From contig NZ_CP139709.1 in the NCBI RefSeq assembly GCF_034377145.1, forward strand, positions 127,539 to 191,538: 64,000 bases of DNA, read 5' to 3'. The notes beneath the pieces were generated by a model. The model did no database searches and had not been told where the DNA came from. It was given only the letters and a program-made list of their open reading frames with translations. Made by a program: the position numbers and the translations under genes. Positions 1 through 64,000 of the stretch are shown here, one piece after another. Position 1 is the first letter of the stretch. Every line of letters starts with the position of its first letter. The stretch comes from Sulfitobacter sp. OXR-159. GTDB taxonomy: Bacteria > Pseudomonadota > Alphaproteobacteria > Rhodobacterales > Rhodobacteraceae.

Positions 1-321
1 CAGTTCTTCCTGCAAGGCCGCGATCTCCGCCCGCAATGCTTCATGCTCCGCCATACGCCTTTGGAGAAAATTCTTGGTCAGCCGCGCGCGCTCGAACACC
101 CCGCGGGGCGTGAGCACATAGGCGTAGCGCAGCTTGTTGCCCGAGGCGCGAAAATTGCTGACTTTCACTTGGCCCTTCTCGACCAATCCTTTCAGGCAGT
201 AATTGACCATTCCCAGACTGATACCAAGCGTCTGAGCCAAGCCCCGCTGTGAAAGTTTGGGATTGGCTTCGAGCGCCCGCATGACACGGAAGCGAATATC
301 GTCGTCATTAGGTTTGGTCAT
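1..321 (-). CDS. EPS-associated MarR-family transcriptional regulator (3' end beyond window)
   Basis: Read on the minus strand from an ATG at 321 and open to the window edge, giving at least 107 residues. It starts MTKPNDDDIRFRVMRALE and carries a winged helix-turn-helix (around residues 13-75, with LSQRGLAQTLGISLGMVNY as the recognition part), followed by a basic, helical tail rich in Glu/Ala that looks like a dimerisation helix. This matches the small MarR-like family often found next to exopolysaccharide genes in proteobacteria. It lies upstream of a polysaccharide export/chain-length block on the other strand, so a role in controlling polysaccharide production is inferred. The C-terminus is not in the window, so full length is unknown. 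Confidence 0.75.
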   Translation of the reverse strand, partial: MTKPNDDDIRFRVMRALEANPKLSQRGLAQTLGISLGMVNYCLKGLVEKGQVKVSNFRASGNKLRYAYVLTPRGVFERARLTKNFLQRRMAEHEALRAEIAALQEEL

Positions 322-463
322 TATCTCATTGCGCCACGGCTACCGCACCGGAGCATGCAAGGTGCAGCTCCAGAGGTGAACGACCGCAGCGTTCACAGAT
401 GAACGCATACAGATATGCTGGAGCGATTGAAAGACCAAGTTTAAGGCGCTAGCCATGCGTTGC

Positions 464-1312
464 TTATGAACGCACCTCTATAAAGCGACATTGTCCCAGC
501 GTGATATGTGCGGCCGTCAATCGTCCCGTCAGATGAGCACCGGTATCCACGGCTATCCGGTTCCCGCTCATGCCGGCCTGCCGGACGACGGTATGGCCGT
601 GAACCACAATATTATCGTCAGAGCGAGGCGTTGTTAAAAAGTCAGGATGGCCCCAAAGCAAAACCGTACCACGTTGATCATCCGGGGGGCGTTTGGGCGA
701 CATAGCCGCATGCACACAGTGTATATTGCCCGTTGACCACTGTCTGGGCAGAGTACGAAGCCACTCCTGCAAACCTTTGGGCAGTGCTTTTTCCAGCCTT
801 TGCGCGAGGTCGACGGTCGCGCCTGATTGGATGGCATCTTTTGGGACCTCGATACCGAAGCTGCTTAAGGTTTCCACGCCACCATTGTGCAACCACCCCG
901 CCCCCACACCAGCAGGATCGTCAATAAAGTCTAACAACATGCGCTCGTGATTGCCCATCAAACAGATCACTCGCTCCGGCGTCGATTGGCTCAGCTTGTA
1001 AAGCAGAAGCAAAACTTCCCGGGACTGAGGGCCACGATCGACATAATCCCCCAGAAAAACGCAGATCTCATCGCCTCGAGCCACCTCATCCAAACGGGCG
1101 AACATCTGTGTGAGCTGGGCGACACACCCATGCGTATCCCCGATCGCGAAAAGAGCTCTATCCGGGCGTATGCGCGCCGAATTGACAGGCACAGGCGGCG
1201 AACGGCGCCTCGGGTCCAACTGCGATAAAATGCGGGGTAGCAAGGTTTGTCCCGGAAAGATGACGGCTGCTATAGAGATACTCGAGGCGTGGGGTAGCCG
1301 GACTGCGAGCAA
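464..1312 (-). CDS. PPP-type metallophosphatase (serine/threonine protein phosphatase-like)
   Basis: All metal-binding motifs of the PPP/calcineurin-like superfamily are visible in order: GDTHG, GDYVDRG, GNHE, and near the end HGHTVV followed by AVDTGAH. The family dephosphorylates phosphoproteins or dinucleotide phosphates using two metal ions. The longest frame begins with TTG at 1312, just after an in-frame stop, and gives 282 aa. That N-terminus is low-complexity and longer than usual (about 240 aa), so a GTG near 1192 is an alternative start. It sits in an EPS-type neighbourhood that includes a BY-kinase. A role in reversing phosphorylation there is only inference, because bacterial BY-kinase partners are normally low-molecular-weight or PHP-type tyrosine phosphatases. 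Confidence 0.8.
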   Translation of the reverse strand: MLAVRLPHASSISIAAVIFPGQTLLPRILSQLDPRRRSPPVPVNSARIRPDRALFAIGDTHGCVAQLTQMFARLDEVARGDEICVFLGDYVDRGPQSREVLLLLYKLSQSTPERVICLMGNHERMLLDFIDDPAGVGAGWLHNGGVETLSSFGIEVPKDAIQSGATVDLAQRLEKALPKGLQEWLRTLPRQWSTGNIHCVHAAMSPKRPPDDQRGTVLLWGHPDFLTTPRSDDNIVVHGHTVVRQAGMSGNRIAVDTGAHLTGRLTAAHITLGQCRFIEVRS

Positions 1313-1786
1313 TAGGCCATATTAAAATACTACAGAGCGTGGCCTTGGCTTAGAATTGCCGACAGTCGCCCCTCAAATGTCAGTTTTTGCTTTGGCCGCC
1401 GCCTAGGCGTACCAGAACGCGCTAGCCGATCGGCTGCATACACCCTTTGATGGGCACTCTCACAATCAAGCAAAACTAGATGGGCGATGGTCTGACGGTA
1501 CGGCGGTCGCAACAGGTCTCGTTCACTACGCTGGCCCCCCTTTGTAGCTTCTTGACCACTTGAGCCGCGCGCCAAAACCTGTTGCAAAAACAGCATAAAG
1601 TTTAAAACAAGCCGTTAGGATCAGCCGGTCGGGTTGTGTCCTACCGTCGGTCTAGGGATGTTAAACGCAACTAGAGTTTCAGAGAGTCGCTTTGACGGGG
1701 CGCCGGTGACAGAGCGTATAGACGCCAACAACCGCCCCATAACAATTGCACATCTCATTCGCCGCATGTTTGCCAAAGGTTTGTCC
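1313..1786. other. intergenic stretch, no confident gene
   Basis: A minus-strand open frame of 88 codons (1330-1596) exists, but its composition is basic and low-complexity, no domain is recognisable and no ribosome binding site was seen, so it is not called. The promoters for the divergent phosphatase and export-lipoprotein genes should lie here. An AAAGG ribosome binding site at 1775-1779 belongs to the export gene. Confidence 0.4.
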
Positions 1787-3130
1787 ATGTTTAGACGTCT
1801 GATCGCCATCTCACTCTTATCCATCGTTACCGGCTGCGGTGTGGCGTATATTTCGCCAATAGTTTCCGAGGACGACGGCAAGGTACGCATTGTCCCTTTG
1901 ACATCAGATGTCGTATCAGCGGCAAACCGCGCCCCCTATGCCCCTAAGCAGCTCCCTGCGGCCTTTTTCCAGAACGCCGGCGGCGCGGGTGCCTTGAGCG
2001 GGACCAGCCCTACTCCTGCGCCAGTCTCAGAGATTCAGACCCGCCCAGCCGAACTGGCGCTCCGCGTGCCCCCTACGCCACCCCGTACCACCTATGATAT
2101 TGGTGTTGGCGATGTGCTTTTGTTGGCCTCTCGGAGTGGGGGCAGCACTGTAGAGGAACTGAGTGGCCTATTGGCCGCACAAAATCGGCGCCAAGGCTAT
2201 ACCGTTCAAGACGACGGCGCGATTGCGATTCCGGATGTCGGGCGCGTCACTGTTGCTGGCTTGACCCTCGAGGACGCTGAAGCAGCTCTGTTCCAACGCC
2301 TACTGGAAGCTCAGATTGACCCCTCCTTCAGCCTCGAAATTGCTGAATTCAACTCAAAACGAGTCTCCATCGGCGGTGCGGTTGGAACCGCGACTGTTAT
2401 TCCGATCACCCTCACCCCCCTCACGCTGGATCAAGCCATCGCAACAGCTGACGGCATCCAAACACCTGATCTAGAATATGCCTCCATCCGTCTCTACCGC
2501 CAAGGCGATCTCTATCAGATCCCGCTGGAAAGCTATTTGGAGTCTCCCGACCTGCAAAAAACACGGCTCGTTGCTGGCGACAGTATCTTTGTCGATACCG
2601 AATATCAGCTGGACCGTGCGCAGGCTTATTTTGCAGAACAGATCACGTTGCGCCAGTTCCGTCAGCAGGCACGCGTCCAGGCCCTTGCGGAACTTCAAGC
2701 GGAGGTGACCCTGCGCCGGGCTGCGCTCGAAGAGAGCCGGTCAAACTTCGAGGCGCAATTGGACAATGATGCTATTGCGCGCGACTATACCTATCTAACT
2801 GGTGAAGTGAGCCAACCGGGCCGGTTCACATTGCCTTTCGGCCGGACCGCTTCCCTAGCCGACGCGCTCTATTCCCACGGCGGATTTGATACGCGAACTG
2901 GAAATCCAACCCAAATCTATGTCCTTCGAGGATCGCAAGGCTCCAGCGGAGAGGTAACCGCTTTTAAACTAAATGCTAAAAATGCGGCGGAACTCATCCT
3001 TGCCACCCGTATGGAGCTGCGTCCCGACGATGTTATCTTCGTCGCGGAACAGCCTGTTACTCGGTGGAACCGCGTCATTACTCAGATCACCCCATCTCTG
3101 CTGACCAGTGTTGCTGGCTCTGTGAATTGA
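1787..3130 (+). CDS. polysaccharide export lipoprotein, Wza-like (Poly_export/SLBB)
   Basis: Outer-membrane polysaccharide export protein of 447 aa. The ATG at 1787 was chosen because it is preceded by AAAGG seven bases upstream and opens directly into a lipoprotein signal (MFRRLIAISLLSIVTGC, with lipobox VTGC). An upstream extension in frame would bury this signal. After a Pro-rich linker comes the Poly_export domain (about residues 100-190, starting YDIGVGDVLLL), an SLBB-like segment, a long helical stretch (about 285-335), and a second SLBB-like segment (TYLTGEVSQPGRFTLPFG). In Wza-type systems this protein forms the outer-membrane channel and works with a Wzz/BY-kinase co-polymerase; such a protein is encoded at 5817-7943. 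The C-terminus has no extended amphipathic helix obvious by eye. Confidence 0.88.
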   Translation: MFRRLIAISLLSIVTGCGVAYISPIVSEDDGKVRIVPLTSDVVSAANRAPYAPKQLPAAFFQNAGGAGALSGTSPTPAPVSEIQTRPAELALRVPPTPPRTTYDIGVGDVLLLASRSGGSTVEELSGLLAAQNRRQGYTVQDDGAIAIPDVGRVTVAGLTLEDAEAALFQRLLEAQIDPSFSLEIAEFNSKRVSIGGAVGTATVIPITLTPLTLDQAIATADGIQTPDLEYASIRLYRQGDLYQIPLESYLESPDLQKTRLVAGDSIFVDTEYQLDRAQAYFAEQITLRQFRQQARVQALAELQAEVTLRRAALEESRSNFEAQLDNDAIARDYTYLTGEVSQPGRFTLPFGRTASLADALYSHGGFDTRTGNPTQIYVLRGSQGSSGEVTAFKLNAKNAAELILATRMELRPDDVIFVAEQPVTRWNRVITQITPSLLTSVAGSVN

Positions 3131-3152
3131 CGCTCTTTTACGCTACGCTTTT

Positions 3153-3214
3153 CTGATAGGGGCCTGAAAATGATTTCTGGGGGGGCATTGATCGGGTCTC
3201 CCCCCCCCTATCAG
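3153..3214. repeat. inverted repeat between export and antiterminator genes
   Basis: The 10-bp arms CTGATAGGGG (3153-3162) and CCCCTATCAG (3205-3214) are perfectly complementary. A G7 run and a C8 run lie between them and can extend the pairing. It sits 22 bp after the export gene stop and 155 bp before the NusG-like gene start. It could be a terminator/attenuator or leader structure; there is no clear T tract, so a simple intrinsic terminator is not supported. Confidence 0.5.
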
Positions 3215-3369
3215 AGCTAAGGTAGCAAAAATTTGCCCAAACATGGGAAGCCTAGCCTGGCGACATTCCTTCAGCACTGCATGTAAGTTAAGCCCAGTCC
3301 ATACTCGGCTACTGGTGACCGCGCCTGTCATTGTACCCACGCATGGTACTTCCGGATAAAGGACCAATA

Positions 3370-3885
3370 ATGTCGGATGCGCCTAAAATGGGCTGGTTCG
3401 TAGCGCAGATTCGCCCGAATGGGCTGGCACAAGCACGCGTCCACTTGCGTCGTCAGAGGTTTGAAAGTTTTTCCCCGGAACGTATGGGCACCCGACTGCA
3501 TCAGGGCCGTCTCGTACAGAAGCGCCAACCCTTATTTCCAGGTTATCTTTTTGTCCAATTCGATCCAGCTGCCGCTGGCTGGACTGCCATTAACAGTACC
3601 CGCGGCATTGCGCGGCTTCTCTTACAGGATCCACGCCGCCCGCGCCCGCTGCCGCAAGGCCTGATGGCGGGCCTTCAGGCCCGCTGTGGGCCAGATGAGC
3701 TTGTGAAACCTGCAGACGATCTTCAAGTTGGAGACCAAATCCGGATCCTGTCAGGCCCCTTTGCCGATTTCATCACGCAGATTGACCACCTCCCAGACTC
3801 CGAAAGAGTCGGCGTGCTGCTAGACCTTATGGGGCGCGACGTCCGGACGTCGCTCCACCGTAATCAGATCAACAAATTTAGCTAG
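3370..3885 (+). CDS. NusG/RfaH-like transcription antitermination protein
   Basis: A 171-aa NusG paralogue. The ATG at 3370 has AAAGGA six bases upstream and begins MSDAPKMGWFVAQIRPNGLAQ, matching the start of the NGN domain. The hallmarks are present: W-F/V-A-Q near the N-terminus, the QPLFPGYLFVQFD loop (about residues 55-68), and a C-terminal KOW-like domain (about 115-165) with VGDQIRILSGPFADF. RfaH/UpxY-type paralogues bind RNA polymerase at operon-specific pause sites and allow read-through of long polysaccharide operons. The position among polysaccharide genes supports this role. Two GGTAGC-containing stretches nearby (around 3222 and 5626) resemble the core of the enteric ops element, but recognition is untested. 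Confidence 0.85.
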   Translation: MSDAPKMGWFVAQIRPNGLAQARVHLRRQRFESFSPERMGTRLHQGRLVQKRQPLFPGYLFVQFDPAAAGWTAINSTRGIARLLLQDPRRPRPLPQGLMAGLQARCGPDELVKPADDLQVGDQIRILSGPFADFITQIDHLPDSERVGVLLDLMGRDVRTSLHRNQINKFS

Positions 3886-3921
3886 CTACATCATATGCCG
3901 GGGGCCCATATGCGGAAGTCG

Positions 3922-5223
3922 CTAGCCTTTCTTGAGGAATCTATCGTATGCTTCAACATCCGTTCGGAAGGTACCCTCGTAGGGCACGTTCTCATCGTCC
4001 GCAGCGGAGGCTTGCAGTGTCCAATTGCCTTGGCTAGACGCTCGAAAAATCTTAACATTTAGAACTTCGCTTTCCCGAACATAGGTACCAGACAACGGTG
4101 ACACCTGAAGGCTTGACCGTTTCTTGCCGAGTGATCCACTGCCAAAATAGCGGGCCCGACGCAATCGTCGGGCGGGGAAAAATTTTACTCCGGACATGTA
4201 GGTCACTACGAAAAGCAGAATGAAGCATGCCAATGCAATAGTTGCCATGATGGGTTGATCCCACAGCAGGACTCCAACGGCGATCGGGGTCGAGAAAAAT
4301 GGCACAAGGAGTAGGCTTGCAATAGAATTATCGAACCGCCCCCGGCGCCCCTTCAACATGGCGACCGTTCGTACGGCGATATGGTGAAAATGCAGCCGAT
4401 CCGGTTGGCCGGTTGCGCGGCGGGTGGCGCGCCGGCGCACGATCGAAAGAAGCGTGTCGCAGACCGGCCAAAAGAGCAACAGCAAAACCGCCATGCCAGC
4501 CACAGAGGGGTTCCGGGCAACAAGAACAATCCCAAGCCAGGCTATAATATGGCCGATACCGTAAGCTCCCGCATCTCCCAGGAAAATGCGCCCGAACGGC
4601 CAGTTCAAGATAAAAAAGCCAAAGATCGAAACCGCCAGGAGCCCCGCCACAACCTGGATATCCGTATCCCCAGTGTGACCCGCAATCGCAACAAATCCTA
4701 TGGACGCGGCCATAGAATAGAGCGCCGAAAGCCCATTCAACCCGTCCAACAAATTTAATGCATGGCATGTGCCAGCAGACCAAAGCAGAGTGATCACGAT
4801 GGCAGGGACGACCAATTCCAACAACGCTCCCTCGGTTAGGCCTAAGTCGGGTACAAGAGACCCAGTGAGGGCGATCCCAAGGGTCGCAGCGACGAAAGCC
4901 GCGAAGAGCCGATTCCGGGGACTAACATTCCGGTAAACATCTTCAAGCAGCCCCGCCCAGAACACAACTGCACCTGCCGCAAGGGCAAGAAGAAGGTCAC
5001 GCCCGATGTCGTTGTTGTAAAACGCGCAGCCCACACCAAGGCCCAAAATAATTCCAATACCCCCCACGCGCGGGGTTGGACGTGTATGTTGGGCTTGAGG
5101 TGCAGACAGATCACGCAGCATATGCTCAGACGACATGAGCAGATTCGGGCGCGCAATGAAGACTATGCTCGATGCCATACTAATAAGAAAGACAATACCG
5201 AATATCAGGAACTCGTACATCAA
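3922..5223 (-). CDS. MraY/WecA-like undecaprenyl-phosphate glycosyl-1-phosphate transferase
   Basis: A polytopic membrane protein of 433 aa with the signatures of the polyprenyl-phosphate N-acetylhexosamine-1-phosphate transferase family: GLLEDVYRNVSPRNRL (catalytic Asp loop), NLLDGLNGLSA, IFLGDAGAYGIG and the DRLHFHH cytoplasmic His motif. Such enzymes start glycan synthesis by moving a sugar-1-phosphate from a UDP-sugar onto undecaprenyl phosphate at the inner face of the plasma membrane. About ten hydrophobic segments cover residues 1-340. The remaining ~85 residues form a hydrophilic, basic tail that ordinary WecA proteins (about 350-370 aa) lack. It is encoded opposite to the Wzz/BY-kinase gene and may prime the polysaccharide handled by this cluster. 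The sugar specificity cannot be read from the sequence. Confidence 0.87.
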   Translation of the reverse strand: MMYEFLIFGIVFLISMASSIVFIARPNLLMSSEHMLRDLSAPQAQHTRPTPRVGGIGIILGLGVGCAFYNNDIGRDLLLALAAGAVVFWAGLLEDVYRNVSPRNRLFAAFVAATLGIALTGSLVPDLGLTEGALLELVVPAIVITLLWSAGTCHALNLLDGLNGLSALYSMAASIGFVAIAGHTGDTDIQVVAGLLAVSIFGFFILNWPFGRIFLGDAGAYGIGHIIAWLGIVLVARNPSVAGMAVLLLLFWPVCDTLLSIVRRRATRRATGQPDRLHFHHIAVRTVAMLKGRRGRFDNSIASLLLVPFFSTPIAVGVLLWDQPIMATIALACFILLFVVTYMSGVKFFPARRLRRARYFGSGSLGKKRSSLQVSPLSGTYVRESEVLNVKIFRASSQGNWTLQASAADDENVPYEGTFRTDVEAYDRFLKKG

Positions 5224-5816
5224 AACAAAACCTTAGTACTCTGAAAATCGACGCAAAGGGCCAAAGCGCCTGAGAATAACATTAAACAACGACATACTTT
5301 AGAGAGATCACGTCATGGTACAAGAGTTTGGCATCTCAGTTTTTTCAATCTGAACCATCTACCCGCCTCCGGAGGCAAACACCAAAACTTGTAGTTGTCC
5401 CTACACAGAAATCTGACGCTACGCTGCAGAAACATCAGTGGGCCACACACCGCCCTGTTCCAACATTGTTGTCCCAACGCATGCTGATTGCCATTCCCGG
5501 CACCTTTTAGCAAGTGCCCCCAAGCGGATTAACGCCAGTAATGCCGTGTGGGAAAAACGCACGAGTGATACATCTCGGGTTGTATATCCTTTACGTTCCT
5601 ATCAGCGAGGAATGCGCTAGGGCTAGGTAGCGGCAATCAAATGCGGCGGGAATGGGCCCTCTCCCCAAAACAGGGTGATTTCTACCCTTAATTTGCACCC
5701 TACCCTAACCCTGGTATCAAGCGAGGTCGCGCTTGGGTCTCATTAGAAGGTGGCATTGGAAAGTGTTTGGGGGTAGGAGACGCCAACGCAGTTGATAACG
5801 GTTACCCATAGACAGC
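5224..5816. other. long divergent intergenic/leader region
   Basis: 593 bp separate the divergent glycosyl-phosphotransferase and Wzz/BY-kinase genes. Short open frames on both strands show no domain, so no gene is called. It must hold promoters for both directions. A GGTAGCGG stretch near 5626-5633 resembles the core of the ops/JUMPstart element recognised by RfaH-type antiterminators and lies in the correct orientation about 185 bp before the kinase gene. Confidence 0.4.
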
Positions 5817-7943
5817 ATGAAGCAGATCACCAGCGCATCAGGTCGCCCCGCCAATGAGCATACCGACGGCGATGAAATTGACCTCGGCAACCTGCTACAA
5901 ACTCTATGGCGGGGCAAATTGTGGATCGCCCTCTGTGGATTTGTTGCGCTCTGTCTTGGAGGTTTCTATGCCTATGGGATCGCGGTCCCGGTCTACACAG
6001 CTAAATCTGCCGTAGCTCTTGAAAGCAGGCAAGAGCAAGTGATGGATATCGAGAGCGTCGTTACCGGACTTGGCGGCGATCAATCGACAATTAATACCGA
6101 GGTCGAGGTTCTTCGTTCACGGGGCTTGATTGAGACGTTGGTATTGGATTTGGATCTGCTTGACGATCCAGAGTTCAACAGCAGCCTTCAGCCCAGTCCT
6201 CGGTTTTCGATTGGCATGATTGTTGGAGCTATACGAGGAATATTTGGTGCCCAAGAGCCTTCTTCTGTCGTTTCCGAAAGAGCTACGCTCGACAGGACCA
6301 TCAACGCAGTTCTTGGCGCCCTCTCTGTCTCTAATCTGCGCCAAAGTTTCGTTTTTGAGTTAACAGCAACAACGCAAGATCCGACAAAATCTGCCTTGAT
6401 CGCGAACCGGCTAGCCGAACTTTACATAGAGAACCAAATTTCTGTGAAATTTGAGAAGACAGAAGCGGCTACAGCTTGGCTTAGTGAAAGAGTCAGTGGT
6501 TTACAGATAGAATTGGAATCGGCTCAAGCGGAGCTGAAGAACTTTTCCACTAATACCGATCTTATAAATGCAGATGCACTCGCAGCGCTTAATCGGCAAG
6601 TAAAAGACCTTAGGGATCGGCGTTTAATGCTCGCAGCCCAAGCAGACGCAACAGGGTCAAATTTAGAAAGATTGCGGAAAGCTGCAGAAGCGGGCGATCC
6701 AGCCGCCTTTGCCGAAGTTGCCCAAGACACACTTCTCGATCAGGCCTTGTCGCGGATAGAAGAAGGACAAGAGGGCGGCCTGGAGGCTTTTAGCTTGCGG
6801 AGAGAGGCACTCATTGCTCAAGCGGAACTGGAAACGGCCCGTGCGCAGTCGCAGCTAGCCGCCATTGAAGCGTCTATCGCTGATGTCACATCACGCATCG
6901 ATAATCAGTCCCAAGAGTTGGTGACATTGGAACAGTTGCAGCGCGAAGTGGAGGCCAGCCGTCTTCTTTATGAAGCCTTCTTGAGCCGACTCAAGGAAAC
7001 CAGCATTCAGCAAGGTATTCAACAGGCCGATAGCCGCCTCCTGAGTCGGGCTGTCGTTCCTCCTGCCCCCTCCGCACCCCAAAAGAAGCGCGTGTTGGCA
7101 CTCTCTCTCATTCTAGGGTTAATTGTAGGCGCTGCTGCAGTGTTGTTTAGAGAAATGGCGCAAAACACATTCCGTACACCAGAGGACCTCGAAGCCAAAA
7201 CGGGATATTCTGTGATCGGCCAGATCCCTAAGATCTCAGTGAAGGCGCGGAGGAATGTACTAGAGTACTTTACACGGAAACCGAACTCGGCAGCGGCCGA
7301 ATCTGTCCGAAACTTGCGAACCTCCCTTCTCCTTGCAAACATTGATACGCCGCCGAAGGTGATCATGTCGACGTCATCGGTTCCGGGTGAAGGGAAGACT
7401 ACTCAATCTATTGCCTTGGCCCAGAACTTCGCAGGTCTAGGGGCCAAAGTACTTCTTATCGAAGGAGACCTGAGGCGACGGGTGCTTTCCGAGTATTTCT
7501 CTCATACCCACCCCCACGGCTTCTTATCCGTAATGGCTGGCGATATCTCTTTGAAAGACGCAATAGTATATGATGAAGGACTGAATGCCGATATTCTGTA
7601 CGGCCAAAAGTCACGTGTGAATGCAGCTGATCTGTTTTCTTCGAATACATTTCGCGAATTTATCCAGGATTTGCGCAACTATTACGATTATATCATTATT
7701 GATTCTCCGCCGGTGCTAGTCGTCCCGGACGCGCGTGTCCTCGGCCAGCTTGCTGACGCGATCATCTATTCCGTTCAATGGGACAGCGTTACCCACCGCC
7801 AAGTTTTGGATGGGTTAAAATCCTTAGAAAGTGTTAATCTCACACCGAGCGGCTTGATCCTCAGCCAGATAGACCGGAACAAGTTAAAGCGCTATGGTTA
7901 TGGAGATAGTTATAAAGCTTATTCGCGTTATTACATAAACTAA
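5817..7943 (+). CDS. fused polysaccharide co-polymerase/BY-kinase (Wzz + CpsD-like)
   Basis: A 708-aa inner-membrane protein with an N-terminal Wzz domain (TM1 about residues 34-58, GKLWIALCGFVALCLGG), a long periplasmic coiled-coil and GNVR region (about 200-400), TM2 at about 420-440 (VLALSLILGLIVGAAAV), and a C-terminal cytoplasmic tyrosine kinase. Walker A (SVPGEGKTTQ, about 520), Walker A' (LLIEGDLRRR, about 546) and Walker B (IIIDSPP, about 627) are intact, and the tail has a tyrosine cluster (YGYGDSYKAYSRYYIN). BY-kinases autophosphorylate such tails and control polymer length and export with Wza partners. The fused form is typical of Gram-negative Wzc/ExoP proteins. No strong ribosome site precedes this ATG. 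It probably works with the export lipoprotein at 1787. Confidence 0.92.
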   Translation: MKQITSASGRPANEHTDGDEIDLGNLLQTLWRGKLWIALCGFVALCLGGFYAYGIAVPVYTAKSAVALESRQEQVMDIESVVTGLGGDQSTINTEVEVLRSRGLIETLVLDLDLLDDPEFNSSLQPSPRFSIGMIVGAIRGIFGAQEPSSVVSERATLDRTINAVLGALSVSNLRQSFVFELTATTQDPTKSALIANRLAELYIENQISVKFEKTEAATAWLSERVSGLQIELESAQAELKNFSTNTDLINADALAALNRQVKDLRDRRLMLAAQADATGSNLERLRKAAEAGDPAAFAEVAQDTLLDQALSRIEEGQEGGLEAFSLRREALIAQAELETARAQSQLAAIEASIADVTSRIDNQSQELVTLEQLQREVEASRLLYEAFLSRLKETSIQQGIQQADSRLLSRAVVPPAPSAPQKKRVLALSLILGLIVGAAAVLFREMAQNTFRTPEDLEAKTGYSVIGQIPKISVKARRNVLEYFTRKPNSAAAESVRNLRTSLLLANIDTPPKVIMSTSSVPGEGKTTQSIALAQNFAGLGAKVLLIEGDLRRRVLSEYFSHTHPHGFLSVMAGDISLKDAIVYDEGLNADILYGQKSRVNAADLFSSNTFREFIQDLRNYYDYIIIDSPPVLVVPDARVLGQLADAIIYSVQWDSVTHRQVLDGLKSLESVNLTPSGLILSQIDRNKLKRYGYGDSYKAYSRYYIN

Positions 7944-7990
7944 TTTTCGTGACCGAGCGGGCCGTTTGTTCATTTGATACTATAGGCTCG

Positions 7991-8022
7991 TCTTCAGCTT
8001 GAGGCGAAGATCAAGCTGAAGA
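7991..8022. terminator. 12-bp inverted repeat downstream of BY-kinase gene
   Basis: TCTTCAGCTTGA (7991-8002) and TCAAGCTGAAGA (8011-8022) are perfectly complementary with an 8-nt loop, 48 bp after the kinase stop and before a convergent gene that ends at 8095. This is a plausible bidirectional transcript end, although no T tract follows. It could alternatively be a protein-binding palindrome. Confidence 0.4.
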
Positions 8023-8094
8023 AGTTTCCGAGTGGTATGAGGAAAGCCTGGAGAGGAACCTAAGATGACTCTATCTTCCGCAACCACCAAGACA

Positions 8095-8367
8095 TTATTC
8101 GTAATAGGCGAGCAGCGTCGCAATGTAGCCAGATGTCACCACATAGGTAGTACCCCCTGCCACCACAGTAATCTCCCCACTGGGAGTTAAGCTTGAAACG
8201 CTGCTGACAGGCACACTCGTGGCACGGGTGATTGCTGCTGCGATCACACCCGGCCCAATTGTTTGCCCCGCCCCACCAGGCGCTGTAATCGTTACGGTAT
8301 CCCCCGCAAACGAACTATTGGCGGAAACCAAGGACACCGTCGCGGATACCAGAATTCTTTTAATCAT
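8095..8367 (-). CDS. small exported protein of unknown function
   Basis: A 90-aa protein that starts MIKRILVSATVSLVSANSSFAGD, a good Sec signal peptide with cleavage after SFA. The mature part (about 68 aa) is rich in Thr, Ser, Val, Gly and Ala with no Cys. It contains a Gly-rich turn (APGGAGQTIGPG) and ends in hydrophobic and aromatic residues (LLAYYE), a pattern compatible with beta structure. I do not recognise a family. It begins 22 bp after the stop of an outer-membrane-type protein on the same strand, so the two are probably co-transcribed. Neighbouring polysaccharide genes suggest a cell-surface role, which is inference only. Confidence 0.6.
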   Translation of the reverse strand: MIKRILVSATVSLVSANSSFAGDTVTITAPGGAGQTIGPGVIAAAITRATSVPVSSVSSLTPSGEITVVAGGTTYVVTSGYIATLLAYYE

Positions 8368-8389
8368 TTTGCTTACCCTTATATGAATC

Positions 8390-9160
8390 TCAAAACCCGT
8401 AGGCGACGGACAGAGTCACCTGCTGACGGTTGGTGTTGTCAGTTACGTCAAGAAGATTTAGCGATGTACTGATGGTCGAATCCGGAATATTGAATGACGC
8501 GCCGAGGTTCATTTGGGTTTCGGTAAAGGACATACTAGCACTCATATTCGAAGTGACCCCTACTCCAACACCCGCAAAGGCGCCATCCTCAACCGTGATA
8601 CCGTCGGACTGTCGAGTATTATCAGTCCCATACCCAACCACAAATTGGAGCGGGACTTCCACATTACCCCTATCTACGGCCAAGATATGGGATGCGTAGA
8701 CGGTAAACTGTTCAGACCGGTTTGAATTCACCCCCCATGCTGCAAGGTTGGAGACGGTTGCGCCGACAAAAGTAGCAGAACTCTCGCCCACATGCGCGAG
8801 GCGAGAGGCAGAGAGACTGAGCGAACCGGCGTCGCCCAAAGGATCAAGGCCCGTCAAGGCCAACCCGAACGTCAGACTTAGGTTCTCAAGGGGGCTGCCC
8901 ACACTATAGCCTGCAACAAAGTCCCCGTCGCCACCCGCGCCGGATACTCCGCCCCGCGGCGTTGCGTAGGTCAGCCCTACAAAACCGCTCCCAGATTTTG
9001 GTGCGACCGCGGAGGGTGCGCCTGCTACCGTAGGAAAGGCTAACTGCATACTTGGGCTGGGAAGCGAAGGCTGCGGTGCCATAACCGCTTCACTTTGCGC
9101 AAATACCGATGCCCCAAAGGTTGCAAACATTGAAGAAACTAACAAGATCTTTTTCGACAT
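8390..9160 (-). CDS. putative outer-membrane beta-barrel protein
   Basis: A 256-aa protein with a signal peptide (MSKKILLVSSMFATFGASVFA, cleavage before QSE), a Pro/Ala/Ser-rich linker (about residues 28-58), then alternating hydrophobic/polar strands separated by Gly/Asp/Asn turns. The last residues SVAYGF end in Phe, as expected of the beta-signal recognised by the BAM complex. These features indicate an outer-membrane barrel of roughly 8-10 strands. No specific family is recognised. It is followed 22 bp later by a small exported protein and lies next to polysaccharide export genes, so it could take part in surface assembly or anchoring. Function is otherwise unknown. Confidence 0.65.
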   Translation of the reverse strand: MSKKILLVSSMFATFGASVFAQSEAVMAPQPSLPSPSMQLAFPTVAGAPSAVAPKSGSGFVGLTYATPRGGVSGAGGDGDFVAGYSVGSPLENLSLTFGLALTGLDPLGDAGSLSLSASRLAHVGESSATFVGATVSNLAAWGVNSNRSEQFTVYASHILAVDRGNVEVPLQFVVGYGTDNTRQSDGITVEDGAFAGVGVGVTSNMSASMSFTETQMNLGASFNIPDSTISTSLNLLDVTDNTNRQQVTLSVAYGF

Positions 9161-9805
9161 TCCATTCCGCCTATCTGAATTTTCAGGTCCCTCTGAACCT
9201 GTAGAATAGCAACTGGGACTTTACAAGAATAGCATTTTCCGCAAGGGAGGCGAGCATATCTATAGCGGCGTGACAAACGCTGGCATCGCCGACAACCGTC
9301 GATTTCGAAAATATGCCTGCTTCTAAGGTTAATGGTATAAGGCCGTGAACGGAAACAAATGGTGCTATGAGGTAAATGCCCTCATGGACAGGGTTACGAT
9401 TTTCTCCGGCTGTGCCTGCAATCTCGGCATAGCTGTACGCATTTGTGTGACGAAAACTATCGGTCGGTTGGGCCGGCCGACTTCGGCACGCACTGCAAAG
9501 AGGCTTATCTAGCCTCAGTACTGCAGCCTGTCGTTTTTTCGGATGCCATGTCAGGTGGGGTATCCTACCGCACCAAGTTTTAAATGCCATCTTCAGCATA
9601 GGGATGGAATACCAAATGGCCGGCCCTGGAATAGCTGGCGGTGAACGCCCGCAACGCAACCATATCGTGCGTATATGTCACTGCCAAGAGGCACGGTCGG
9701 CGACTATGATCCGGATAATTTAGTAGCGCGTCATGCTTTTATTTTCTACCCGTCAGTTTCCAATGCCCCCCGGAAGGTGATTGCTGCGCCCAGGAAAAAG
9801 CAGTC
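9161..9805. other. stretch without a confident gene
   Basis: A 158-codon minus-strand frame (9183-9659) is open but has no ribosome binding site, no recognisable domain and an uneven, Cys-scattered composition, so it is not called. The upstream part should contain the promoter of the outer-membrane protein gene. The rest separates the polysaccharide block from the replication module. Confidence 0.35.
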
Positions 9806-11083
9806 TTAATCGCCAGGCGTTGTCTTTTCCGAGAAAGCGTCTGGGATCAAATCCTCCCAGAACGCCTGCATTTCCGACGCACAGAGCGCCGCTTTCCATC
9901 CCAGCCGAGAGAACTCGGATTTCAAAAGCTCATCGCTTAACCAGGCCAAGAACAGCTTCCGGTCCGCATCCCGCTGTGTGGGCGAGCGGGAATCGGCAAT
10001 CTCCTGCACCCGCGCCATGATCGCCGCCCGCGCTTTGCGTTCTTCTTCAACCACCTGCGCGCGCTCTTCCTCCGCCGCATTGTTCCGCGCCGCTTGCGCC
10101 TTGCGCAGCACCGCTGCGGCTTTGACCTTGGGCGAAGGTGCCGCGGATTTTTCTGACTTATAGTCATTCTGAAGCGCAGCCCTTAGATATCCGACCGGGC
10201 TGTCGACGCCCCCCCTGCCCTTTAAATAGGAAATCTTTTCTGAGACATAGTCCTCACCATGTTCGGAAATCCATTGCCGCGCCAAACGGTCTGACACGCC
10301 CAAATCCATCAGTGCTAAATAGACGGCCCCCTGCCGCAGCCCTTCCCCATCATCGATGTCGAGCATCGCAAGTTGCGGGTTCTCTTTGATAAGAAACCGG
10401 ATCTCACTGACCTGCCGCCCCATCTTATGCAGCTCGGGCGTGATCAGGATATTCGAGGTCTTGTTCACCTCCGCCACGGCTGGCTTGATGATCTTAGCAT
10501 TCAAATGCTTGAAACTTTCGTAATAAGCACTGCCCTCGACCCCCATGAGTCGGCGAAACAGATCGATCGGCCACCACCCCGTCGATCCGGTGCGCAGAAA
10601 TCGATAGCAGTTCTCGTAGAGCGCCAGCGCATGTCCAGAAGTGAAACGCCGCTGGATGTTCAGATTGATCAGCGCGAAAACCTTAGGATCGTGCAGTTTC
10701 TCCGCCAAAGCGGGGGAATAGGCGTATTCACAGACCCCTGCCGACAGTTTCGCATAAGACAAAAGCGCCGAAACACCCCATTCTTGCCGCCCGTTAGCGT
10801 CCAACATATCCCATTCCGCCGTGGTCTCAGCCAAACTGCGAAGGGACTGTTTCAACGTATCCATGTCGTTAGAGTTATAGCCCACCATCAGGCACAGGGT
10901 CCGCGCATCGATCTGATGTTTGTTGCGCGTCACCAACGTATCGTAGGCATTGAGCAGAAGAACATTGCTCAGCTTCCGCTGTAATAGCGTCAGCTTTCCA
11001 GAGACATGGATCGCCGCCACGTTCTTCTTCACCGACTGTCGGCGGAGCGCGCCGGTCAATTTATTATGGGGGATGCTGCTCAT
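9806..11083 (-). CDS. plasmid replication initiator, Rep_3 type
   Basis: A replication initiation protein of about 425 aa. The ATG at 11083 begins MSSIPHNKLTGALRRQSVKKN and has AGAGG five bases upstream; a longer form from a TTG at 11155 is open but has no ribosome site. The N-terminal two thirds match the Rep_3 initiator pattern: a first winged helix (VSGKLTLLQRKLSNVLLLNA, DTLKQSLRSLAE), INLNIQRRFTSGHALALYENC in the centre, and EVNKTSNILITPE. The C-terminal ~150 residues are charged and Ala-rich, likely helical. Such initiators bind iterons and open the adjacent AT-rich DNA. The gene is divergent from parA, and repeats plus an AT-rich tract lie between them, which fits an origin. Confidence 0.85.
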   Translation of the reverse strand: MSSIPHNKLTGALRRQSVKKNVAAIHVSGKLTLLQRKLSNVLLLNAYDTLVTRNKHQIDARTLCLMVGYNSNDMDTLKQSLRSLAETTAEWDMLDANGRQEWGVSALLSYAKLSAGVCEYAYSPALAEKLHDPKVFALINLNIQRRFTSGHALALYENCYRFLRTGSTGWWPIDLFRRLMGVEGSAYYESFKHLNAKIIKPAVAEVNKTSNILITPELHKMGRQVSEIRFLIKENPQLAMLDIDDGEGLRQGAVYLALMDLGVSDRLARQWISEHGEDYVSEKISYLKGRGGVDSPVGYLRAALQNDYKSEKSAAPSPKVKAAAVLRKAQAARNNAAEEERAQVVEEERKARAAIMARVQEIADSRSPTQRDADRKLFLAWLSDELLKSEFSRLGWKAALCASEMQAFWEDLIPDAFSEKTTPGD

Positions 11084-11185
11084 CTCGGCCTCTGCTTTGC
11101 TGTCACCGCCCCGACGCTTCGCGCTCTCAGGTGAACTCCCTCCATTATTGCGCAAAAGGTGCCCGATCTCAATCTATCAATGGGG

Positions 11186-11415
11186 ACCCGTTTCCAGGGC
11201 AGAGGCATCCCGGAAACGGGTTCCTTACAGAAAATCTACCTGATGCACATGGGCCAATCGGAAATTACAAGGGTCCGGAAGCCCGAAAAACGCTTAGAAG
11301 CGACCCTCCCGACGAACGGTCCCCCTCCCCCTGCGAATCGGAACCCGTTTTACTGCATACGGGTACTAGCGAACCTGTAAGCAGGTACCAATAGACCTGT
11401 AAATCGGTACCTGTA
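11186..11415. repeat. iteron-like repeats of the presumed origin
   Basis: Related motifs lie between the initiator and parA. ACCCGTTTCC at 11186-11195 is mirrored by GGAAACGGGT at 11212-11221. ACCCGTTTT recurs at 11343, with ACGGGT at 11359-11364 closing a short palindrome. ACCTGTA occurs in direct orientation at 11373, 11395 and 11409, the first two 22 bp apart. A helical-turn period beside a Rep_3 gene is what iteron origins look like, although the copies are short and degenerate. Confidence 0.6.
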
Positions 11416-11520
11416 TAGTTATAGAGCATTGATAATAAATAGATAAGTGGACACAAAGACTCTAAATCGAATAAAGAATAACAAACTATGTGAGCTGTTC
11501 TCAGCAAGAATTTGGTATGG
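11411..11520. other. AT-rich tract, candidate duplex-unwinding element
   Basis: About 110 bp with marked A/T bias (for example ATTGATAATAAATAGATAAG near 11428) directly follow the iteron-like repeats and precede the first parS-like palindrome. In iteron plasmids the AT-rich segment next to the initiator sites is where strands open. The assignment rests on position and composition only. Confidence 0.45.
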
Positions 11521-11524
11521 AAGA

Positions 11525-11550
11525 GGGTAGTTTCGCACGCGAAACTACCC
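11525..11550. promoter_or_regulatory. parS-like site 1, upstream of parA
   Basis: A perfect palindrome of two 12-bp arms around a central AC. The core is GTTTCGCACGCGAAAC and the flanks are GGGTA/TACCC. It is one of four copies of this core in the partition region and lies 110 bp before parA, so it is a likely ParB-binding centromere site that may also take part in repressing the par operon. Confidence 0.85.
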
Positions 11551-11660
11551 AAACACTCGCAATATGTACGGTATGCCTTACTAATTCCCATTTCCGAAAA
11601 GATGTGCGATAACTAGCATGATAACACCGAATATTGATGATCTGACCGAGGCATCGCAAC

Positions 11661-13064
11661 ATGGATAAGAAGTCGGGCACCCCCCTGCCCCCCTATTTCA
11701 ATCTCGATCCCGAAGCCGCAGCGGCAAAGCTCAGCGATCCGGTGGACACCGCCCGATTCGCCAAAGCCGCTGCTTTCGCCGGGCGCGGCAGGGCGGATCT
11801 TGCTAAACGGGGTTATGCCCCGGACGGGCAGAAAAAGCTTCGAAAATTTTCGACATGGGAGATTTGCCGCTACCTCATCCCCGTGGCCCCCGCTCATCTG
11901 CGCAGAGTGCTAAACAAGCACCCCGAACTCCCGCAAGGTGAGGGGGCCGGGAACGCCAAGCGCTTCAGCCTCGAAGAAATCCTTACGCTGCGAAAACACT
12001 TCTCCGAAGAGGGTGTCAGCACCAAAGAATACCGCCCCTACCGCCCCAAAGGGCTGCCCGCAAAGGTGGTCGCCGTGGCTAATTTTAAGGGGGGTGTGGG
12101 TAAGACCTCGACGGCGGCGCACCTTGCAATGTCGGCTGCCTTGGACGGCTACAAGGTGCTTGTCGTGGATCTCGATTCCCAAGGTTCGATGACTTCTATC
12201 ATGGGTGGACAGGTTCAAGACGAATGGCAGACGATTTTTCCGCTCCTAGCGCGCGATTATGCATTGCAGTTCCAAGCCGAAAACCGCGTCCGTGCTGCCG
12301 CCGCAGAGCCCGAAATGCCAATGGACGAAACCCTGACCGAGGCGATGACGATCTCGCTCAAGGACGTCGTTCAAAAGACCCATTGGCCTAACATTGATCT
12401 CATCGGGGCTCAGCTCAACCTATATTGGGCCGAATTCCAAATTCCTGTTTGGCGGATGGCTCTTCGGCACTGGGCTCTTTGGGATGCGCTGTCCTCGGCG
12501 CTGGATTCGGGTGGCGCCTTAGATGAATATGACATCATCCTGCTCGATACGCCCCCTGCCCTTGGCTATCTGACGATCAATGCTTTGGCCGCGGCCGATA
12601 TCATTATGGTGCCATTAGGCGCCTCGTTTTTAGAGTTCGATTCCACCGGTCGTTTCTTCGATATGCTCTATTCCACCTTCGCTTCAATTGAAGAGGGTGA
12701 AAACGCAGCGCGGCGGCGTGAAGGTTTGCCTGAGATGAAGTTTGAATGGGACGTCGTGCGAGCGATCATCACGCGCTTCGATGCCAGCCAGCAGACCGAT
12801 CTGGCAAATGTGATCCAAGCTTATTTCGGCGATATGACAAATACATACCGGCAGGAGTTCACGGCGATGGTCGGGCAGGCCGGGGAAAGTGTAAACGGGA
12901 TTTACGAGGCTGATTATCGGGATTTTAACCGCGAAACCTATACCCGCGGGCGAGAGACCTTTGACCGGACCTACGCCGAGTTTAAAGAGGTTTTGCTCGG
13001 CGCCTGGTGGCGCGATGATCAAGAGCGGAAGGAGGCCGAGAATGGCAAAACGCAGACAGCTTGA
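11661..13064 (+). CDS. parA: ParA-family plasmid partition ATPase
   Basis: A 467-aa type Ia ParA. The first ~110 residues hold a DNA-binding region (FSTWEICRYLIPVAPAHLRR, then RFSLEEILTLRKHF) as found in ParA proteins that also repress their own operon. The deviant Walker A motif FKGGVGKTSTAAHL is at about residue 138, Walker A' is VLVVDLDSQGSMT, and Walker B is ILLDTPPALGYLTINALAAAD. The protein drives plasmid segregation by ATP-dependent binding to the nucleoid and stimulation by ParB bound at parS. GAGG precedes the ATG. It overlaps parB by 23 bp, and parS-like sites flank and enter the operon. Confidence 0.93.
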   Translation: MDKKSGTPLPPYFNLDPEAAAAKLSDPVDTARFAKAAAFAGRGRADLAKRGYAPDGQKKLRKFSTWEICRYLIPVAPAHLRRVLNKHPELPQGEGAGNAKRFSLEEILTLRKHFSEEGVSTKEYRPYRPKGLPAKVVAVANFKGGVGKTSTAAHLAMSAALDGYKVLVVDLDSQGSMTSIMGGQVQDEWQTIFPLLARDYALQFQAENRVRAAAAEPEMPMDETLTEAMTISLKDVVQKTHWPNIDLIGAQLNLYWAEFQIPVWRMALRHWALWDALSSALDSGGALDEYDIILLDTPPALGYLTINALAAADIIMVPLGASFLEFDSTGRFFDMLYSTFASIEEGENAARRREGLPEMKFEWDVVRAIITRFDASQQTDLANVIQAYFGDMTNTYRQEFTAMVGQAGESVNGIYEADYRDFNRETYTRGRETFDRTYAEFKEVLLGAWWRDDQERKEAENGKTQTA

Positions 13065-14124
13065 GGTCCCCTCGGCAGAGGCGCTTAAAGAGATCGAAGA
13101 GGGTTTCGCGCGCGAAACCTCTCAGATCGGGACCCGTGCGCCAATCGCGGATGTGGCGGCGGATGCGGCCTGGCATAAAGACCCCCTACCCCAACATCTC
13201 CGCGAGGAAAATGCGCGGGACAAAGCAGATGCAAAGGCGCTCCGGCTCGCCCGGGAAAAGGGCCTTGTCCTGACCGAAGTGCCGTTGCACGAGATTACTG
13301 CCGATGCCCTTAGTCGCGACCGTTTGAAAATGGACGAAGAGGATCTGGCCGAACTTCGGCGGTCAATTGCGGACCATGGGCTTCGCCTGCCAATTGAGGT
13401 TTTCGAACCGCCGAATCCCGAGGCCGCTGGGAAATACGCGCTGATCTCGGGCTTCAGGAGGCTTGCCGCTATGCGCGAATTGAACGCGCTTTCTGGGGGT
13501 GAACGGCATCAGACAATTTTGGCCTTCGTGCGCAAACCGGATACGCTGGCCGATGCGATCGTGTCTATGATCGAGGAGAATGAGGTCCGGACTGGGCTCA
13601 GCCAGTATGAACGCGGTCGCGCTGCGGCGATCACGGTCCATGATGGGGTTTTTTCCACCATAGATGAGGCCGTCGCGACGTTGTTTTCCTCCGCCAGTAA
13701 GGCGAAGCGGTCGAAGATTCGATCCTTTGCTCTTGTGCATGAAGAACTGGGTGACATGCTGCGTTTCGGCCCTGAGCTGAGCGAGCGTCAGTGTCTGCGC
13801 ATTGCGACTGTTCTGCGCGCGGGGCAGAGCGAGGGGATGCGGTCGGCGCTGGAAACGCACGCCGTTGCCACCGCGGAGGATGAATGGGCGGTGTTAGAAC
13901 CGTTGATCGAGGTTGTCGAGGGTGCCGACTCCGATCACAAGCGCGGCGGACGCCCTCGGAAAAGTGTGGAGCGGCCTAGGCCGGTGAGCTTGGCCAATGA
14001 CCTCACAATGGAGCGGGTTCGCACCGAGGATGGCTATGCCATTCGCATTCGAGGCCCGCATGTGAACGAAGAAATGATCGAGCTGATCATGGACCGGATC
14101 AAGTATCTGCTCGCGGAAATCTAA
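13042..14124 (+). CDS. parB: ParB-family plasmid partition protein
   Basis: A 360-aa ParB. The ATG at 13042 is preceded by GGAAGGAGG and starts MAKRRQLEVPSAEAL; a longer frame upstream would run deep into parA. The ParB/Srx-like nuclease fold is visible at about residues 80-170 (LKMDEEDLAELRRSIADHG, RLPIEVFEPP, YALISGFRRLAAM). It is followed by the helix-turn-helix region (SMIEENEVRTGLSQYERGRAA, about 172-195) and a C-terminal dimerisation region. It binds parS and forms the partition complex with ParA. Notably, a parS-like palindrome lies inside its own 5' coding region, where it encodes the segment GFARET (about residue 21). Confidence 0.92.
   Translation: MAKRRQLEVPSAEALKEIEEGFARETSQIGTRAPIADVAADAAWHKDPLPQHLREENARDKADAKALRLAREKGLVLTEVPLHEITADALSRDRLKMDEEDLAELRRSIADHGLRLPIEVFEPPNPEAAGKYALISGFRRLAAMRELNALSGGERHQTILAFVRKPDTLADAIVSMIEENEVRTGLSQYERGRAAAITVHDGVFSTIDEAVATLFSSASKAKRSKIRSFALVHEELGDMLRFGPELSERQCLRIATVLRAGQSEGMRSALETHAVATAEDEWAVLEPLIEVVEGADSDHKRGGRPRKSVERPRPVSLANDLTMERVRTEDGYAIRIRGPHVNEEMIELIMDRIKYLLAEI
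13102..13119. promoter_or_regulatory. parS-like site 2, inside the parB coding sequence
   Basis: GGTTTCGCGCGCGAAACC is an 18-bp perfect palindrome with the same core as the sites at 11525, 14135 and 14180. It starts 60 bp after the parB start codon and is translated as part of ParB. The shared core makes chance unlikely. Confidence 0.8.
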
Positions 14125-14134
14125 ACCCCCTGGA

Positions 14135-14160
14135 GGGAGGTTTCGCGCGCGAAACCTCCC
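14135..14160. promoter_or_regulatory. parS-like site 3, downstream of parB
   Basis: A perfect 26-bp palindrome with core GTTTCGCGCGCGAAAC and flanks GGGAG/CTCCC. It starts 10 bp after the parB stop. It might also act as a transcript-end hairpin, but the shared core points to ParB binding. Confidence 0.85.
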
Positions 14161-14179
14161 CTAACCCCATTGATCGACT

Positions 14180-14199
14180 AGGTTTCGCACGCGAAACCT
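14180..14199. promoter_or_regulatory. parS-like site 4, downstream of parB
   Basis: AGGTTTCGCACGCGAAACCT is a palindrome of two 9-bp arms around a central AC, with the same core as site 1. It lies 45 bp (start to start) after site 3, forming a pair downstream of parAB. Confidence 0.85.
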
Positions 14200-15160
14200 C
14201 TTGCCCTATGCCGCGGCGCGGGCTGTTTTGCGATGTGGTTGATCCGCGCATCAGAAGTTCAAATTCTCGGTTATCAAAGAAGACGGCGATGCTTATTCGC
14301 TATGTTTCCTAAAGACACCACAACGGATTGACCAGCCACATCGTGGAAGGTTCGATGTAACACCCGGTGATACAGCAGCTCTCCCTCATACGACGCGCGG
14401 TGTGAGGTCGCATCTGCTGGCGATTCGGCGGTGGTACTGAAAAGTGGGAATGTGATCCCCCTGCCCGCCCGGCGTGATTTACCGGCCCCGCATCGTAAAG
14501 ATTGCTGGCGGCAGGATAACAACCACGGGTGTCGAGGGGTTGTTCAGATGCTGAGGGTCAGCATTAATCGCTTCTGCGGTATGCCGTAACCGGGCCCCTA
14601 TCGGCTTTCCGGTGGCTTTTTGCTGGAACCGGGTGCGCTCAGATATCGGTATCGAACAAATCGACGGGTGGCGCCAAGCGGCGCTTGATCCGCGTGATGT
14701 AGGCAATTCAACGATCTAGAGTCGAACGGCGAGCCGCATGGATGGCGTTGCTGGGGAGGATGGCAGCCAAAACCTCGGCGTACAGGACAGCCATTTCGCT
14801 AATGCCAAGCGGACGCTCCAAGCGGTTTTCACCGCGCGCTACGCGACGGGTGCGGCCTATTGCGTTTTGGTCAAGCCGGGGATTAAGCCGAGGCGGCCTT
14901 CACCCGCAATGGTAATGAAAGCGAACCGCCTGTTGCTGTGATCGGTTGAGATGGGCCGCGGCGCAATCGCGCGGAACCGTTCGTTTTGGCATGGAACGAT
15001 GGGCGGGATGTTCACGACAATGAAAGATCGGTCCGACGGGTGTTTCGCAGCGATTTATTGACCTCGGAGGCGCTCTATACCGAGTTGAGAAATGCTGCGC
15101 GCCAGACCGATTACTATGCTCTGCAGGCCAATGCCCGGACTGTTTCCACGCGGGGCTTTT
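14200..15160. other. stretch without a confident gene
   Basis: About 960 bp with many stops in all frames and only short unrelated open frames (for example 14738-14941 and 14986-15180 on the plus strand). None has a ribosome site together with a recognisable domain. It looks like decayed DNA between the partition module and the frameshifted gene that follows. Confidence 0.35.
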
Positions 15161-15882
15161 CTACTTTGGCGGGGGCGTAGAGGTCACATCTAGCGGCGTC
15201 ACGCCGTTCTTAGGCAGGCGTTCAGCCAGCTCCTTCCATCCGGGCTCGTCCTCGGGCGTGCGTTCCCAAACATCGCTGTGTTCTAAGTCAAGCGGGCTGT
15301 TGTAGCCGATGACCGAGGGGATGCTCGGGTGGAAGAGCCGATCTCGAAAGAGGGTAGGCGGCCCACGGTGGCGGTAGAGCAGGATGCGATTGCTGTTGGT
15401 CGTTTGATCCGAGCTCCCCAGTTTCATCGCGGTTTGAGGCGAGACCGATGTCGGCATGGGTGAAAGGGCCAAGAGTAGTGTCGAAATCCGGCTCGCCGTG
15501 CCAAATGATACTGACCCGCGCGGGCGACGGTTCGGGCAAGCGGTCGAGGACATGGATGTGCCAGTGCGGCGGGCCGTCCGTCAAGCGCATGAGGGCAGGG
15601 GTAATCGAGCGGGGTCGTGCCCGCGCAGACGGCGGTGGGGCTAGTACAGAGTTTGGAGTAAGGGTCAGTGGAATTGACCCATTGTTCCGCGTGAGGGATG
15701 CCGTTCGGGTCAAACGTGAGGTTCGGGGAATCCGCCAAATGGGCGGCACTATGGGGGCTGACGGTGCTGATGCGAGTGAAGGGGCGGTGGTTCCGCTCTA
15801 CCCACAGAAGCGCATCCAACGCATTCAGCACGCGGATATCATCTGAAACACGGTAAATACGAGCGGCATGCGGGGGATCGGG
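15161..15882 (-). pseudogene. frameshifted gene of unknown function
   Basis: Reading the minus strand, protein-like sequence continues for about 230 codons but moves across all three frames. The first part (about 15882-15660) contains ARIYRVSDDIRVLNALDAL and FTRISTVSPHSAAHLADSP. After a frameshift near 15655 comes PPHWHIHVLDRLPEPSPARV and IIWHGEPDFDTTLGPF. After another near 15450 comes SNRILLYRHRGPP, IPSVIGYNSPLDLEHSDVW and the end EDEPGWKELAERLPKNG. The joined sequence is plausible as one soluble protein, but I do not recognise the family. Two shifts and no intact start mean it is probably inactive. Neighbours are equally decayed. Confidence 0.5.
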
Positions 15883-16282
15883 TCAGAGCCCGCGGCCGAG
15901 TCTCGGACTGCGATCTACGGGGGCTCTATTAAGGGGCGCTGGCATTTGTCTTTGCGGGCCTGCACTAGGGCTTTGGCAGTCTACCGCTTCAGGCGAAGCG
16001 GTTGGGTGCGCCATTGATTTGCCCTCGGAGCGAGGCGATGCCGGTGATCTTCTGCGATGCGCCGCCTTGGTTCGACCCGCGTGATGAAGGGGATATCGCA
16101 AGAGCGCTAACGCTGTCTTCGCAGACTGGCGCTGCGCCACCGGGAAATGGTCCGACGGGGCAGCGCCGGGCGGATTTATCTGAGTGGCACAGAAGTGCCA
16201 TAGTGGTAGCGTAGGTGGCCAGGCGATCTACAAATCGTTGATTTTGGTGCGGCCGCGGAAGGGAGATGAGAAAACTGTAACT
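15883..16282. other. stretch without a confident gene
   Basis: About 400 bp. Short overlapping frames on both strands (around 15989-16214) show no domain. I see nothing assignable here. Confidence 0.3.
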
Positions 16283-16450
16283 TCACAGCACGCCTATGCG
16301 TAGCCGGTTAGCCCTCAAAGCAGGCAGGCCCACGCCCGTAGCGTCGAACCGGCCGTCGGGTGCAACGACCTGGCCGGTGACATAGGATGCGGTCGCTGGC
16401 GAGGAAACGTATGGCGACCGCGATTTCGCGTTCGGAGCCGCAGCGGTTAA
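16283..16450 (-). pseudogene. C-terminal remnant of a short-chain dehydrogenase/reductase
   Basis: The minus strand encodes SEREIAVAIRFLASD in one frame and, after a one-base shift near 16390, YVTGQVVAPDGRFDATGVG with a stop at 16283-16285. Together these are the classic SDR C-terminus (EIA...FLASD..SYVTGQ...DGG). No upstream catalytic Ser/Tyr-x3-Lys region is present, so this is a truncated, frameshifted remnant. Confidence 0.65.
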
Positions 16451-16572
16451 GGGGGGATCGGGTGATGATAGGTCGCGCGTGTTATTGGCGAATGGACGGC
16501 AAGCGGGCGCGCGCTACCCTCAAGTGCGACTCTCTGTACAAAACAGTAGTTTATCTAACGGGAGGAATCGGT

Positions 16573-16791
16573 ATGGGAGCCGTTTACAGCCAACTGAGTA
16601 TCACAGAACGACGCGAGATAGAACGCTGGAGGCATGCAAAGGTGCCTGTCGATGAGATGGCGCGCGTCATGAAGCGCTGCAGATCAATGATATTCCGTGA
16701 GCTAAAGCGCAACCATTTCCCGGATGAAAACATACCCGGATGCGATGGCTATCACGGTGCCGCCGCGCAACTGATACAAGCGGAATGGGCG
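16573..16791 (+). pseudogene. 5' fragment of an IS30-family transposase
   Basis: From the ATG at 16573 (GGGAGG lies about 12 bp upstream) the product begins MGAVYSQLSITERREIERW and continues with MARVMKRCRSMIFRELKRN. This is the N-terminal helix-turn-helix of IS30-family transposases. The reading stops making sense at the left end of the IS3-family element at 16792, and no downstream IS30 part is visible after 18011. About 73 codons remain of the 330-400 expected. Confidence 0.75.
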
Positions 16792-18011
16792 TGTCGCGGT
16801 TTGATGCCGCTCCTTTGATAGCATTTATTGCAGCAAAGGAGACGAACTATGGGACTGAAACGAACGAACGAGTTCCGAGTTGACGCGGCCCGGATCGCGC
16901 TGACTAGTGGCCTAACACGCAAGCAGGTGGCATCGGATTTAGGGGTTGGCCTATCGACCTTGAACAAATGGGTTACGGCGCATCGTGACACTGATGTTGT
17001 GCCAGACCAGAACTTGGATCTTGCCCGTGAGAATGAGCGACTTCGCCGTGAGAACCCCATTCTCAAGGAGGAGAGGAATATCTTAAAAAAAGCCACAGCC
17101 TTCTTCGCGAGCCAAAAAACATGTGGTTCCGGTTTATCGAAGAGCATGGCTGCGAATTCCCAACCAACCGCCTTTGTCAGGTTCTGGATGTCAGCGCTCG
17201 TAGTCTGCGCGCATATCGCAGCCGCCCGGCCAGCCAAAGGCAACGGACTGACATGGTTGTCCTGGCCCACATCAAGGAACAATCCCGCCTCAGCCTGGGC
17301 AGCTACGACAGGCCGCGAATGACCGAAGAGCTGAAAGAGCTTGGCTGGAACGTTCGGCACCGTCGCGTCGGTCGGCTGATGCGTGAGAATGGCATACGGG
17401 TTGACGGTCGAAGAGATACAAGGTGACGACCGACAGCAACCACGTCTCCAACATCGCCCCAAACCTGCTGAACCGGGACTTCCATGCCAATAAACCAAAC
17501 CAGAAGTGGGCCGGTGACATCGGCTATGTCTGGACGCGTGAAGGGTGGCTCTACCTGACTGTCATTCTTGATCTGCATTCACGGCGGGTGATCGGTTGGG
17601 CGGTGAGCTATCGCATGAAACGTGACTTGGCGATCCGGGCATTGAGGATGGCTGTCGCCCTGCGGCAGCGCCGCCCAAGGGCTGCATTCACCACACGGAC
17701 AGGGGTAGCTAATAGTGTTCGCACGATTATCAGAAACTGCTGCGTCAACACGGCTTCCAAGTATCCATGAGCGGCAAAGGCAACTGCTATGATAACTCGG
17801 CGGACGAAACCTTCTTCAAAACGATCAAGGCGGAACTGATTCGGCGAAAGTCGTGGAAGACCCGCCGAGAAGCAGAGCTGGCCATCTTCCAGTATATCAA
17901 CAGCTCCTACAATTCGCGCCGAAGGCACTCAGCACTGGGCTGGAAAAGCCCCATCGCTTTCGAACGGAAAGTGGCATAAACGAGCACTTGGGGCAGCACT
18001 AAAGCGTGGCA
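16792..18011 (+). mobile_element. IS3-family insertion sequence, inactivated
   Basis: A 1220-bp element. The imperfect terminal repeats can be aligned: the left end starts TGTCGCGGTTTGATGCCGCT (16792) and the complement of the right end starts TGCCACGCTTTAGTGCTGCC (ending at 18011), about 16 matches in 22. It carries the orfA/orfB transposase pair, now broken, and interrupts an IS30-family fragment on its left. No target duplication is evident. Boundaries rest on the repeat alignment alone. Confidence 0.7.
16849..17979 (+). pseudogene. IS3-family transposase OrfA-OrfB with frameshift and nonsense mutations
   Basis: OrfA starts at the ATG at 16849 (AAAGGA upstream) and encodes a helix-turn-helix and leucine-zipper region (FRVDAARIALTSGLTRKQV, LARENERLRREN). 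OrfB continues in another frame from about 17115 (FIEEHGCEFPTNRLCQVLDV) and holds the DDE integrase core. Near 17407 a base is lost, so SKRYKVTTDSN falls in a new frame. At about 17709-17714 the expected HHTDRGSQYCS reads GS followed by TAA TAG, removing two codons by point mutation, and the remainder (GNCYDNSADETFFKTIKAEL, YNSRRRHSALGWKSP) is still readable. These changes make the transposase non-functional. Confidence 0.85.
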
Positions 18012-18121
18012 GGTCCAGATCGGTGCGGCCTCGTTGCAGGGCCGCGCCTAGGCTTTAGCTTGCGGGTGTCGCGACGATGGCGTCTTGGAAGCTACGGACG
18101 ATTTCGGTACCGCCCTCGGAA

Positions 18122-18937
18122 TCAACCTTTGTGGACCTTCCAGTCGGTTGCTGGTCGGTCGCTTAGGCTGATTATGGAAGCCGCTTCGGCTCGACTTTTG
18201 CAGCGGTAGTCTTGGGTAAAGTAAATCCCGTCATCGCGTTTTACCGTCCATCTCCAGCGATCTAGAATTCCTAGGCGCCAGAGGGATACGGCTTTATCCA
18301 TACTACGCGACAGGCGTCCATCTATGTCTGAACGCCGCTTTATCGACTTAGGCAGTCGCGATCCTTTCAAAATTGTTATCCCCCGGCCTGCCGAAGACGC
18401 TATGGCAAAACTATCTTCCCTTTCAGATCCGATCTGATGTGTGACCCTTGTCTGGCGGGTAGGGGTTGGGTCGAAGTGCCGGGCGCTTTCAATGTATCCC
18501 TCGGCATCGAAGAGGATGCTTTGCAGAAGCATAGACATGGCCGGGTTTGCCGAGTAGCTATAAGCATCGTGGCCTTTGACCCAGAGGCTTCTCTCGTTGC
18601 TCCACTTTGCCCAAGGCCAGCACTTCCATGCTTGCCGCAGCGCACGAATCTCTAGCTCTTTTAGAATTTCGAACTCCACATAGCCACTAAGGCGATAAAT
18701 TAGAACGTAGCTATAGTTTTGCCGCAGTCGTCGCTGTTGAATTATCCTTTCAACGATATTTTCTGACAGACCTAAGTAGACGAAATGTGGAGGGCTGTCT
18801 TTGTAGAACAAATAAAGACCATAGCCGGTTCTGCCGATCTCCCTGCGGTTAAGGGAGGATACGTGAACCCTTTGAGGCACGAGGTTCTCTTTGCTGAACT
18901 GGATCTCCATCTCTTGGGTTCGGCTTACAAAACTCAT
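18122..18937 (-). CDS. GIY-YIG-like nuclease-fold protein with DUF4357-like C-terminus
   Basis: A 271-aa protein. Residues about 38-110 fit a GIY-YIG-type fold: GYGLYLFYK, FVYLGLSENIVERI and the later conserved Glu in ELEIRALRQAW. The C-terminal ~80 residues (ILKGSRLPKS, then SRAEAASIISLSDRP and DWKVH) resemble the DUF4357 domain, which in other proteins follows GIY-YIG or restriction/modification-like modules. The GIY strand is degenerate (GLYLFY), so catalytic activity is uncertain. Its start overlaps the end of a possible 61-aa frame by ATGA, and AAGGAACG lies just upstream. It is the last gene of the hipA-phosphoesterase operon, which suggests a stress or defence function by association only. 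Confidence 0.6.
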   Translation of the reverse strand: MSFVSRTQEMEIQFSKENLVPQRVHVSSLNRREIGRTGYGLYLFYKDSPPHFVYLGLSENIVERIIQQRRLRQNYSYVLIYRLSGYVEFEILKELEIRALRQAWKCWPWAKWSNERSLWVKGHDAYSYSANPAMSMLLQSILFDAEGYIESARHFDPTPTRQTRVTHQIGSEREDSFAIASSAGRGITILKGSRLPKSIKRRSDIDGRLSRSMDKAVSLWRLGILDRWRWTVKRDDGIYFTQDYRCKSRAEAASIISLSDRPATDWKVHKG

Positions 18938-19119
18938 GATCGTTCCTTGGCATGTTGAATTACACGTCTCCGCATCGGATAGGGCCTCGCTTTGCGAGGG
19001 TGGGTAGCCTGATAGGGTAGGGGGATCGTTCCCAACACTTTACAGCCCCCTCCTTTCGGTGGCGCAGGGGAGGTGAACAGGTGCCCGGTCCGTTGTTCAG
19101 CAACAGCCATGCTGATCAT
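18934..19119 (-). CDS. possible small coupled ORF between phosphoesterase and GIY-YIG genes
   Basis: A 61-codon frame whose start and stop both overlap the flanking genes by ATGA, the arrangement expected of translational coupling. The product (starts MISMAVAEQRTGHLF, ends RRRVIQHAKERS) is basic and Pro-rich with no known domain. A short hairpin (CCTCGCAAAGCGAGG, complement) lies inside. It may instead be a transcribed spacer, and only the overlaps argue for a gene. Confidence 0.35.
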   Translation of the reverse strand: MISMAVAEQRTGHLFTSPAPPKGGGCKVLGTIPLPYQATHPRKARPYPMRRRVIQHAKERS

Positions 19120-19937
19120 TTCGGCTCTCCTGCTGAAGATCTGAGGTCAATAAGACCCCTGAGGAGGAACTTGGCCTCTTCTGCTGGTTGCACCTCGCGG
19201 GGGTATCCAAGCGAGACGTTGCGTAGGGTGGTCCGGCCGGTAGTCGCTTCCGCACGGACATGCGTATGCCCGAAGAGCCAGGCCTCAGGCTGAGCGGTTT
19301 CGATCAGAGAGCGCAAATCAGAGGCATAGGCTGGATCGCTATTTTGATGGGCGCTGGAAACGAGAGCGGGGTGCGGACAATGGTGGGTGACCACCATTGT
19401 CCGGCCGACAAATGGCTCGGCCAACTGTTCCTCTAACCACATACGATGGTCTGAATGGATATTTGCCGTATCTAGGGGTCGTATCCGCCGATATCCCGCA
19501 TCTTTGAGGCGGATGTATAGGTAGTCATTCATAGTGGTCTGCGCGACCTTCATGGCTGTGGTCGGATCGCCATGCAGCTGGAAGTCCGTCCACAGCGTGC
19601 AGCTTAGGATTCTGAGGTCCCCGTTAAGATATACTGCTTTTTGTGCGAGATGGGGGCCATGCTCAAAGCAGAGTTTGGCGAGCCTGGGTTCATCATCGAG
19701 GACAAAATCGTAGTAATCATGGTTGCCTGGGACGACATGCACACGTCTGAGATCGATGTATTTTCCGATATGCACAAAGGCTTTTGGCCAGCGTACTTTT
19801 GGTTTGTTGGTAACATCACCTGCTAGGAAGAGTGCATCAAGAGAGGCTAATAGATCGGGATCGAGGGCGGCAAACGGATCGCGGCCCTCATTGAGCCAGC
19901 GATCAAGATGTAGGTCGGCGAGAACAAGAACAGACAT
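19116..19937 (-). CDS. calcineurin-like metallophosphoesterase
   Basis: A 273-aa protein with every motif of the metallophosphoesterase superfamily: DLHLD at the N-terminus, GDVTN, GNHDYY, THHCPHP and GHTHV. These bind two divalent metals and hydrolyse phosphoesters; substrates in the family range from phosphoproteins to nucleic acids and cyclic nucleotides, so none is assigned. There is no signal peptide, so it should be cytoplasmic. It starts 12 bp after the stop of a HipA-like kinase, pointing to one operon. A kinase and a phosphoesterase in tandem could act on the same target, but this is inference. Confidence 0.85.
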   Translation of the reverse strand: MSVLVLADLHLDRWLNEGRDPFAALDPDLLASLDALFLAGDVTNKPKVRWPKAFVHIGKYIDLRRVHVVPGNHDYYDFVLDDEPRLAKLCFEHGPHLAQKAVYLNGDLRILSCTLWTDFQLHGDPTTAMKVAQTTMNDYLYIRLKDAGYRRIRPLDTANIHSDHRMWLEEQLAEPFVGRTMVVTHHCPHPALVSSAHQNSDPAYASDLRSLIETAQPEAWLFGHTHVRAEATTGRTTLRNVSLGYPREVQPAEEAKFLLRGLIDLRSSAGEPK

Positions 19938-19949
19938 GACAGGCTTCCA

Positions 19950-21242
19950 CTAGAACGCGCGCGGTGAAGGGAGTTCGGGAACCGGCCCAAAACCTTCGAA
20001 TGCATATGGGTTGAACACTTGCCTTCCGGCAAAAGCGTCTCGGTCTTTTTGTGCAAGACAGGCCGCATCGCAGGCATCTGACCAGGCCGCAACTATCGTT
20101 TCTACCTGTTGATCAACGATTTGGCGGAACTGCTTGTTGCTGATGCCGAACAAGGGGGCAATCGCGGCGGCGTTTCGCAATTGCGCTGCGCGGGAGCCAT
20201 TTGCCAGTGTCATCGCTTGCCCTGCTTCATGGGATGTGCGGCGTTGCGGCGCGATATCATAGGCTGGTGTCAACTCGAGAGACCGTCCGTTGGTGAACGC
20301 TGCGTGGTTTCGGGCATGATCGTCTGAGTTGCCGACGAGGATATTGAAGGCGAGCCTTTTGAGCATTTCCACCTGATCGCGCTGTGGATCGCGGAATTGG
20401 GTTTCGATAATTTGAGCCAGTTCGCCATAGGAGATGTGATGCGCAGAGATTTCCGTTTCCTGGGTCCATGTCAGCGCGCTGACCATGGCCCGGCGCGTCT
20501 GGCTGCCGTCAGGGTGAGGCTTGCGGTCGAACCTCTCTACGAGCAAAACATCCACCTTGCCCAGTTTGGCGATTGCCACCGGTGCCACGTTGAGGCCTGC
20601 TAAGGCCGCCAGCCTCATCGCTATGTATTCGCCGGCGATGACCGGATAAGTGTCGTCTTCGGCTGGGAATTTGGCGATATATTTTCTGCCGGTTTCTGCT
20701 TGGGTATAGAGGGCTTTTGGCCTGGCCCCGCCCACGGATGCGCAGTGCGGGATCAAGCGCATCAGGTCTTGTGAGATCGCTTCGCCCCGCTCAATCTGCT
20801 GCGAGAGGCGGAACAGTTCTCCCAGAGCGATTGTGTCATCGGCCCTTTGAGATAGGGTGTGGCCTTTGCGCTGGAATTCTAAGGCGCCGATGCGGTCCGA
20901 GTTCGAGCCAAGCATGACGGTGATGTCATCAAGGTCGTCTTCGCGGACCCTGGGCCTGGGTGGATTGCTGAGTTTGGCGGCAATGGCGCGACGCCCCCAT
21001 CTATCTGGCAGAGCGTCTCTCAGACTGGGTGCAAGCTGGTGCGGTTCTGCCGGGTAATGTTTGCGATGGATGAGAGGCAGGTCTGCTTGGAATATTGGTA
21101 TGGCGTGTTTCAGAAGGAGATAGCCGGGGTCGTAGACGAATGATGTCGAGGCACCTTCAGAGCGCACCTGACCTGCAAGCACCGCTTCGGGCTGACCTGG
21201 TAGCCAGATCAAAACATCGAGGTCTTCAAGATGCTCGGGCAT
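19950..21242 (-). CDS. hipA: HipA-family serine/threonine kinase
   Basis: About 430 aa. The ATG at 21242 (MPEHLEDLDVLIWLPGQ) has AAGAG seven bases upstream; another ATG two codons earlier is possible. The N-terminal HipA domain (GQVRSEG...SFVYDPGYLL, LRDALPDRWGRR) precedes the kinase domain with the Gly-rich loop VGGARPKALY, the ATP lysine in YIAKFP, the catalytic NILVGNSDDHARNH and the metal motif PAYDIAP. HipA kinases phosphorylate glutamyl-tRNA synthetase or other targets and cause growth arrest. Normally a HipB/XRE antitoxin gene sits directly upstream, but none is visible in the 380 bp before this gene. Downstream genes on the same strand are a metallophosphoesterase and a GIY-YIG protein. 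Confidence 0.9.
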   Translation of the reverse strand: MPEHLEDLDVLIWLPGQPEAVLAGQVRSEGASTSFVYDPGYLLLKHAIPIFQADLPLIHRKHYPAEPHQLAPSLRDALPDRWGRRAIAAKLSNPPRPRVREDDLDDITVMLGSNSDRIGALEFQRKGHTLSQRADDTIALGELFRLSQQIERGEAISQDLMRLIPHCASVGGARPKALYTQAETGRKYIAKFPAEDDTYPVIAGEYIAMRLAALAGLNVAPVAIAKLGKVDVLLVERFDRKPHPDGSQTRRAMVSALTWTQETEISAHHISYGELAQIIETQFRDPQRDQVEMLKRLAFNILVGNSDDHARNHAAFTNGRSLELTPAYDIAPQRRTSHEAGQAMTLANGSRAAQLRNAAAIAPLFGISNKQFRQIVDQQVETIVAAWSDACDAACLAQKDRDAFAGRQVFNPYAFEGFGPVPELPSPRAF

Positions 21243-21625
21243 TGTCATTCTCTTATGCGGGCGTGCGCCGGCCGCGGGCCAAGAGCCCGTCACCGTGGTG
21301 CGCGGAGGGGTTAAGATGCGGATTTTTTCGAGGGGATTGTGCCCCTTTAGAATGAGTTAACCGACGAAAAGCCGACGGTGCAACATGAAAAATACATACT
21401 TTTCAATGGCTTATCATTTTTCAGGAAGCGATATTGCGGCCTAAGGTGTTGAAGCGGCGCCATTTTGCCCTGCTGGCCCTCAATTTTTTCGCAAGGAAGG
21501 AGGCGCAAGTTTTTTTGAGATGCGGTTGGTCTGCCTTGATCCGGATGGTTTCATCAGGTGCTCTCGGCTCGCTACGCGTCGCCCGCCGGCGAGCGCTGCG
21601 CCCCCAAAAGCTAGTCCAGGTCTTC
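21243..21625. other. stretch without a confident gene, upstream of hipA
   Basis: About 380 bp that should contain the hipA promoter. Overlapping open frames on both strands (21421-21666 minus, 21434-22045 plus) have no domain and look like shadows. No XRE/HipB-like helix-turn-helix was found here. Confidence 0.4.
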
Positions 21626-22426
21626 CTATTTAAACCAGGGTGTCCGTCCTTTTGTGGCTCCGCCAAGAAGCACCCCGATGCACAAGGTGATGCAAAGCAG
21701 TACCCATGTGGAGGTCCGCGCAGGGATGAGGCTCGAAAGGGTTGTCAAATAGGGGGGCTTGGGGCTGGAGTGCTGGCGTTCCGGGGCCATCCACAAGGGC
21801 ACGGCACAGACCGCGCGGTTGTCTTCGGCCAGATAGCTTTGGGGCCCGCCATTGTGACAATGTTCCCAAAGGGTGTCGTCGATGTTCGGGTTGCTTTCAA
21901 TGAGGGCCAACCAGGTAGAGGCATCGGCGCGCGGAAGAACATGTGCATATTGCGGGTCGAGATCATGCACTTCTTGTTTCCCGAGGGCGTAGCCAAACAG
22001 GCCCGCCAACCCGCCGAGCATCACGCAGATCAACCCAATATGTAGCGCGGCCCGCGTGAGATTGCGGATGTCAGCCCTTGCGGCTGAGCGCTTAAGGGTC
22101 TCATCTATGAGGGTGTTCATCTGCTGGCTCAGCCCGGCCTGCAGCGCTGCATTGCGTTTATTGATATCAGCGGTGACCTTGCCGGTGATTTTTTTGGCCA
22201 GGGTGGCGGTTACGCCTTCAAGCTGGCGCGGCAGTTTTTCAAGAGCGGCCATAACCTCGGTGCCGCGCCCTTCCATGATCGCATCCTGAGCGGTCAGAAT
22301 TGCCAAAGGATCATCGGGATTATGGCCGGCGTGATAAACCCGGCCGCGGATGTCAGCGCGCTGCGCGTCGGTCAAGCTGTATGCGTTCAAGAAATGATCG
22401 AGCCTATCATGGGGACGGTCAGGCAT
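21626..22426 (-). CDS. mobilisation-module membrane protein, unknown family
   Basis: A 266-aa protein beginning at the ATG at 22426 (MPDRPHDRLDHFLNAYSLTD), which overlaps the upstream ATPase gene by 8 bp. Residues 1-130 are soluble and helical (DAIMEGRGTEVMAALEKLP, then an Asn/Gln-rich coiled-coil region). One transmembrane segment follows (HIGLICVMLGGLAGLFGYAL, about 155-175), then a loop with two Cys, and a second membrane segment near the C-terminus (WVLLCITLCIGVLLGG). This topology resembles small membrane proteins encoded with relaxases on mobilisable plasmids. The coupling to a P-loop ATPase and a TraK-like gene supports a role in transfer, but no specific homologue is recognised. Confidence 0.65.
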   Translation of the reverse strand: MPDRPHDRLDHFLNAYSLTDAQRADIRGRVYHAGHNPDDPLAILTAQDAIMEGRGTEVMAALEKLPRQLEGVTATLAKKITGKVTADINKRNAALQAGLSQQMNTLIDETLKRSAARADIRNLTRAALHIGLICVMLGGLAGLFGYALGKQEVHDLDPQYAHVLPRADASTWLALIESNPNIDDTLWEHCHNGGPQSYLAEDNRAVCAVPLWMAPERQHSSPKPPYLTTLSSLIPARTSTWVLLCITLCIGVLLGGATKGRTPWFK

Positions 22427-23249
22427 TTTGCACCCCCAAGATCGCGCCCACTTCGGGGGTGATTGCGTTTGTGAAGGCGGTCGTGAACTGACGGATACGC
22501 TGGCGGTCGACCAGATCGAGCTTGGGGGTATGGATTGCCTCAGAGAACGGCATGTTGAGATTTTTCGTAAGGGCGAGCGTCCGTTCATTCATATGCGGCA
22601 AGACCATTTCCGCGCCGCCTTGGGCCAAGAGACGGCCGCGGGTCTTGCCGCCGGCTTCATGCCCGTCTTTATGTTTGATCCCATACCAGAAGGGGTAGTC
22701 ATCTTTCTGCAGCAGACCGCGCTGGTTCAGGATCGCAATATGTCCGGCGATGCGACCAAGCTCACCCAGGCCCTCGATCATGTCCAGATGGACAGCGACG
22801 GATTCAACGGTGGCCTTGTCGGGGGTGATGAGATGGCAAAAGACGGGGTAGATATTGAGGTCTGCAAAAACCGCGAAGAGGTTTTCCAGGCCGCCCTGGT
22901 CATCAAAGATACGCTTGAGATCCGCGAGCGCCCCTCCGGCGAGATCATGCAGGTTCGTCCCTTTATGATGCTCAGCGGACTGGATCAGCGTGTCACGACT
23001 TTCTTCGCGCACATTGTAGGCCAAGACGCCCGTCAACGGATCCTGAGACGCGCTCATCATGCCGCCCTCGCGGGTCGCATGCATGGCCGAGAGCGTTCCG
23101 ATGGCGCCGTCGCCGTCATATGCGCCGGTAGGGTGGCCCTGGGTGCGCAGGTGATCAAGAAGCGCGCAAGCAAAGAGGCTTTTGCCGGTGCCTCCTTTCA
23201 AAGAGGTGGTCATCAACAGTGTGGCTGCGGGGGTGGGGAGATTAGGCAT
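22419..23249 (-). CDS. ParA/MinD-like P-loop ATPase of the mobilisation module
   Basis: A 276-aa protein with a deviant Walker A motif near residue 15 (TTSLKGGTGKSLFACAL), an A'-like segment (GAYDGDGAIGTL) in which the usual D-x-D-x-Q is altered, and otherwise an unusual body (HHKGTNLHDLAGGALADL, FADLNIYPVFCHLITPDKA). It belongs to the SIMIBI ATPase class. Members of this class are encoded in mobilisation regions of several plasmids, where they may help position the plasmid or load the transfer complex. It is transcribed away from the relaxase operon, with the TraK-like gene 18 bp upstream and the membrane-protein gene overlapping downstream. It is distinct from the segregation ParA at 11661. 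Confidence 0.75.
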   Translation of the reverse strand: MPNLPTPAATLLMTTSLKGGTGKSLFACALLDHLRTQGHPTGAYDGDGAIGTLSAMHATREGGMMSASQDPLTGVLAYNVREESRDTLIQSAEHHKGTNLHDLAGGALADLKRIFDDQGGLENLFAVFADLNIYPVFCHLITPDKATVESVAVHLDMIEGLGELGRIAGHIAILNQRGLLQKDDYPFWYGIKHKDGHEAGGKTRGRLLAQGGAEMVLPHMNERTLALTKNLNMPFSEAIHTPKLDLVDRQRIRQFTTAFTNAITPEVGAILGVQNA

Positions 23250-23267
23250 GGGGGCGTCTTTCTATGT

Positions 23268-23732
23268 TTAGAGTTCGTTGTCGGGTCTTGGCGTGAACGT
23301 GGAAGAAGAAGGGGAGGGCGGGGTCTTTTTTGCGGGCATGGGCGCGCTTTGGCGCGGGGCAGGGGGGCTGGGGAGATGATCGGCGCGCAGCTCATTGCTG
23401 TTCGGAGGCGCGATCTTGGCCCGTACGATCCCTTTACAGATGCGCAGGATATCCGCGTCGCTGGTCTCCTGAATGCCTTCATCGCGCGCTTGGCGTTCAG
23501 CCGAAACGATCCGCGCGATGTAATTGCGCAGCGTCCCTTCAGCGATATGGAGGTGTTGCTCGCCAAGCCATTTTTTGATCTGGCTGGTGGCATGGCCTTT
23601 GTCGCGCAATTCCAGGATTGTTTTGCGCAGCGCGATAACGCGTTCCAGAAGGGACCGTTCAGGGGATTTTGCGGCCTCTTGGGCCCGCTGTTTCAGGCCG
23701 CAAGCGATTTCGGCGTCGTTGATATGTGTCAT
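23268..23732 (-). CDS. TraK-like DNA-binding accessory protein
   Basis: A 154-aa protein. Residues about 25-75 contain a helix-turn-helix-like pattern (ILELRDKGHATSQIKKWL, then HIAEGTLRNYIARI) that recalls small oriT-binding accessory proteins such as TraK of IncP plasmids. The C-terminal 45 residues are Pro/Ser-rich and probably disordered. It is the first gene of a three-gene minus-strand operon that starts right beside the candidate oriT and is divergent from the MobC-like gene. Binding to oriT repeats to help the relaxase is the natural inference. The family assignment rests on pattern and context, not on strong identity. Confidence 0.6.
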   Translation of the reverse strand: MTHINDAEIACGLKQRAQEAAKSPERSLLERVIALRKTILELRDKGHATSQIKKWLGEQHLHIAEGTLRNYIARIVSAERQARDEGIQETSDADILRICKGIVRAKIAPPNSNELRADHLPSPPAPRQSAPMPAKKTPPSPSSSTFTPRPDNEL

Positions 23733-24045
23733 GGCATTTGCTCGATCTACGTAAAATTCTCCTCACCATAATACGGTGATCGGCTGAAAATTTTGAGCAC
23801 CAGAATGCGCCTGAATGCATTAAGCTGTGGAAAACCCCCTTTGAATTCATAGACCTGAGGGGTGGGGCACTGCTAATGCGCTTGTGATGCGCTTGTGGTG
23901 CGCTGCAAGTGCAGACAGGTGCGCAGAGGGTGCGGCGGGATGGGGCGTAAGTGCTTTGGAAGTGCGATCTTGCTGAATAGGTCTGGCAGCAAGGCTCCTC
24001 GCACCGCGGGGGTAAAACGCAAATTCCGCAGCAGAAAGACCCGCC
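23733..24045. other. candidate oriT region between divergent mobilisation operons
   Basis: A 313-bp gap between the TraK-like gene (minus) and the MobC-like gene (plus), the normal location of oriT in mobilisation modules. It contains tandem 11-bp repeats at 23876-23908 and a second repeat pair with AAGTGC spaced 12 bp apart (around 23949-23967). A nick site cannot be identified by eye. Promoters for both operons should also lie here. Confidence 0.55.
23876..23908. repeat. 11-bp tandem direct repeats in candidate oriT
   Basis: ATGCGCTTGTG occurs at 23876-23886 and again at 23887-23897 with no gap, followed by a degenerate third copy GTGCGCTGCAA (23898-23908). The one-helical-turn period is typical of binding sites for oriT accessory proteins. 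Confidence 0.65.
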
Positions 24046-24447
24046 ATGCCCCGGCCCCAAAAAGACCCCTCAGACCGCCGCCAACGATGGGATGCGCTCT
24101 ATGTCACACCTGCAGAGCGTGCGTCGATCCAATCCAAAGCGAAGAAGGCTGACCTTTCAGTAAGCCGCTACCTTGTCGCGCTTCATGCAAAGAACCAGGT
24201 GAGCAACCGTAGCGACTGGCGTCGCAACATTCAGCTTTTGAACGTTGTCACTGAGCAGCTGGGACTGATCGCAAGATCGATCCCTCAAGAGCCCAGGACT
24301 GCGGAGGCGTGCGACGAACTTGCCGGGCGCCTAGAGATTGCAGCATCACTGCTGGAGATTGAGCGTTTGATCCGAAGCCAGGTCATGCCATGGCAAGGGC
24401 CGCGGCAGCTGGACCCCGTAGATCACGCGAAGGCCGCGCCATGCTGA
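24046..24447 (+). CDS. MobC-like relaxosome accessory protein
   Basis: A 133-aa protein with an N-terminal ribbon-helix-helix region (RWDALYVTPAERASIQSKA, LSVSRYLVALHAKN) and a C-terminal helical part (NVVTEQLGLIARSI, ELAGRLEIAASLLEIERLI). This is the layout of MobC/MbeC-type proteins, which bind oriT and recruit the relaxase. Its last codons overlap the relaxase start by 7 bp, so the two are translationally coupled. Located directly after the repeat-rich oriT candidate. Fairly sure of the type; the exact MobC subfamily is not resolved. Confidence 0.75.
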   Translation: MPRPQKDPSDRRQRWDALYVTPAERASIQSKAKKADLSVSRYLVALHAKNQVSNRSDWRRNIQLLNVVTEQLGLIARSIPQEPRTAEACDELAGRLEIAASLLEIERLIRSQVMPWQGPRQLDPVDHAKAAPC

Positions 24448-26621
24448 TTGCCTGGTCCTCTCACAGCGGCACCGCAGGTAAGGCCGATGGGCCGCGTGCC
24501 TTGAGCAATTATATGGATGCCGAAACGGTTATCAAACGCCTTTCCGATGGGCGGCGCGCACCTGTGCGGCGCCGCCCTGCGCCGGAAATCTTGTTTGGAG
24601 ATGCGACCCAATTGCGCATGGCGATCGGGTCTAGCGGCTGTGTCCACCGCTACGCCTCATGTGTCATGAGCTTTGCGGCCAGTGACATTGATGTGGATGC
24701 CTTCAATGCGGGGAACACTGACGCGCGTTTTAAGGCCGACCTCGCTCTGAAACTTTTGTTGGAGATGGCGCTTGCCGGCATCCCGCGCCAAGCACGTCCG
24801 CCGGTCTATGCGACCACCCATACGCATACAGGCGCTTTGGAAATCAATGTTGCGATCCCGCGCTGGATCATGGGGCCTGATGGCAAGCAGCGGGGCTTCA
24901 ATCCGGCCCCTCCCGAGAAAACCCATGCGAGTTGGGATGCGGTCCGTGACCTTCTGAACCACCGGTTCGATTGGGCGGAGCCAGAATGCCCTGACCGGCG
25001 CAGAGAGCTGGTCTTGCCCAATTGGATGCTGAAAGTTGCCGCCGAAACGCGTCGTGCGGGAGGGCCGCTTAAAGAAGGCCTTCGTGAACAGATCACGCAA
25101 GAGGTGTTTGAGCAAACATCGGCGGGCGTCATCACCGATCGTTCAAGCCTGCTGAATTGGCTTCAAGCGCGCCTAGAGGATACGGGTCTGATCCTGCATG
25201 GGGCAACCTCTACGTCGGTTACCATTGGGCCTGCGGATGCGGCGCCATCGGCACGCTTCAAGTTGAAGGGCGTCGTTTTTGAAGAGAGCTTCGGGCAAGG
25301 CGCGCCGACGCCTGGACAAGAGGCTATCGAGATCGCGCGCGCGGCACGGCAGCGCAGGCTTCGCACTGCGCCAGACCGGGTTCAGAGGCTTTGGAACCGG
25401 CGCGCTGCCTTTAATCGGAGCCGCTATGGGGTGAACAGATGGCCCGTCAAAACCTTTGCGGCGAGCCACTATGAGATCGTGAAGCCCGGGGATGAGCCCC
25501 TCATGATTCCAATGAAACACCATTTGAATAGCCTCACGGGAGACAGCCGCCATGACTTCGAGATTGACACCGATGGAACGCGCTTTGCTCGATATGGTGG
25601 AGCAGATGAACTTGACGGCATTGGCGCGCGACAAAGCGTTGGACGCGAAGATCGACGCTTTGACGCTGCAGCTTCAACAGCAAGAAGAGTCTGTGACGAC
25701 TTTAAACAGCTTGTTGAGACCCTTCCTGCCAAAGGGCTGATCGCGGCGATAAGTACCCGGGTCTCGCAGTTGGTGAGGATCATTCGGTCCCGCATGCTGC
25801 TGAAGCGTATTTCTGCGGCAATTCCCGACAGTCTTTTAAGAACCCTCGCACATACACAGGAAGCCTTGGAGGTTTACAATGGAACATCACCCCACGCCCT
25901 TAGACCCAATGAAGCAAATAGAATTGCAGCTGAGAGAGTTGGCGGGGCTGATCTATCCGCTGCACGCGCTTTTGGAGGGCAGCTACGACGAAACCACGGA
26001 CCGTCTGAAGAGCGTGGTCGACGCGCTGGATCAAATCGCCAATGCGTTGGAGCGCACGGTAAACATGATGAACGCGGAGCGGCGCGAGGTTCCGCTGGCA
26101 TTGGAACGCAGATTGGAGATCCTCAGCCAACAGCAGGTTCTGCAGATGCAGTTGTTGAGCGATCTGCACGCATGGTGGGGCGGCCCGCAGCCCCAAACAG
26201 CCGAGCAGGGCTCCTGAACTATCTCAGGACGGAAGTTCAAAAAAGAGAGTGCAGCGCCGAAGTGAGGCTACAGTTCTTTGAGGGCTCTTATTGCTGGCCC
26301 CCCAGGCTGGAGCTTTGCATTGCGAAGGTGGGCAATAGACCCACCCCATCAGCGACGGGGCGGCGCCCCACGTGCAGGCTGCTTTGCGTCCCTTCCTTGG
26401 TGCCGCAGATTGTGCCTGTTCTAAAGCAGGCCCTGGAAGGGGGATGGGTGAGGGGGGTCGATTTTGACGCCGAGGCGCTGAATGATATGCCTGAGGAAAT
26501 GCTGCCTTTGCTGCGTTCATTAGAGATGTCTGGACCGCAGCCCACCAGTTCCGACCTTGCAGATAACACTGAAGGCGAAGGGGACTTTGCCTCTGCGATT
26601 GACGGCGGGCCAACTGGCTGA
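24441..26621 (+). CDS. relaxase/mobilisation nuclease with two overprinted genes
   Basis: A 726-aa frame. The ATG at 24441 overlaps the MobC-like stop; a longer frame from 24390 is less likely. The N-terminal nuclease has a candidate catalytic tyrosine near residue 24 (RALSNYMDAETV) and the metal-binding His motif THTHTGALEIN (about 126-136), as in HUH relaxases that nick oriT. Conserved-looking sequence runs to about residue 365. At about 370-433 and 479-592 this frame has shadow-like composition because two other genes use the +1 frame there. It is coding-like again between them (QLVRIIRSRMLLKRISAAIP) and in the last 130 residues (VPQIVPVLKQALEGGW). The frame stays open throughout, so one long relaxase with internal overlaps is favoured over separate fragments. 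Confidence 0.75.
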   Translation: MLIAWSSHSGTAGKADGPRALSNYMDAETVIKRLSDGRRAPVRRRPAPEILFGDATQLRMAIGSSGCVHRYASCVMSFAASDIDVDAFNAGNTDARFKADLALKLLLEMALAGIPRQARPPVYATTHTHTGALEINVAIPRWIMGPDGKQRGFNPAPPEKTHASWDAVRDLLNHRFDWAEPECPDRRRELVLPNWMLKVAAETRRAGGPLKEGLREQITQEVFEQTSAGVITDRSSLLNWLQARLEDTGLILHGATSTSVTIGPADAAPSARFKLKGVVFEESFGQGAPTPGQEAIEIARAARQRRLRTAPDRVQRLWNRRAAFNRSRYGVNRWPVKTFAASHYEIVKPGDEPLMIPMKHHLNSLTGDSRHDFEIDTDGTRFARYGGADELDGIGARQSVGREDRRFDAAASTARRVCDDFKQLVETLPAKGLIAAISTRVSQLVRIIRSRMLLKRISAAIPDSLLRTLAHTQEALEVYNGTSPHALRPNEANRIAAERVGGADLSAARAFGGQLRRNHGPSEERGRRAGSNRQCVGAHGKHDERGAARGSAGIGTQIGDPQPTAGSADAVVERSARMVGRPAAPNSRAGLLNYLRTEVQKRECSAEVRLQFFEGSYCWPPRLELCIAKVGNRPTPSATGRRPTCRLLCVPSLVPQIVPVLKQALEGGWVRGVDFDAEALNDMPEEMLPLLRSLEMSGPQPTSSDLADNTEGEGDFASAIDGGPTG
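25552..25740 (+). CDS. small nested mobilisation gene (MbeB-like position), inside relaxase gene
   Basis: A 62-aa product encoded wholly within the relaxase gene in the +1 frame. The start has GGGAGA about eight bases upstream (MTSRLTPMERALLDMVEQM). The codons end mostly in G or C, which is the genome's bias and is absent from the relaxase frame over this stretch. The protein is a helical, coiled-coil-like sequence (KIDALTLQLQQQEESVTTL) with no other domain. In ColE1-type plasmids mbeB and mbeD are likewise overlapped by the mbeA relaxase gene in a different frame. Sequence homology to those is not claimed; the similarity is in architecture. Confidence 0.65.
   Translation: MTSRLTPMERALLDMVEQMNLTALARDKALDAKIDALTLQLQQQEESVTTLNSLLRPFLPKG
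25879..26217 (+). CDS. second nested mobilisation gene (MbeD-like position), inside relaxase gene
   Basis: A 112-aa product in the +1 frame relative to the relaxase, with a strong ribosome site (GGAGG six bases before the ATG). Third positions are almost uniformly G/C across the frame. The protein is helical and charged (PMKQIELQLRELAGLIYPL, DRLKSVVDALDQIANALE, LEILSQQQVLQMQLLSDL), looks like an extended coiled coil, and ends in a short Pro/Gln-rich tail. The corresponding stretch of the relaxase frame is Gly/Arg-rich shadow sequence. It probably forms part of the relaxosome or its membrane link, but I do not recognise a family. Confidence 0.7.
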   Translation: MEHHPTPLDPMKQIELQLRELAGLIYPLHALLEGSYDETTDRLKSVVDALDQIANALERTVNMMNAERREVPLALERRLEILSQQQVLQMQLLSDLHAWWGGPQPQTAEQGS

Positions 26622-26859
26622 CCGGTGCTCTGATACTGCATCTTGCAGGCGATAAAGCGGATGCTGACTTGATCGCGCGCGCATTGTCCGCCGGTCCCAT
26701 AGCGGTCTATGCTGTGGCACAGAAAAACGATCCGCGCGCCTTGAGGCAATATGAGTTGGAGGTCGATGCGCAGGGGAACTGCGGTAAATCGCAGGGCTCG
26801 CCGACGGGATTACAGTCTTTATCCAAAATTGCAGCCCGAGGTTTTAGGGGCGGTAAGCG

Positions 26860-27159
26860 CTAGCAGCTACGCTCGACCAAAAGCACATCTCTTGCCAAAG
26901 GCGCCGAACCATTGGCCTGCGCGACCACCGCCACGGCGACCCCGTCCGCCAAAACCTTATGAACCGAGCTCGACACCCGCGCTATGGTGATCCGCGGCGG
27001 GGCCTGGCCCTTGTCATAGATTACGGCGATCTGGTCGCAGTCATGCAGCGTGTCTGGAACCAGCGCAGCTTTCGGTCCGGGGGCTTCGCTGGCTTTTGCG
27101 GGTGTCAAACCGATGGCGCAATCCCATTGAAGTCCCTTGGTCCGGTCTGTTGCGATCAT
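26860..27159 (-). CDS. hypothetical protein
   Basis: A 99-aa protein with a good ribosome site (GAGGGAA about seven bases before the ATG at 27159), starting MIATDRTKGLQWDCAIGL. It has two central strands (DQIAVIYDKG, PRITIARVSSSVHKVLAD) and a hydrophobic C-terminal part (GVAVAVVAQANG), compatible with a small soluble alpha/beta fold. No signal peptide and no known motif are present. It lies after the relaxase operon on the opposite strand, with no obvious partner. Function unknown; called on ribosome site and codon composition. Confidence 0.5.
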   Translation of the reverse strand: MIATDRTKGLQWDCAIGLTPAKASEAPGPKAALVPDTLHDCDQIAVIYDKGQAPPRITIARVSSSVHKVLADGVAVAVVAQANGSAPLARDVLLVERSC

Positions 27160-27537
27160 TGTACTTCCCTCGTCGCGGCCAGGGCTGCAAAGCGGGCGAA
27201 AACCTTCTGCCCGTGGGGTGGACTCCCGCCGGACTGCGAAAGGGCGAACCCCTTAAGCAGTGCCGCGATGACGCCTTTCACTTCGAAAAGACATTTTAAG
27301 GAGAGGCTATCCTTGCTGAAGGAAGCCCGTCAAGCAGGGTAGGGGGATTGTCGCTGTCTGTGAAACGGTGTCGTAATTTTGCCGTATTTTGTGCCTTGGT
27401 GTTTCGCAATTGGCAAACGTTTGTCGGTCCAGACCGAGGCAAAGCACCTGCCTGCTATCCAGAGCGGCGGCGACGCACAGGTTGCAGCTGGCGTGGTTTT
27501 TTGCTGCCGTCTTTCTGAGGGGCTATCAGTATGGTTT
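27160..27537. other. stretch without a confident gene
   Basis: About 380 bp. Plus-strand frames crossing this region (26959-27342, 27379-27576) are shadows or lack ribosome sites and domains. It should contain the promoter for the minus-strand gene at 26860-27159. Confidence 0.35.
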
Positions 27538-27879
27538 TCATTGGGACCAAGGCGAGCATACAGGCGGTTTCTTTAGCCCGTCTGTTGTGCAAAAGCGGAC
27601 ACGCCCTGAGATTGGGTCTGCCATCCAAAGGGTTTTTTCTGCGGATGAGATTACAAATGGACCCTTTGGTGGCGCTACTTCTTTTAGGGGGTCGGCCTTT
27701 TTGGAAAGAAATTCTGCAGCCTTACCCGGCCCAAAAACTTCGTCAAATTGAGGGGCTGTGGAGGGATGGGCTAAGAGCCAATCGATGGCTTTGGGGGTGG
27801 GATCAGAATAGTTGCTGCTGCCCTCCGCCCATGTCTGAGAGGCCACGGTGGCTAAAAATATCGCAATAACCCGGATCAT
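27538..27879 (-). CDS. small exported protein of unknown function
   Basis: A 113-aa protein with a signal peptide (MIRVIAIFLATVASQTWAEG, cleavage after TWA). The mature part (about 95 aa) contains AIDWLLAHPSTAPQFDEVFG and ends in a segment with two Cys (FCTTDGLKKPPVCSPW) that could form a disulphide bond in the periplasm. No family is recognised. It lies 84 bp after the 5-formyltetrahydrofolate cyclo-ligase gene on the same strand, so it may share its transcript, although a functional link is not evident. Confidence 0.6.
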   Translation of the reverse strand: MIRVIAIFLATVASQTWAEGSSNYSDPTPKAIDWLLAHPSTAPQFDEVFGPGKAAEFLSKKADPLKEVAPPKGPFVISSAEKTLWMADPISGRVRFCTTDGLKKPPVCSPWSQ

Positions 27880-27963
27880 ATTTGCCTCGATTTTTTGTAA
27901 CAGTACCGCAAGAGCTAGGAGGGGGTTGGTGTTGAAAAGTGTCAGCTTTTGAACTGCGCTAAG

Positions 27964-28617
27964 CTATGGCCGATCAAACACTGTTCCATCAGAAAGGATG
28001 ACACTGTCCATTGGGATATCCCATGGCATCGGAAAAATTGTTGGCATGAGGCAATGGGAAAATCCGACGCCGATAACCTTTGGTCGGGGATCAAGGCGTG
28101 CCAAGGTTCGGTCGTAATATCCCCCGCCATTGCCAAGCCGGAAACAGGTTTCGTCCACGCCCAACAGGGGCGAGATCACAACGTCCGGCACCGCTTCCGC
28201 GCCGCTTGCGGGTACCGGAATGTTCCAGACACCGCGGCGCATTGCGCAGCCTGGCTGCCAGCTGCGAAAGCTCAAGGGGGCGTGTTTTTCCGTGACGACC
28301 GGCAATAGGATAGCGGCACCGGCGGTGTGCGCCTTTGCCATCCAATCGCGCAGGTCCGGCTCTGCGCGAATTGGCCAGTAGACAGCGATCCTCATGCCTT
28401 GCTGCGAAGAGATCCGTGTCTCTAGCATAGCGGTTAACTTTGCGGACGCCGCGGCATGTTCCGCTACGGATAGTTTCTGCCGTGCCTTCATCAAACGGGC
28501 GCGTTCTGCTGTCCGAAACCTTGCCACATCCCGCAGTGTTTCAGGGTCGACAGGGTGCCCGTCGACCAAAAGATGAGCCAGGCAGGGCTCGGCGCCGCCG
28601 ATGTCGTCATCTTCCAT
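27964..28617 (-). CDS. 5-formyltetrahydrofolate cyclo-ligase family protein
   Basis: A 217-aa protein of the 5-FTHF cyclo-ligase (MTHFS) family, which converts 5-formyl-THF to 5,10-methenyl-THF with ATP in one-carbon metabolism. The C-terminal signature RLGNGGGYYDRTLA with the following GVGFSHC is clear, and the N-terminal part has the basic segment FRTAERARLMKARQKLS. The extra ~30 N-terminal residues (PCLAHLLVDGHPVDPETL) resemble those in alphaproteobacterial members, so the ATG at 28617 (AAGGG upstream) is kept. A housekeeping-type gene in an accessory context; it may be a transferred or second copy. Its upstream side borders an IS110-family element. Confidence 0.88.
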   Translation of the reverse strand: MEDDDIGGAEPCLAHLLVDGHPVDPETLRDVARFRTAERARLMKARQKLSVAEHAAASAKLTAMLETRISSQQGMRIAVYWPIRAEPDLRDWMAKAHTAGAAILLPVVTEKHAPLSFRSWQPGCAMRRGVWNIPVPASGAEAVPDVVISPLLGVDETCFRLGNGGGYYDRTLARLDPRPKVIGVGFSHCLMPTIFPMPWDIPMDSVILSDGTVFDRP

Positions 28618-28794
28618 TATTCAGCCCTTCTGTAACACAGTTTGCGGCCCCCGAAGACGAAGGCACCACGCGAGGTTGTGAGACTGCGAGGCTGCCCATG
28701 GGTGAATAGATGGGGTGGTTGCCGTCCTCCCCAAACGGCATCGCAATGTGCCAAGGTCGTGGTGTTCAAAGCCACAAGAAGGAAAGGACGGCTA

Positions 28795-29823
28795 ATGATA
28801 GATACAATGATCGGAGTGGACCTGGCGAAGAATGTTTTCCATCTTCATGGGGCCAGCATGACCGGGCAGTTGAAATTTCGCAAGAAGCTGTCCCGGCCAC
28901 AGTTTCGCGCGTTTCTTTCTACGCAACCGCCTGCCGTGATCGTCATGGAGGCCTGCGGCAGTGCCAGCTACTGGGCGCGAGTGTTGTCCGGGATGGGTCA
29001 CGAGGTGAAACTGATCGCACCGCAGTATGTGAAACCATTTGTGAAACGCCAGAAGAATGATGCTGCGGATGCTGAAGCTATCGTCATCGCCGCGCAGCGG
29101 CCGGAGATGAGGTTTGTTCCGCCCAAGACCAAGAAACAACAGGCCCGTGCGATCCTGTTCCGGAACCGGGAGCGTTTGGTGAACCAGCGCACCGAGCTGG
29201 TAAACAGTCTACGATCAATCCTCTACGAGTTCGGGCACACTATCCCGCAGGGCATCGGGAATGTGAGCCGCGGGTATGAGATCCTTGAGGACCCAAATTG
29301 CGATCTTCCGGACCTAGTCCGCCAGGAATGTCGAGACCTTTTGGAACTGATCGAAGAGACCACGGTACGGATCGCGGCCAAGTTAAAGCGGATCAAAGCG
29401 TTGTCCACGGAGACGGAAACGGCCAAACGTCTTCAGACGATGCCGGGGGTTGGCCCTCTAAGCGCCCTCGCCATTGAGGCGTTTGCTCCACCACTGGAGA
29501 CATTCGCCCGGGGCCGCGACTTTGCGGCCTGGTTGGGACTCGTGCCGCGACAGCATTCATCCGGCGGCAAACCCCGTCTGGGGCGCATGTCGAAGGCAGG
29601 ACAGTCTGACATCAGGCGCCTTCTGATCATCGGCGCGATGTCACGCTTGAGCAGGTTAGGCCGCAAATCCATACCCAAAGGGTCCTGGCTGGAACGCATG
29701 CTTGCGCGCAAGCCAAAAATGCTGGTCGCGGTTGCGCTGGCCAACAAGATGGCCCGCGCCCTCTGGGCAATGCAAATGACGAAGGAGAGTTATCGGGATC
29801 CGACGCAGACTGTCGCTGCATGA
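28795..29823 (+). CDS. IS110-family transposase
   Basis: A 342-aa transposase. The ATG at 28795 has GGAAAGGA six bases upstream and begins MIDTMIGVDLAKNVFHLHG, the usual RuvC-like DEDD start of IS110 enzymes. Later landmarks are VIVMEACGSASYWAR, QKNDAADAEAIVIAA, and the C-terminal Transposase_20 part with TMPGVGPLSALAIEAF and the serine-containing KAGQSDIRRLLIIGA. The frame is intact. IS110 elements lack terminal inverted repeats, and their ends include noncoding RNA-forming sequence, so the boundaries (somewhere near 28625 and between 29824 and 30105) cannot be set by eye. Confidence 0.92.
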   Translation: MIDTMIGVDLAKNVFHLHGASMTGQLKFRKKLSRPQFRAFLSTQPPAVIVMEACGSASYWARVLSGMGHEVKLIAPQYVKPFVKRQKNDAADAEAIVIAAQRPEMRFVPPKTKKQQARAILFRNRERLVNQRTELVNSLRSILYEFGHTIPQGIGNVSRGYEILEDPNCDLPDLVRQECRDLLELIEETTVRIAAKLKRIKALSTETETAKRLQTMPGVGPLSALAIEAFAPPLETFARGRDFAAWLGLVPRQHSSGGKPRLGRMSKAGQSDIRRLLIIGAMSRLSRLGRKSIPKGSWLERMLARKPKMLVAVALANKMARALWAMQMTKESYRDPTQTVAA

Positions 29824-30105
29824 CCATACTGTAGCACAGGGCTGAGCAACGTCGGTGAAGGAGGTGTAAGAAGTCAACGACCTGAATGGGCAAAATGATC
29901 GAACAGATCTGGATCGGGAAAACCAGGATAAGGGGAAGAGCGTCAAAGCTCGTTGTTTAGGTCTGGCCTCGATCCGCAGATCACCATCCCGGCCAGCGGC
30001 TTCTGGTAACGCCGCACTCAAAGGCCTGACAGAAGCTCGCACTCGATCACCAACTCACGCAGATTGAAAAACTTCTTGCATCACGGACGGCAACCACAGA
30101 AGCCC
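29824..30105. other. noncoding tail after the IS110-family transposase
   Basis: About 280 bp without a credible gene. Part is probably the noncoding end of the IS110-family element, where this family keeps its recombination sites and, in some groups, a bridge-RNA gene. No defined boundary or duplication was seen. Confidence 0.35.
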
Positions 30106-30753
30106 TTATGAGGGGCCAATCACTTCGATCACTCTGCATTTTTGGCCGTCCATCGCTGAGATCGCGTTCCTCACGGAAATCTCAGATTTTTTTCTGTTCC
30201 AAGCTTCCGCTTTTTCGCAGTTTCGACGCGCTTTAAGCTTTGCGACATCGGCGGATTTGGCATTGGTGTCGTAGCCTAAGGCGCGGCTGCCGATCGCAAA
30301 GGCGGCATATCTGCCTGATTTTTGGCGCTTCACCTCTGGGAGGAACTCACTTTTGTAGTACTTTTCTTTGTACTTATTAAAGCCAAAGGCATTCCTTGTG
30401 CCGGGGGCCACAGTTGCCGGCAAGACGGCAGCCACCAGCGTGCAGGGCCGGCCTCTTGCGTTACCTTCACAAATTTTGACGGCGGCTTGCTCTGCGAGAT
30501 CTTGCGAGAAGAAGCCGGTCGTATATCCCCAGGCTCCGTTTTCCGTGTTCAGCGCGAAGCCACCAAAATAGTCGATATCTTTGCTGATTTTGTCGAACTG
30601 GCTTTGCTGCACCTCTGTTAGAGCAATATCTTGATACCATACGATTTGCTTGCCGGCCCCGAGGAAATTGATTTCGGGGCTCTGTGCGTGGGCGCCGGTG
30701 GCCAGCATGGTGGCCAGGCAGGAGGCGAGCGTCAAAAATCTGAACGGCTTCAT
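30106..30753 (-). CDS. exported protein of unknown function
   Basis: A 215-aa protein with a signal peptide (MKPFRFLTLASCLATMLATGAHAQ, cleavage after AHA). The mature protein has a repeated layout: two segments with the pattern of many Ala/Lys residues and paired Cys (AEQAAVKICEGNARGRPC; KARRNCEKAEAW...GQKC), similar to small periplasmic proteins in which SEL1/DUF4189-type Ala-rich helices carry disulphides. I do not assign a family. A Tyr/Lys-rich middle (NKYKEKYYKSEFLPEV) follows the first Cys pair. It lies alone between an IS110 element and the amide-uptake operon, transcribed toward the IS. Confidence 0.6.
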   Translation of the reverse strand: MKPFRFLTLASCLATMLATGAHAQSPEINFLGAGKQIVWYQDIALTEVQQSQFDKISKDIDYFGGFALNTENGAWGYTTGFFSQDLAEQAAVKICEGNARGRPCTLVAAVLPATVAPGTRNAFGFNKYKEKYYKSEFLPEVKRQKSGRYAAFAIGSRALGYDTNAKSADVAKLKARRNCEKAEAWNRKKSEISVRNAISAMDGQKCRVIEVIGPS

Positions 30754-31232
30754 AAATCTTAATGTCTTTCTTTAATGGTATATGACGTCTTGAGTGGCAT
30801 CTCGTCGCTGGGGGTTCAACTATAAAGGGAGGCGCTCAGGCGTGACCCTGCAGTGCGCAAGGGGTTTGGTGATGTTTGTCGAAGTCCCTGCTGTTTACCA
30901 CGACCCGCTGACATTCGTTTTAAGGCTGTTTTGCTTAGGGCGACTGAGAGATGCCTTGCGCGGCTTGCAAGATTTGGAAGCGGGCAATCTGCAAGGGGGA
31001 TTGGCTCTCTAGGCGTCTTGTCAAAGGCAAAGCCCATCCTTTGAGCCTATAGGGTAACAATTGACCCAAAACGGGCATGGGGGTGGAACTTAGTTTCAAA
31101 ATTCCATTTTTTTCTCGACATATCGCACCCTTCAAGATAGCAAGTCGACAAAGCGGATACATCCGCATGGCATTCGGGCCTCATGTCGCACTTCTCAGTG
31201 CGCGTGGGGCTTTTTTTGTTTTTGGGGTAAAA
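30754..31232. other. stretch between divergent genes; promoter region of the amide operon
   Basis: About 480 bp with no credible gene. It must contain the promoters for the exported protein (minus) and for the amiC-like operon (plus). A plus-strand frame begins upstream in phase with amiC (from 31077), but its extra N-terminus is low-quality and not supported by a ribosome site. Confidence 0.4.
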
Positions 31233-32309
31233 GTGAAGCGAAGCGTTGATCTTGGCGTGCTCTATTCAAGTTCGGGCACCTATGCGGCTATATCGCAGGC
31301 GGTTCTGCGCGGGACGCTCGCTGGGGTTGAGGAGATCAACGCCGATCCCTCCAATCCCATCCGTTTCCAGCCTATTGTTCGAGACCCCAAGGGGCAGTTG
31401 GAGCGCTATGCACCGCTTTGTGCTGAGATTCTGGAAAGTTCAAAAGCGCGTCACGTTTTTGGCTGTGTGACCTCATCTTCGCGCAAAGAGGTAATCCCCA
31501 CGCTAGACCGGACCAATGCGATGCTTTGGTACAACCTTCCCTTCGAGGGGTTCGAAACGTCAAACAGGGTGATCTACAATCATGCCTGCGCGAACCAGCA
31601 TCTGTTGCCTTTGCTAAGCTGGTGTTTCGGCAACTTCGACACCATGCCGTATCTGATCGGCTCGAACTATATCTGGGGCTGGGAAACCTGCCGTGTGGCG
31701 CGGATGAGGGTTGAAGACGCCGGCGGGCAGGTTCTGGGCGAACGCTATCTGCCCTTGGGCGAGGAAGACGTCGCGACGTTGATCGCTGAGATCGAAAGCC
31801 TGCGGCCCCGGTTCATCCTGAACTCATTGGTGGGTGCCAGCTCCTATGCTTTTCTGCGCGCCTATGCCGACCTAGGTCGGCGCGATCCGCATTTTTGTGC
31901 AGAGCAATGCCCGGTGGTGTCGTGCAACCTGACAGAGGCAGAGCTCCCGCTCTTGGGGGATGCGGCTGAAGGGCTGGTGTCAGTGGGGCCGCACTTTTGT
32001 GCCTCTCAAAGCGAGGGGGGACGGGATTCCTCATTTGAGAATATCTCGCGCCAATCTGTGCATACCTTGGCGGCGATGCTCGTGGCCCAAGGCGAACAAC
32101 CCTTTGAAAGTTTTATCGCCGAACAGGGCGATCTTTTTGGAATAGATCCCGCAACCCATCACAGCACGCTTGAGGTTGATGTGGCACAGGTGCGTGATGG
32201 GGTTTTCAAAGTGTTGCACCATTGGTCGGACGTGGCGCCTGATCCCTATCTGACCCGGCCCGCGCGCCACCCGCGTATTGACCGCCCCCGCCTGAGCGTC
32301 GTGTCCTGA
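31233..32309 (+). CDS. AmiC-like amide-sensing protein (periplasmic-binding fold, cytoplasmic)
   Basis: A 358-aa protein of the type I periplasmic-binding fold. The GTG at 31233 (GGGGT upstream) starts VKRSVDLGVLYSSSGTYAAI, the expected first strand and ligand loop, with no signal peptide. In Pseudomonas AmiC is a cytoplasmic negative regulator that holds AmiR until an amide binds. Here the next gene, overlapping by one base, is an AmiR-like ANTAR protein, which strongly supports the regulatory role over transport. Conserved-looking features are FGCVTSSSRKEVIPTLD, LWYNLPFEGFETS and YLIGSNYIWGWETCR, the last typical of the AmiC/FmdD/urea-binding branch. Confidence 0.83.
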   Translation: MKRSVDLGVLYSSSGTYAAISQAVLRGTLAGVEEINADPSNPIRFQPIVRDPKGQLERYAPLCAEILESSKARHVFGCVTSSSRKEVIPTLDRTNAMLWYNLPFEGFETSNRVIYNHACANQHLLPLLSWCFGNFDTMPYLIGSNYIWGWETCRVARMRVEDAGGQVLGERYLPLGEEDVATLIAEIESLRPRFILNSLVGASSYAFLRAYADLGRRDPHFCAEQCPVVSCNLTEAELPLLGDAAEGLVSVGPHFCASQSEGGRDSSFENISRQSVHTLAAMLVAQGEQPFESFIAEQGDLFGIDPATHHSTLEVDVAQVRDGVFKVLHHWSDVAPDPYLTRPARHPRIDRPRLSVVS

Positions 32310-32908
32310 TGGCGGGTCTTCTTGGTATCCCCAATCTCGATCAGGCCTGCGCCTTAGTCGTGCATCCCGTGCCCGATCATGCTGCGGCCCTATTGCGCCA
32401 ACTCAAGGCGATCGGTCTGAGGGTTATCCATGCCTGGCCAGACCTTCCAGCTTGGGCCATTACGGCGGATTTTGTCTTTTACGATACAGACATGGGCTAT
32501 GACGCGCAGTTTCCTTGGGAGCCGGGCCAAGCCCCGATGCCAATGATCGCCCTCGTCGGGTCCGAAGCGCCCGGGCGGATTGAATGGGCCGCGCGCATGG
32601 GCGCAGATGCATTGCTGCTCAAACCGGTGGGATCAAGTGGTGCCTTCTCAGCGCTGCTGATGGCGCATCATTCGTTTGAACTGCGCCAAAGCCTGAACGC
32701 TGAGATCAAGCAACTGCGCCATCGCGTATCCGCGCGTCAAACCGTGGTGCAGGCCGTGGCATTGCTGTCGGCGCATGGCAAATCCCAAGACGCCGCTTAT
32801 GACCAGCTGCGCCAAATGGCGATGGCTTGGCGCATCAATGTTGAGGATGCCGCGCTGCGCATTGTCGAAAATGCTAAAGACGAAGGAAATTTGCGTGACT
32901 GCAATTGA
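32309..32908 (+). CDS. AmiR-like ANTAR antitermination regulator
   Basis: A 199-aa protein with a pseudo-receiver domain (about residues 1-125; VVHPVPDHAAALLRQLKAIG, YDTDMGYD where the phosphoacceptor is not conserved, and the Lys in LLLKPVGSSGAF). A coiled-coil helix follows (QSLNAEIKQLRHRV), then a C-terminal ANTAR domain (about 140-195; SARQTVVQAVALLSAHGKSQ, AYDQLRQMAMAWRINVEDAA). ANTAR domains bind paired hexaloops in leader RNA and prevent termination. Start ATG overlaps the amiC stop, and the permease gene start lies inside its 3' end. Expected target: a terminator in the leader of this operon; I did not identify a convincing paired hairpin. Confidence 0.85.
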   Translation: MAGLLGIPNLDQACALVVHPVPDHAAALLRQLKAIGLRVIHAWPDLPAWAITADFVFYDTDMGYDAQFPWEPGQAPMPMIALVGSEAPGRIEWAARMGADALLLKPVGSSGAFSALLMAHHSFELRQSLNAEIKQLRHRVSARQTVVQAVALLSAHGKSQDAAYDQLRQMAMAWRINVEDAALRIVENAKDEGNLRDCN

Positions 32909-33785
32909 ACCTGCCACCCTGCGCAGTGCTGCACCCTCGGTATGGACCCGTCTGCGCCGCCGTAAACTGGCGCTCATTGGTCTTGCGTTAATTGCGCTGA
33001 CCTTCTTTGGGGCGATCTTTGCGCCGTGGCTCACACCCTATGAGCCCAATGACCAGATGTTTGACGGGCTGACGCTACAGGGCGCGCCGATGCCACCGGG
33101 AGCGCAGTTTCCACTGGGGACGGACCTGTTGGGGCGCGATCTGTTGGCCCGCATCCTATACGGGGCGCGCACATCGCTGATTATCGGGCTGGTGGCGAAT
33201 GGGGTGGCACTGGTGATCGGAACCCTGATCGGCATTACGGCGGGCTATTTCCGCGGCTTCATTGGGAGTGCGCTGATGCGGCTTACGGACCTGATGATGG
33301 CCTTTCCGGCGCTGTTGCTGGCGATCTGCCTTGCGGCGATCTTCCAGCCGTCGTTGTGGATCGTGGCGTTGGTGATTGCCACGGTGAACTGGGTGCAGAC
33401 CGCGCGGGTAATTTATACCGAGACGTCATCCTTGTCGCAGCGTGAGTTCATTGCCGCAGAAAAGACTTTGGGCGCGGGGCATCTGCGCATTTTGTTTCGC
33501 CATATTCTGCCGCATCTGGTGCCGATGATCATTGTCTGGGGCACGCTTGGCATCTCCACCACTGTGCTGTTGGAGGCGACGCTTAGCTATCTCGGGGTCG
33601 GTGTGCAGCCGCCCACACCGAGCTGGGGCAACATTATTTTTGAGAACCAGACCTATTTCCAGGCCGCGCCTTGGCTCGTGTTCTTTCCAGGTTTGGCCAT
33701 CGTGATTTTGGCGCTGGCTTTCAACCTTGTGGGTGATGCGCTCCGCGATGTGCTCGACCCGACACAAAGAGGGCAGGACCAATGA
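32895..33785 (+). CDS. DppC-type ABC transporter permease
   Basis: A 296-aa inner-membrane permease. The GTG at 32895 has AAGGA seven bases upstream and overlaps the amiR-like gene by 14 bp. It starts VTAIEPATLRSAAPSVWTRL, followed by the DppC/OppC N-terminal helix (LALIGLALIALTFFGAIFAPW), the conserved PLGTDLLGRDLLARILYGAR motif, and the EAA loop region (EFIAAEKTLGAGHLRILFRH). In dipeptide/oligopeptide-type ABC systems DppB and DppC form the channel. The genomic position between an amide sensor and an amidase suggests the substrate is an amide or an amide-bearing small molecule. Confidence 0.92.
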   Translation: MTAIEPATLRSAAPSVWTRLRRRKLALIGLALIALTFFGAIFAPWLTPYEPNDQMFDGLTLQGAPMPPGAQFPLGTDLLGRDLLARILYGARTSLIIGLVANGVALVIGTLIGITAGYFRGFIGSALMRLTDLMMAFPALLLAICLAAIFQPSLWIVALVIATVNWVQTARVIYTETSSLSQREFIAAEKTLGAGHLRILFRHILPHLVPMIIVWGTLGISTTVLLEATLSYLGVGVQPPTPSWGNIIFENQTYFQAAPWLVFFPGLAIVILALAFNLVGDALRDVLDPTQRGQDQ

Positions 33786-34702
33786 TCAATTTCCTCGGCC
33801 GCCGTTTGCTGCAATCCGCCATGATCCTTCTGGGGGTGTCCTTCATCACCTTCGCGTTGCTCTATCTGCTGCCCTCCGATCCGGTGCGCCAGATCGCCGG
33901 ACGGTCCGCGACCGCACAGACCGTCGCGAACATCCGTGAGCAATTGGGCCTCGATCAGCCCTTCATCGTGCAATACTGGCGCTACCTGATGGACCTTCTA
34001 CAGTTCGACCTGGGCCGGTCTTACCTGCAGAAAACCGAGGTGAGCGCGCTGATTGCAGCGCGTCTGCCTGCAACGCTCTTGTTGATGGTCGGCGCGATTT
34101 CAGCGGAACTGGTGCTGGGGTTGGGCATGGGCATTATCGCGGCCCTGCGCCGAGGCACCACCACCGATAACACGCTGATGATCGCGTCCTTTATTGGCGT
34201 GAGCGCGCCGCAGTTCGTCGTAGGGCTTTTGCTGCTTTATGTTTTTGCGGTCCAACTGGGTTGGTTCCCTATCGGCGGCTACGGCACCTTCGCGCATCTG
34301 GTGCTGCCCGCGCTGACCTTGGGTATCCTCGGCTCGGGTTGGTATAGCCGTATGATGCGGTCTTCGATGATCGACGTATTGCGCCAAGACTTCATCCGCA
34401 CCGCCCATGCAAAAGGCCTGTCGCGGGCGCGGGTGCTGCTGCGCCACGCGCTGCCCAATGCGATCCTGCCCGTCATTGCGATGATCGGCATCGATATCGG
34501 TATCTTTATGGGCGGTATCGTGATCGTTGAATCTGTCTTTGGTTGGCCCGGCATCGGTCAGCTTGCATGGCAAGCGATCCAGCGCGTCGACATTCCAATC
34601 ATCATGGGCGTCACGCTGGTTTCGGCCTGCGCCATCGTGCTTGGCAATCTCGTGGCCGACATTGCCACGCTGTTTGCCGACCCGCGGATCAAGGTCCGCT
34701 AA
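33782..34702 (+). CDS. DppB-type ABC transporter permease
   Basis: A 306-aa permease overlapping its partner by ATGA. It begins MINFLGRRLLQSAMILLGVS with the DppB/OppB N-terminal TM helix, then LLPSDPVRQIAGR and IREQLGLDQPFIVQYWRYL, the hallmark of this family. The central EAA-loop is DFIRTAHAKGLSRARVLLRH. About six membrane segments are visible. The C-terminus ends VADIATLFADPRIKVR, typical for DppB. The gene order DppC then DppB is the reverse of the usual dpp/opp order. It forms the transport channel with the upstream permease; the energy comes from the fused ATPase at 37316. Confidence 0.92.
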   Translation: MINFLGRRLLQSAMILLGVSFITFALLYLLPSDPVRQIAGRSATAQTVANIREQLGLDQPFIVQYWRYLMDLLQFDLGRSYLQKTEVSALIAARLPATLLLMVGAISAELVLGLGMGIIAALRRGTTTDNTLMIASFIGVSAPQFVVGLLLLYVFAVQLGWFPIGGYGTFAHLVLPALTLGILGSGWYSRMMRSSMIDVLRQDFIRTAHAKGLSRARVLLRHALPNAILPVIAMIGIDIGIFMGGIVIVESVFGWPGIGQLAWQAIQRVDIPIIMGVTLVSACAIVLGNLVADIATLFADPRIKVR

Positions 34703-34741
34703 ACCTTAAATCAAAAAACGATCCAACAAGGAGAGACGAAA

Positions 34742-36382
34742 ATGAAGAAGTTCCTGACCTCTACGGCGCTGGTCGCAGCGCTTGCCTTGCCGGGCACGGT
34801 GTTTGCCGACGGCCATTCCGACATGGACCCCAACGCCAAAGCCGGCGGCAATATCACGATCACCTACAAAGATGATGTGGCCACACTGGACCCGGCCATT
34901 GGCTATGACTGGCAGAACTGGTCGATGATTAAATCGCTCTATGACGGATTGATGGACTATGCCCCCGGCACCACCGACCTGCGCCCCGGTCTGGCGGAGA
35001 GCTATGAGATTTCCGAGGACGGTAAGGTCTTTACCTTCAAACTGCGCGAGGGCGTGAAATTCCACAACGGCCGCGAGATGACCGCTGAGGACGTCAAATA
35101 TTCGCTCGACCGGGTCACCAACCCCAAAACGCAAAGCCCGGGCGCAGGTTTCTTTGCCTCCATCGCGGGCTTTGATGCGATCTCTAACGGTGAGACCGAG
35201 ACCCTTGAGGGCGTCAAAGTCATCGACCCGCTGACTGTGGAGATTACTCTGTCGCGCCCCGATGCAACCTTCCTGCATGTCATGGGCCTAAACTTTGCCG
35301 CGGTGGTGGCGAAAGAAGCGGTTGAAGAAGCGGGCGCCGATTTCGGCAAGACCGCGATGGGCACCGGTGCGTTTAAGCTGGGGGAGTGGACCATCGGCCA
35401 ACGCCTCGTATTTGAAAAGAACGAAGACTACTGGCGCGAAGGGCTGCCCTATCTCGACCGCGTGACCTTTGAAGTGGGCCAAGAGCCAATCGTGGCACTT
35501 CTGCGCCTTCAGAACGGCGAAGTGGACGTGCCCGGCGATGGCATCCCGCCGGCCAAATTCCAAGAGGTCATGAATGATCCTGAGCAGGCGGCCCGTGTGG
35601 TTGAAGGAGGCCAGTTGCATACCGGCTATATCACCCTCAACACTAAGATGCCGCCCTTCGACAACGCGGATGTGCGTCGCGCGGTGAACATGGCGATCAA
35701 CAAAGAGCGGATCACGCAAGTGATTAACGGTCGCGCCGTGCCTGCGACCCAACCGCTGCCCCCCTCCATGCCCGGCTATACAGAAGGTTATGAAGGCTAC
35801 GCCTATGACCCGGAAAAAGCCAAAGAGATGTTGGCTGAGGCGGGCTTCGCCGATGGGTTCGAGACAGAGCTCTACGTGATGAACACGGACCCCAATCCGC
35901 GTATCGCACAGGCGATCCAGCAGGACTTGAGCAAGATCGGTATCGACGCGTCGATCCAATCGCTGGCGCAGGCCAGCGTCATTGCTGCGGGCGGTGAAGA
36001 AGACCAAGCGCCGATGATCTGGTCGGGCGGAATGGCGTGGATTGCCGACTTCCCCGATGCATCGAACTTCTATGGCCCAATTTTGGGCTGTGCTGGTGCA
36101 GTTCAGGGCGGTTGGAACTGGTCGTGGTACTGCAACGAAGAGGTCGATGCGATGGCCACCGAGGCCGATAGCATGACCGATCCCGATGCTGCGGAGGCGC
36201 GGTTGGAAAAATGGTCGGACGTCTACATGAAGATCATGGAAGACGCGCCTTGGGTGCCGGTGTTCAACGAACAGCGCTACACCATGAAGTCCGAGCGGAT
36301 GGGCGGCGCCGATGCGCTCTACGTCGATCCCGTCTCGATCCCCGTTAACTATGACTATGTGTATGTAAACGATGTGCAATAA
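34742..36382 (+). CDS. SBP_bac_5-type solute-binding protein
   Basis: A 546-aa extracytoplasmic binding protein with a signal peptide (MKKFLTSTALVAALALPG, cleavage near VFADG) and AAGGAGAG eight bases upstream of the ATG. Family hallmarks include ATLDPAIGYDWQNWSMIKSL, the conserved LRPGLAESYEISEDGKVFTF, KLREGVKFHNGREMTAEDVK, and the C-terminal domain VRRAVNMAINKERI. This family binds peptides, nickel, glutathione, opines and other small ligands, so the exact ligand is open. The adjacent permeases and acetamidase/formamidase point to amide-containing substrates. It is the most highly translated-looking gene of the operon, with the best ribosome site. Confidence 0.93.
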   Translation: MKKFLTSTALVAALALPGTVFADGHSDMDPNAKAGGNITITYKDDVATLDPAIGYDWQNWSMIKSLYDGLMDYAPGTTDLRPGLAESYEISEDGKVFTFKLREGVKFHNGREMTAEDVKYSLDRVTNPKTQSPGAGFFASIAGFDAISNGETETLEGVKVIDPLTVEITLSRPDATFLHVMGLNFAAVVAKEAVEEAGADFGKTAMGTGAFKLGEWTIGQRLVFEKNEDYWREGLPYLDRVTFEVGQEPIVALLRLQNGEVDVPGDGIPPAKFQEVMNDPEQAARVVEGGQLHTGYITLNTKMPPFDNADVRRAVNMAINKERITQVINGRAVPATQPLPPSMPGYTEGYEGYAYDPEKAKEMLAEAGFADGFETELYVMNTDPNPRIAQAIQQDLSKIGIDASIQSLAQASVIAAGGEEDQAPMIWSGGMAWIADFPDASNFYGPILGCAGAVQGGWNWSWYCNEEVDAMATEADSMTDPDAAEARLEKWSDVYMKIMEDAPWVPVFNEQRYTMKSERMGGADALYVDPVSIPVNYDYVYVNDVQ

Positions 36383-37319
36383 ATGTCCTGACTATACGAT
36401 CCACGGACGCCATCACCATTTTGGCTGGGACAACGCGCTTGTCCCAGCCGAGACGGTGACCCCTGGGTCCACGCTCGAATTCCACTGCCATGACAGCTCT
36501 GCCGGTCAGTTGACCAAAGACAGCACCGTTAAGGACGTGGAGACGCTGGATTTTGGCAAGATCAACCCGGTTTCGGGCCCGATCTATGTCGAAGGCGCGG
36601 AGCCGGGCGATGCGCTCAAGATTACCATCGAGGGGTTCACCCCCTCGGGGTTTGGCTGGACCGCCAATATCCCGGGCTTTGGGCTCTTGGCTGATCAATT
36701 CACTGACCCCGCGCTGACGATCTGGGACTATGACCCCGATACGCTGGCGCCGGCGCTTTTTGGCAAACATGGCCGCGTACCGCTTAAACCCTTTGCGGGC
36801 ACCATTGGCTGTGCGCTGGCCGAAGACGGTTTGCATTCCATCGTGCCGCCGCGGCGTGTGGGCGGTAATCTCGACATTCGCGATCTGGCAGCAGGCACCA
36901 CGCTCTATCTACCGGTTGAGGTGGCGGGCGCATTGTTCTCCATCGGCGATACCCATGCGGCACAGGGCGACGGCGAGGTCTGCGGCACCGCCATTGAGAG
37001 CCCAATGAACGCCACGGTGACGCTTGATCTGGTCAAAGATGCACAACTTAAGATGCCACGGTTCACAACACCGGGGCCGGTGACCAACCACCTTGACGCC
37101 AAAGGCTATGAGGTCACCACCGGGATCGGGCCGGATCTGATGACGGGCGCACGGGATGCAGTGAGCCAAATGGTCGACCTGCTCTGCGCCACGCAGGGTT
37201 TGGCGCCGGAGGATGCCTATATGCTGGTTTCCACCTGTGGCGATCTGCGCATCTCGGAAATCGTGGACATGCCAAACTGGATCGTGTCCTTCTATTTCCC
37301 ACGCTGTGTCTTCGAATGA
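36372..37319 (+). CDS. acetamidase/formamidase family protein
   Basis: A 315-aa amidohydrolase of the FmdA/AmdA family, which hydrolyses short-chain amides to ammonia and the acid. The ATG at 36372 overlaps the binding-protein gene by 11 bp. The conserved N-terminus HHHFGWDNALVPAETVTPG, the metal/active-site region GGNLDIRDL, and the FSIGDTHAAQGDGEVCGTAIE segment are all clear, as is the C-terminal MLVSTCGDLRISEIVDMPN. Length fits the family (about 310-410 aa). Encoded between the solute-binding protein and the ATPase, it is likely the catabolic enzyme for the imported compound. A cytoplasmic location is expected because there is no signal peptide. Confidence 0.93.
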   Translation: MCNKCPDYTIHGRHHHFGWDNALVPAETVTPGSTLEFHCHDSSAGQLTKDSTVKDVETLDFGKINPVSGPIYVEGAEPGDALKITIEGFTPSGFGWTANIPGFGLLADQFTDPALTIWDYDPDTLAPALFGKHGRVPLKPFAGTIGCALAEDGLHSIVPPRRVGGNLDIRDLAAGTTLYLPVEVAGALFSIGDTHAAQGDGEVCGTAIESPMNATVTLDLVKDAQLKMPRFTTPGPVTNHLDAKGYEVTTGIGPDLMTGARDAVSQMVDLLCATQGLAPEDAYMLVSTCGDLRISEIVDMPNWIVSFYFPRCVFE

Positions 37320-39091
37320 TGGCGGCGATGCAAACCTCCCCCGCGGCGCACCCCGCGGGGGCCCGACCGGTCCTCACGGTGGACGGCCTGTCGATCTCGG
37401 TCCGGACCGAGCAGGGCATGCTGCCACTTGTGCAAGACCTGTCCTTCACCTTGCATAAGGGCAGGACCTTGGCGATTGCGGGTGAAAGCGGGTCGGGCAA
37501 ATCGCTGACCTCCCTTGCGATCATGGGTCTGCTGCCGCCGCCCGCGGTGCGGGTCACGGGCGGTGCGATCAATTTCGATGGGCAAGACCTGACCAAGCTC
37601 GCTGAAGGCAAGCTAAAACAGCTGCGCGGCAATCGCATCGCGATGATCTTCCAAGAGCCAATGACCGCACTCAATCCGGTCATGCGTATCGGTGCGCAAC
37701 TGATTGAGGCGATCCGCGCGCATGAAGACGTATCGAAGGCCGAGGCCCGTAAACGCGCACTTGAAGCCGTGCGCGCCGTGCGTCTGACCGAGCCAGAGCG
37801 CCGCTTGCAGCAATATCCTCATGAGCTTTCGGGCGGCATGCGCCAACGGGTGGTGATCGCCATGGCCATCGCCCTGCGTCCTGATATTCTGATTGCAGAT
37901 GAGCCGACGACCGCGCTCGATGTGACGGTCCAGCGCGAGGTGCTCGACCTTCTGCGTGATTTGGCGCGCGATATGAACACAGCACTAATCCTGATTACCC
38001 ACGACATGGGTGTGGTGGCCGAGATGGCCGATGACGTTCTGGTGATGCAGCGCGGTCGGATGGTGGAGCACGCGCCCGTGCGCAAGCTCTTCTCAAACCC
38101 CGATCAGCCCTATACTCGCCAGTTGCTGGCAGCTGTTCCGCGCATGGGGCAGGGGCATGGGGCACATCCCGATAAGGATGCTGAGCCCTTGGTTAGCTTG
38201 CGCGAAGCGCGGGTGGCCTATGATCTGCACGGTGGGCTATTGGGCCGCGTGGTGCAGAGGGTGCATGCGGTTGAATCTGTGTCCTTTGATATTTACCCCG
38301 GCGAAACATTTGCCCTTGTGGGCGAAAGTGGCTGTGGCAAATCAACCATCGCAAGGGCCCTGGCCGGTCTGGTGCCGCATAGTGGCGAGATCCGGTTCCA
38401 AGGCAAACCACTGGGCAATGATGCCGCGACGCGCAAACAGATCAGCCGCGAGCTGCAGATGGTATTCCAAGACCCGATGGCCGCTTTGAATGGGCGCATG
38501 ACCGCGGGTGATTTGGTGCGCGAGCCACTGGTGATCCACGGCGTGGGCACAGCAGCGAGCCGTCGCGAGAAGGCTGCCGCGCTATTTGAACGTGTGGGCC
38601 TGGGCGAGGACGCGCTTGATCGCTATCCGCATGAGTTCTCGGGAGGACAGCGTCAGCGTATCTGTATCGCGCGCGCGCTCGCACTGGATCCGAAACTCAT
38701 TATCGCAGACGAAAGCGTCTCGGCACTTGATGTATCGGTTCAAGCTACAGTGCTAGACCTGCTGGCCGAGTTGAAACGCGAGATGCGCATGTCCTATCTC
38801 TTCATCAGCCATGACATGGCCGTGGTCGAGAATATCGCGGACCGGGTCGCGGTGATGTATTTGGGCCAGATCGTAGAGATGGGGACAGGTGCGCAGGTCT
38901 TCGGTGATCCGCGCCACCCCTATACGCAACGATTGATCGAAGCCGTGCCTCATGCTGATCCTGACCGCGTGCTGCCCGCGCGGGTGCTCGCCGCAAGCGA
39001 TCCGCCGAGCCCGGTTCGCGCCGTTGGGGACCCGCCTGATATTGTGACGTTAGATAATGTGGGCGAAGGCCACTTGGTGGCACGTTCGTAG
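37316..39091 (+). CDS. fused double ABC ATPase (DppD-DppF/GsiA-like)
   Basis: A 591-aa protein with two complete nucleotide-binding domains. Domain 1: Walker A GESGSGKSLTSLAI, signature LSGGMRQRVVIAM, Walker B LIADEPTTALD. Domain 2 (from about residue 295): Walker A GESGCGKSTIARAL, signature FSGGQRQRICIARAL, Walker B IIADESVSALD. Each ends with the oligopeptide/dipeptide ATPase C-terminal motif (PYTRQLLAAVP and PYTQRLIEAVP). It powers the DppB/DppC-type importer encoded upstream. The start overlaps the formamidase stop by ATGA; ATGs a few codons downstream are alternatives. It is the last gene of the operon. Confidence 0.94.
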   Translation: MMAAMQTSPAAHPAGARPVLTVDGLSISVRTEQGMLPLVQDLSFTLHKGRTLAIAGESGSGKSLTSLAIMGLLPPPAVRVTGGAINFDGQDLTKLAEGKLKQLRGNRIAMIFQEPMTALNPVMRIGAQLIEAIRAHEDVSKAEARKRALEAVRAVRLTEPERRLQQYPHELSGGMRQRVVIAMAIALRPDILIADEPTTALDVTVQREVLDLLRDLARDMNTALILITHDMGVVAEMADDVLVMQRGRMVEHAPVRKLFSNPDQPYTRQLLAAVPRMGQGHGAHPDKDAEPLVSLREARVAYDLHGGLLGRVVQRVHAVESVSFDIYPGETFALVGESGCGKSTIARALAGLVPHSGEIRFQGKPLGNDAATRKQISRELQMVFQDPMAALNGRMTAGDLVREPLVIHGVGTAASRREKAAALFERVGLGEDALDRYPHEFSGGQRQRICIARALALDPKLIIADESVSALDVSVQATVLDLLAELKREMRMSYLFISHDMAVVENIADRVAVMYLGQIVEMGTGAQVFGDPRHPYTQRLIEAVPHADPDRVLPARVLAASDPPSPVRAVGDPPDIVTLDNVGEGHLVARS

Positions 39092-39229
39092 TTGAGGTAG
39101 ACCGATACCGGGAAGTGTTGAGAAATATGTTTGGCGCATTTTCCGCAAATTTTCTCGTGCTGGAGAAGTCCAAATTGCACAACTGCCTCTACCACTCTAA
39201 AGTTGTCTAGAAATATCAGAGAGCTTTTT

Positions 39230-39625
39230 ATGTCAAAATCACTTATCGCAGTGCCCGCACTGGCGCTTTCCATGCTTTCGGCCTGCGGTGGCAACATGCA
39301 GGGTGTGGTTCGGGGTACAGGCGAACCGGTAGCGTTTACATACGAACAAGGCATGTCTAGTGACAGGCTAACAGCAAGGATCGATCAGGAAGCATTCGCA
39401 GGCAAGGCTGTCATGCGCGGAGGCTCTACGACGATTGGTAATGTTGGTGTGTCTACGTTGGTGACGTCTAGCTATACTGGAGACTTTGTTGCTACGTTGA
39501 TTGGCAGCCGAGGATCAACTCTATCTTGTCAGCTGCAATATGCTGACTCCAGTGGTTTCACTGGGGCCGGTGGGGTAGGGGTGTGTCAACATAGCGATGG
39601 ACGCCTTATTGATATTATTTGGTAA
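39230..39625 (+). CDS. small putative lipoprotein
   Basis: A 131-aa protein starting MSKSLIAVPALALSMLSACGG, with a lipobox LSAC at about residues 15-18. The frame upstream is longer but would bury this signal, so the ATG at 39230 is chosen although its ribosome site (AGAG) is modest. The mature part is rich in Gly, Ser and Thr with alternating polar/apolar strands (TTIGNVGVSTLVTSSYTGDF) and two Cys late (LSCQLQYADS, GVGVCQHSDG), suggesting a small beta fold with a disulphide at the outer membrane. No family is recognised. It stands alone between the amide operon and an IS630 element. Confidence 0.65.
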   Translation: MSKSLIAVPALALSMLSACGGNMQGVVRGTGEPVAFTYEQGMSSDRLTARIDQEAFAGKAVMRGGSTTIGNVGVSTLVTSSYTGDFVATLIGSRGSTLSCQLQYADSSGFTGAGGVGVCQHSDGRLIDIIW

Positions 39626-39940
39626 TTCCAGGTGCCTTCGTTCTGATAAAAGGGTAAAGGGTTTCATTCGCCGCTGGAGCAATGTTCATTGGCTTTACTC
39701 GCTAAACACTATTGGCGATAAGCTTATGCGCGGGTGACTTCCGATATGAGGCGAGACTTCACCGCGCTAAACCGGTCAACATGTATGTGCTGCAGGCTTT
39801 AGGTGATCTGAGGGCCATGGATCACTAGTCACGCTGGTTTTTGTGCCACGGTGGCCTTGGCGTCTTTTAAAGGGGCTGTTTGGGGGGCCGAGACATGTGC
39901 TTGATATAGCAAAAAAGCAGGTTCTTAAAGCATTTCTAAT

Positions 39941-40516
39941 TTAACCTGAGGCATAGCCGGCAGCCTGAAAGTAGTTTGAACACTCCTGCGGGGAGTACAT
40001 TGCGCAGATATCACCAAGGGCTTCGAACACCGAGGTGAATGATCGCGCACTGATGCGTCTGAGGTGAGACTTCAATTTGGAGAAAGCCAACTCAATTGGG
40101 TTCAGGTCTGGCGAATATGGCGGCAGATAGAGGAACCAGCATCCATGGGCCTTGAGCGCCGCCGCGGCTTCTTTGTTGCGATGCGTCGCGAGGTTGTCGA
40201 GAACGACTGCCGTGCCTGGCGCGATCTCAGGGATCAGGACCTTTTGGACATAGGCCGCGAAGGCAGGGCCATCCATCGCGCCTTTGATCACCCAAGGTGC
40301 GATCAGGGCCTCATGTGTCAGCCCCGCAATCAGGGTTTGGGTTCCCCAACTGCCGAAGGGCGCATCCATCTTCAGGCGCTCGCCACGCGGGGCCCATCCG
40401 CGCAGCCGGGTGAGGTTCGTTTTGACCGCTGTTTCGTCAAGAAAGACAACGCGTTCCGGCATCCGCGCAATGGCTGGCAAACGGTGTGTGAACCAGTCCT
40501 CACGTCGTCGCCTCAC
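39941..40516 (-). CDS. IS630-family transposase, OrfB (DDE catalytic) part
   Basis: A frame of 191 aa from the first start codon, but it is naturally read by frameshift from OrfA. The DDE motif is visible: RVVFLDETAVKTNLTR (first Asp), AVVLDNLATHRNKEA (second Asp) and LPPYSPDLNPIELAFSKLK (final Glu). The sequence is uninterrupted and ends 13 bp before the left terminal repeat. Together with OrfA it makes a transposase of about 320 aa, the standard size of the family. Confidence 0.88.
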   Translation of the reverse strand: MRRRREDWFTHRLPAIARMPERVVFLDETAVKTNLTRLRGWAPRGERLKMDAPFGSWGTQTLIAGLTHEALIAPWVIKGAMDGPAFAAYVQKVLIPEIAPGTAVVLDNLATHRNKEAAAALKAHGCWFLYLPPYSPDLNPIELAFSKLKSHLRRISARSFTSVFEALGDICAMYSPQECSNYFQAAGYASG

Positions 40517-40899
40517 CTTGGCACGGTGACGTTCGGTAGCGACCAGTGACTTTTTTTGTGCGTGAACCCGAGGCGCTTTAGCAGATGCCCGATAGCAGAG
40601 TGCTGGACCTGCAGTCCGGTTGCATCAGCAAGCGCATCACGCAACTCAAACAATGTGATATCAGGGTCTTGAGCAATCAACTCTTCGAAAAAACCAACAT
40701 GGGGTGCCAATTTCCCTGACCCTTTTGGACGACCCTGTACGGCAGGATCAGCCCGGCCCGTCGTTTGGATCTGATGCCGCCACCGTGCGCCCGTTGCCGG
40801 CGACAGCTTCAAGCGCGCTGCCGCCGCTCGCCCGCTTAACCCTTCCTCAATATATCTTTGAAACCGTGCCCGTAGCGCTGATGGCAAAGGTGCTGACAT
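40513..40899 (-). CDS. IS630-family transposase, OrfA part
   Basis: A 128-aa frame that begins MSAPLPSALRARFQRYIEEG, with helix-turn-helix modules (GLSGRAAAARLKLSPATGAR; ITLFELRDALADATGLQVQ, HSAIGHLLKRLGFTHKKS). It supplies the DNA-binding N-terminal half. An A7 run on the coding strand (40551-40557) lies near its end. A slip there joins the sequence to OrfB as KKSLVATERHRAKV, which matches complete IS630 transposases, so a programmed frameshift is likely and the element may be active. Confidence 0.85.
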   Translation of the reverse strand: MSAPLPSALRARFQRYIEEGLSGRAAAARLKLSPATGARWRHQIQTTGRADPAVQGRPKGSGKLAPHVGFFEELIAQDPDITLFELRDALADATGLQVQHSAIGHLLKRLGFTHKKSHWSLPNVTVPR

Positions 40900-41394
40900 A
40901 GTTCATCCTCCCAAACAGGATGAATCACAATCAGACCAGTTTGGGAATCCCCAGCGATTCAGGTTTTGTTAGAAACGCTTTAGTTCTAAGAGGGGACTGA
41001 GCCTTTCAGCATCTCAGCATTTCTGCGCCGCAGTTGGCGAATTTTCCAATTGGCAAAGCCTTCGGGCAGGCTCGCGATCGCTTGTTCTACCAAACGGTAA
41101 TGTCCCTTGGCGCTCGCGCGTTCCATCAAACGAAACACATAGAGGGGCGTTTCCATCCTCACCCGCATGAGATCATGGAAGCGTTTACGAGACATCGTTC
41201 CAGTTAGGGCTTCTTTGGCCAGGGGTCCCAAAATCCCCAATCGCCGTAAGGTCGGAGGAACCTTATGGGTCAAACCCGGCCAGGTCAGTTGCGTAACTTG
41301 CGGCCCCGCGAGGCGCTGTGCATGCATGAAATCCTCCGGTATGGTGGGGTCATAAATCAGGTAAGCCTTGCCTGCGGCTTTCAGCCCTTGTGCT

Positions 41395-42712
41395 GGGAGT
41401 GTGCGTAATTTTGTGCCCTGACGCCTTTAGTTACGCCATGGGAAAGCGTTCTTCGAACATGATGGCGAGTTGGCTTTTAACACGGTGCCATTCACGCACA
41501 GATCGCTTCCACTCGACGGAAGTAGCATTGAGCGCCAAGAAGATCAACTTTGCTGCCGCCTCATCGCTCGGGAAGTGGCCTCGGGTTCGCACCGCACGCC
41601 GGATTTTTGAGTTCAGGGCTTCTATGGCATTCGTTGTGTAAATCAATCGGCGCACTTCGGGCGGGTAGTCGAGAAACGGGATCACCTCGTTCCAGGCTCG
41701 GCGCCAGCTCGGTGCAATGGCCGGATAGCGCTTGGCCAGATCGCTCTCCTCGAACTCGGCCAGCGCAGCCTCTGCTGCTTCGACGTCCAAGGCGGTGTAG
41801 ACTGCCTTCAGGGCTGTCGCCACGGCCTTGCGGTCCTTGTAGCTGGCAAAGCTCATAGAGTGGCGCAGCAAATGAACGATGCACGTCTGGACCTGGGTTT
41901 CCGGGAAAGCCGCCTCAATGGCCTGGGGGAAGCCTTTGAGGCCGTCGACCACGGCAATCAGAATGTCCTGAACGCCCCTGTGACGTAGATCATTCAGAAC
42001 CTTTGCCCAAAATTTGGCACCCTCGTTGGCCTGGAACCACAGCCCCAGAACGTCCCGGGTGCCGTCTGGACGGATCGCCAAGGCTACGAAGACCGCCTTG
42101 TTCGAGACCGCTCCATCACTGCGGATGTTGACGCGGATCGCATCCATGAAGACGACGGGATAGCAGGGTTCCAGTGGCCGGCTCTGCCAGGCGGTGACCT
42201 CGTCCATCACAGCCTCAGTGATCACCGATATCAAGCTGGGTGATGCCTCAAAGCCGTAAATCTCTTCAATGTGCCCTTGGATCTCACGGGTCGTCATTCC
42301 GCGTGCATACATGCTGACGATCTTGCGGTCGAACTCGGGAAAACGACGCTGATACTTGGCGATCAACAGCGGATCAAAGGTGCCGTTGCGGTCGCGCGGA
42401 ATATCCAAGATGACCTTCCCACTGTCGGTGGTCACAGTCTTCTGGCTGCTGCCATTACGACGATTGGGCGGATGGTTCTGGCCCTCCGCGACACCTTCTT
42501 CGCGCTCTGCCCCAAGATGTTCCTCCATCTCAGCTGTTAAAGCGCGTTCTGCCAATGCTTTGGTCAACTCGGCAAGAATGCCCTCCTTGCCGAATAGGTC
42601 GCCAGAGGACCGGCCTTCCATCAGTTGGTCTAATAGCTTTTTGTCGATGCTCATACGTGGGTCTCCTTATAGAGCAGTTACCACGCCAGAGCACAAAATT
42701 CAGGACAGTCCC
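41395..42712 (-). mobile_element. IS256-family insertion sequence
   Basis: A 1318-bp element. The target CTTGTGCT is duplicated at 41387-41394 and 42713-42720. The left end GGGAGTGTGCGTAATTTTGT and the complement of the right end GGGACTGTCCTGAATTTTGT form the terminal repeats. An 8-bp duplication is standard for IS256. The transposase gene is intact. Confidence 0.92.
41431..42654 (-). CDS. IS256-family (mutator-type) transposase
   Basis: A complete 407-aa transposase. It begins MSIDKKLLDQLMEGRSSGDL and shows the mutator-family features: RNGSSQKTVTTDSGKVILDI, FDRKIVSMYARGMTTREIQG, the DDE residues in PVVFMDAIRVNIRSDG (first Asp) and DILIAVVDGLKGFPQAIEAA (second Asp), the C/H motif TCIVHLLRHSMSF, and the C-terminal IYTTNAIEALNSKIRRAV (final Glu). 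The frame is intact and the element has a fresh-looking target duplication, so it is probably a recent insertion. It is related in family but not identical to the IS256-type remnant at 55726-56086. Confidence 0.94.
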   Translation of the reverse strand: MSIDKKLLDQLMEGRSSGDLFGKEGILAELTKALAERALTAEMEEHLGAEREEGVAEGQNHPPNRRNGSSQKTVTTDSGKVILDIPRDRNGTFDPLLIAKYQRRFPEFDRKIVSMYARGMTTREIQGHIEEIYGFEASPSLISVITEAVMDEVTAWQSRPLEPCYPVVFMDAIRVNIRSDGAVSNKAVFVALAIRPDGTRDVLGLWFQANEGAKFWAKVLNDLRHRGVQDILIAVVDGLKGFPQAIEAAFPETQVQTCIVHLLRHSMSFASYKDRKAVATALKAVYTALDVEAAEAALAEFEESDLAKRYPAIAPSWRRAWNEVIPFLDYPPEVRRLIYTTNAIEALNSKIRRAVRTRGHFPSDEAAAKLIFLALNATSVEWKRSVREWHRVKSQLAIMFEERFPMA

Positions 42713-43498
42713 CTTGTGCTGCATCGCGCCACTCCGTTGAGCTCCAATCATAAGTACGGCGCGCAAAACGATAGCGCTTTTCAAATGGCGCATCCTCAGC
42801 GGACAGCGATGACTGAGGGGCGAAGGCAACGACGATACATCCTGGAGCGAGTGGCGCGAATAAGCAGGCTGCATAGCCCCCCATGGAAGCCCCGTACATA
42901 GAGACTACAGGATAGCTTTCAAACAGTCCTTGAGCGCGCAGTCCTAAAAGGTAGTCGGTAAGCTCGGTTGAACGGAACCAATCATTTTTCTTGGTCATCA
43001 CCCCAAGTGAACCCCACCCGTTCTTCTGGGCCACATCCTGTCCCCATGGTTTCCGGGGGAGCTTCGATTTCAAGGAGGCCAGGTTGTCAAAGCTGACGAG
43101 AAGCCGGCTTTTACCCGGAGTATAGGTGATAACGTGATGCTCGGTCTCGTGGTGAAAGCCACCGGCTTCTTTGACGTCCCGCTTGATCCCTTCGAAGTTT
43201 AAGTTGCTTGGGATTGCAGTCTTGTTAGGGCGTGGCTGTGGCATGATGGGCAAACAGTCCCTTAGTGGTTCGTATGGGTTGCTTCGGACATCATTTTTCT
43301 ATGTGTCAAAGCCTTCCGTAGGCCAGAGGTGGCTTAAGCTCCTTCATATGAGCGCGTTATTGTTCCCGTAACATTACTCCGTAGGTCGTATTGTAGACAC
43401 TAATCTTTGGCGTTCCCCTGTGCATTTTTGCGAAGGGGCTGTTTGCCTCACACCTGGGTGGCCAAAAATGCCCGCTATTGGTTTGAAGCCGTAACGCT

Positions 43499-44251
43499 TC
43501 AATGCCCGACAATTTGGCTGAGAAATTTCTGTGTCCGAGTGTTCTTGGGCGCTGAAAAAAAGGTATCAGGATTGTTTTCTTCAACGATGGCGCCATCCGC
43601 CATGAATATCACCCGATCAGCCACTTTTCGCGCAAATCCCATCTCATGGGTTACGCAGAGCATGGTCATACCATCTTCCGCCAGCTCACTCATCGTATCG
43701 AGCACTTCCTTGATCATTTCGGGATCAAGTGCTGACGTGGGTTCATCGAACAGCATAATCTGCGGCTTCATGCAAAGAGCCCGGGCAATAGCTACGCGCT
43801 GCTGCTGCCCTCCAGACAACTGCCCAGGGTACTTTCCTGCCTGTTCAGGTATTTTTACCTTTTCAAGGAAGTGCATTGCATTCTTGTTGGCTTCTTGTGT
43901 TGTTTCTTTACGCGTCCACCTCGGCGCCAACGTGCAATTCTCTAAAACAGTTAAGTGAGGGAATAAATTGAATTGTTGGAAGCACATCCCCACTTCAGCC
44001 CTGATTTTGCCTACGTTCTTCATATTGGACGTCAGCCGTGTTCCGACCACGTCGATCGTGCCAGAGTGATGAGCTTCCAAGGCGTTTATACACCTCACGA
44101 GCGTAGATTTCCCCGAGCCTGACGGGCCGCAGATCACAATTTTTTCGCCCCGCTTAATCTTCAAGTTGATGTTTCGCAAAGCATGGTAACTGCCATACCA
44201 TTTGTTTAGCTCGGATATTTTGATAACCGCTTGATTGCCCGCATCCTGCAT
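43499..44251 (-). CDS. polar amino acid ABC transporter ATPase (GlnQ-like)
   Basis: A 250-aa ATPase with Walker [15 protein letters not shown] (about residues 38-51), the Q-loop in [17 protein letters not shown], signature [15 protein letters not shown], Walker [14 protein letters not shown] and the H-loop CVTHEMGFA. These features are characteristic of the polar-amino-acid (PAAT/GlnQ/HisP) subfamily. It is the last gene of a three-gene minus-strand transporter operon (binding protein, permease, ATPase) beside a GntR regulator and kynureninase. The likely substrate is a polar or aromatic amino acid related to that pathway; specificity cannot be read directly. Confidence 0.93.
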
Positions 44252-44302
44252 TTCTATGTCGTTCCTTAAATTTCTTTTTCTGTAAGGGTAGCCGCCTGTC
44301 GA

Positions 44303-45031
44303 TTAGGCAGCTTTTCCGTCGTTCCGGAATCGCTCTTCCAGATAGGAAACCAAACGCACGGCGGGCAGCAGAACGATTAAATACATAATGGCAGCCGCAA
44401 TAAGCGGAGAGGGGTTCGCGGTGAGGGCCTGTGCGTCGGTGGCCTGCTTTAGCAGATCTGGCATCGCTACGACCGATGCAAGCGAGGTGTCCTTTGCAAT
44501 CGCGACCGCATTTGATGTGTGTGGTGGGATCGCGATCCGAAATGCCTGTGGCAAGATGACTTTCCAGATTGTGACCGGGAACGATAGGCCAAGTGCAGCT
44601 GCGGCTTCCGTCTGGCCTCGCGGGATAGCCTGAATACCGGCGCGGAACACCTCTGCGGTGAACGAGGAGAACACAAGCCCCAATGCCAATGTAGTCGCCA
44701 TAAATGCGTTCAAGCGAATGCCCATAAACGGCAAAGCGTAATATATGATGACTAGCAGGACGAGGATCGGGATCGCCCGAAAGAGATCTACATAGGCGAT
44801 TGCCATTCCACGGAAGAACTTGGGGGCATAGAGCCTGATAAGACAGATTAAAACTCCTGCGATCCCCCCAACAACGATTGTTGTGGTGGCCAGAGCGACA
44901 GTATTGCCAATTCCTTTAAGCAGCATTGGATAGACGCGGAGGATCACCTCTGCGTTGAGAAACGTATCAACGAAGTCCATGAGGACCAAATCTCCTGAGA
45001 GTAGATGATGAGCCGGATGGTGCCGGCTCAA
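44303..45031 (-). CDS. polar amino acid ABC transporter permease
   Basis: A 242-aa inner-membrane permease of the HisM/GlnP type. The family N-terminal segment MLLKGIGNTVALATTTIVVG is followed by a central loop (GQTEAAAALGLSFPVTIWKV, with the EAA motif) and ILPQAFRIAIPPHTSNAVAI. About five membrane helices are apparent. The first start in frame gives MSRHHPAHHLLSGDLVLMDF; the downstream ATG at DLVLMDF is an alternative, since it is where homologues usually begin and AGGAGAT lies upstream of it. It pairs with the ATPase 51 bp downstream and the binding protein 7 bp upstream. Only one permease is present, so it should work as a homodimer. Confidence 0.92.
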   Translation of the reverse strand: MSRHHPAHHLLSGDLVLMDFVDTFLNAEVILRVYPMLLKGIGNTVALATTTIVVGGIAGVLICLIRLYAPKFFRGMAIAYVDLFRAIPILVLLVIIYYALPFMGIRLNAFMATTLALGLVFSSFTAEVFRAGIQAIPRGQTEAAAALGLSFPVTIWKVILPQAFRIAIPPHTSNAVAIAKDTSLASVVAMPDLLKQATDAQALTANPSPLIAAAIMYLIVLLPAVRLVSYLEERFRNDGKAA

Positions 45032-45038
45032 ACTGTTG

Positions 45039-45821
45039 TCACTCGGCGGTTGGCACCGGCATTACGGCTACGGTCGACGTGTCTGGCGCCGGAGCTACTC
45101 CAAGCCATTTCTCATGGATCTCGGCGAGCGTTCCGTCTTCTTTTATCTCTGAAATCGCGGCGTTAACGCTCTCGAGATGCTCAGAGCCCTGAGGCATCAT
45201 GATCGCGAACCGGTCCCCCGTCGGGATCGTTTCAAGTATTTTAAGGTCAGGCATTTGCTGAAAGGCGTATTGGTACCCGGCCAGATCGCCTACTGCCCCA
45301 TCCAGACGCTGCGAGCGCACATCCAGTAACAAGTTTTGTTGCGTAGTATAGCCACGGATGCTGTCAAAGCCGATGCTCTCGGCATTCGCATTCACCCAGG
45401 CTTCTGCAATGGACGACGATAGAACGCCAACGGTTTTGCCTTCCATGCTAGCCATCTCTGACACGTCCCCGTCTTGTCGCCCAATCAGCGCCAGATCGCT
45501 GTCGTAGTACCCTTGCGTAAATGCCTGATTTTGAAGACGCTCGTTGGTTACTGTAATGGTCGAAATCGCCATATCGATACGCCCAGAAGAAGTTGCAGCG
45601 AAAAGCGCTTGGAAGCCGAGGTCTTGAAACTCGATATCTGCACCAACTCTTTTGCCGATCTCTTCAACCAGATCCACTTCAAAGCCCTCAAACGTGCTTT
45701 GATCGTTCTTGTATTCCCAAGGCGGGTTAGCTGAGTATGCGCCAACGACCAGCGTTTCAGCGGCGGCGGCTTGGCCTAGTACCGCTAACGTGATGACGCC
45801 TAGTGATAGTTTCGTGTTCAT
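45039..45821 (-). CDS. periplasmic amino acid-binding protein (SBP_bac_3)
   Basis: A 260-aa binding protein with a signal peptide (MNTKLSLGVITLAVLGQAAA, cleavage before ETLVVG). The mature start LVVGAYSANPPWEYKND and FEGFEVDLVEEIGKRVGADI are hallmarks of family 3 solute-binding proteins, together with RIDMAISTITVTNERLQNQA, the strongest signature. It captures the ligand for the permease/ATPase encoded downstream. GGGAGG lies upstream of the ATG. It is 29 bp from the GntR-family regulator gene on the same strand, so regulator and transporter may form one transcript. Confidence 0.93.
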   Translation of the reverse strand: MNTKLSLGVITLAVLGQAAAAETLVVGAYSANPPWEYKNDQSTFEGFEVDLVEEIGKRVGADIEFQDLGFQALFAATSSGRIDMAISTITVTNERLQNQAFTQGYYDSDLALIGRQDGDVSEMASMEGKTVGVLSSSIAEAWVNANAESIGFDSIRGYTTQQNLLLDVRSQRLDGAVGDLAGYQYAFQQMPDLKILETIPTGDRFAIMMPQGSEHLESVNAAISEIKEDGTLAEIHEKWLGVAPAPDTSTVAVMPVPTAE

Positions 45822-45850
45822 TGTGGTTCCTCCCTTTTGATAGCAGTTGA

Positions 45851-46573
45851 TTAGTCGCCTCCAGCACCCACCACGGAGCGGTAGACCGACATTGTGATCT
45901 GAACGTGTTCGCTCAGAAGCTCTCCTGCGGTCTTCTGGTCCCGATCAAGCGCGGCTTCCATGAGCTTCGTGTGGTGATCATGCGCGAGCGCTTGTCGCAG
46001 CAGATCCAGCGTTTCCTCCGAATGCTGGTCCTGACGTGCGGGGTTAATCGATCCGGGATGAAAGAGCAGTGCATGGTGATGACGCTGAAGCTGCTCCAGC
46101 GTCACGGCATGAAATGATTTTAGCCATGTAGACCGACCTGCCGCGATGAGCTTTGCATGAAAACCATCATGGGCGTTTGCCCAAAGTTCACGATCCGCGA
46201 CGGCACCTCGCCCTATAGGCTGCGGGGTGTGCATCAGTCGGTGGTGGGCGGCAACCAGATTTGTTTCCCATTCCATTCCGCCATGGGCGATGGAATCTTG
46301 CAATAATCGTTGCTCAAGCGACAGCCGTGCATCTTCAAGATCATTAAGGTCTTCTAGCGATACAGGCGCAACGCGCCAGCCACAGTTTGGGCTCGCGACG
46401 ACAAGTTGCTTCTCTTCCAGCCGAGACAATGCTTCGCGCACAGGCGTGGCGCTGATGCCAATGCTCTTGGATAGGGTTGCGACCCGAAGCGGCGCGCCGG
46501 GGGCGTGAGTTCCATTAAGGATGGATCTCCTAAGCATCTCATATGCGCTTTCGGCTCTATTAGCATTTTTCAT
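45851..46573 (-). CDS. GntR-family (FadR/FCD) transcriptional regulator
   Basis: A protein of about 240 aa starting MKNANRAESAYEMLRRSILN (an ATG four codons upstream is also possible). The winged helix-turn-helix spans about residues 8-70 (LRVATLSKSIGISATPVREA, LSRLEEKQLVVASPN), followed by an all-helical FCD ligand domain with metal-binding-type residues (DLEDARLSLEQRLL; AHDGFHAKLIAAGRS; LAHDHHTKLMEAALD). It is divergent from kynureninase and in line with an amino acid ABC transporter. A TATCATATATGAT palindrome lies between, so it probably represses both directions until a pathway metabolite binds. Confidence 0.9.
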   Translation of the reverse strand: MKNANRAESAYEMLRRSILNGTHAPGAPLRVATLSKSIGISATPVREALSRLEEKQLVVASPNCGWRVAPVSLEDLNDLEDARLSLEQRLLQDSIAHGGMEWETNLVAAHHRLMHTPQPIGRGAVADRELWANAHDGFHAKLIAAGRSTWLKSFHAVTLEQLQRHHHALLFHPGSINPARQDQHSEETLDLLRQALAHDHHTKLMEAALDRDQKTAGELLSEHVQITMSVYRSVVGAGGD

Positions 46574-46585
46574 ACGAACTTGCAT

Positions 46586-46597
46586 ATCATATATGAT
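46586..46597. promoter_or_regulatory. candidate GntR operator
   Basis: ATCATATATGAT is a perfect 12-bp palindrome located between the divergent GntR-family gene and kynureninase, 13 bp from the former's start and 39 bp from the latter's. FadR/FCD regulators bind short AT-rich palindromes of this size. Position and symmetry are seen; binding is inferred. Confidence 0.6.
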
Positions 46598-46636
46598 TTA
46601 GTGTATCTACGACGAAATTTAGAAGATTGGAAGTTT

Positions 46637-47863
46637 ATGTTACATTCCTCCGCAGCCCAGGTCCTTGCGAGCGGCGCCTCGCTTTATCGTCGAGACCGGT
46701 TTCTTCTTGAGGATGAGGTTGTCTATCTCGATGGAAACTCGCTGGGGCCGTTGCCAAAGTCCGTACCGGACCGGCTTGCAAAAGCTGTTAAAGACGAGTG
46801 GGGCAAATCACTCGTAAAAGGGTGGAATGAGGCTGGATGGTTCGATCTGCCTCGAAAGGTGGCTCGCCGTATCGAGCCGCTAATCGGCGCTGAGCCGAAA
46901 TCTGTTGCGGTCGGCGATTCCACCTCTGTTAATCTGTTTAAGGCCTTGAGTGCGGCCCTCAGCCTTGTCGGGTCACGTCGCCGTATTCTCTCAGATGCAG
47001 GGAATTTCCCCAGCGACCTTTATATCGCACAAGGGCTGTCACGGCTTGTGAAGGACGGGTTCGAAGTTGCGGCACTCCCTTCCGAAGAGGTTGAAGCCGC
47101 CATCGATGACAGTGTCGCCATTGTCATGCTTACCGAGGTCGATTACCGCACAGGCCGTCGTCGAAACATGAAGGCCGTAACGGAGGCGGCCCATGCCGTG
47201 GGCGCCATCATCATCTGGGACCTTGCGCATTCAGCCGGCGCCTTCCCTGTTCGGCTTTCCGAATGCGGCGCTGATTTTGCTGTGGGCTGTGGGTACAAGT
47301 TTCTGAACGGCGGACCCGGTGCTCCGGCTTTCCTCTATGTGGCGCCGCGGCATAGCGAGGTTGTTTCCCCGGCTATTGCGGGCTGGATGGGTCATGCTGA
47401 TCCTTTTGCTTTCGAGCCGTCTTATCGACCTGGCGAAGGCATTAAAAAAATGCAGGCGGGCACCCCTCCGATCTTATCCATGACCGCGCTAAACGAGGCT
47501 TTGACCCTCTATGAGGATGTGGACCTCGCGGCGCTGGAGCGTGAATCCCAAAGTCTGGGTGATATGTTTATCTCGGCGGTAATGCAGCATTGCCCCGACT
47601 TGGATCTGGCCTCGCCACGTACGGCTGCTGAGCGCGGCAGTCAGGTCTCTTTTCGGCATCCAGAGGGCTATGCAATCATGCAGGCGCTGATTGATCGCAA
47701 TGTGATCGGTGACTTCAGGGCGCCTGACATCCTGCGTTTCGGCATTACTCCTCTCTATACAAATGCGGAAGACATCCAACGTGCGGCGACGGTTTTGTCT
47801 GAGATCATAAGAGACAGGCTTTGGGATCGTGACGCATACCGCGTCCGCGCGGCTGTCACCTGA
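46637..47863 (+). CDS. kynU: kynureninase
   Basis: A 408-aa PLP enzyme that cleaves kynurenine (or 3-hydroxykynurenine) to anthranilate and alanine in tryptophan degradation. The ATG at 46637 begins MLHSSAAQVLASGASLYRRD; upstream codons in frame run across the GntR gene and operator and are rejected. Diagnostic segments are VYLDGNSLGPLP, GKSLVKGWNEAGWFDLPRK, VGDSTSVNLFKALSAAL, LTEVDYRTGRRRNM, WDLAHSAGAFPV (PLP aspartate) and the Schiff-base lysine in GCGYKFLNGGPGAPAF, then GWMGHADPFAFEPSYRPGEG. It is the first gene of a plus-strand unit with an SDR 23 bp downstream. Control by the adjacent GntR regulator is likely. Confidence 0.95.
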   Translation: MLHSSAAQVLASGASLYRRDRFLLEDEVVYLDGNSLGPLPKSVPDRLAKAVKDEWGKSLVKGWNEAGWFDLPRKVARRIEPLIGAEPKSVAVGDSTSVNLFKALSAALSLVGSRRRILSDAGNFPSDLYIAQGLSRLVKDGFEVAALPSEEVEAAIDDSVAIVMLTEVDYRTGRRRNMKAVTEAAHAVGAIIIWDLAHSAGAFPVRLSECGADFAVGCGYKFLNGGPGAPAFLYVAPRHSEVVSPAIAGWMGHADPFAFEPSYRPGEGIKKMQAGTPPILSMTALNEALTLYEDVDLAALERESQSLGDMFISAVMQHCPDLDLASPRTAAERGSQVSFRHPEGYAIMQALIDRNVIGDFRAPDILRFGITPLYTNAEDIQRAATVLSEIIRDRLWDRDAYRVRAAVT

Positions 47864-47886
47864 ACATTAAGAAGGAGTGTGAAGTC

Positions 47887-48624
47887 ATGACGAAACAATC
47901 TGTGGCCGTGATCACCGGTGCGGCCGGTGGAATGGGGCGTGCCATCACCGCTGCTCTGCTGAAAGATGGGCGGCGATGCTTTGGCATCGACGTCAATCAC
48001 AAGGCGCTTGAAGAAATGGAGCAAGATCTCGGGTCTAGCTTCAGAGGATTGAAGGTGGATTTGACAGACGCCGGGCAAATCGCGGCCTGCTTCGAGAGCA
48101 TTCATCAAGAGGCAGGTGGTGTAGATATTTTGGTGAACAACGCAGGCACTTGCCTGATGTCTGAGTTTCCCAACATCCCCCCCGCCGAGCTTGATCTGCA
48201 AATGAACTTGAACTTCTCTTCCGCGTTTCATTGCAGTCAGGCGGCGATAAAGCTGATGCAGGGGCGCGATGGTGTACGCAAGATCATCAATATTTCCTCA
48301 AACGGCGCCTACAACTTCGATGTTTTTGACCCACCCCATTATCGTGCCAGCAAAGCGGCTCTAGACACACTAACCAAAGATCTTGCACGACGTTTTGCCC
48401 GCGATAAGATCTCGGTCAATTCGATCGCGCCGGCGATGACAGAGACGCCTTTGTTCAATGTGGTGAGCCAAGAAGTACTCGATGCGGCTATTGCGCAAAT
48501 GCCGCATGGTCGGCCGATGCAGCCTACCGAGGTCGCGGAATGGGTGCGTTTTCTCGCCTCTCCCGCTGGAGACATCTCCAGCGGGAATGTTATCATTTTG
48601 AACCAGGGCCGCGATGTTCGTTAA
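47887..48624 (+). CDS. short-chain dehydrogenase/reductase
   Basis: A 245-aa classical SDR. The cofactor motif TGAAGGMGRAI (TGxxxGxG) is at about residues 11-21, NNAG at about 86, the catalytic Ser in NISSNGAYN, and the active site YRASKAALDTL (YxxxK). The C-terminal signature FLASPAGDISSGNVIILNQG is typical. AAGGAG precedes the ATG. It is probably co-transcribed with kynureninase and oxidises or reduces a pathway intermediate. The substrate is not predictable. The residues after the first strand include Asp (FGIDVNHKAL), favouring NAD(H). Its stop codon shares TTAA with the convergent metallo-hydrolase gene. Confidence 0.93.
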   Translation: MTKQSVAVITGAAGGMGRAITAALLKDGRRCFGIDVNHKALEEMEQDLGSSFRGLKVDLTDAGQIAACFESIHQEAGGVDILVNNAGTCLMSEFPNIPPAELDLQMNLNFSSAFHCSQAAIKLMQGRDGVRKIINISSNGAYNFDVFDPPHYRASKAALDTLTKDLARRFARDKISVNSIAPAMTETPLFNVVSQEVLDAAIAQMPHGRPMQPTEVAEWVRFLASPAGDISSGNVIILNQGRDVR

Positions 48625-49379
48625 GTATAGGTCTGTGGTGACTTGCGCAGGGACGGCCACTGCTCTGGGGAGTGGCCGTAGATGACGAAGGCATCCTGCT
48701 CTTGCGCGCGCTTCATCAGGCGCGTGCCACTCTCCTGGGCCTGTGCAACATCCCAAGAGCCGCCGAAGCCTTCTTCGATTTCCGCAGGTCGGGAAATTGC
48801 ATCGCCGGTAATAAGAACAGTGCCGGTCTCTGGAAGGTCGACCTCGATCGCGAGTTGGCCAGGGGCATGCCCGGGCACATGCAAGATCCGGAAGCCCGGC
48901 CCGATCTGGGTATCTTCTTCAACCAGCAGATATTTGCGGTCCGGCCATTCGAGCGGCTGGATTGCTCCCCAGTACAGCGGACGGTCAAGTTTGCGCTCTG
49001 CGGCGGACATCAAGATCGGACGTCCTGGGAAGTCTGAAATGCCGCCGACGTGGTCGATATGAGTATGCGTCATGATGAGTAAGTCGACGTCATCCATCTT
49101 AACTCCGGCACGCGCCAGCTGTGCTTCTGGTAGGTTCTCTTCTGTCAGCTCCAGAACCTCCCCAAACTCGCCCAGCCGATCTTCGGTTGAGGAGGTTGCG
49201 ATGTCGTAAGCGTACTTACGAGGAAATCCTGTATCGACGAGGATGTTCTCACCGGCAGCCGTGCGAATGAGAAAACCGCATATTCCGATTACACGTCCAT
49301 TGGCGTGAACCTTGAACAGTCCATAATCCAGAACATGGAGTTCTTTGGGCTTTCCGTTTATGTAACTATTTGATTTCAT
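48621..49379 (-). CDS. metallo-beta-lactamase-fold hydrolase (AHL-lactonase-like)
   Basis: A 252-aa metallohydrolase. The zinc motif THTHIDHVGG (HxHxDH) is at about residues 110-119, with further ligands in HVPGHAPGQL and ITGDAI and the late His in YGHSPEQWPSL. N-terminal strands (LHVLDYGLFKV, GENILVDTGFPRKYAYDI) resemble the N-acyl-homoserine lactonase (AttM/AiiA) branch, which opens lactone rings; in catabolic clusters the same fold hydrolyses formyl-amides or other esters. In a kynurenine context an arylformamidase-like function is conceivable but unproven. GAAGGAG precedes the ATG. It is divergent from the aminotransferase gene and convergent with the SDR. Confidence 0.85.
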   Translation of the reverse strand: MKSNSYINGKPKELHVLDYGLFKVHANGRVIGICGFLIRTAAGENILVDTGFPRKYAYDIATSSTEDRLGEFGEVLELTEENLPEAQLARAGVKMDDVDLLIMTHTHIDHVGGISDFPGRPILMSAAERKLDRPLYWGAIQPLEWPDRKYLLVEEDTQIGPGFRILHVPGHAPGQLAIEVDLPETGTVLITGDAISRPAEIEEGFGGSWDVAQAQESGTRLMKRAQEQDAFVIYGHSPEQWPSLRKSPQTYT

Positions 49380-49416
49380 TATATAACTCCTTCATATCCA
49401 TCAATACAGGTTCAAC

Positions 49417-50541
49417 ATGAAAGTCAAGATCCACACTCTCTTCCAATACCTTCTCGAGACGACTGAAGCCGATCCGGAGGCCATTGTTGGCTTTTCGCTG
49501 TCGCAATCGCCAAAGCTTGGTGAATTCATTGACGCACTCGATCCGGAGCTTCCCCTAGATTGGAATGGAACGTCCTTCAGGGGATTGCCGGCTCTTAGAA
49601 GCCACGTTTTGCGCGAAACAGGTTTGGAAGGGATTTGCGATCCGGATGATGTCCTGATCACCGCAGGAGCGGCGGAAGCCAACTACCTCGCCATCATGCA
49701 ATTGCTAGAGCCAGATGATGAAATCATCATCGAGACACCGGGCTGGCCACAGGCTGAAGTTCTGGCCGAGGCTGTCGGCAGTAGGGTCCGCCATCTCGTT
49801 CGGCGCGACGACGAAGGCTGGGAATTCCCAATGAATCAATTGTCTGATCTAGTGAACGAGCGTACCAAGATCATCTTTGTTACTAACCCCAACAATCCAA
49901 CCGGTCAGCGTTTTTCGGAATCTGAGCTGGGTGAACTGGTAAACCAAGCCAGACGCGTGGGCGCTTGGTTGATCGTCGACGAGGTCTACGCCGGGCTGGA
50001 ATGGGAGGGGAGCCGTTCACCTTCTATTGCGGGGCTTTATGAAAGAGGCATTACCACGGGAAGCGTTTCCAAGGCGCTTGGTCTGCAAGGGTTGCGAACA
50101 GGATGGTTGATCTGTCGGAACCGTGACCTGGTGATGGACGCCGTCATTTTGAGAGAAAACTCTAGTGAGATCATGAATGTCATGGGAGAGGTGATCGCCG
50201 AAGTTGCGATGCGCCCAGACCGATATGGCGCTGCTATGAAAAAAGCGCGGGAAGACGGGCTTGCAAATCTTGCAAAGCTTGACAGCTTTGTTCTTGAAGA
50301 GCCGAAGCTTTCTTGGGTGCGCCCTCGTGCGGGGCTGATCGGATTGGCTCGCCTGAATGCTGATATTGACGGGGATGAGTTCGCCAAGCGGCTTCTGACA
50401 AGCCCTTATAGGACCTTTCTCTTGCCCGGGAGCGCCTACGGGCAGCCGCAACATATCCGGATCGGGGTTGGTGGTGGAGAAGAGGTCAATCTTCAGCTCG
50501 GACTCTCGAGGGTCAGCAGTCTATTAAAGACCCTTGATTGA
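49417..50541 (+). CDS. class I/II PLP-dependent aminotransferase
   Basis: A 374-aa fold-type I aminotransferase. PLP-binding features are seen in order: ITAGAAEANYLAIMQL, VTNPNNPTGQRFSESEL, IVDEVYAGLEW and the Schiff-base region TGSVSKALGLQGLRTGWLI, with a C-terminal Arg in QPHIRIGVGGG-like sequence (about residue 345) for substrate carboxylate binding. The N-terminus is unusual (MKVKIHTLFQYLLETTEADP), lacking the standard NlaxGEp start. It is divergent from the metallohydrolase and lies in the kynureninase island, so kynurenine, tryptophan or a related amino acid is a reasonable but unproven substrate. Ribosome site is weak. Confidence 0.9.
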   Translation: MKVKIHTLFQYLLETTEADPEAIVGFSLSQSPKLGEFIDALDPELPLDWNGTSFRGLPALRSHVLRETGLEGICDPDDVLITAGAAEANYLAIMQLLEPDDEIIIETPGWPQAEVLAEAVGSRVRHLVRRDDEGWEFPMNQLSDLVNERTKIIFVTNPNNPTGQRFSESELGELVNQARRVGAWLIVDEVYAGLEWEGSRSPSIAGLYERGITTGSVSKALGLQGLRTGWLICRNRDLVMDAVILRENSSEIMNVMGEVIAEVAMRPDRYGAAMKKAREDGLANLAKLDSFVLEEPKLSWVRPRAGLIGLARLNADIDGDEFAKRLLTSPYRTFLLPGSAYGQPQHIRIGVGGGEEVNLQLGLSRVSSLLKTLD

Positions 50542-50786
50542 AGGGGTGGCATCCAGAACACGACGGCATCAAGGAAGCGACCTTTTGAAATGCACGTTAA
50601 CGTCTGACGCATCGGTCTTGTGTAAAGATCAGTGTGCTTCCAGTTGCTCTTTAACGTAAAATACGAGCCTGTATGCTATATGATACTATCACACAGCTTT
50701 GTTTGCCGTTTCTTATGAGCCATGCGCGCTCGTTATTCAACAAAAGGCATGATCCCCGAGAACGGCGGCTACCCTCATAGCTGCGT

Positions 50787-52118
50787 TCAAGAGTTTGCGC
50801 CGCAAATATCGGTGGCCTTGGATAGGAACGACAATAGTCGGCAATCTTGGCCTCGCCGCATAACAAACTGTGCTCCGACTGGCAGCCCGTCGACTTTCCA
50901 AACCGGTAAACTGGCTGAAGTTAGGTCTAGGTAGTTAGCAAGTCGGGTAAAGCGGGACATGGGCAGCTGTGTTTCATCGATCTCAGCAACCGGGCGTGCA
51001 GTTTCCGGGGTCGTGGGGAGGATGAGTAAGTCATTGACGCCGAAACATTCTAGAAAGCTCTCGATGTGCGATTGTCGAGCTTTAAGTCGCTCTTCGTTCT
51101 GTTCGCGGGAAATATAACGCCCTGCTGCAATGCGTCTGCGTACCCATGGGTCTAGTTCAAGGTCGGGGTCATTGATCAACCGGTGCAGTTTTGAGTAGGC
51201 GTCGTAAGCCATAAGTTCGCCACACAGTCTTTGGTATTCGCTTAGAGGGAGCGGCAAAGTGAAGCTTTCCAAATTGCCCATAGCCGCAGAAATCCGTCCT
51301 AGGGAATTTTCATAGCAGGACAGGATCTTCGGTTCGATCGGCGCTAGATCTTCTGCGGTTAGCCTGAGCAGGCGCGGGGGGGAGGCGGGTTCAGTTGCGC
51401 TTTTTTCCGCCACTCCTAATGCCTCTGCGAGGATCTTTAAGCCATGCACATCGCGGGCAAGCGGACCGATAGTGTCTAGGTTAGGGCTCAGCGGCGCGAC
51501 CCCTTCCAGGGATGTGAGCCCATGGCTGGGCTTCATGCCAGCTATGCCACATAAGCTGGCAGGAATGCGCACCGATCCGCCGGTGTCAGAGCCAATTGAA
51601 AGTGGTACCATGCCCGCAGCTACGGCGACCGCCGATCCGCTAGAGGAGCCGCCTGGTGAAAAGTGCCCGTCACTCGATGGGTTCACTGGTGTACCTAAGG
51701 AATAATTTGTTCCCCAGCTTCCGAAGGCAAACTGAACGGTATGGGTCTTCCCAATGATAATTGCGCCGGCCTCTTCCAACGCTTGAATAAATGGGGCTGT
51801 GCTAAGGGCGGGGGTGCTTGCATAACAGTTCGCACCAAAGCCGGTCAGATGACCTTCGATATCTACTAGGTCTTTCACCGCCACGGGGAAGCCATGCAGC
51901 GGCCCCCGAATTCTCCCAGCTGCATATTCGTCGTCCAAACGTCGTGCCTGTGCCAATGCCTTTTCGGAGAAAACACTGATGAAGGCGCGAAAATGGCTGT
52001 CGCGTTCTGCAATCCGGGCAAGGCACGCTGTTACGAGTGTCGTGCTGTTTAGCGCACCGCTTTGTATACCAGCGCAAAGTTTGGCTGTGGGCCAGTCGAG
52101 GAAAGCATCATCCATCAT
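50787..52118 (-). CDS. amidase-signature family hydrolase
   Basis: A protein of about 443 aa with the Ser-cisSer-Lys triad of amidase-signature enzymes: Lys in VAVKDLVDIEGHLTGFG, the Gly/Ser region FSPGGSSSGSAVAVAAGM (cis-Ser and its neighbours) and the nucleophile in GSDTGGSVRIPASLCG. Length fits the family (about 450-500). The start MMDDAFLDWPTAKL at 52118 is preferred over a longer frame from 52175. It may hydrolyse an amide intermediate, similar to GatA-like or malonamidase/aryl-amidase members. Located convergent to the aminotransferase and divergent from the Liv operon. The C-terminus contains KVDGLPVGAQFVMRRGQD, the usual GLPvG motif. Confidence 0.92.
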   Translation of the reverse strand: MMDDAFLDWPTAKLCAGIQSGALNSTTLVTACLARIAERDSHFRAFISVFSEKALAQARRLDDEYAAGRIRGPLHGFPVAVKDLVDIEGHLTGFGANCYASTPALSTAPFIQALEEAGAIIIGKTHTVQFAFGSWGTNYSLGTPVNPSSDGHFSPGGSSSGSAVAVAAGMVPLSIGSDTGGSVRIPASLCGIAGMKPSHGLTSLEGVAPLSPNLDTIGPLARDVHGLKILAEALGVAEKSATEPASPPRLLRLTAEDLAPIEPKILSCYENSLGRISAAMGNLESFTLPLPLSEYQRLCGELMAYDAYSKLHRLINDPDLELDPWVRRRIAAGRYISREQNEERLKARQSHIESFLECFGVNDLLILPTTPETARPVAEIDETQLPMSRFTRLANYLDLTSASLPVWKVDGLPVGAQFVMRRGQDCRLLSFLSKATDICGANS

Positions 52119-52321
52119 TCTATCAGCAACTCCCGTGCTTGGTTCGCGCTTTGACCTTAGTAGCAATATTGGCACTAGCGCATCCTAGATATCGCGTTCT
52201 AAATGAAGCTACATGATCCTTTTGAAGCGTCAGTAAGCGACAGCCTGTGACTGGTTTTCTGGCTGTTTTTCCGGGCTCGCTTGGCTCATGTTGAGGCAAA
52301 AAGAGGGAGTAGATTTTCAGC

Positions 52322-53224
52322 ATGACCATGGTGGCCATACTCGAACAGGCGTTGAACGGGCTTATCGTTAGCTCCTTTTACGCACTTACAGCCTTAGGAC
52401 TTGCAATCATCTTTGGCGTTCTCAGGGTGGTCAATTTTGCCCATGGTGAACTCTACATGCTGGGAGGATACGCATACTTTCTTGCCGTTTCTTCTCTGGG
52501 TTTGCCGCCGATCCTTGGTATTTTGGTGGCCACTGCGGCGCTCGCGGCGATGGGGGCGCTTGTGGAGTGGCTCTTGATACGGCCCGTGTATGATGGGCGC
52601 GCGGATCGACCCGAAGAATATTCCATCATGATTACTTTCGCGCTGTCGATCCTGCTGTTGAATCTCGCCAACAGCCTTTTTGGCCCTTGGCCGCGCCGTC
52701 CTGAACCGTTGTTTCGTGGCGGCATCGAATTAGGCGAGCTGATCGTAAGCGGTGATCGTCTGGCGGCTGCGGGGGTTGCAGTGCTGCTGATTGCTCTGTT
52801 GCTCGCCGGGTTGCGTTATACTTGGGCCGGACGTGCGGTGCGCGCAGTCAGTCAGAACCGCGAGGCGGCGGCGATCTTTGGTATCAGCGTTCCTCGGGTC
52901 GGCATGTTGGCCTTCGCTTTAGGAGCTGCGTTGGCTGGCACCGCGGGAGCATTGATGGGGCCGGTGTTCAATGTCGTTCCAGCCATGGGGGTCATTCCTG
53001 TTATCAAAGCATATGTGATCGTAGTGCTAGGTGGGCTTGGCTCCATTCCCGGCGCGATTGTGGGCGCTATTATTCTTGGACAGGTCGAAAGCTTCGGCAC
53101 CATTCTTATACCAGACCCTAGCCGCGCGCTGGCCTATAAAGATGCCTATGGCCTCGTGCTTTTGGTTGGCATTTTGCTACTGCGACCCGAAGGGCTGTTC
53201 GGTACGAAGGAGCGCCGGGCATGA
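52322..53224 (+). CDS. livH: branched-chain amino acid-type ABC permease, LivH
   Basis: A 300-aa inner-membrane permease of the LivH branch. It starts MTMVAILEQALNGLIVSSFY, then ALTALGLAIIFGVLRVVNFA and HGELYMLGGY, the most conserved segment of LivH proteins, and later the EAA-like RAVSQNREAAAIFGISVPR. About eight membrane helices are seen. It forms the channel with LivM, whose gene overlaps it by ATGA. HAAT-type transporters in catabolic islands often carry aromatic or amide compounds rather than leucine, so the named family is not the substrate. No binding-protein gene is in this operon; the likely partner lies at 56440 in opposite orientation. Confidence 0.93.
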   Translation: MTMVAILEQALNGLIVSSFYALTALGLAIIFGVLRVVNFAHGELYMLGGYAYFLAVSSLGLPPILGILVATAALAAMGALVEWLLIRPVYDGRADRPEEYSIMITFALSILLLNLANSLFGPWPRRPEPLFRGGIELGELIVSGDRLAAAGVAVLLIALLLAGLRYTWAGRAVRAVSQNREAAAIFGISVPRVGMLAFALGAALAGTAGALMGPVFNVVPAMGVIPVIKAYVIVVLGGLGSIPGAIVGAIILGQVESFGTILIPDPSRALAYKDAYGLVLLVGILLLRPEGLFGTKERRA

Positions 53225-54162
53225 CTATCAAAATGCTGCGTGTAGCTGGGCTAACCCTGACCCTTGCTGTCTTTCTGGTTTTGCCTCTCCTGTTGGGTGA
53301 CTATTGGGTCTACACCGTCACGATCGGATTTTACTATGCAATCCTTGCAGCCAGTTGGGCTTTGCTGGTGGGCTATATCGGGCGGATTAGCTTCGCCCAG
53401 ACCGCCATGGCTGGGCTTGGTGGTTATGCCTCGGCGCTCAGTGTGCAACACATTGGACTCCCGCCGGTGCTCGGTTTAGGGCTTGGGGTCGTCGTAGCCG
53501 CACTTATCGGCTTTGGGATCGGGCGGCTGACGCTGCGCTTGCATGGCGCCTATCTGGGGCTAACAACCATCGCATTCGCAGAGATCCTACGGATTACTGC
53601 AACAGCCGAATACAATCTGACCGAAGGTTCGCGCGGCTTACAGGTTGCACCCTTGCTAGAGAATGGCACACGAGGCGAGTATTACTATCTGTTTCTTGCA
53701 ATCACAGTTGCCTGCCTTCTGCTGATGACATGGCTTTTGCACTCGCGCATTGGGCTCTTTTTCCAATCCATCCGTGAGGATGAAGATGGTGCGGCCAGCC
53801 TCGGGGTGAATGTGACCCTTTGGAAGACGCTCGCCTTTGCCATTTCCAGCGCTTTCGCAGGCCTCGCGGGCGGCTTGCAGGCGCACTTTGTTCAGCTGAT
53901 CACCCCATCAATGATGTCATTGCAGGAAATGGGGTTAGTGCTTGCCATGGCTGTCATCGGCGGCTTTCACAATGTCGTTTTCGCCGCGCTTGGTGGCGTA
54001 GGGCTTCAAGTCCTGCTCGAAGCGCTGCGTGAGCTGGGACAGTGGCGTTTGGTGGTCTTTGGGCTGCTGACTTTGGTCATTCTGCGTGCCATGCCAAATG
54101 GCATATTCGGTTTTATCTTTGATACGCTGGCGAAACGCCTCAAGAAGGGAGGTGATCAGTGA
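53221..54162 (+). CDS. livM: branched-chain amino acid-type ABC permease, LivM
   Basis: A 313-aa permease starting MTIKMLRVAGLTLTLAVFLV, with the LivM-specific segment ILAASWALLVGYIGRISFAQ (about residues 42-61), AMAGLGGYASALSVQHIG, and the cytoplasmic loop SIREDEDGAASLGVNVTLWK. LivM helices continue to ILRAMPNGIFGFIFDTLAKR near the end, matching where family members finish. The gene overlaps livH and livG by 4 bp each, so all are translationally coupled. Forms the second half of the transport channel. Confidence 0.93.
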   Translation: MTIKMLRVAGLTLTLAVFLVLPLLLGDYWVYTVTIGFYYAILAASWALLVGYIGRISFAQTAMAGLGGYASALSVQHIGLPPVLGLGLGVVVAALIGFGIGRLTLRLHGAYLGLTTIAFAEILRITATAEYNLTEGSRGLQVAPLLENGTRGEYYYLFLAITVACLLLMTWLLHSRIGLFFQSIREDEDGAASLGVNVTLWKTLAFAISSAFAGLAGGLQAHFVQLITPSMMSLQEMGLVLAMAVIGGFHNVVFAALGGVGLQVLLEALRELGQWRLVVFGLLTLVILRAMPNGIFGFIFDTLAKRLKKGGDQ

Positions 54163-54893
54163 CACAAAAGCTTTTGGAAATTAGCGGTCTCGTAAAACGC
54201 TTCGGCGGTCTGACCGCTTTGAAGTCAGTCGACATGAACGTTGGGGAAGGTGAGCTTTTAGGGCTGATTGGACCCAATGGATCAGGTAAGACAACGCTAC
54301 TGAACATTGTCAGCGGGTACTACAAAGCCGAGGCTGGCGCCATTGCCTATCAGGGGCGCGGTATCCTCGGGGATGCACCGCATCAACTAGCGCGCATGGG
54401 GATCGGTCGATCATTCCAAGTGACCAAAATTTTCCAACGTCTCACGGTGTTGGAGAACATGTTGGTCGCGGGCCTGTCAGACGGAAAGATAGGACGTGAA
54501 GAAGCTCGGGGTCGTGCCGAAGGATTGTTGCAGGAGTTGAAGCTTGCACGATTGCGCGATGAACGGGCATCAAGTCTATCAGGAGGGCAGGGCAAGCTGC
54601 TAGAGTTTGCCCGGATTATGATGCTGTCGCCTAAAATCGTTCTATTGGACGAACCCTTTGGTGGGGTGCATCCTGAGCTAAAGCGCTTTATGCATGAGCA
54701 GATCCGTAAGTGGAATGCTGCCGGGACGACAATCATCTTGATTAGCCATGATATGGGCTCGATTTTTGATCTTTGCGGCCGCGTGGTGACGCTAAGCTAT
54801 GGCGACATTATTTGTGATGGTACGCCTGAGGAAACCCGTAACAACCCCGCCGTTCTAGACGCCTACTTAGGAGATCATCATGGCGCAGCTTGA
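54159..54893 (+). CDS. livG: branched-chain amino acid-type ABC ATPase, LivG
   Basis: A 244-aa ATPase: Walker A GPNGSGKTTLLNIVSG, Q-loop IGRSFQVTKIFQRLTVLENM, signature LSGGQGKLLEFARIMM, Walker B IVLLDEPFGGVHPE, and H-loop LISHDMGSIFDLCGRV. These fit LivG. The Walker B tail (VHPE instead of the common LNP) is slightly unusual. Overlaps livM by ATGA and LivF by 14 bp. It couples ATP hydrolysis to uptake through LivH/LivM. Confidence 0.94.
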   Translation: MTQKLLEISGLVKRFGGLTALKSVDMNVGEGELLGLIGPNGSGKTTLLNIVSGYYKAEAGAIAYQGRGILGDAPHQLARMGIGRSFQVTKIFQRLTVLENMLVAGLSDGKIGREEARGRAEGLLQELKLARLRDERASSLSGGQGKLLEFARIMMLSPKIVLLDEPFGGVHPELKRFMHEQIRKWNAAGTTIILISHDMGSIFDLCGRVVTLSYGDIICDGTPEETRNNPAVLDAYLGDHHGAA

Positions 54894-55599
54894 GGTCAAG
54901 AACCTACATGCAGGCTACAGCCGCGACATTGACATTCTGCGGGGGCTGGACGTAACCGCACGTGAAGGCATGTTGACCACGATTATCGGGGCCAACGGTG
55001 TCGGTAAGTCTACATTACTCAAAACCATCATCGGTCAGCTTCGCCCCCATACCGGCACGATCCGATATGGCGATGCAGATATGACGACTGTCGGCACTCG
55101 TGATTTGATCGATCTTGGCATTGCCTATGTTCCGCAGAAACACGCAATTTTCCCGGACATGACCGTACAAGAGAATGTCGAAATGGCCACATGGGCTTTT
55201 CGACAGCAAAAAAGCCGCGCTCGCAGGGCGATTGAGCGTACTTTTGAACGGGCCACTTACTTGCGTGATTTTCGCAACCGTCGCGCTGGACTGATGTCGG
55301 GCGGGCAGCAGCGGTTGATGCAACTGGAATTGGCTTTGATGAGTGATCCAGACTTGCTGCTGATTGATGAGCCGACAGTAGGGCTGGACCCCAAGCGAGC
55401 CGGGCAGATCTACGCCCACCTGCGGCGTTTAGCTACGGAAGAAGAACGCACGATCCTAATGGTGGACCAAAACGTCATCGCGGGGACAGACGTCGCTGAC
55501 TATATCTACGTATTGGAACTGGGCGCAAATAAGCTTGAAGGCAGTAAGAAGAAATTTGATGACGAGTATAGAGATGCCATTTCGGAGTGGCTTTTCTGA
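54880..55599 (+). CDS. livF: branched-chain amino acid-type ABC ATPase, LivF
   Basis: A 239-aa ATPase: Walker A GANGVGKSTLLKTI, LivF-type AYVPQKHAIFPDMTVQENVE, signature MSGGQQRLMQLELALM, Walker B LLLIDEPTVGLDPKRAG, and H-loop replaced by MVDQNVIAGTDVADYIYVLE (the family normally has VEQN). The second ATPase of the Liv-type importer. Last gene of the operon; an IS256-type remnant lies about 130 bp further on. Confidence 0.93.
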   Translation: MAQLEVKNLHAGYSRDIDILRGLDVTAREGMLTTIIGANGVGKSTLLKTIIGQLRPHTGTIRYGDADMTTVGTRDLIDLGIAYVPQKHAIFPDMTVQENVEMATWAFRQQKSRARRAIERTFERATYLRDFRNRRAGLMSGGQQRLMQLELALMSDPDLLLIDEPTVGLDPKRAGQIYAHLRRLATEEERTILMVDQNVIAGTDVADYIYVLELGANKLEGSKKKFDDEYRDAISEWLF

Positions 55600-55725
55600 A
55601 ACGACTTCATCTACCGGACCTACTTCTAATTAGGCCCGGCCTTTTGTGGCAAATAGTGAGGGTTCTGTTCGGATAAAATCCGGAACCAGAAGATCGATGG
55701 CAGCAACGATGTTATCGTACCTCAT

Positions 55726-56086
55726 TCAGAGCGCGAGAATACCGGTGAAGAAAGGCAGATAGGACGTCTCAATGCTGAGATCCGTTTGAACGCGGCCTAC
55801 CGCCGCTCGGCGGGGCTCAAGGATCTCGGGCAGGTAGCTGCCCTTGCGCAGCTTCGGGATCATCACGTCGACCTTTCCCGCACGCGTTTCCCGAGCCCTG
55901 GACTGGTATCCGTTGTGGTGGTTCATACGGTCGCCGCTGCGTTCGTGCGCCGCAGATTTGATCGACGTCCAGCGCCATGAGACGGTCGGCGACGAACCCG
56001 AGCATCTCGGCAAGCAGGTTGCTATCAGATGTCTCTGATAAAAGCGCACGCAGTGCGGCGGTATCTGATAGACTGTTCTTGGTCAT
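55726..56086 (-). pseudogene. IS256-family transposase remnant
   Basis: Read on the minus strand from an ATG at 56086 (GAGGAG upstream): MTKNSLSDTAALRALLSETS, ending in a frame that stops matching near 55945. The adjacent frame then continues RSGDRMNHHNGYQSRARETR and MIPKLRKGSYLPEILEPRR. Both are the N-terminal part of IS256-family transposases. A frameshift of one base and loss of everything after about residue 115 leave a dead fragment. It belongs to a different IS256 subgroup from the intact copy at 41395. Confidence 0.82.
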
Positions 56087-56439
56087 GGTCGTTCTCCTCG
56101 GTCAAAGTTAAGTCCGCAAACCAAACCTCAGCCGAAGAACAACCATGGCCGCCAAGCGACCCGCACGGGCCTCGCTTCGCTATGTGAAGGCTCCGCTCAG
56201 CCCGCGCTACCAGCGGGAGTTACACCAACCGTTGGGGCACTGCTTTGCGGAGATATTCGGCGATGCAGCCATTACTCCACGCCATCCTACAATTGCTACA
56301 CTAAGTGCGACAGCAAGTCTCTCGAAGAAATCTTCGAGAGACTTGCTGTCGCGGATCACCGGAGCCATTGGCAATACAGATGGCAGACCAACCCTTGCTG
56401 TAAAGGGCAGAGTGCGCCTTTGCATTGCCTTTGGTCGCC
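56087..56439. other. stretch without a gene, holding a long hairpin
   Basis: About 350 bp between the IS256 remnant and the binding-protein gene. Open frames on both strands here read through the inverted repeat at 56307 and look accidental. No promoter-like sequence stood out. Confidence 0.4.
56307..56352. repeat. 22-bp perfect inverted repeat with 2-nt loop
   Basis: GCGACAGCAAGTCTCTCGAA followed by GA (56307-56328), then AA, then its exact complement (56331-56352). As RNA this would be a very stable 22-bp hairpin. It lies 88 bp beyond the 3' end of the Liv-type binding-protein gene (which ends at 56440), so a terminator is possible, but there is no T tract and the stem is much longer than usual. 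A palindromic duplication is another explanation. Confidence 0.7.
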
Positions 56440-57657
56440 TCAGGGGGTCATTACGATCTCGTCTGTGGTGGCTTGATCGCGTGGCCATAGGATCTGAGAA
56501 TCGGCCGGGGTTTGACCTGCCTCATCGTATTGAATTACGAAAATGGGCACGCCGAGCCATTGCTGGTGCTTCCAGGCCGGATCAGCGGACTGATCAAAAG
56601 ATATTGTGCCTCGCGTTCCATCCCAGTTTAGCTCGCGGAGGGCTTCTTCCACGGCATCGCTGTCTGTTGTGCCTGCAGCTTCAATAGCTTGGGCAAGTAC
56701 CATCACCCCGTCGTAGCCTTCCATCGCTACCGCGTTTGCCGGGCGATTAAATTTAGCCTCATAGGCTGCGCCAAAGCTGCGTGACAGAGGCGTGTCAGGC
56801 TTGCCAGGCAAGCCTGCGGGGTTGCCGATAACGTATTTGCCTGCATCGCCCATTACTTCCCAAAACTCTGGCTCCAGAACGTCTGCACCGGCAGCAAAGA
56901 TTGCGGTTTCAGAGCTGGGTGCGAGACCGAGATCAGCAGCTTGACGTAACATTAGAAGTAGGTTCGATCCGGTGAAGCCCGCAACAATCAAATCGGGCTG
57001 TGGGTTCGCTCGCTTCAGTTGCAACAACTGCGGCGTGAAGTCGGACACTGTGCGCTCGGCTGTGAAAGAAGTGACATTGGCGCCAGTATCTTTCAGGTTC
57101 TGAGTGAATACATCAATGATACCGAAACCCCAGTCGGAATTCTCGGAGATTATCGCGATATTCTCAAAACCAGCTTCTTTAACCCAGTCGGCCGCTACTG
57201 AATAAACCAGAGAATTGGCTACTGTGATGCGAAAAACTTCGTCGATCTGCGCCGCGGTTACGCTGTCGGACCAGCATTCCCCAGCAACGAAAACCGTGTT
57301 GGTTTTCTGGGCTACAGGACCAACCGCTGAACAGACTGCGCTATGTGCTGAACCCGTCACGCCGACCACACCTTCTGAGGTGGCGAGGCGTTCGAAAGCG
57401 GCGACACCTTTCTCTGGCACACCGGATGTGTCCTCAATGATCAGTTCAACTTGCTTACCCATGATGCCGCCATTGGCATTCAATTCCTCAACCGCAACAA
57501 CCATGCCATCTCGAAGAGATTCACCTGTCTGAACCCCACCTGGAGGAGAAAGTGGCGCAATACCACCGATTTTGATGGTCTCCTGTGCAGCCAGAGACCC
57601 TGCTGCGGCAAAGAGCGACACTGTGAATGCGGCTCCTATTAATGATATGTTTTTCAT
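56440..57657 (-). CDS. Liv-type extracellular ligand-binding protein
   Basis: A 405-aa binding protein of the LivJ/Peripla_BP_6 type with a signal peptide (MKNISLIGAAFTVSLFAAAG, cleavage after SLAAQ). The mature start TIKIGGIAPLSPPGGVQTGE and ELNANGGIMGKQVELIIEDT are family-typical, as are AVCSAVGPVAQKTNTVFVAG with two Cys of a disulphide (third in GECWSDS) and IAIISENSDWGFGIIDVF. It is the likely binding partner for LivHMGF at 52322-55599, though it is on the opposite strand and separated by an IS remnant. The ligand is probably an amino-acid-like or aromatic acid; not predictable. It is divergent from an XRE-type regulator. Confidence 0.92.
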   Translation of the reverse strand: MKNISLIGAAFTVSLFAAAGSLAAQETIKIGGIAPLSPPGGVQTGESLRDGMVVAVEELNANGGIMGKQVELIIEDTSGVPEKGVAAFERLATSEGVVGVTGSAHSAVCSAVGPVAQKTNTVFVAGECWSDSVTAAQIDEVFRITVANSLVYSVAADWVKEAGFENIAIISENSDWGFGIIDVFTQNLKDTGANVTSFTAERTVSDFTPQLLQLKRANPQPDLIVAGFTGSNLLLMLRQAADLGLAPSSETAIFAAGADVLEPEFWEVMGDAGKYVIGNPAGLPGKPDTPLSRSFGAAYEAKFNRPANAVAMEGYDGVMVLAQAIEAAGTTDSDAVEEALRELNWDGTRGTISFDQSADPAWKHQQWLGVPIFVIQYDEAGQTPADSQILWPRDQATTDEIVMTP

Positions 57658-57815
57658 TCTGGTTTTCCCTATTGTTGGACGGCCCGCGCGCGGAATGGCG
57701 GTGCCCTCTTACGATCCTGAACGAGGCTGGAAGCGGTGGCAATCGGCGTGGGGCGGTAGACTTGTTGCCAGAAGACGCCTAAAAAGCGACTAATAGCGAC
57801 ACAGTGATTGCCAAG

Positions 57816-58658
57816 ATGAGAGACTACTTTCCAAAGAACCTTCGGTTGCTGTGCAGCTACCATATGTCGACTTCAGAAGTGGCGCGTCAGCTGGGTATGA
57901 ACCGACAGCAGATAATGAAATATCTTGCTGGGTCTGCCTATCCTTCTGCCCGTTCAATGCGCCGCCTTTGCGATTTCTTCGGCGTAGAAGAATACGAGAT
58001 AATTATGCCTGATGATCAGTTTCGCGACATCGTGAAGCTGAAGCCCAAAGTGCCAATAGCATCGGATTTGACCCCTCCTGTGCTATCATCTCTGCTCAAG
58101 ACCGCTGCTCGACAATCTTCTCAGCTAGGTACCTACGCTGGCTACTATTATGAGTTCCGATACTCTTTCACGTCTCAGCGTCTAGTTCTCAAATCGCTTC
58201 TGAAAGTTCAGGAGCATGATGGACTAATGATGTACAAATCCATCGAGCGTTTGAAGGATCAACGCAACAAAGCAGAACCTTATCTTAAGCCTACCAATGT
58301 CAATGTATTCAAATACACCGGCATCCTTCTCATGATAGGCAACAGGATACATATGTTGGACCAAGAAGCGCTTTTGGGGCAGGAGTTGTCGCATATGATC
58401 CTGTTTCCTCCTTACCGAAATAGCATCTCGAACCTTCGCGGAATGAAGATGGGGGTAACTGCCACCGCGGCGCACGAACCCATCGTTTCGCGTGTGGTCT
58501 TGGAGAAAATTGGACGTTCTGTTGACGTGCGCCGGGCCATGCAACGTTGTGGGCTCTATGCCCCTAAAGGGGAGGAGGTCCCGGCAAGCGTTCTAAAGTA
58601 TCTCGGAGAGGTTGATGGAGAAGACCCAATCTTGTTTAAAGGTGAGGCTGAAGATTGA
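57816..58658 (+). CDS. XRE-like helix-turn-helix transcriptional regulator
   Basis: A 280-aa regulator. The ATG at 57816 (MRDYFPKNLRLLCSYHMSTS) is preferred; a GTG four codons upstream is possible. Residues about 15-65 form a helix-turn-helix of the XRE/Cro type (SEVARQLGMNRQQIMKYLAG, SARSMRRLCDFFGVEEYEI). The rest (about 215 aa) is a basic, mixed alpha/beta region of unknown family with a Tyr-rich segment (TYAGYYYEFRYSFTSQR), probably a ligand or effector domain. Located divergent from the Liv-type binding-protein gene, it is a candidate regulator of that transporter. No operator was identified. Confidence 0.7.
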   Translation: MRDYFPKNLRLLCSYHMSTSEVARQLGMNRQQIMKYLAGSAYPSARSMRRLCDFFGVEEYEIIMPDDQFRDIVKLKPKVPIASDLTPPVLSSLLKTAARQSSQLGTYAGYYYEFRYSFTSQRLVLKSLLKVQEHDGLMMYKSIERLKDQRNKAEPYLKPTNVNVFKYTGILLMIGNRIHMLDQEALLGQELSHMILFPPYRNSISNLRGMKMGVTATAAHEPIVSRVVLEKIGRSVDVRRAMQRCGLYAPKGEEVPASVLKYLGEVDGEDPILFKGEAED

Positions 58659-59004
58659 AGGTTCTAACTCGAAGTTCGAGAATACTCAATTTAGACGCGC
58701 CTTGTCGGATTTGACGCCCGTTAGGACAGCAAGCTTTCAGCGCTGACAGCTGTGTCGGCAATGTCTTTTCGGCCATTGCTTGGCCATCGCAACCGGACTC
58801 AGCTGTTCGTAAGGTAACAAGTAGTGGCAGCCGCGTTACCTTCTCTGGAAAAGGGACCCACAACGTTTCCCATTCGAAGGCTATCGCCACGGATGCGCCG
58901 CAGGCCTCAGAACTGCGACGGCCGTACCCGGCGCCTATTCACGGTGAATGACGTTGTGATCATCGCGGCGAAAGCAACGCCTTGTTCCGAAAAGTTAAGT
59001 CCGC
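58659..59004. other. stretch without a gene
   Basis: About 345 bp with only short, unrelated frames. I see nothing assignable. It ends at the left end of an IS3-family remnant. Confidence 0.35.
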
Positions 59005-59152
59005 TGACCTCCTCCCCCGAAAAGTCCGGTGTTTTGAGTTAGTCTGTTCTCCAAGAAGGAGACAGACGATGAAGAGAAGCCGTTTCAGCGAAGAACAGAT
59101 AATCGGGATACTGAAGAAGCATCAGGTAGGGCTTGGCGCGAAGGACTTCATG
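59005..59152 (+). mobile_element. left-end remnant of an IS3-family element
   Basis: TGACCTCCTCCCCCGAAAAG (59005) is a typical IS3-family left terminus. AAGAAGGAGACAG then precedes the ATG at 59069, and the product MKRSRFSEEQIIGILKKHQ with the next residues VGLGAK is the start of an IS3-family OrfA. The match ends near 59152, where unrelated sequence follows. About 150 bp of an expected 1.2 kb remains. Confidence 0.75.
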
Positions 59153-59354
59153 CCATTGATCGGAACAGCGGTTTCTTCAAGTGTAATTTGTCACTGGTGC
59201 CCGGCCTGTCACTTTTGGTGCGATAGGCGAAATGGCGGTCAAACCGGTTCACCCAGGTATTTTCATCCCGAGTGCCTAAGCAAAAGTCGTCTGTTTGTAC
59301 GCGGCATACAAGTTCGGAGCCATCCCGTAGGCGTTGTATGCGACATTGTACCAT
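59148..59354 (-). pseudogene. possible toxin gene remnant (CcdB-like start)
   Basis: Directly downstream of the antitoxin-like gene. From an ATG at 59354, MVQCRIQRLRDGSELVCRVQ followed by TDDF resembles the beginning of CcdB-type toxins. After about residue 28 the sequence no longer fits and runs into the IS3 remnant. It is probably truncated, and the assignment is tentative. Confidence 0.35.
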
Positions 59355-59362
59355 GGCCGTGC

Positions 59363-59608
59363 TCAAATTTGTCTAAAGCGGGCGAGAGTAGGTCCGTTCT
59401 TCTTTAGATGATGCGCCTCATCGGCGATTCCCTCTTTGGCGGATGCAATCCAGTCAGCGCGTTCGCGCTCTGCTCTCGTTTCTGCGATGCCTACGTCAAT
59501 CCATCCCCGCACAACATCCGCAATGGATGTGTTCCTGCGTCGCGCTTCCAATTCGATGGCGGCTTTCCGGTCGTGGCCAATGTCTCGGATATTGAGTGAT
59601 GAAGGCAT
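59363..59608 (-). CDS. antitoxin-like ribbon-helix-helix protein
   Basis: An 81-aa protein starting MPSSLNIRDIGHDRKAAIEL, with GAGGA about four to five bases upstream. The first ~45 residues have the FitA/ribbon-helix-helix pattern (strand SLNIRDI, helices KAAIELEARRRNTSIADVVR) and the C-terminal half is a charged toxin-binding-like helix (WIASAKEGIADEAHHL, GPTLARFRQI). Antitoxins of this layout pair with CcdB- or PIN-type toxins encoded just downstream. The following frame begins within a few bases but looks truncated, leaving an orphan antitoxin. It lies among IS fragments. Confidence 0.65.
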   Translation of the reverse strand: MPSSLNIRDIGHDRKAAIELEARRRNTSIADVVRGWIDVGIAETRAERERADWIASAKEGIADEAHHLKKNGPTLARFRQI

Positions 59609-59808
59609 ATTCCTCGTAACCCTCTATCTGCTACACATCAGCCTGCGCGTGCGTGTTAGCAAGTTAAAGAAACTTGAAAGCCATCTTTGCAGCGCCGCAT
59701 GAACCTATTGAACACTTGACGGTTGCCGAAATAGAACGCGCCAAACGCGCGCCTTTGAACGGATACTGTCCTTCCAAGGGCCGCGGGCAAAGGGCATTGC
59801 AAGTCGGT

Positions 59809-61275
59809 CTAACCGACCGAGCGGAAGGGCCCTTTAAGGTGCGTTCCCCCTTTATCGTCTTCTACTGTTGTGACCCAAGCTGGAGGCAGACCTTCATCTT
59901 TGCGCGTTTGTTCGATCTTGCTGCAGTCCTTGGGTGCGCTATGACACAGCACAACCTTATGCCCGGTCAGCTTCTTTATACGAACGATAAGCGCCTTGTC
60001 CCTGTGGAGATGAGCAGACTGAGCGCTGTTTAGCGTCATTACATCACCATAGACGAGGAGCGGGCGTTCGATTGCTGGATCTAGCAAGCGCAATCTATCT
60101 GCCAACACGCGCGTTTCTGTTTGCCAAGGGTGGTAGATGACGTAATGCAAAAAGGCTTGTAGCAAGCAGGAAAGAGCCACCAATAGGGTGAAATTGCGCA
60201 TAAGGCGCCCGGCCAAATTGGGGCTTTTGCTCAGTAGAGCCGTCGCGCGTACAACTATTATGGCATAGTAAATCCACGCGAAATTAAACGCACGTGCTGG
60301 TACGATAACGCCCAGTTTAAGCGCTTGTAACACCATCAGCGCCATGCCGGCCCAAAGACCTGCATGCAGATAGAGGGCTTCTTTAGGGGCTTGCTTGATT
60401 AAAGCGCCTGTCGCAACGATCAATAAGCCGATGTGGAAATAGGCCGCGGGCAGAAAGTTGTACGAAGTAATTGCGAACAGGAGCCTGAATGTTTCGATTA
60501 CTCTTGGCAGGTTCGCGACCATTCCTGCAATGTCAGAAGCAGGCATTGCCTCTCGCCAGTCTGCCAGCGGCACGCCGAAAATGCCATGTACGTACCAGTT
60601 TATTGTATAGGTTAGCAGGACGGCTGCGGCAAAGCTGGCTATGAAGAGGACCATGAGTCCCGCAAGATCCGTGAAGGAGCGATTTTTGGTACGCATGAGG
60701 CAGACTGCCAGCAGGATGAGCGAATAGGTAGGGTAAGCCCAAAAGCTGATGATAACGAAGGGGGGCAGCAAAGCCCGAAGGCTGCGTTGTGATAAGCAGC
60801 ACCCTAACACGGCATACAGCGTAACGACGGCGAGACCAGGGAGCAGTGTGTTGAACCACTGTGAAATGAAGGTGGCAGGGGCGGAGCCTAAGATGAACAG
60901 CGCCAAAGCTGCGATAAACCACGGATGTTCATCGCGTCCCATTGCGGCCACGGCGAGTGCGGCGGTCAGTAGAGCCCAGAGGATTTGATAGGCTGCAAAG
61001 TTCAACCATGCGGGGGTCACGATGCCTCTAAGGTGCCAGAAGTAGTTGAGCCAACGCCCTTCATGCAGGGTTTTGCCCCAAAACAATTCGGCCTCGCCGA
61101 ACAGAGCTGGGTAGTCATCGTGGCGAATAAAGGGGTCTATGAGGTTGGGCGCCGAGACGACAAAGATTGCCAGCAAACTCACCCAGAAGGCTTTAAGCAA
61201 TTGCTGGGTTTGGTCGGGCTTAGACGGGGAGTTTGGAAGCGCGATATATGCGGCGTCTGCGGGGGCAAATGTCAT
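59809..61275 (-). CDS. GtrC-like polytopic membrane glycosyltransferase
   Basis: A protein of about 488 aa. The ATG at 61275 overlaps the methyltransferase stop by ATGA and begins MTFAPADAAYIALPNSPSKP; the longer frame from 61389 is unlikely. Some 10-12 membrane helices (LLKAFWVSLLAIFVVSAPNL first) surround a periplasmic loop early on with FIRHDDYPALFGEAELFWGK; the acidic DD there is the layout of GT-C glycosyltransferases. A soluble C-terminal domain (about 400-488) follows. In gtrABC cassettes the third protein transfers the sugar from undecaprenyl phosphate to the O-antigen in the periplasm. The companion genes upstream on the same strand fit this assignment. Confidence 0.75.
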   Translation of the reverse strand: MTFAPADAAYIALPNSPSKPDQTQQLLKAFWVSLLAIFVVSAPNLIDPFIRHDDYPALFGEAELFWGKTLHEGRWLNYFWHLRGIVTPAWLNFAAYQILWALLTAALAVAAMGRDEHPWFIAALALFILGSAPATFISQWFNTLLPGLAVVTLYAVLGCCLSQRSLRALLPPFVIISFWAYPTYSLILLAVCLMRTKNRSFTDLAGLMVLFIASFAAAVLLTYTINWYVHGIFGVPLADWREAMPASDIAGMVANLPRVIETFRLLFAITSYNFLPAAYFHIGLLIVATGALIKQAPKEALYLHAGLWAGMALMVLQALKLGVIVPARAFNFAWIYYAIIVVRATALLSKSPNLAGRLMRNFTLLVALSCLLQAFLHYVIYHPWQTETRVLADRLRLLDPAIERPLLVYGDVMTLNSAQSAHLHRDKALIVRIKKLTGHKVVLCHSAPKDCSKIEQTRKDEGLPPAWVTTVEDDKGGTHLKGPFRSVG

Positions 61276-62033
61276 GCCGCACCTGTTTTGCCATGCGCAC
61301 ATGCAGCAATGATCTGCGCGCGGAGTTGGGCAATCCGAGTGACGGCACTCTGCGGAAACCGCGATACGACAAGGCGGCGCAATTTCCACGCAATATCGCC
61401 CCCATTTTGGACGAAAATTCCTTCTGGGATTTGATGCTTAATGATCGCGGCTGGCAAGCCATGAAGCCCTGCTTCGTTTACGTAAAGTACGGTGTTATAC
61501 TGGTACCAGGGCTCGATACTGCGATTTTTTGAAAGATGCGGCCGGACGCAATCGTAGGCGGTATAGCCGTGCGCTGCGAAAAGCCTCTGCCAGTAGGATA
61601 GGGGTTGCTCGTTGACGTGGAACTCGCCGCCTTGGCCTGTCACCGCGGCTGAGAACAATATTCGATCAGAGCTACGGACAAGGCTGTCTACCAAAGTCTC
61701 TGCAGCAGTGGGGGATAAGTGCTCTCCGACTTCAAGGCTCTGTGCGAGGTCAAAACGACGATCGATGTGAACCGGCGCGGTGAGGTCGGCTGCCATAAAA
61801 TTTTCTTGTGGTACGGCAAGTTGATGGCGGCCCACGTAATCCCCGTCCACTGCTAGGATATCTTGCGCTCCCGTTTTGCGCCATTCATCGAGCCAAACGC
61901 CGCGCCCCGCCCCGAAATCGATCACAGACGTAGGTTGCAGCTGAGGCGCCAAGAGGGCCAAGATCTCGCGTGCAGAGCGACGCGCGCCTTGGTCGATATA
62001 GTTAAAGAATGTGTCAGAATAGATATGGGACAT
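61272..62033 (-). CDS. SAM-dependent methyltransferase
   Basis: A protein of about 253 aa starting MSHIYSDTFFNYIDQGARRS at 62033. The SAM-binding motif I is VIDFGAGRGVWLDEW (about residues 37-51), motif II DILAVDGDYV, and the later DLAQSLEVGEHLSP fits motif IV/post-I of class I methyltransferases. The C-terminal part is helical and basic. It sits between gtrA and the GtrC-like gene and overlaps the latter by ATGA, so the product probably modifies the transferred sugar or its precursor. Standard three-gene gtr cassettes lack a methyltransferase. A longer start (62066) overlaps gtrA and is less likely. Confidence 0.82.
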   Translation of the reverse strand: MSHIYSDTFFNYIDQGARRSAREILALLAPQLQPTSVIDFGAGRGVWLDEWRKTGAQDILAVDGDYVGRHQLAVPQENFMAADLTAPVHIDRRFDLAQSLEVGEHLSPTAAETLVDSLVRSSDRILFSAAVTGQGGEFHVNEQPLSYWQRLFAAHGYTAYDCVRPHLSKNRSIEPWYQYNTVLYVNEAGLHGLPAAIIKHQIPEGIFVQNGGDIAWKLRRLVVSRFPQSAVTRIAQLRAQIIAACAHGKTGAA

Positions 62034-62037
62034 ATAA

Positions 62038-62430
62038 CTACGCTTTAGATGTATTGGGTTTGGCAAACACCCATAGGCTCATGAAGAGAAAGTTCTGAAT
62101 GGGTAGGATCACTGTTACAATGAGGGCTGCAGCCCAGGGGGGCAGTGCAAAGTAAGGGGCTGCGATCCCTGTAATGAGGGATGAGGTGACGGCACCGCCT
62201 GTGATCATCAAGCCAAAGCGTATCATTTGACGGGTATCATTTAACTTTTGGCGAAATGTCAGACGCGTTTGCCCAGCATACTGCACGAGCACTGCACAAC
62301 CAAATGCAAGGGCATTGGCGGCCTCTGGAACCAAGCCGCCATAGGAGAGCGTCAAATAGAGGCTTACATAAATTCCAGCGCATATCCCGCCCACGAGCGC
62401 AAATGAACAGAGCTGGTTCAGCCGAGGCAT
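62038..62430 (-). CDS. gtrA: GtrA-family membrane protein (bactoprenol-linked sugar flippase)
   Basis: A 130-aa protein starting MPRLNQLCSFALVGGICAGI at 62430; a longer frame from 62469 overlaps gtrB and is rejected. Four membrane helices are apparent, including AALIVTVILPIQNFLFMSLW near the C-terminus, and the GtrA pattern YAGQTRLTFRQ. GtrA proteins are thought to flip undecaprenyl-phosphate-linked sugars across the inner membrane. The order gtrB-gtrA on the minus strand with a 4-bp gap supports the assignment. Confidence 0.88.
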   Translation of the reverse strand: MPRLNQLCSFALVGGICAGIYVSLYLTLSYGGLVPEAANALAFGCAVLVQYAGQTRLTFRQKLNDTRQMIRFGLMITGGAVTSSLITGIAAPYFALPPWAAALIVTVILPIQNFLFMSLWVFAKPNTSKA

Positions 62431-62434
62431 GTCA

Positions 62435-63385
62435 TCACACCACTTTGCGCAAGGGAAGCAAGGTCGCACTACGTGTGTCTTCAGAGACGAAGTAGAGAGG
62501 CCGGTTTTTGGCTTCTATATAGAGTCGCCCGATATATTCGCCCAAGATGCCCAGTGTCAGCAACTGCACCCCTGAAAACAGGCTAATGGCCAGTACGACA
62601 GAAGCCCATCCGGGGGCGGTTTGATAGATGACCAGCGAGTAGATTACGTAGATCATCATCAGGGCCGAAAATCCGAGGCTGGCGAAAGACATGCGCGTTG
62701 CGAACTTCAATGGTTTGGTTGAAAACGCGGTCATCGCATCGGTGGCAAATCGTATCATTTTGCGCAAAGGGTATTTGGTTTCACCCAGCTCCCGGGGCGC
62801 GCGGGTGTACTCGATACCGATTTGGCGAAAGCCTGCCCAGGCAAACATGCCCCGAACGAAGCGCGCGCGCTCTGGCATCAGCAAAACGGCGTCGAGTGTC
62901 TTGCGATTGACCAATCGGAAATCGCCGGTATCGCGGGGAATATCGACATCGGACATTGCATTTAGTGTGCGGTAGAACGCCCAGGCGGTTGCGCGTTTGA
63001 ACAGCGTCTCGCCTTGACGCTCGCGGCGCCGCCCATAGACCACATCATAGCCTTGATCCATCATGCTCATCATATCGCTTAGCAGTTCTGGTGGATCTTG
63101 CAAATCAGCATCGAGCATAAAAATGCGCTCACCTTGGGCTGCTTCGAGCCCTGCGGTGAGTGCGATTTGGTGGCCACGGTTGGCGGAAAGTTTGAGGCCT
63201 CTTAGGCAAGAGCAAGTTGTTTGAGCGCGCTCAATCGCGGCCCAGGTGCCATCTGTGGAGCCATCATCAACCAGCACGATTTCTGCACGCGCGCCATAAG
63301 GGGCGACTACTTGTGCAAGGCGTTCTACCAGAACCGGAATTGAGGCTTCTTCGTTCATGCAGGGCACGACAACGGAGATCAGCAT
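62435..63385 (-). CDS. gtrB: GtrB-like bactoprenol glucosyltransferase (GT2)
   Basis: A 316-aa enzyme starting MLISVVVPCMNEEASIPVLV at 63385. Family 2 motifs: EIVLVDDGSTDGTWA (about residues 40-54, nucleotide-binding Asp), FMLDADLQDPPEL (metal DxD), and RDTGDFRLVNRKTL with ETKYPLRKMI. Two C-terminal membrane helices (SALMMIYVIYSLVIY, then SLFSGVQLLTLGILGEYIGR) are typical of GtrB/DPM1-type enzymes, which make undecaprenyl-phosphate-glucose or another sugar. It is the first gene of the cassette. AAGGTGG lies upstream. The donor sugar is not predictable. Confidence 0.9.
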   Translation of the reverse strand: MLISVVVPCMNEEASIPVLVERLAQVVAPYGARAEIVLVDDGSTDGTWAAIERAQTTCSCLRGLKLSANRGHQIALTAGLEAAQGERIFMLDADLQDPPELLSDMMSMMDQGYDVVYGRRRERQGETLFKRATAWAFYRTLNAMSDVDIPRDTGDFRLVNRKTLDAVLLMPERARFVRGMFAWAGFRQIGIEYTRAPRELGETKYPLRKMIRFATDAMTAFSTKPLKFATRMSFASLGFSALMMIYVIYSLVIYQTAPGWASVVLAISLFSGVQLLTLGILGEYIGRLYIEAKNRPLYFVSEDTRSATLLPLRKVV

Positions 63386-63636
63386 AGGGGCCACCACCTT
63401 GGTTATCTACTTTCACTCATTCCGTAGAATTATCGGTGGAATGTGGCCTGATTAAGGTCGGAGTTGGGCTTCACGCGATGGCGGGATGCCCCGAGTATTG
63501 GCGTGCGCAGGTTGACGTCGCCTTCGACCGGGCCACTGGAGGAGAGTTTGTTGTTTGTAGCTCTGCTAAGCTAGGCTCAAGACCCATTGATTGTCGTGGA
63601 GCCGCATGATTCACCGTCCGAAAACGGAGCGGTGAT
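63386..63636. other. promoter region of the gtr cassette and left end of an IS5-family element
   Basis: About 250 bp. The gtr promoter (minus strand) should be here. The IS5-family element's left end probably falls near 63560-63580, where repeats typical of such ends (GGCTCAAGACC) appear, but no second end is in the window to align it with. Confidence 0.35.
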
Positions 63637-64000
63637 ATGTCTGATCTTTTCTGGCTGAACGATGCGCAGATGGCGCGGCTGGAGCCCTACTTTCCGAAAT
63701 CCCATGGCAAACCACGTGTCGATGATCGGCGGGTTTTAAGCGGGATTATTTTCATCAATCGCAATGGTTTGCGATGGCGAGATGCGCCTAAGGAGTATGG
63801 CCCTCACAAGACGCTGTATAACCGTTGGAAGCGTTGGAGCGACAAAGGCATTTTCGCACAGATGATGGTGGGGCTGGCCGCCGAGCACAGCGAAAAGAAT
63901 ACCGTGATGATCGATGCTACCTACCTGAAGGCTCATCGCACAGCGTCCAGTTTGGGCGTCAAAAAGGGGGGCGTGGACGTCTGATTGGACGAACGAAAGG
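63637..64000 (+). CDS. IS5-family transposase (truncated by window end)
   Basis: From the ATG at 63637 (GGAG upstream): MSDLFWLNDAQMARLEPYFP, then GKPRVDDRRVLSGIIFINRN and GLRWRDAPKEYGPHKTLYNR, the N-terminal DUF4096-type domain of IS5/IS1031-group transposases, and the first catalytic Asp in NTVMIDATYLKAHRT. The first frame stops at 63984 after a run A5G6 (63961-63971). In such elements a frameshift at this run continues into the second frame (RLIGRTKG...), which is cut by the window end. Confidence 0.88.

Follow-up and report, generated by a model that had tools for sequence, protein, structure and literature searches.

Two small genes, ORF1 and ORF2, are nested in the +1 frame of a 726-codon HEN-type relaxase gene of Sulfitobacter sp. 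OXR-159, and the substitution patterns make it very likely that both frames of the overlaps are kept by selection, that is, that this DNA is dual coding for the relaxase, ORF1 and ORF2. The contig that carries the locus is 191,538 bases long and belongs to a 4.4-Mb genome; all positions given here are those of the analyzed stretch of 64,000 nucleotides of that contig (the window).

Organization of the mobilization module

The relaxase gene (24441..26621, + strand) was identified from the ORF call, a match to the MbeA model and the invariant motif residues, and it contains both nested genes. Upstream of it on the same strand lies the gene of a NikA-like/MobC relaxosome protein (24046..24447; PF21983, 3.2e-8), the 3′ end of which overlaps the relaxase start (ATGCTGA). 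Upstream of mobC, a 30-bp block (23988..24017, no strand assigned) that is identical in the window and the loci L003 and L043 is a candidate oriT; an inverted-repeat scan of this region revealed none in the window.

The original prediction had placed two +1 frames of 62 and 112 codons, each with its own ribosome site, inside the relaxase gene, and both were found where it put them. ORF1 (25552..25740, + strand, 62 aa), which is probably MbeD-like, is preceded by the ribosome-site-like GGGAGA (25538..25543, + strand), and ORF2 (25879..26217, + strand, 112 aa), a member of an uncharacterised alpha-helical family, by a GGAGG (25868-25872) located 6 bases before its ATG; both genes are supported by the ORF list, conservation and profiles. 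The stretch between them (25741..25878, + strand) and the C-terminal segment past them (26218..26621, + strand) encode the relaxase only, as judged from the substitutions relative to L043 and the third-position GC. The product of the former consists of helices in the low-confidence part of the relaxase structure model, and the latter is 36% identical to L043 and 8-21% identical to ten more distant alignment rows. The closest record found was L003, a Sulfitobacter faviae plasmid with 95% identity across the whole relaxase, and the relaxase core of L043 (Sulfitobacter sp. F26169L) is 61% identical to that of the window.

The relaxase family

Alignment of 19 relaxases revealed that Y24, S77-F78, H127, E134 and N136 are invariant, and that motif III reads H-x6-E-x-N, the HEN form, with spacing equal to that of ColE1. 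This form of motif III is given for ColE1 MbeA in the available portion of PMC12857230, and the motifs Y19, SF and HQD-x4-ELNF in the accessible text of PMC9282650 were the basis for naming Y24 and S77-F78 as motifs. Y24 would thus be the single N-terminal catalytic Tyr and S77-F78 motif II, as in MOB-P5/HEN relaxases. The NCBIfam MbeA model NF047848 matched residues 43-328 (1.9e-12, 47.1 bits, far under its cut-off of 500), and no Pfam family matched the relaxase at E≤1; PF03432 picks up two other relaxases in the genome, not the 726-codon one. The structure model of the relaxase matched TrwC (2cdm) with an E value of 2.5e-4 and a target-normalised TM of 0.39, and it had a weak match to R1162 MobA (2ns6; 3.4e-2, TM 0.48). 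Its block means of confidence were 59-89 in the catalytic domain and 25-39 at residues 481-580, which cover most of the ORF2 overlap, and the C-terminal half as a whole was of low confidence.

Composition and openness of the two frames

The small frames had been predicted to possess G/C-rich third positions, and the relaxase frame to be shadow-like inside the overlaps and coding-like between and after them, which agrees with the base composition. GC at relaxase codon position 3 was 0.64 in the core, 0.38 in ORF1, 0.63 between the nested genes, 0.36 in ORF2 and 0.63 after them, with a position-3 excess of substitutions returning in the two relaxase-only stretches, and GC at nested-frame position 3 was 0.70 in ORF1 and 0.76 in ORF2; third-position GC therefore changes frame at the borders of the nested ORFs.

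The length of the nested ORFs is no proof of coding, since synonymous-codon shuffles of the relaxase often give equal +1 runs: among 5000 shuffles, the longest run matched or exceeded the actual 125 codons in 64%, and 1898 left the two nested intervals open together. Runs as long as these being so common, the small frames might be chance openings in a GC-rich relaxase gene that alone is coding. The shift in substitution position and the reversal of dN/dS described below, together with start regions conserved in several lineages, argue against such an origin, which we consider scarcely credible.

The shadow-like composition and the low model confidence in the overlaps could also mean that the small genes alone are coding there, with the relaxase ending earlier and its C-terminal segment being a separate or dying frame, and the public gene table of L003 indeed has two small ORFs and no relaxase. 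However, the relaxase frame was open in all 28 overlaps examined (close kin included), against a low chance: with synonymous codons of the nested gene drawn at random, the probability of an open relaxase frame was 0.0158 for ORF1 and 0.0005 for ORF2 of the window, and at most 0.23 for the other overlaps (some ORF1s). Moreover, the coding signal comes back in the same frame between and after the nested genes, and LPD7 (L045, L047) as well as DUF3991 and Toprim (L047) are found further on in the same open frame. The original prediction had named homologous relaxases that end near position 25540 as the observation that would tell against it; 20 homologs were measured at 587-889 codons, and none ends there. 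An early end of the relaxase is thus improbable, and a relaxase translated through the overlaps is the reading that we follow.

Selection on both frames

Substitutions were counted pairwise at relaxase codon positions 1/2/3, region by region, in ten pairs. Between the window and L043, the changes amounted to 106/96/219 before the small genes, 27/18/14 inside ORF1, 24/14/30 between the nested genes, 49/37/35 inside ORF2 and 67/51/87 after them (overlap versus before, p=6.7e-8; versus after, p=0.0055). The counts were 130/92/188 before, 28/14/9 in ORF1, 9/6/10 between, 40/22/13 in ORF2 and 21/16/35 after for the Paracoccus pair L005-L052; 12/6/32 before, 7/0/0 in ORF2 and 3/6/12 after for the Martelella pair L049-L051; and 88/81/219, 39/22/13 and 31/19/44 in the same three regions for L007-L053. 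Nine of the ten pairs were tested for the shift, the window-L003 pair being left out with 6 changes in its overlaps, and the ratio of position 3 to position 1 was lower inside the overlap in all nine. The p-value was below 0.05 in eight of the nine for overlap versus "before" and in five for overlap versus "after", L004-L008 being not significant (p=0.21 and 0.33) and L047-L048 borderline (p=0.027 and 0.052); these values are not independent, because many rows are close kin.

Rates in both frames of the overlap had been proposed as a check on the nested genes, and Nei-Gojobori estimates for six pairs gave dN > dS for the relaxase frame inside the overlap and dN < dS outside it, together with dN < dS for the nested frame (window-L043 dN/dS, 0.24/1.57 for ORF1 and 0.33/1.28 for ORF2). 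Identity to L043 was 40/62 for nested ORF1 versus 27/63 for the relaxase frame there, and 58/106 for nested ORF2 versus 44/111. As a positive control, the MbeB/MbeD-type pair L010-L031 from the same bacterial family gave 21/22/97 before, 47/27/37 in MbeB and 42/20/19 in MbeD. The ColE1 control L084-L086 (before 49/32/122, mbeB 83/62/83, mbeD 22/14/21) was weaker: the position-3 excess was lost in mbeB and mbeD, but without a position-1 excess.

The ribosome site of ORF2 inside relaxase codons

Sequence and alignment place the GGAGG of ORF2 in the relaxase codons L476-E477 (TTG GAG; 25866..25872, + strand), which belong to the few near-invariant residues of the relaxase C-terminal half among 15 aligned relaxases. 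Across 22 ORF2 loci (close kin included), the Glu over the site is encoded by GAG in 19 of the 19 in which it is present; L043 and L091 have AAG at that codon, and L044 is without the L-E pair. Since the site Glu is always GAG while the Glu codons of the relaxase cores are mixed (GAG 172, GAA 119), a constraint on the nucleotides of the ribosome site, not on the residues alone, is suggested.

Identity of ORF1 and ORF2

ORF1 is nested in the +1 frame of a HEN relaxase, as MbeD/MobD is. Its alignment with MbeD by hhalign reached 73% over 26 columns at the start region, the MbeD profile scored 14.4 bits on ORF1 versus 9.2 for the best shuffled sequence, and the ORF1 profile scored 16-22 bits on three enterobacterial MbeD proteins. 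Neither ORF1 nor ORF2 matched a mobilization family in Pfam or NCBIfam, and the Pfam matches of ORF1 include no MbeD model. A match of ORF1 to DUF7310 (0.0014) fell under the cut-off of that model and was discarded, as were coiled-coil Pfam identities of the two small families, which are scattered among the matches listed (25 of 63; 25 of 66) and were judged compositional. From these profile comparisons, ORF1 is probably an MbeD-type protein that has diverged strongly, and the case for an MbeD-like role is evenly balanced. Public annotation names MbeD a mobilization/exclusion protein, and MbeD reportedly corresponds to the exclusion gene described by Yamada et al. (1995).

ORF2 was not among the matches of a four-sequence MbeB profile down to E=10, and hhalign gave it 0.2% with MbeD, so that these comparisons show no kinship. 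A profile search of a large protein set returned 30 ORF2 relatives (one being the window's own), one of them with a Pfam label, and the structure model consists of a 24-residue helix followed by a 65-residue helix (mean pLDDT 74, pTM 0.41). We conclude that ORF2 is a coiled-coil-like protein separate from MbeB and MbeD that belongs to its own clade of HEN relaxases, in which no MbeB was detected. By analogy, it could act as a relaxosome helper, to which we give slightly less than even credence.

Distribution of ORF2

An order-wide search of 390 genomes gave ORF2 matches in 16 of them, at 17 places. The ten places at E≤2e-11 all lie +1 to a relaxase; nine, the window among them, are inside an open HEN frame, and the tenth (L104) is beside a broken relaxase with the HEN part in another frame. 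At L097 (3.0e-6), the ORF2-like ORF is +1 to a frame of 608 codons with a weak match to PF03432 (0.0014, below the cut-off) and no similarity to the window's relaxase core, a lead that ORF2-like genes may also occur in other, non-HEN relaxases; at L098 (5.6e-6), it lies +1 in an open 251-codon frame without the HEN motif. Five places with E above 1e-4 (L099-L103) are in long frames that look unrelated. A class-wide search of 385 sampled genomes (E≤1e-5) found ORF2 in the window's own genome only, and, taking this result together with the Martelella loci, the family seems to be uncommon in these samples beyond the Rhodobacterales.

Small genes in 82 relaxases

The proposed search of the proteins against plasmids turned out differently for its two parts: tblastn of each small protein yielded L003 only, and relatives were therefore collected via the relaxase, which led to many relatives with small genes. 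The 82 relaxases surveyed exclude other relaxases and later loci (L001, L002, L088-L090, L093, L097-L103, L105) as well as near-identical or duplicate ones (L013, L054-L057, L075, L076, L080, L081). Over them, four small-gene profiles (seeds: 11 ORF1, 18 ORF2, 4 MbeD, 4 MbeB) were run against 699 ORFs read in the +1 or +2 frame, of which 128 scored at least 20 bits, the best shuffled sequence reaching 13.2 bits. All 128 lie in the +1 frame, a rule that is informative for the non-seed matches, because the seeds were themselves all picked from +1 frames.

At least one +1 match at E<0.01 was present in 76 of the 82 relaxases. No small-gene match was found in L020, L021, L022, L074 and L104, and the single match of L019 is in the +2 frame and just under 20 bits. 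Loss of the small frames in homologs, the other observation named in advance as adverse, is consequently seen in part: they are kept in these 76 loci, but L009, a HEN-like relaxase outside the 82, was scanned and has no small gene. The combinations encountered were MbeB with MbeD, an MbeD-type gene alone, ORF1 with ORF2, and ORF2 alone.

A tree of 48 relaxases is divided into two sides, each supported 100/99. One side (22 rows, ColE1 included) has MbeB- and MbeD-type nested genes, and the other (26 rows, the window included) has ORF2 with or without ORF1, row L020 being without a small gene. The MbeB/MbeD group was subsampled and the root is a midpoint root, so that this tree does not show in what sequence genes were gained and lost.

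Relaxase linkers as possible places of gene exchange

In the window's clade, the nested genes occupy linker regions in which the relaxase is only weakly conserved. This placement is not general, because in the two loci checked in the MbeB/MbeD group (L059 and L010) the MbeB-like gene overlaps the end of the conserved core, starting about 55 codons before the core-aligned stretch ends. The order in L045 is catalytic domain, +1 MbeB-like ORF (22 bits), LPD7 in the relaxase frame and +1 ORF1-like gene, and L047 has the catalytic domain, LPD7, the +1 ORF1-like gene and then DUF3991 and Toprim. The distance from core residue 321 to the ORF2 start is 147-174 codons in the 11 loci with ORF1 and 87-99 codons in 8 of the 11 loci without it, which fits a small gene and its linker being gained or lost together; the three remaining loci without ORF1, all from Martelella, are the exception at 142-144 codons.

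We tentatively propose, with somewhat less than even confidence, that HEN relaxases have permanent places for exchangeable +1 genes in their C-terminal linkers. Each gene would move with the relaxase stretch that it overlaps, in a single piece of DNA, and accessory content would vary in step with relaxase length. ORF2 would then mark a clade whose MbeB gave way to an unrelated protein, and ORF2 or something similar may be present in the non-HEN L097.

Discussion

The original prediction likened the two genes to mbeB and mbeD, which are also in the +1 frame of mbeA, and held that the same layout here would be convergent or very divergent. The module resembles ColE1 mbeA/mbeB/mbeD (MOB-P5/HEN) in its HEN relaxase, the MobC gene just upstream and the two +1 small genes. 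It differs in order: ColE1 has MbeB then MbeD, near back to back, whereas the window has an MbeD-like gene, a relaxase-only stretch and ORF2, and the relaxase continues for about 134 codons after ORF2, compared with about 35 after mbeD in ColE1. The overlap of mbeA with mbeB and mbeD in some ColE1 plasmids is described in the accessible part of PMC6118388, and MobB and MobD are termed "internally encoded" in that of PMC9282650.

Among alphaproteobacteria, Paracoccus pMARC2 and pAES4 likewise carry a MOBP5(HEN) relaxase, and their mobA, mobB and mobC genes overlap; the products of these genes are similar to the Mob proteins of Aeromonas pAsal2, and the available portion of that report mentions no ORF2-like protein or second nested gene (PMC3832669). 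In RSF1010/R1162, mobB is likewise a small mobilization gene in another frame inside the relaxase gene mobA/repB (PMC2200642, PMC4655240, accessible text); unlike in the window, the relaxase is of the MOBQ type, and its MobB is described with a C-terminal membrane domain. ORF2, the +1 rule and the linker placement are not described in the portions accessible of the literature searched, including PMC8683028, PMC9025767, PMC5613091 and PMC5864857, with subscription papers mostly outside this search.

The RSF1010 case, a nested gene in a different relaxase family (PMC2200642, available part), lends some weight to convergence, in which ORF1 and ORF2 arose independently of mbeB and mbeD because the C-terminal halves of relaxases favour +1 births. 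The lack of kinship of ORF2 to MbeB or MbeD and the weak ORF2-like ORF in the +1 frame of the non-HEN relaxase L097 point the same way. However, ORF1 shares its start region with MbeD within the same relaxase family, and the +1 relation is identical in all 128 ORFs, and we rate an entirely convergent origin as unlikely, albeit worth considering. Between the two predicted alternatives, divergence is favoured for the relaxase, by its MbeA model match and HEN motif, and for ORF1, by its weak MbeD match above shuffled sequences, but not for ORF2; the latter, which matches neither MbeB nor MbeD in the comparisons made, may have arisen independently. From these comparisons, descent with divergence from a ColE1-like ancestor, during which small genes were exchanged, is preferred to convergence alone.

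The locus is best read as a ColE1-type (MOB-HEN) mobilization module with one DNA stretch that would specify three proteins. The relaxase would be translated through its whole frame to give a catalytic domain (1-335) and a C-terminal half, composed of a helical middle part and a final part with loose linkers as connections, and the +1 frame of the linkers would encode the two small helical proteins, each initiated at an internal ribosome site of its own. A single transcript from upstream of mobC may serve all of them, the small proteins being made along with the relaxase. By analogy with MbeB/MbeD and RSF1010 MobB, the small proteins may help the relaxase at the relaxosome or the coupling protein, and each small gene may have been gained or lost together with its linker, in a single DNA segment.

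The gene tables of L003-L008 list the relaxase in three cases and small ORFs without the relaxase in three, never both; the table itself has known gaps. Of the five plasmids from Sulfitobacter (L003, L004, L006, L007 and L008), four are typed non-mobilizable, and a 2026 survey of 153 Sulfitobacter plasmids recognizes mobilizable ones by their mobQ relaxases, according to its accessible text (PMC13386836). Because the gene tables omit genes, four of five plasmids are typed non-mobilizable and the survey counts mobQ, plasmid mobility in the Sulfitobacter group may be underestimated.

To our knowledge, few fully nested bacterial gene pairs have measurable selection on both frames. With many diverged copies and several combinations of small genes, this family makes the birth, upkeep and loss of dual coding testable.

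Region upstream of mobC

A 30-bp block located at 23988-24017 of the window, upstream of mobC (24046-24447), was found to be identical in the window, in its closest record, a Sulfitobacter faviae plasmid (L003), and in Sulfitobacter sp. F26169L (L043), while the sequence flanking it differs among the three. The block occurs in one copy in the window's genome, and a search for an inverted repeat around it in the window found none. The block at 23988-24017 is nonetheless a candidate oriT or nic region. Further upstream, three divergent genes on the minus strand (21626-23732), encoding an HTH-like protein, a ParA-like ATPase and a possible membrane protein, are present in both L003 and L043, with identities of 42-62% in the latter. 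This layout may resemble that of traK-traL-traM across the oriT of RP4.

Nested genes and relaxases in other loci

ORF2 lies at 5439-5777 in L003; the public annotation places its start at 5484, which is 15 codons downstream of the ATG with the conserved ribosome site. In L104 (G563:C34), a second module copy within one genome, ORF2 is open and the relaxase frame is broken.

The HEN relaxases of L045 and L047 both carry an LPD7 domain, that of L047 also DUF3991 and Toprim (primase-like) domains, and an ORF1-like gene is nested between or after these extra domains. A weak ORF2-like ORF was observed in the +1 frame of a 608-codon frame of L097 (1001-2824, minus strand), which matches the relaxase model PF03432 weakly (0.0014) and showed no resemblance to the core of the window's relaxase. 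Two further PF03432 relaxases are found in the window's own genome (contig C5, 76594-76893 and 17560-17964). The Paracoccus aminovorans plasmid (L009) carries a HEN-like relaxase frame of similar length, within which no small-gene match was detectable, and is a natural comparison for how the overlap originated.
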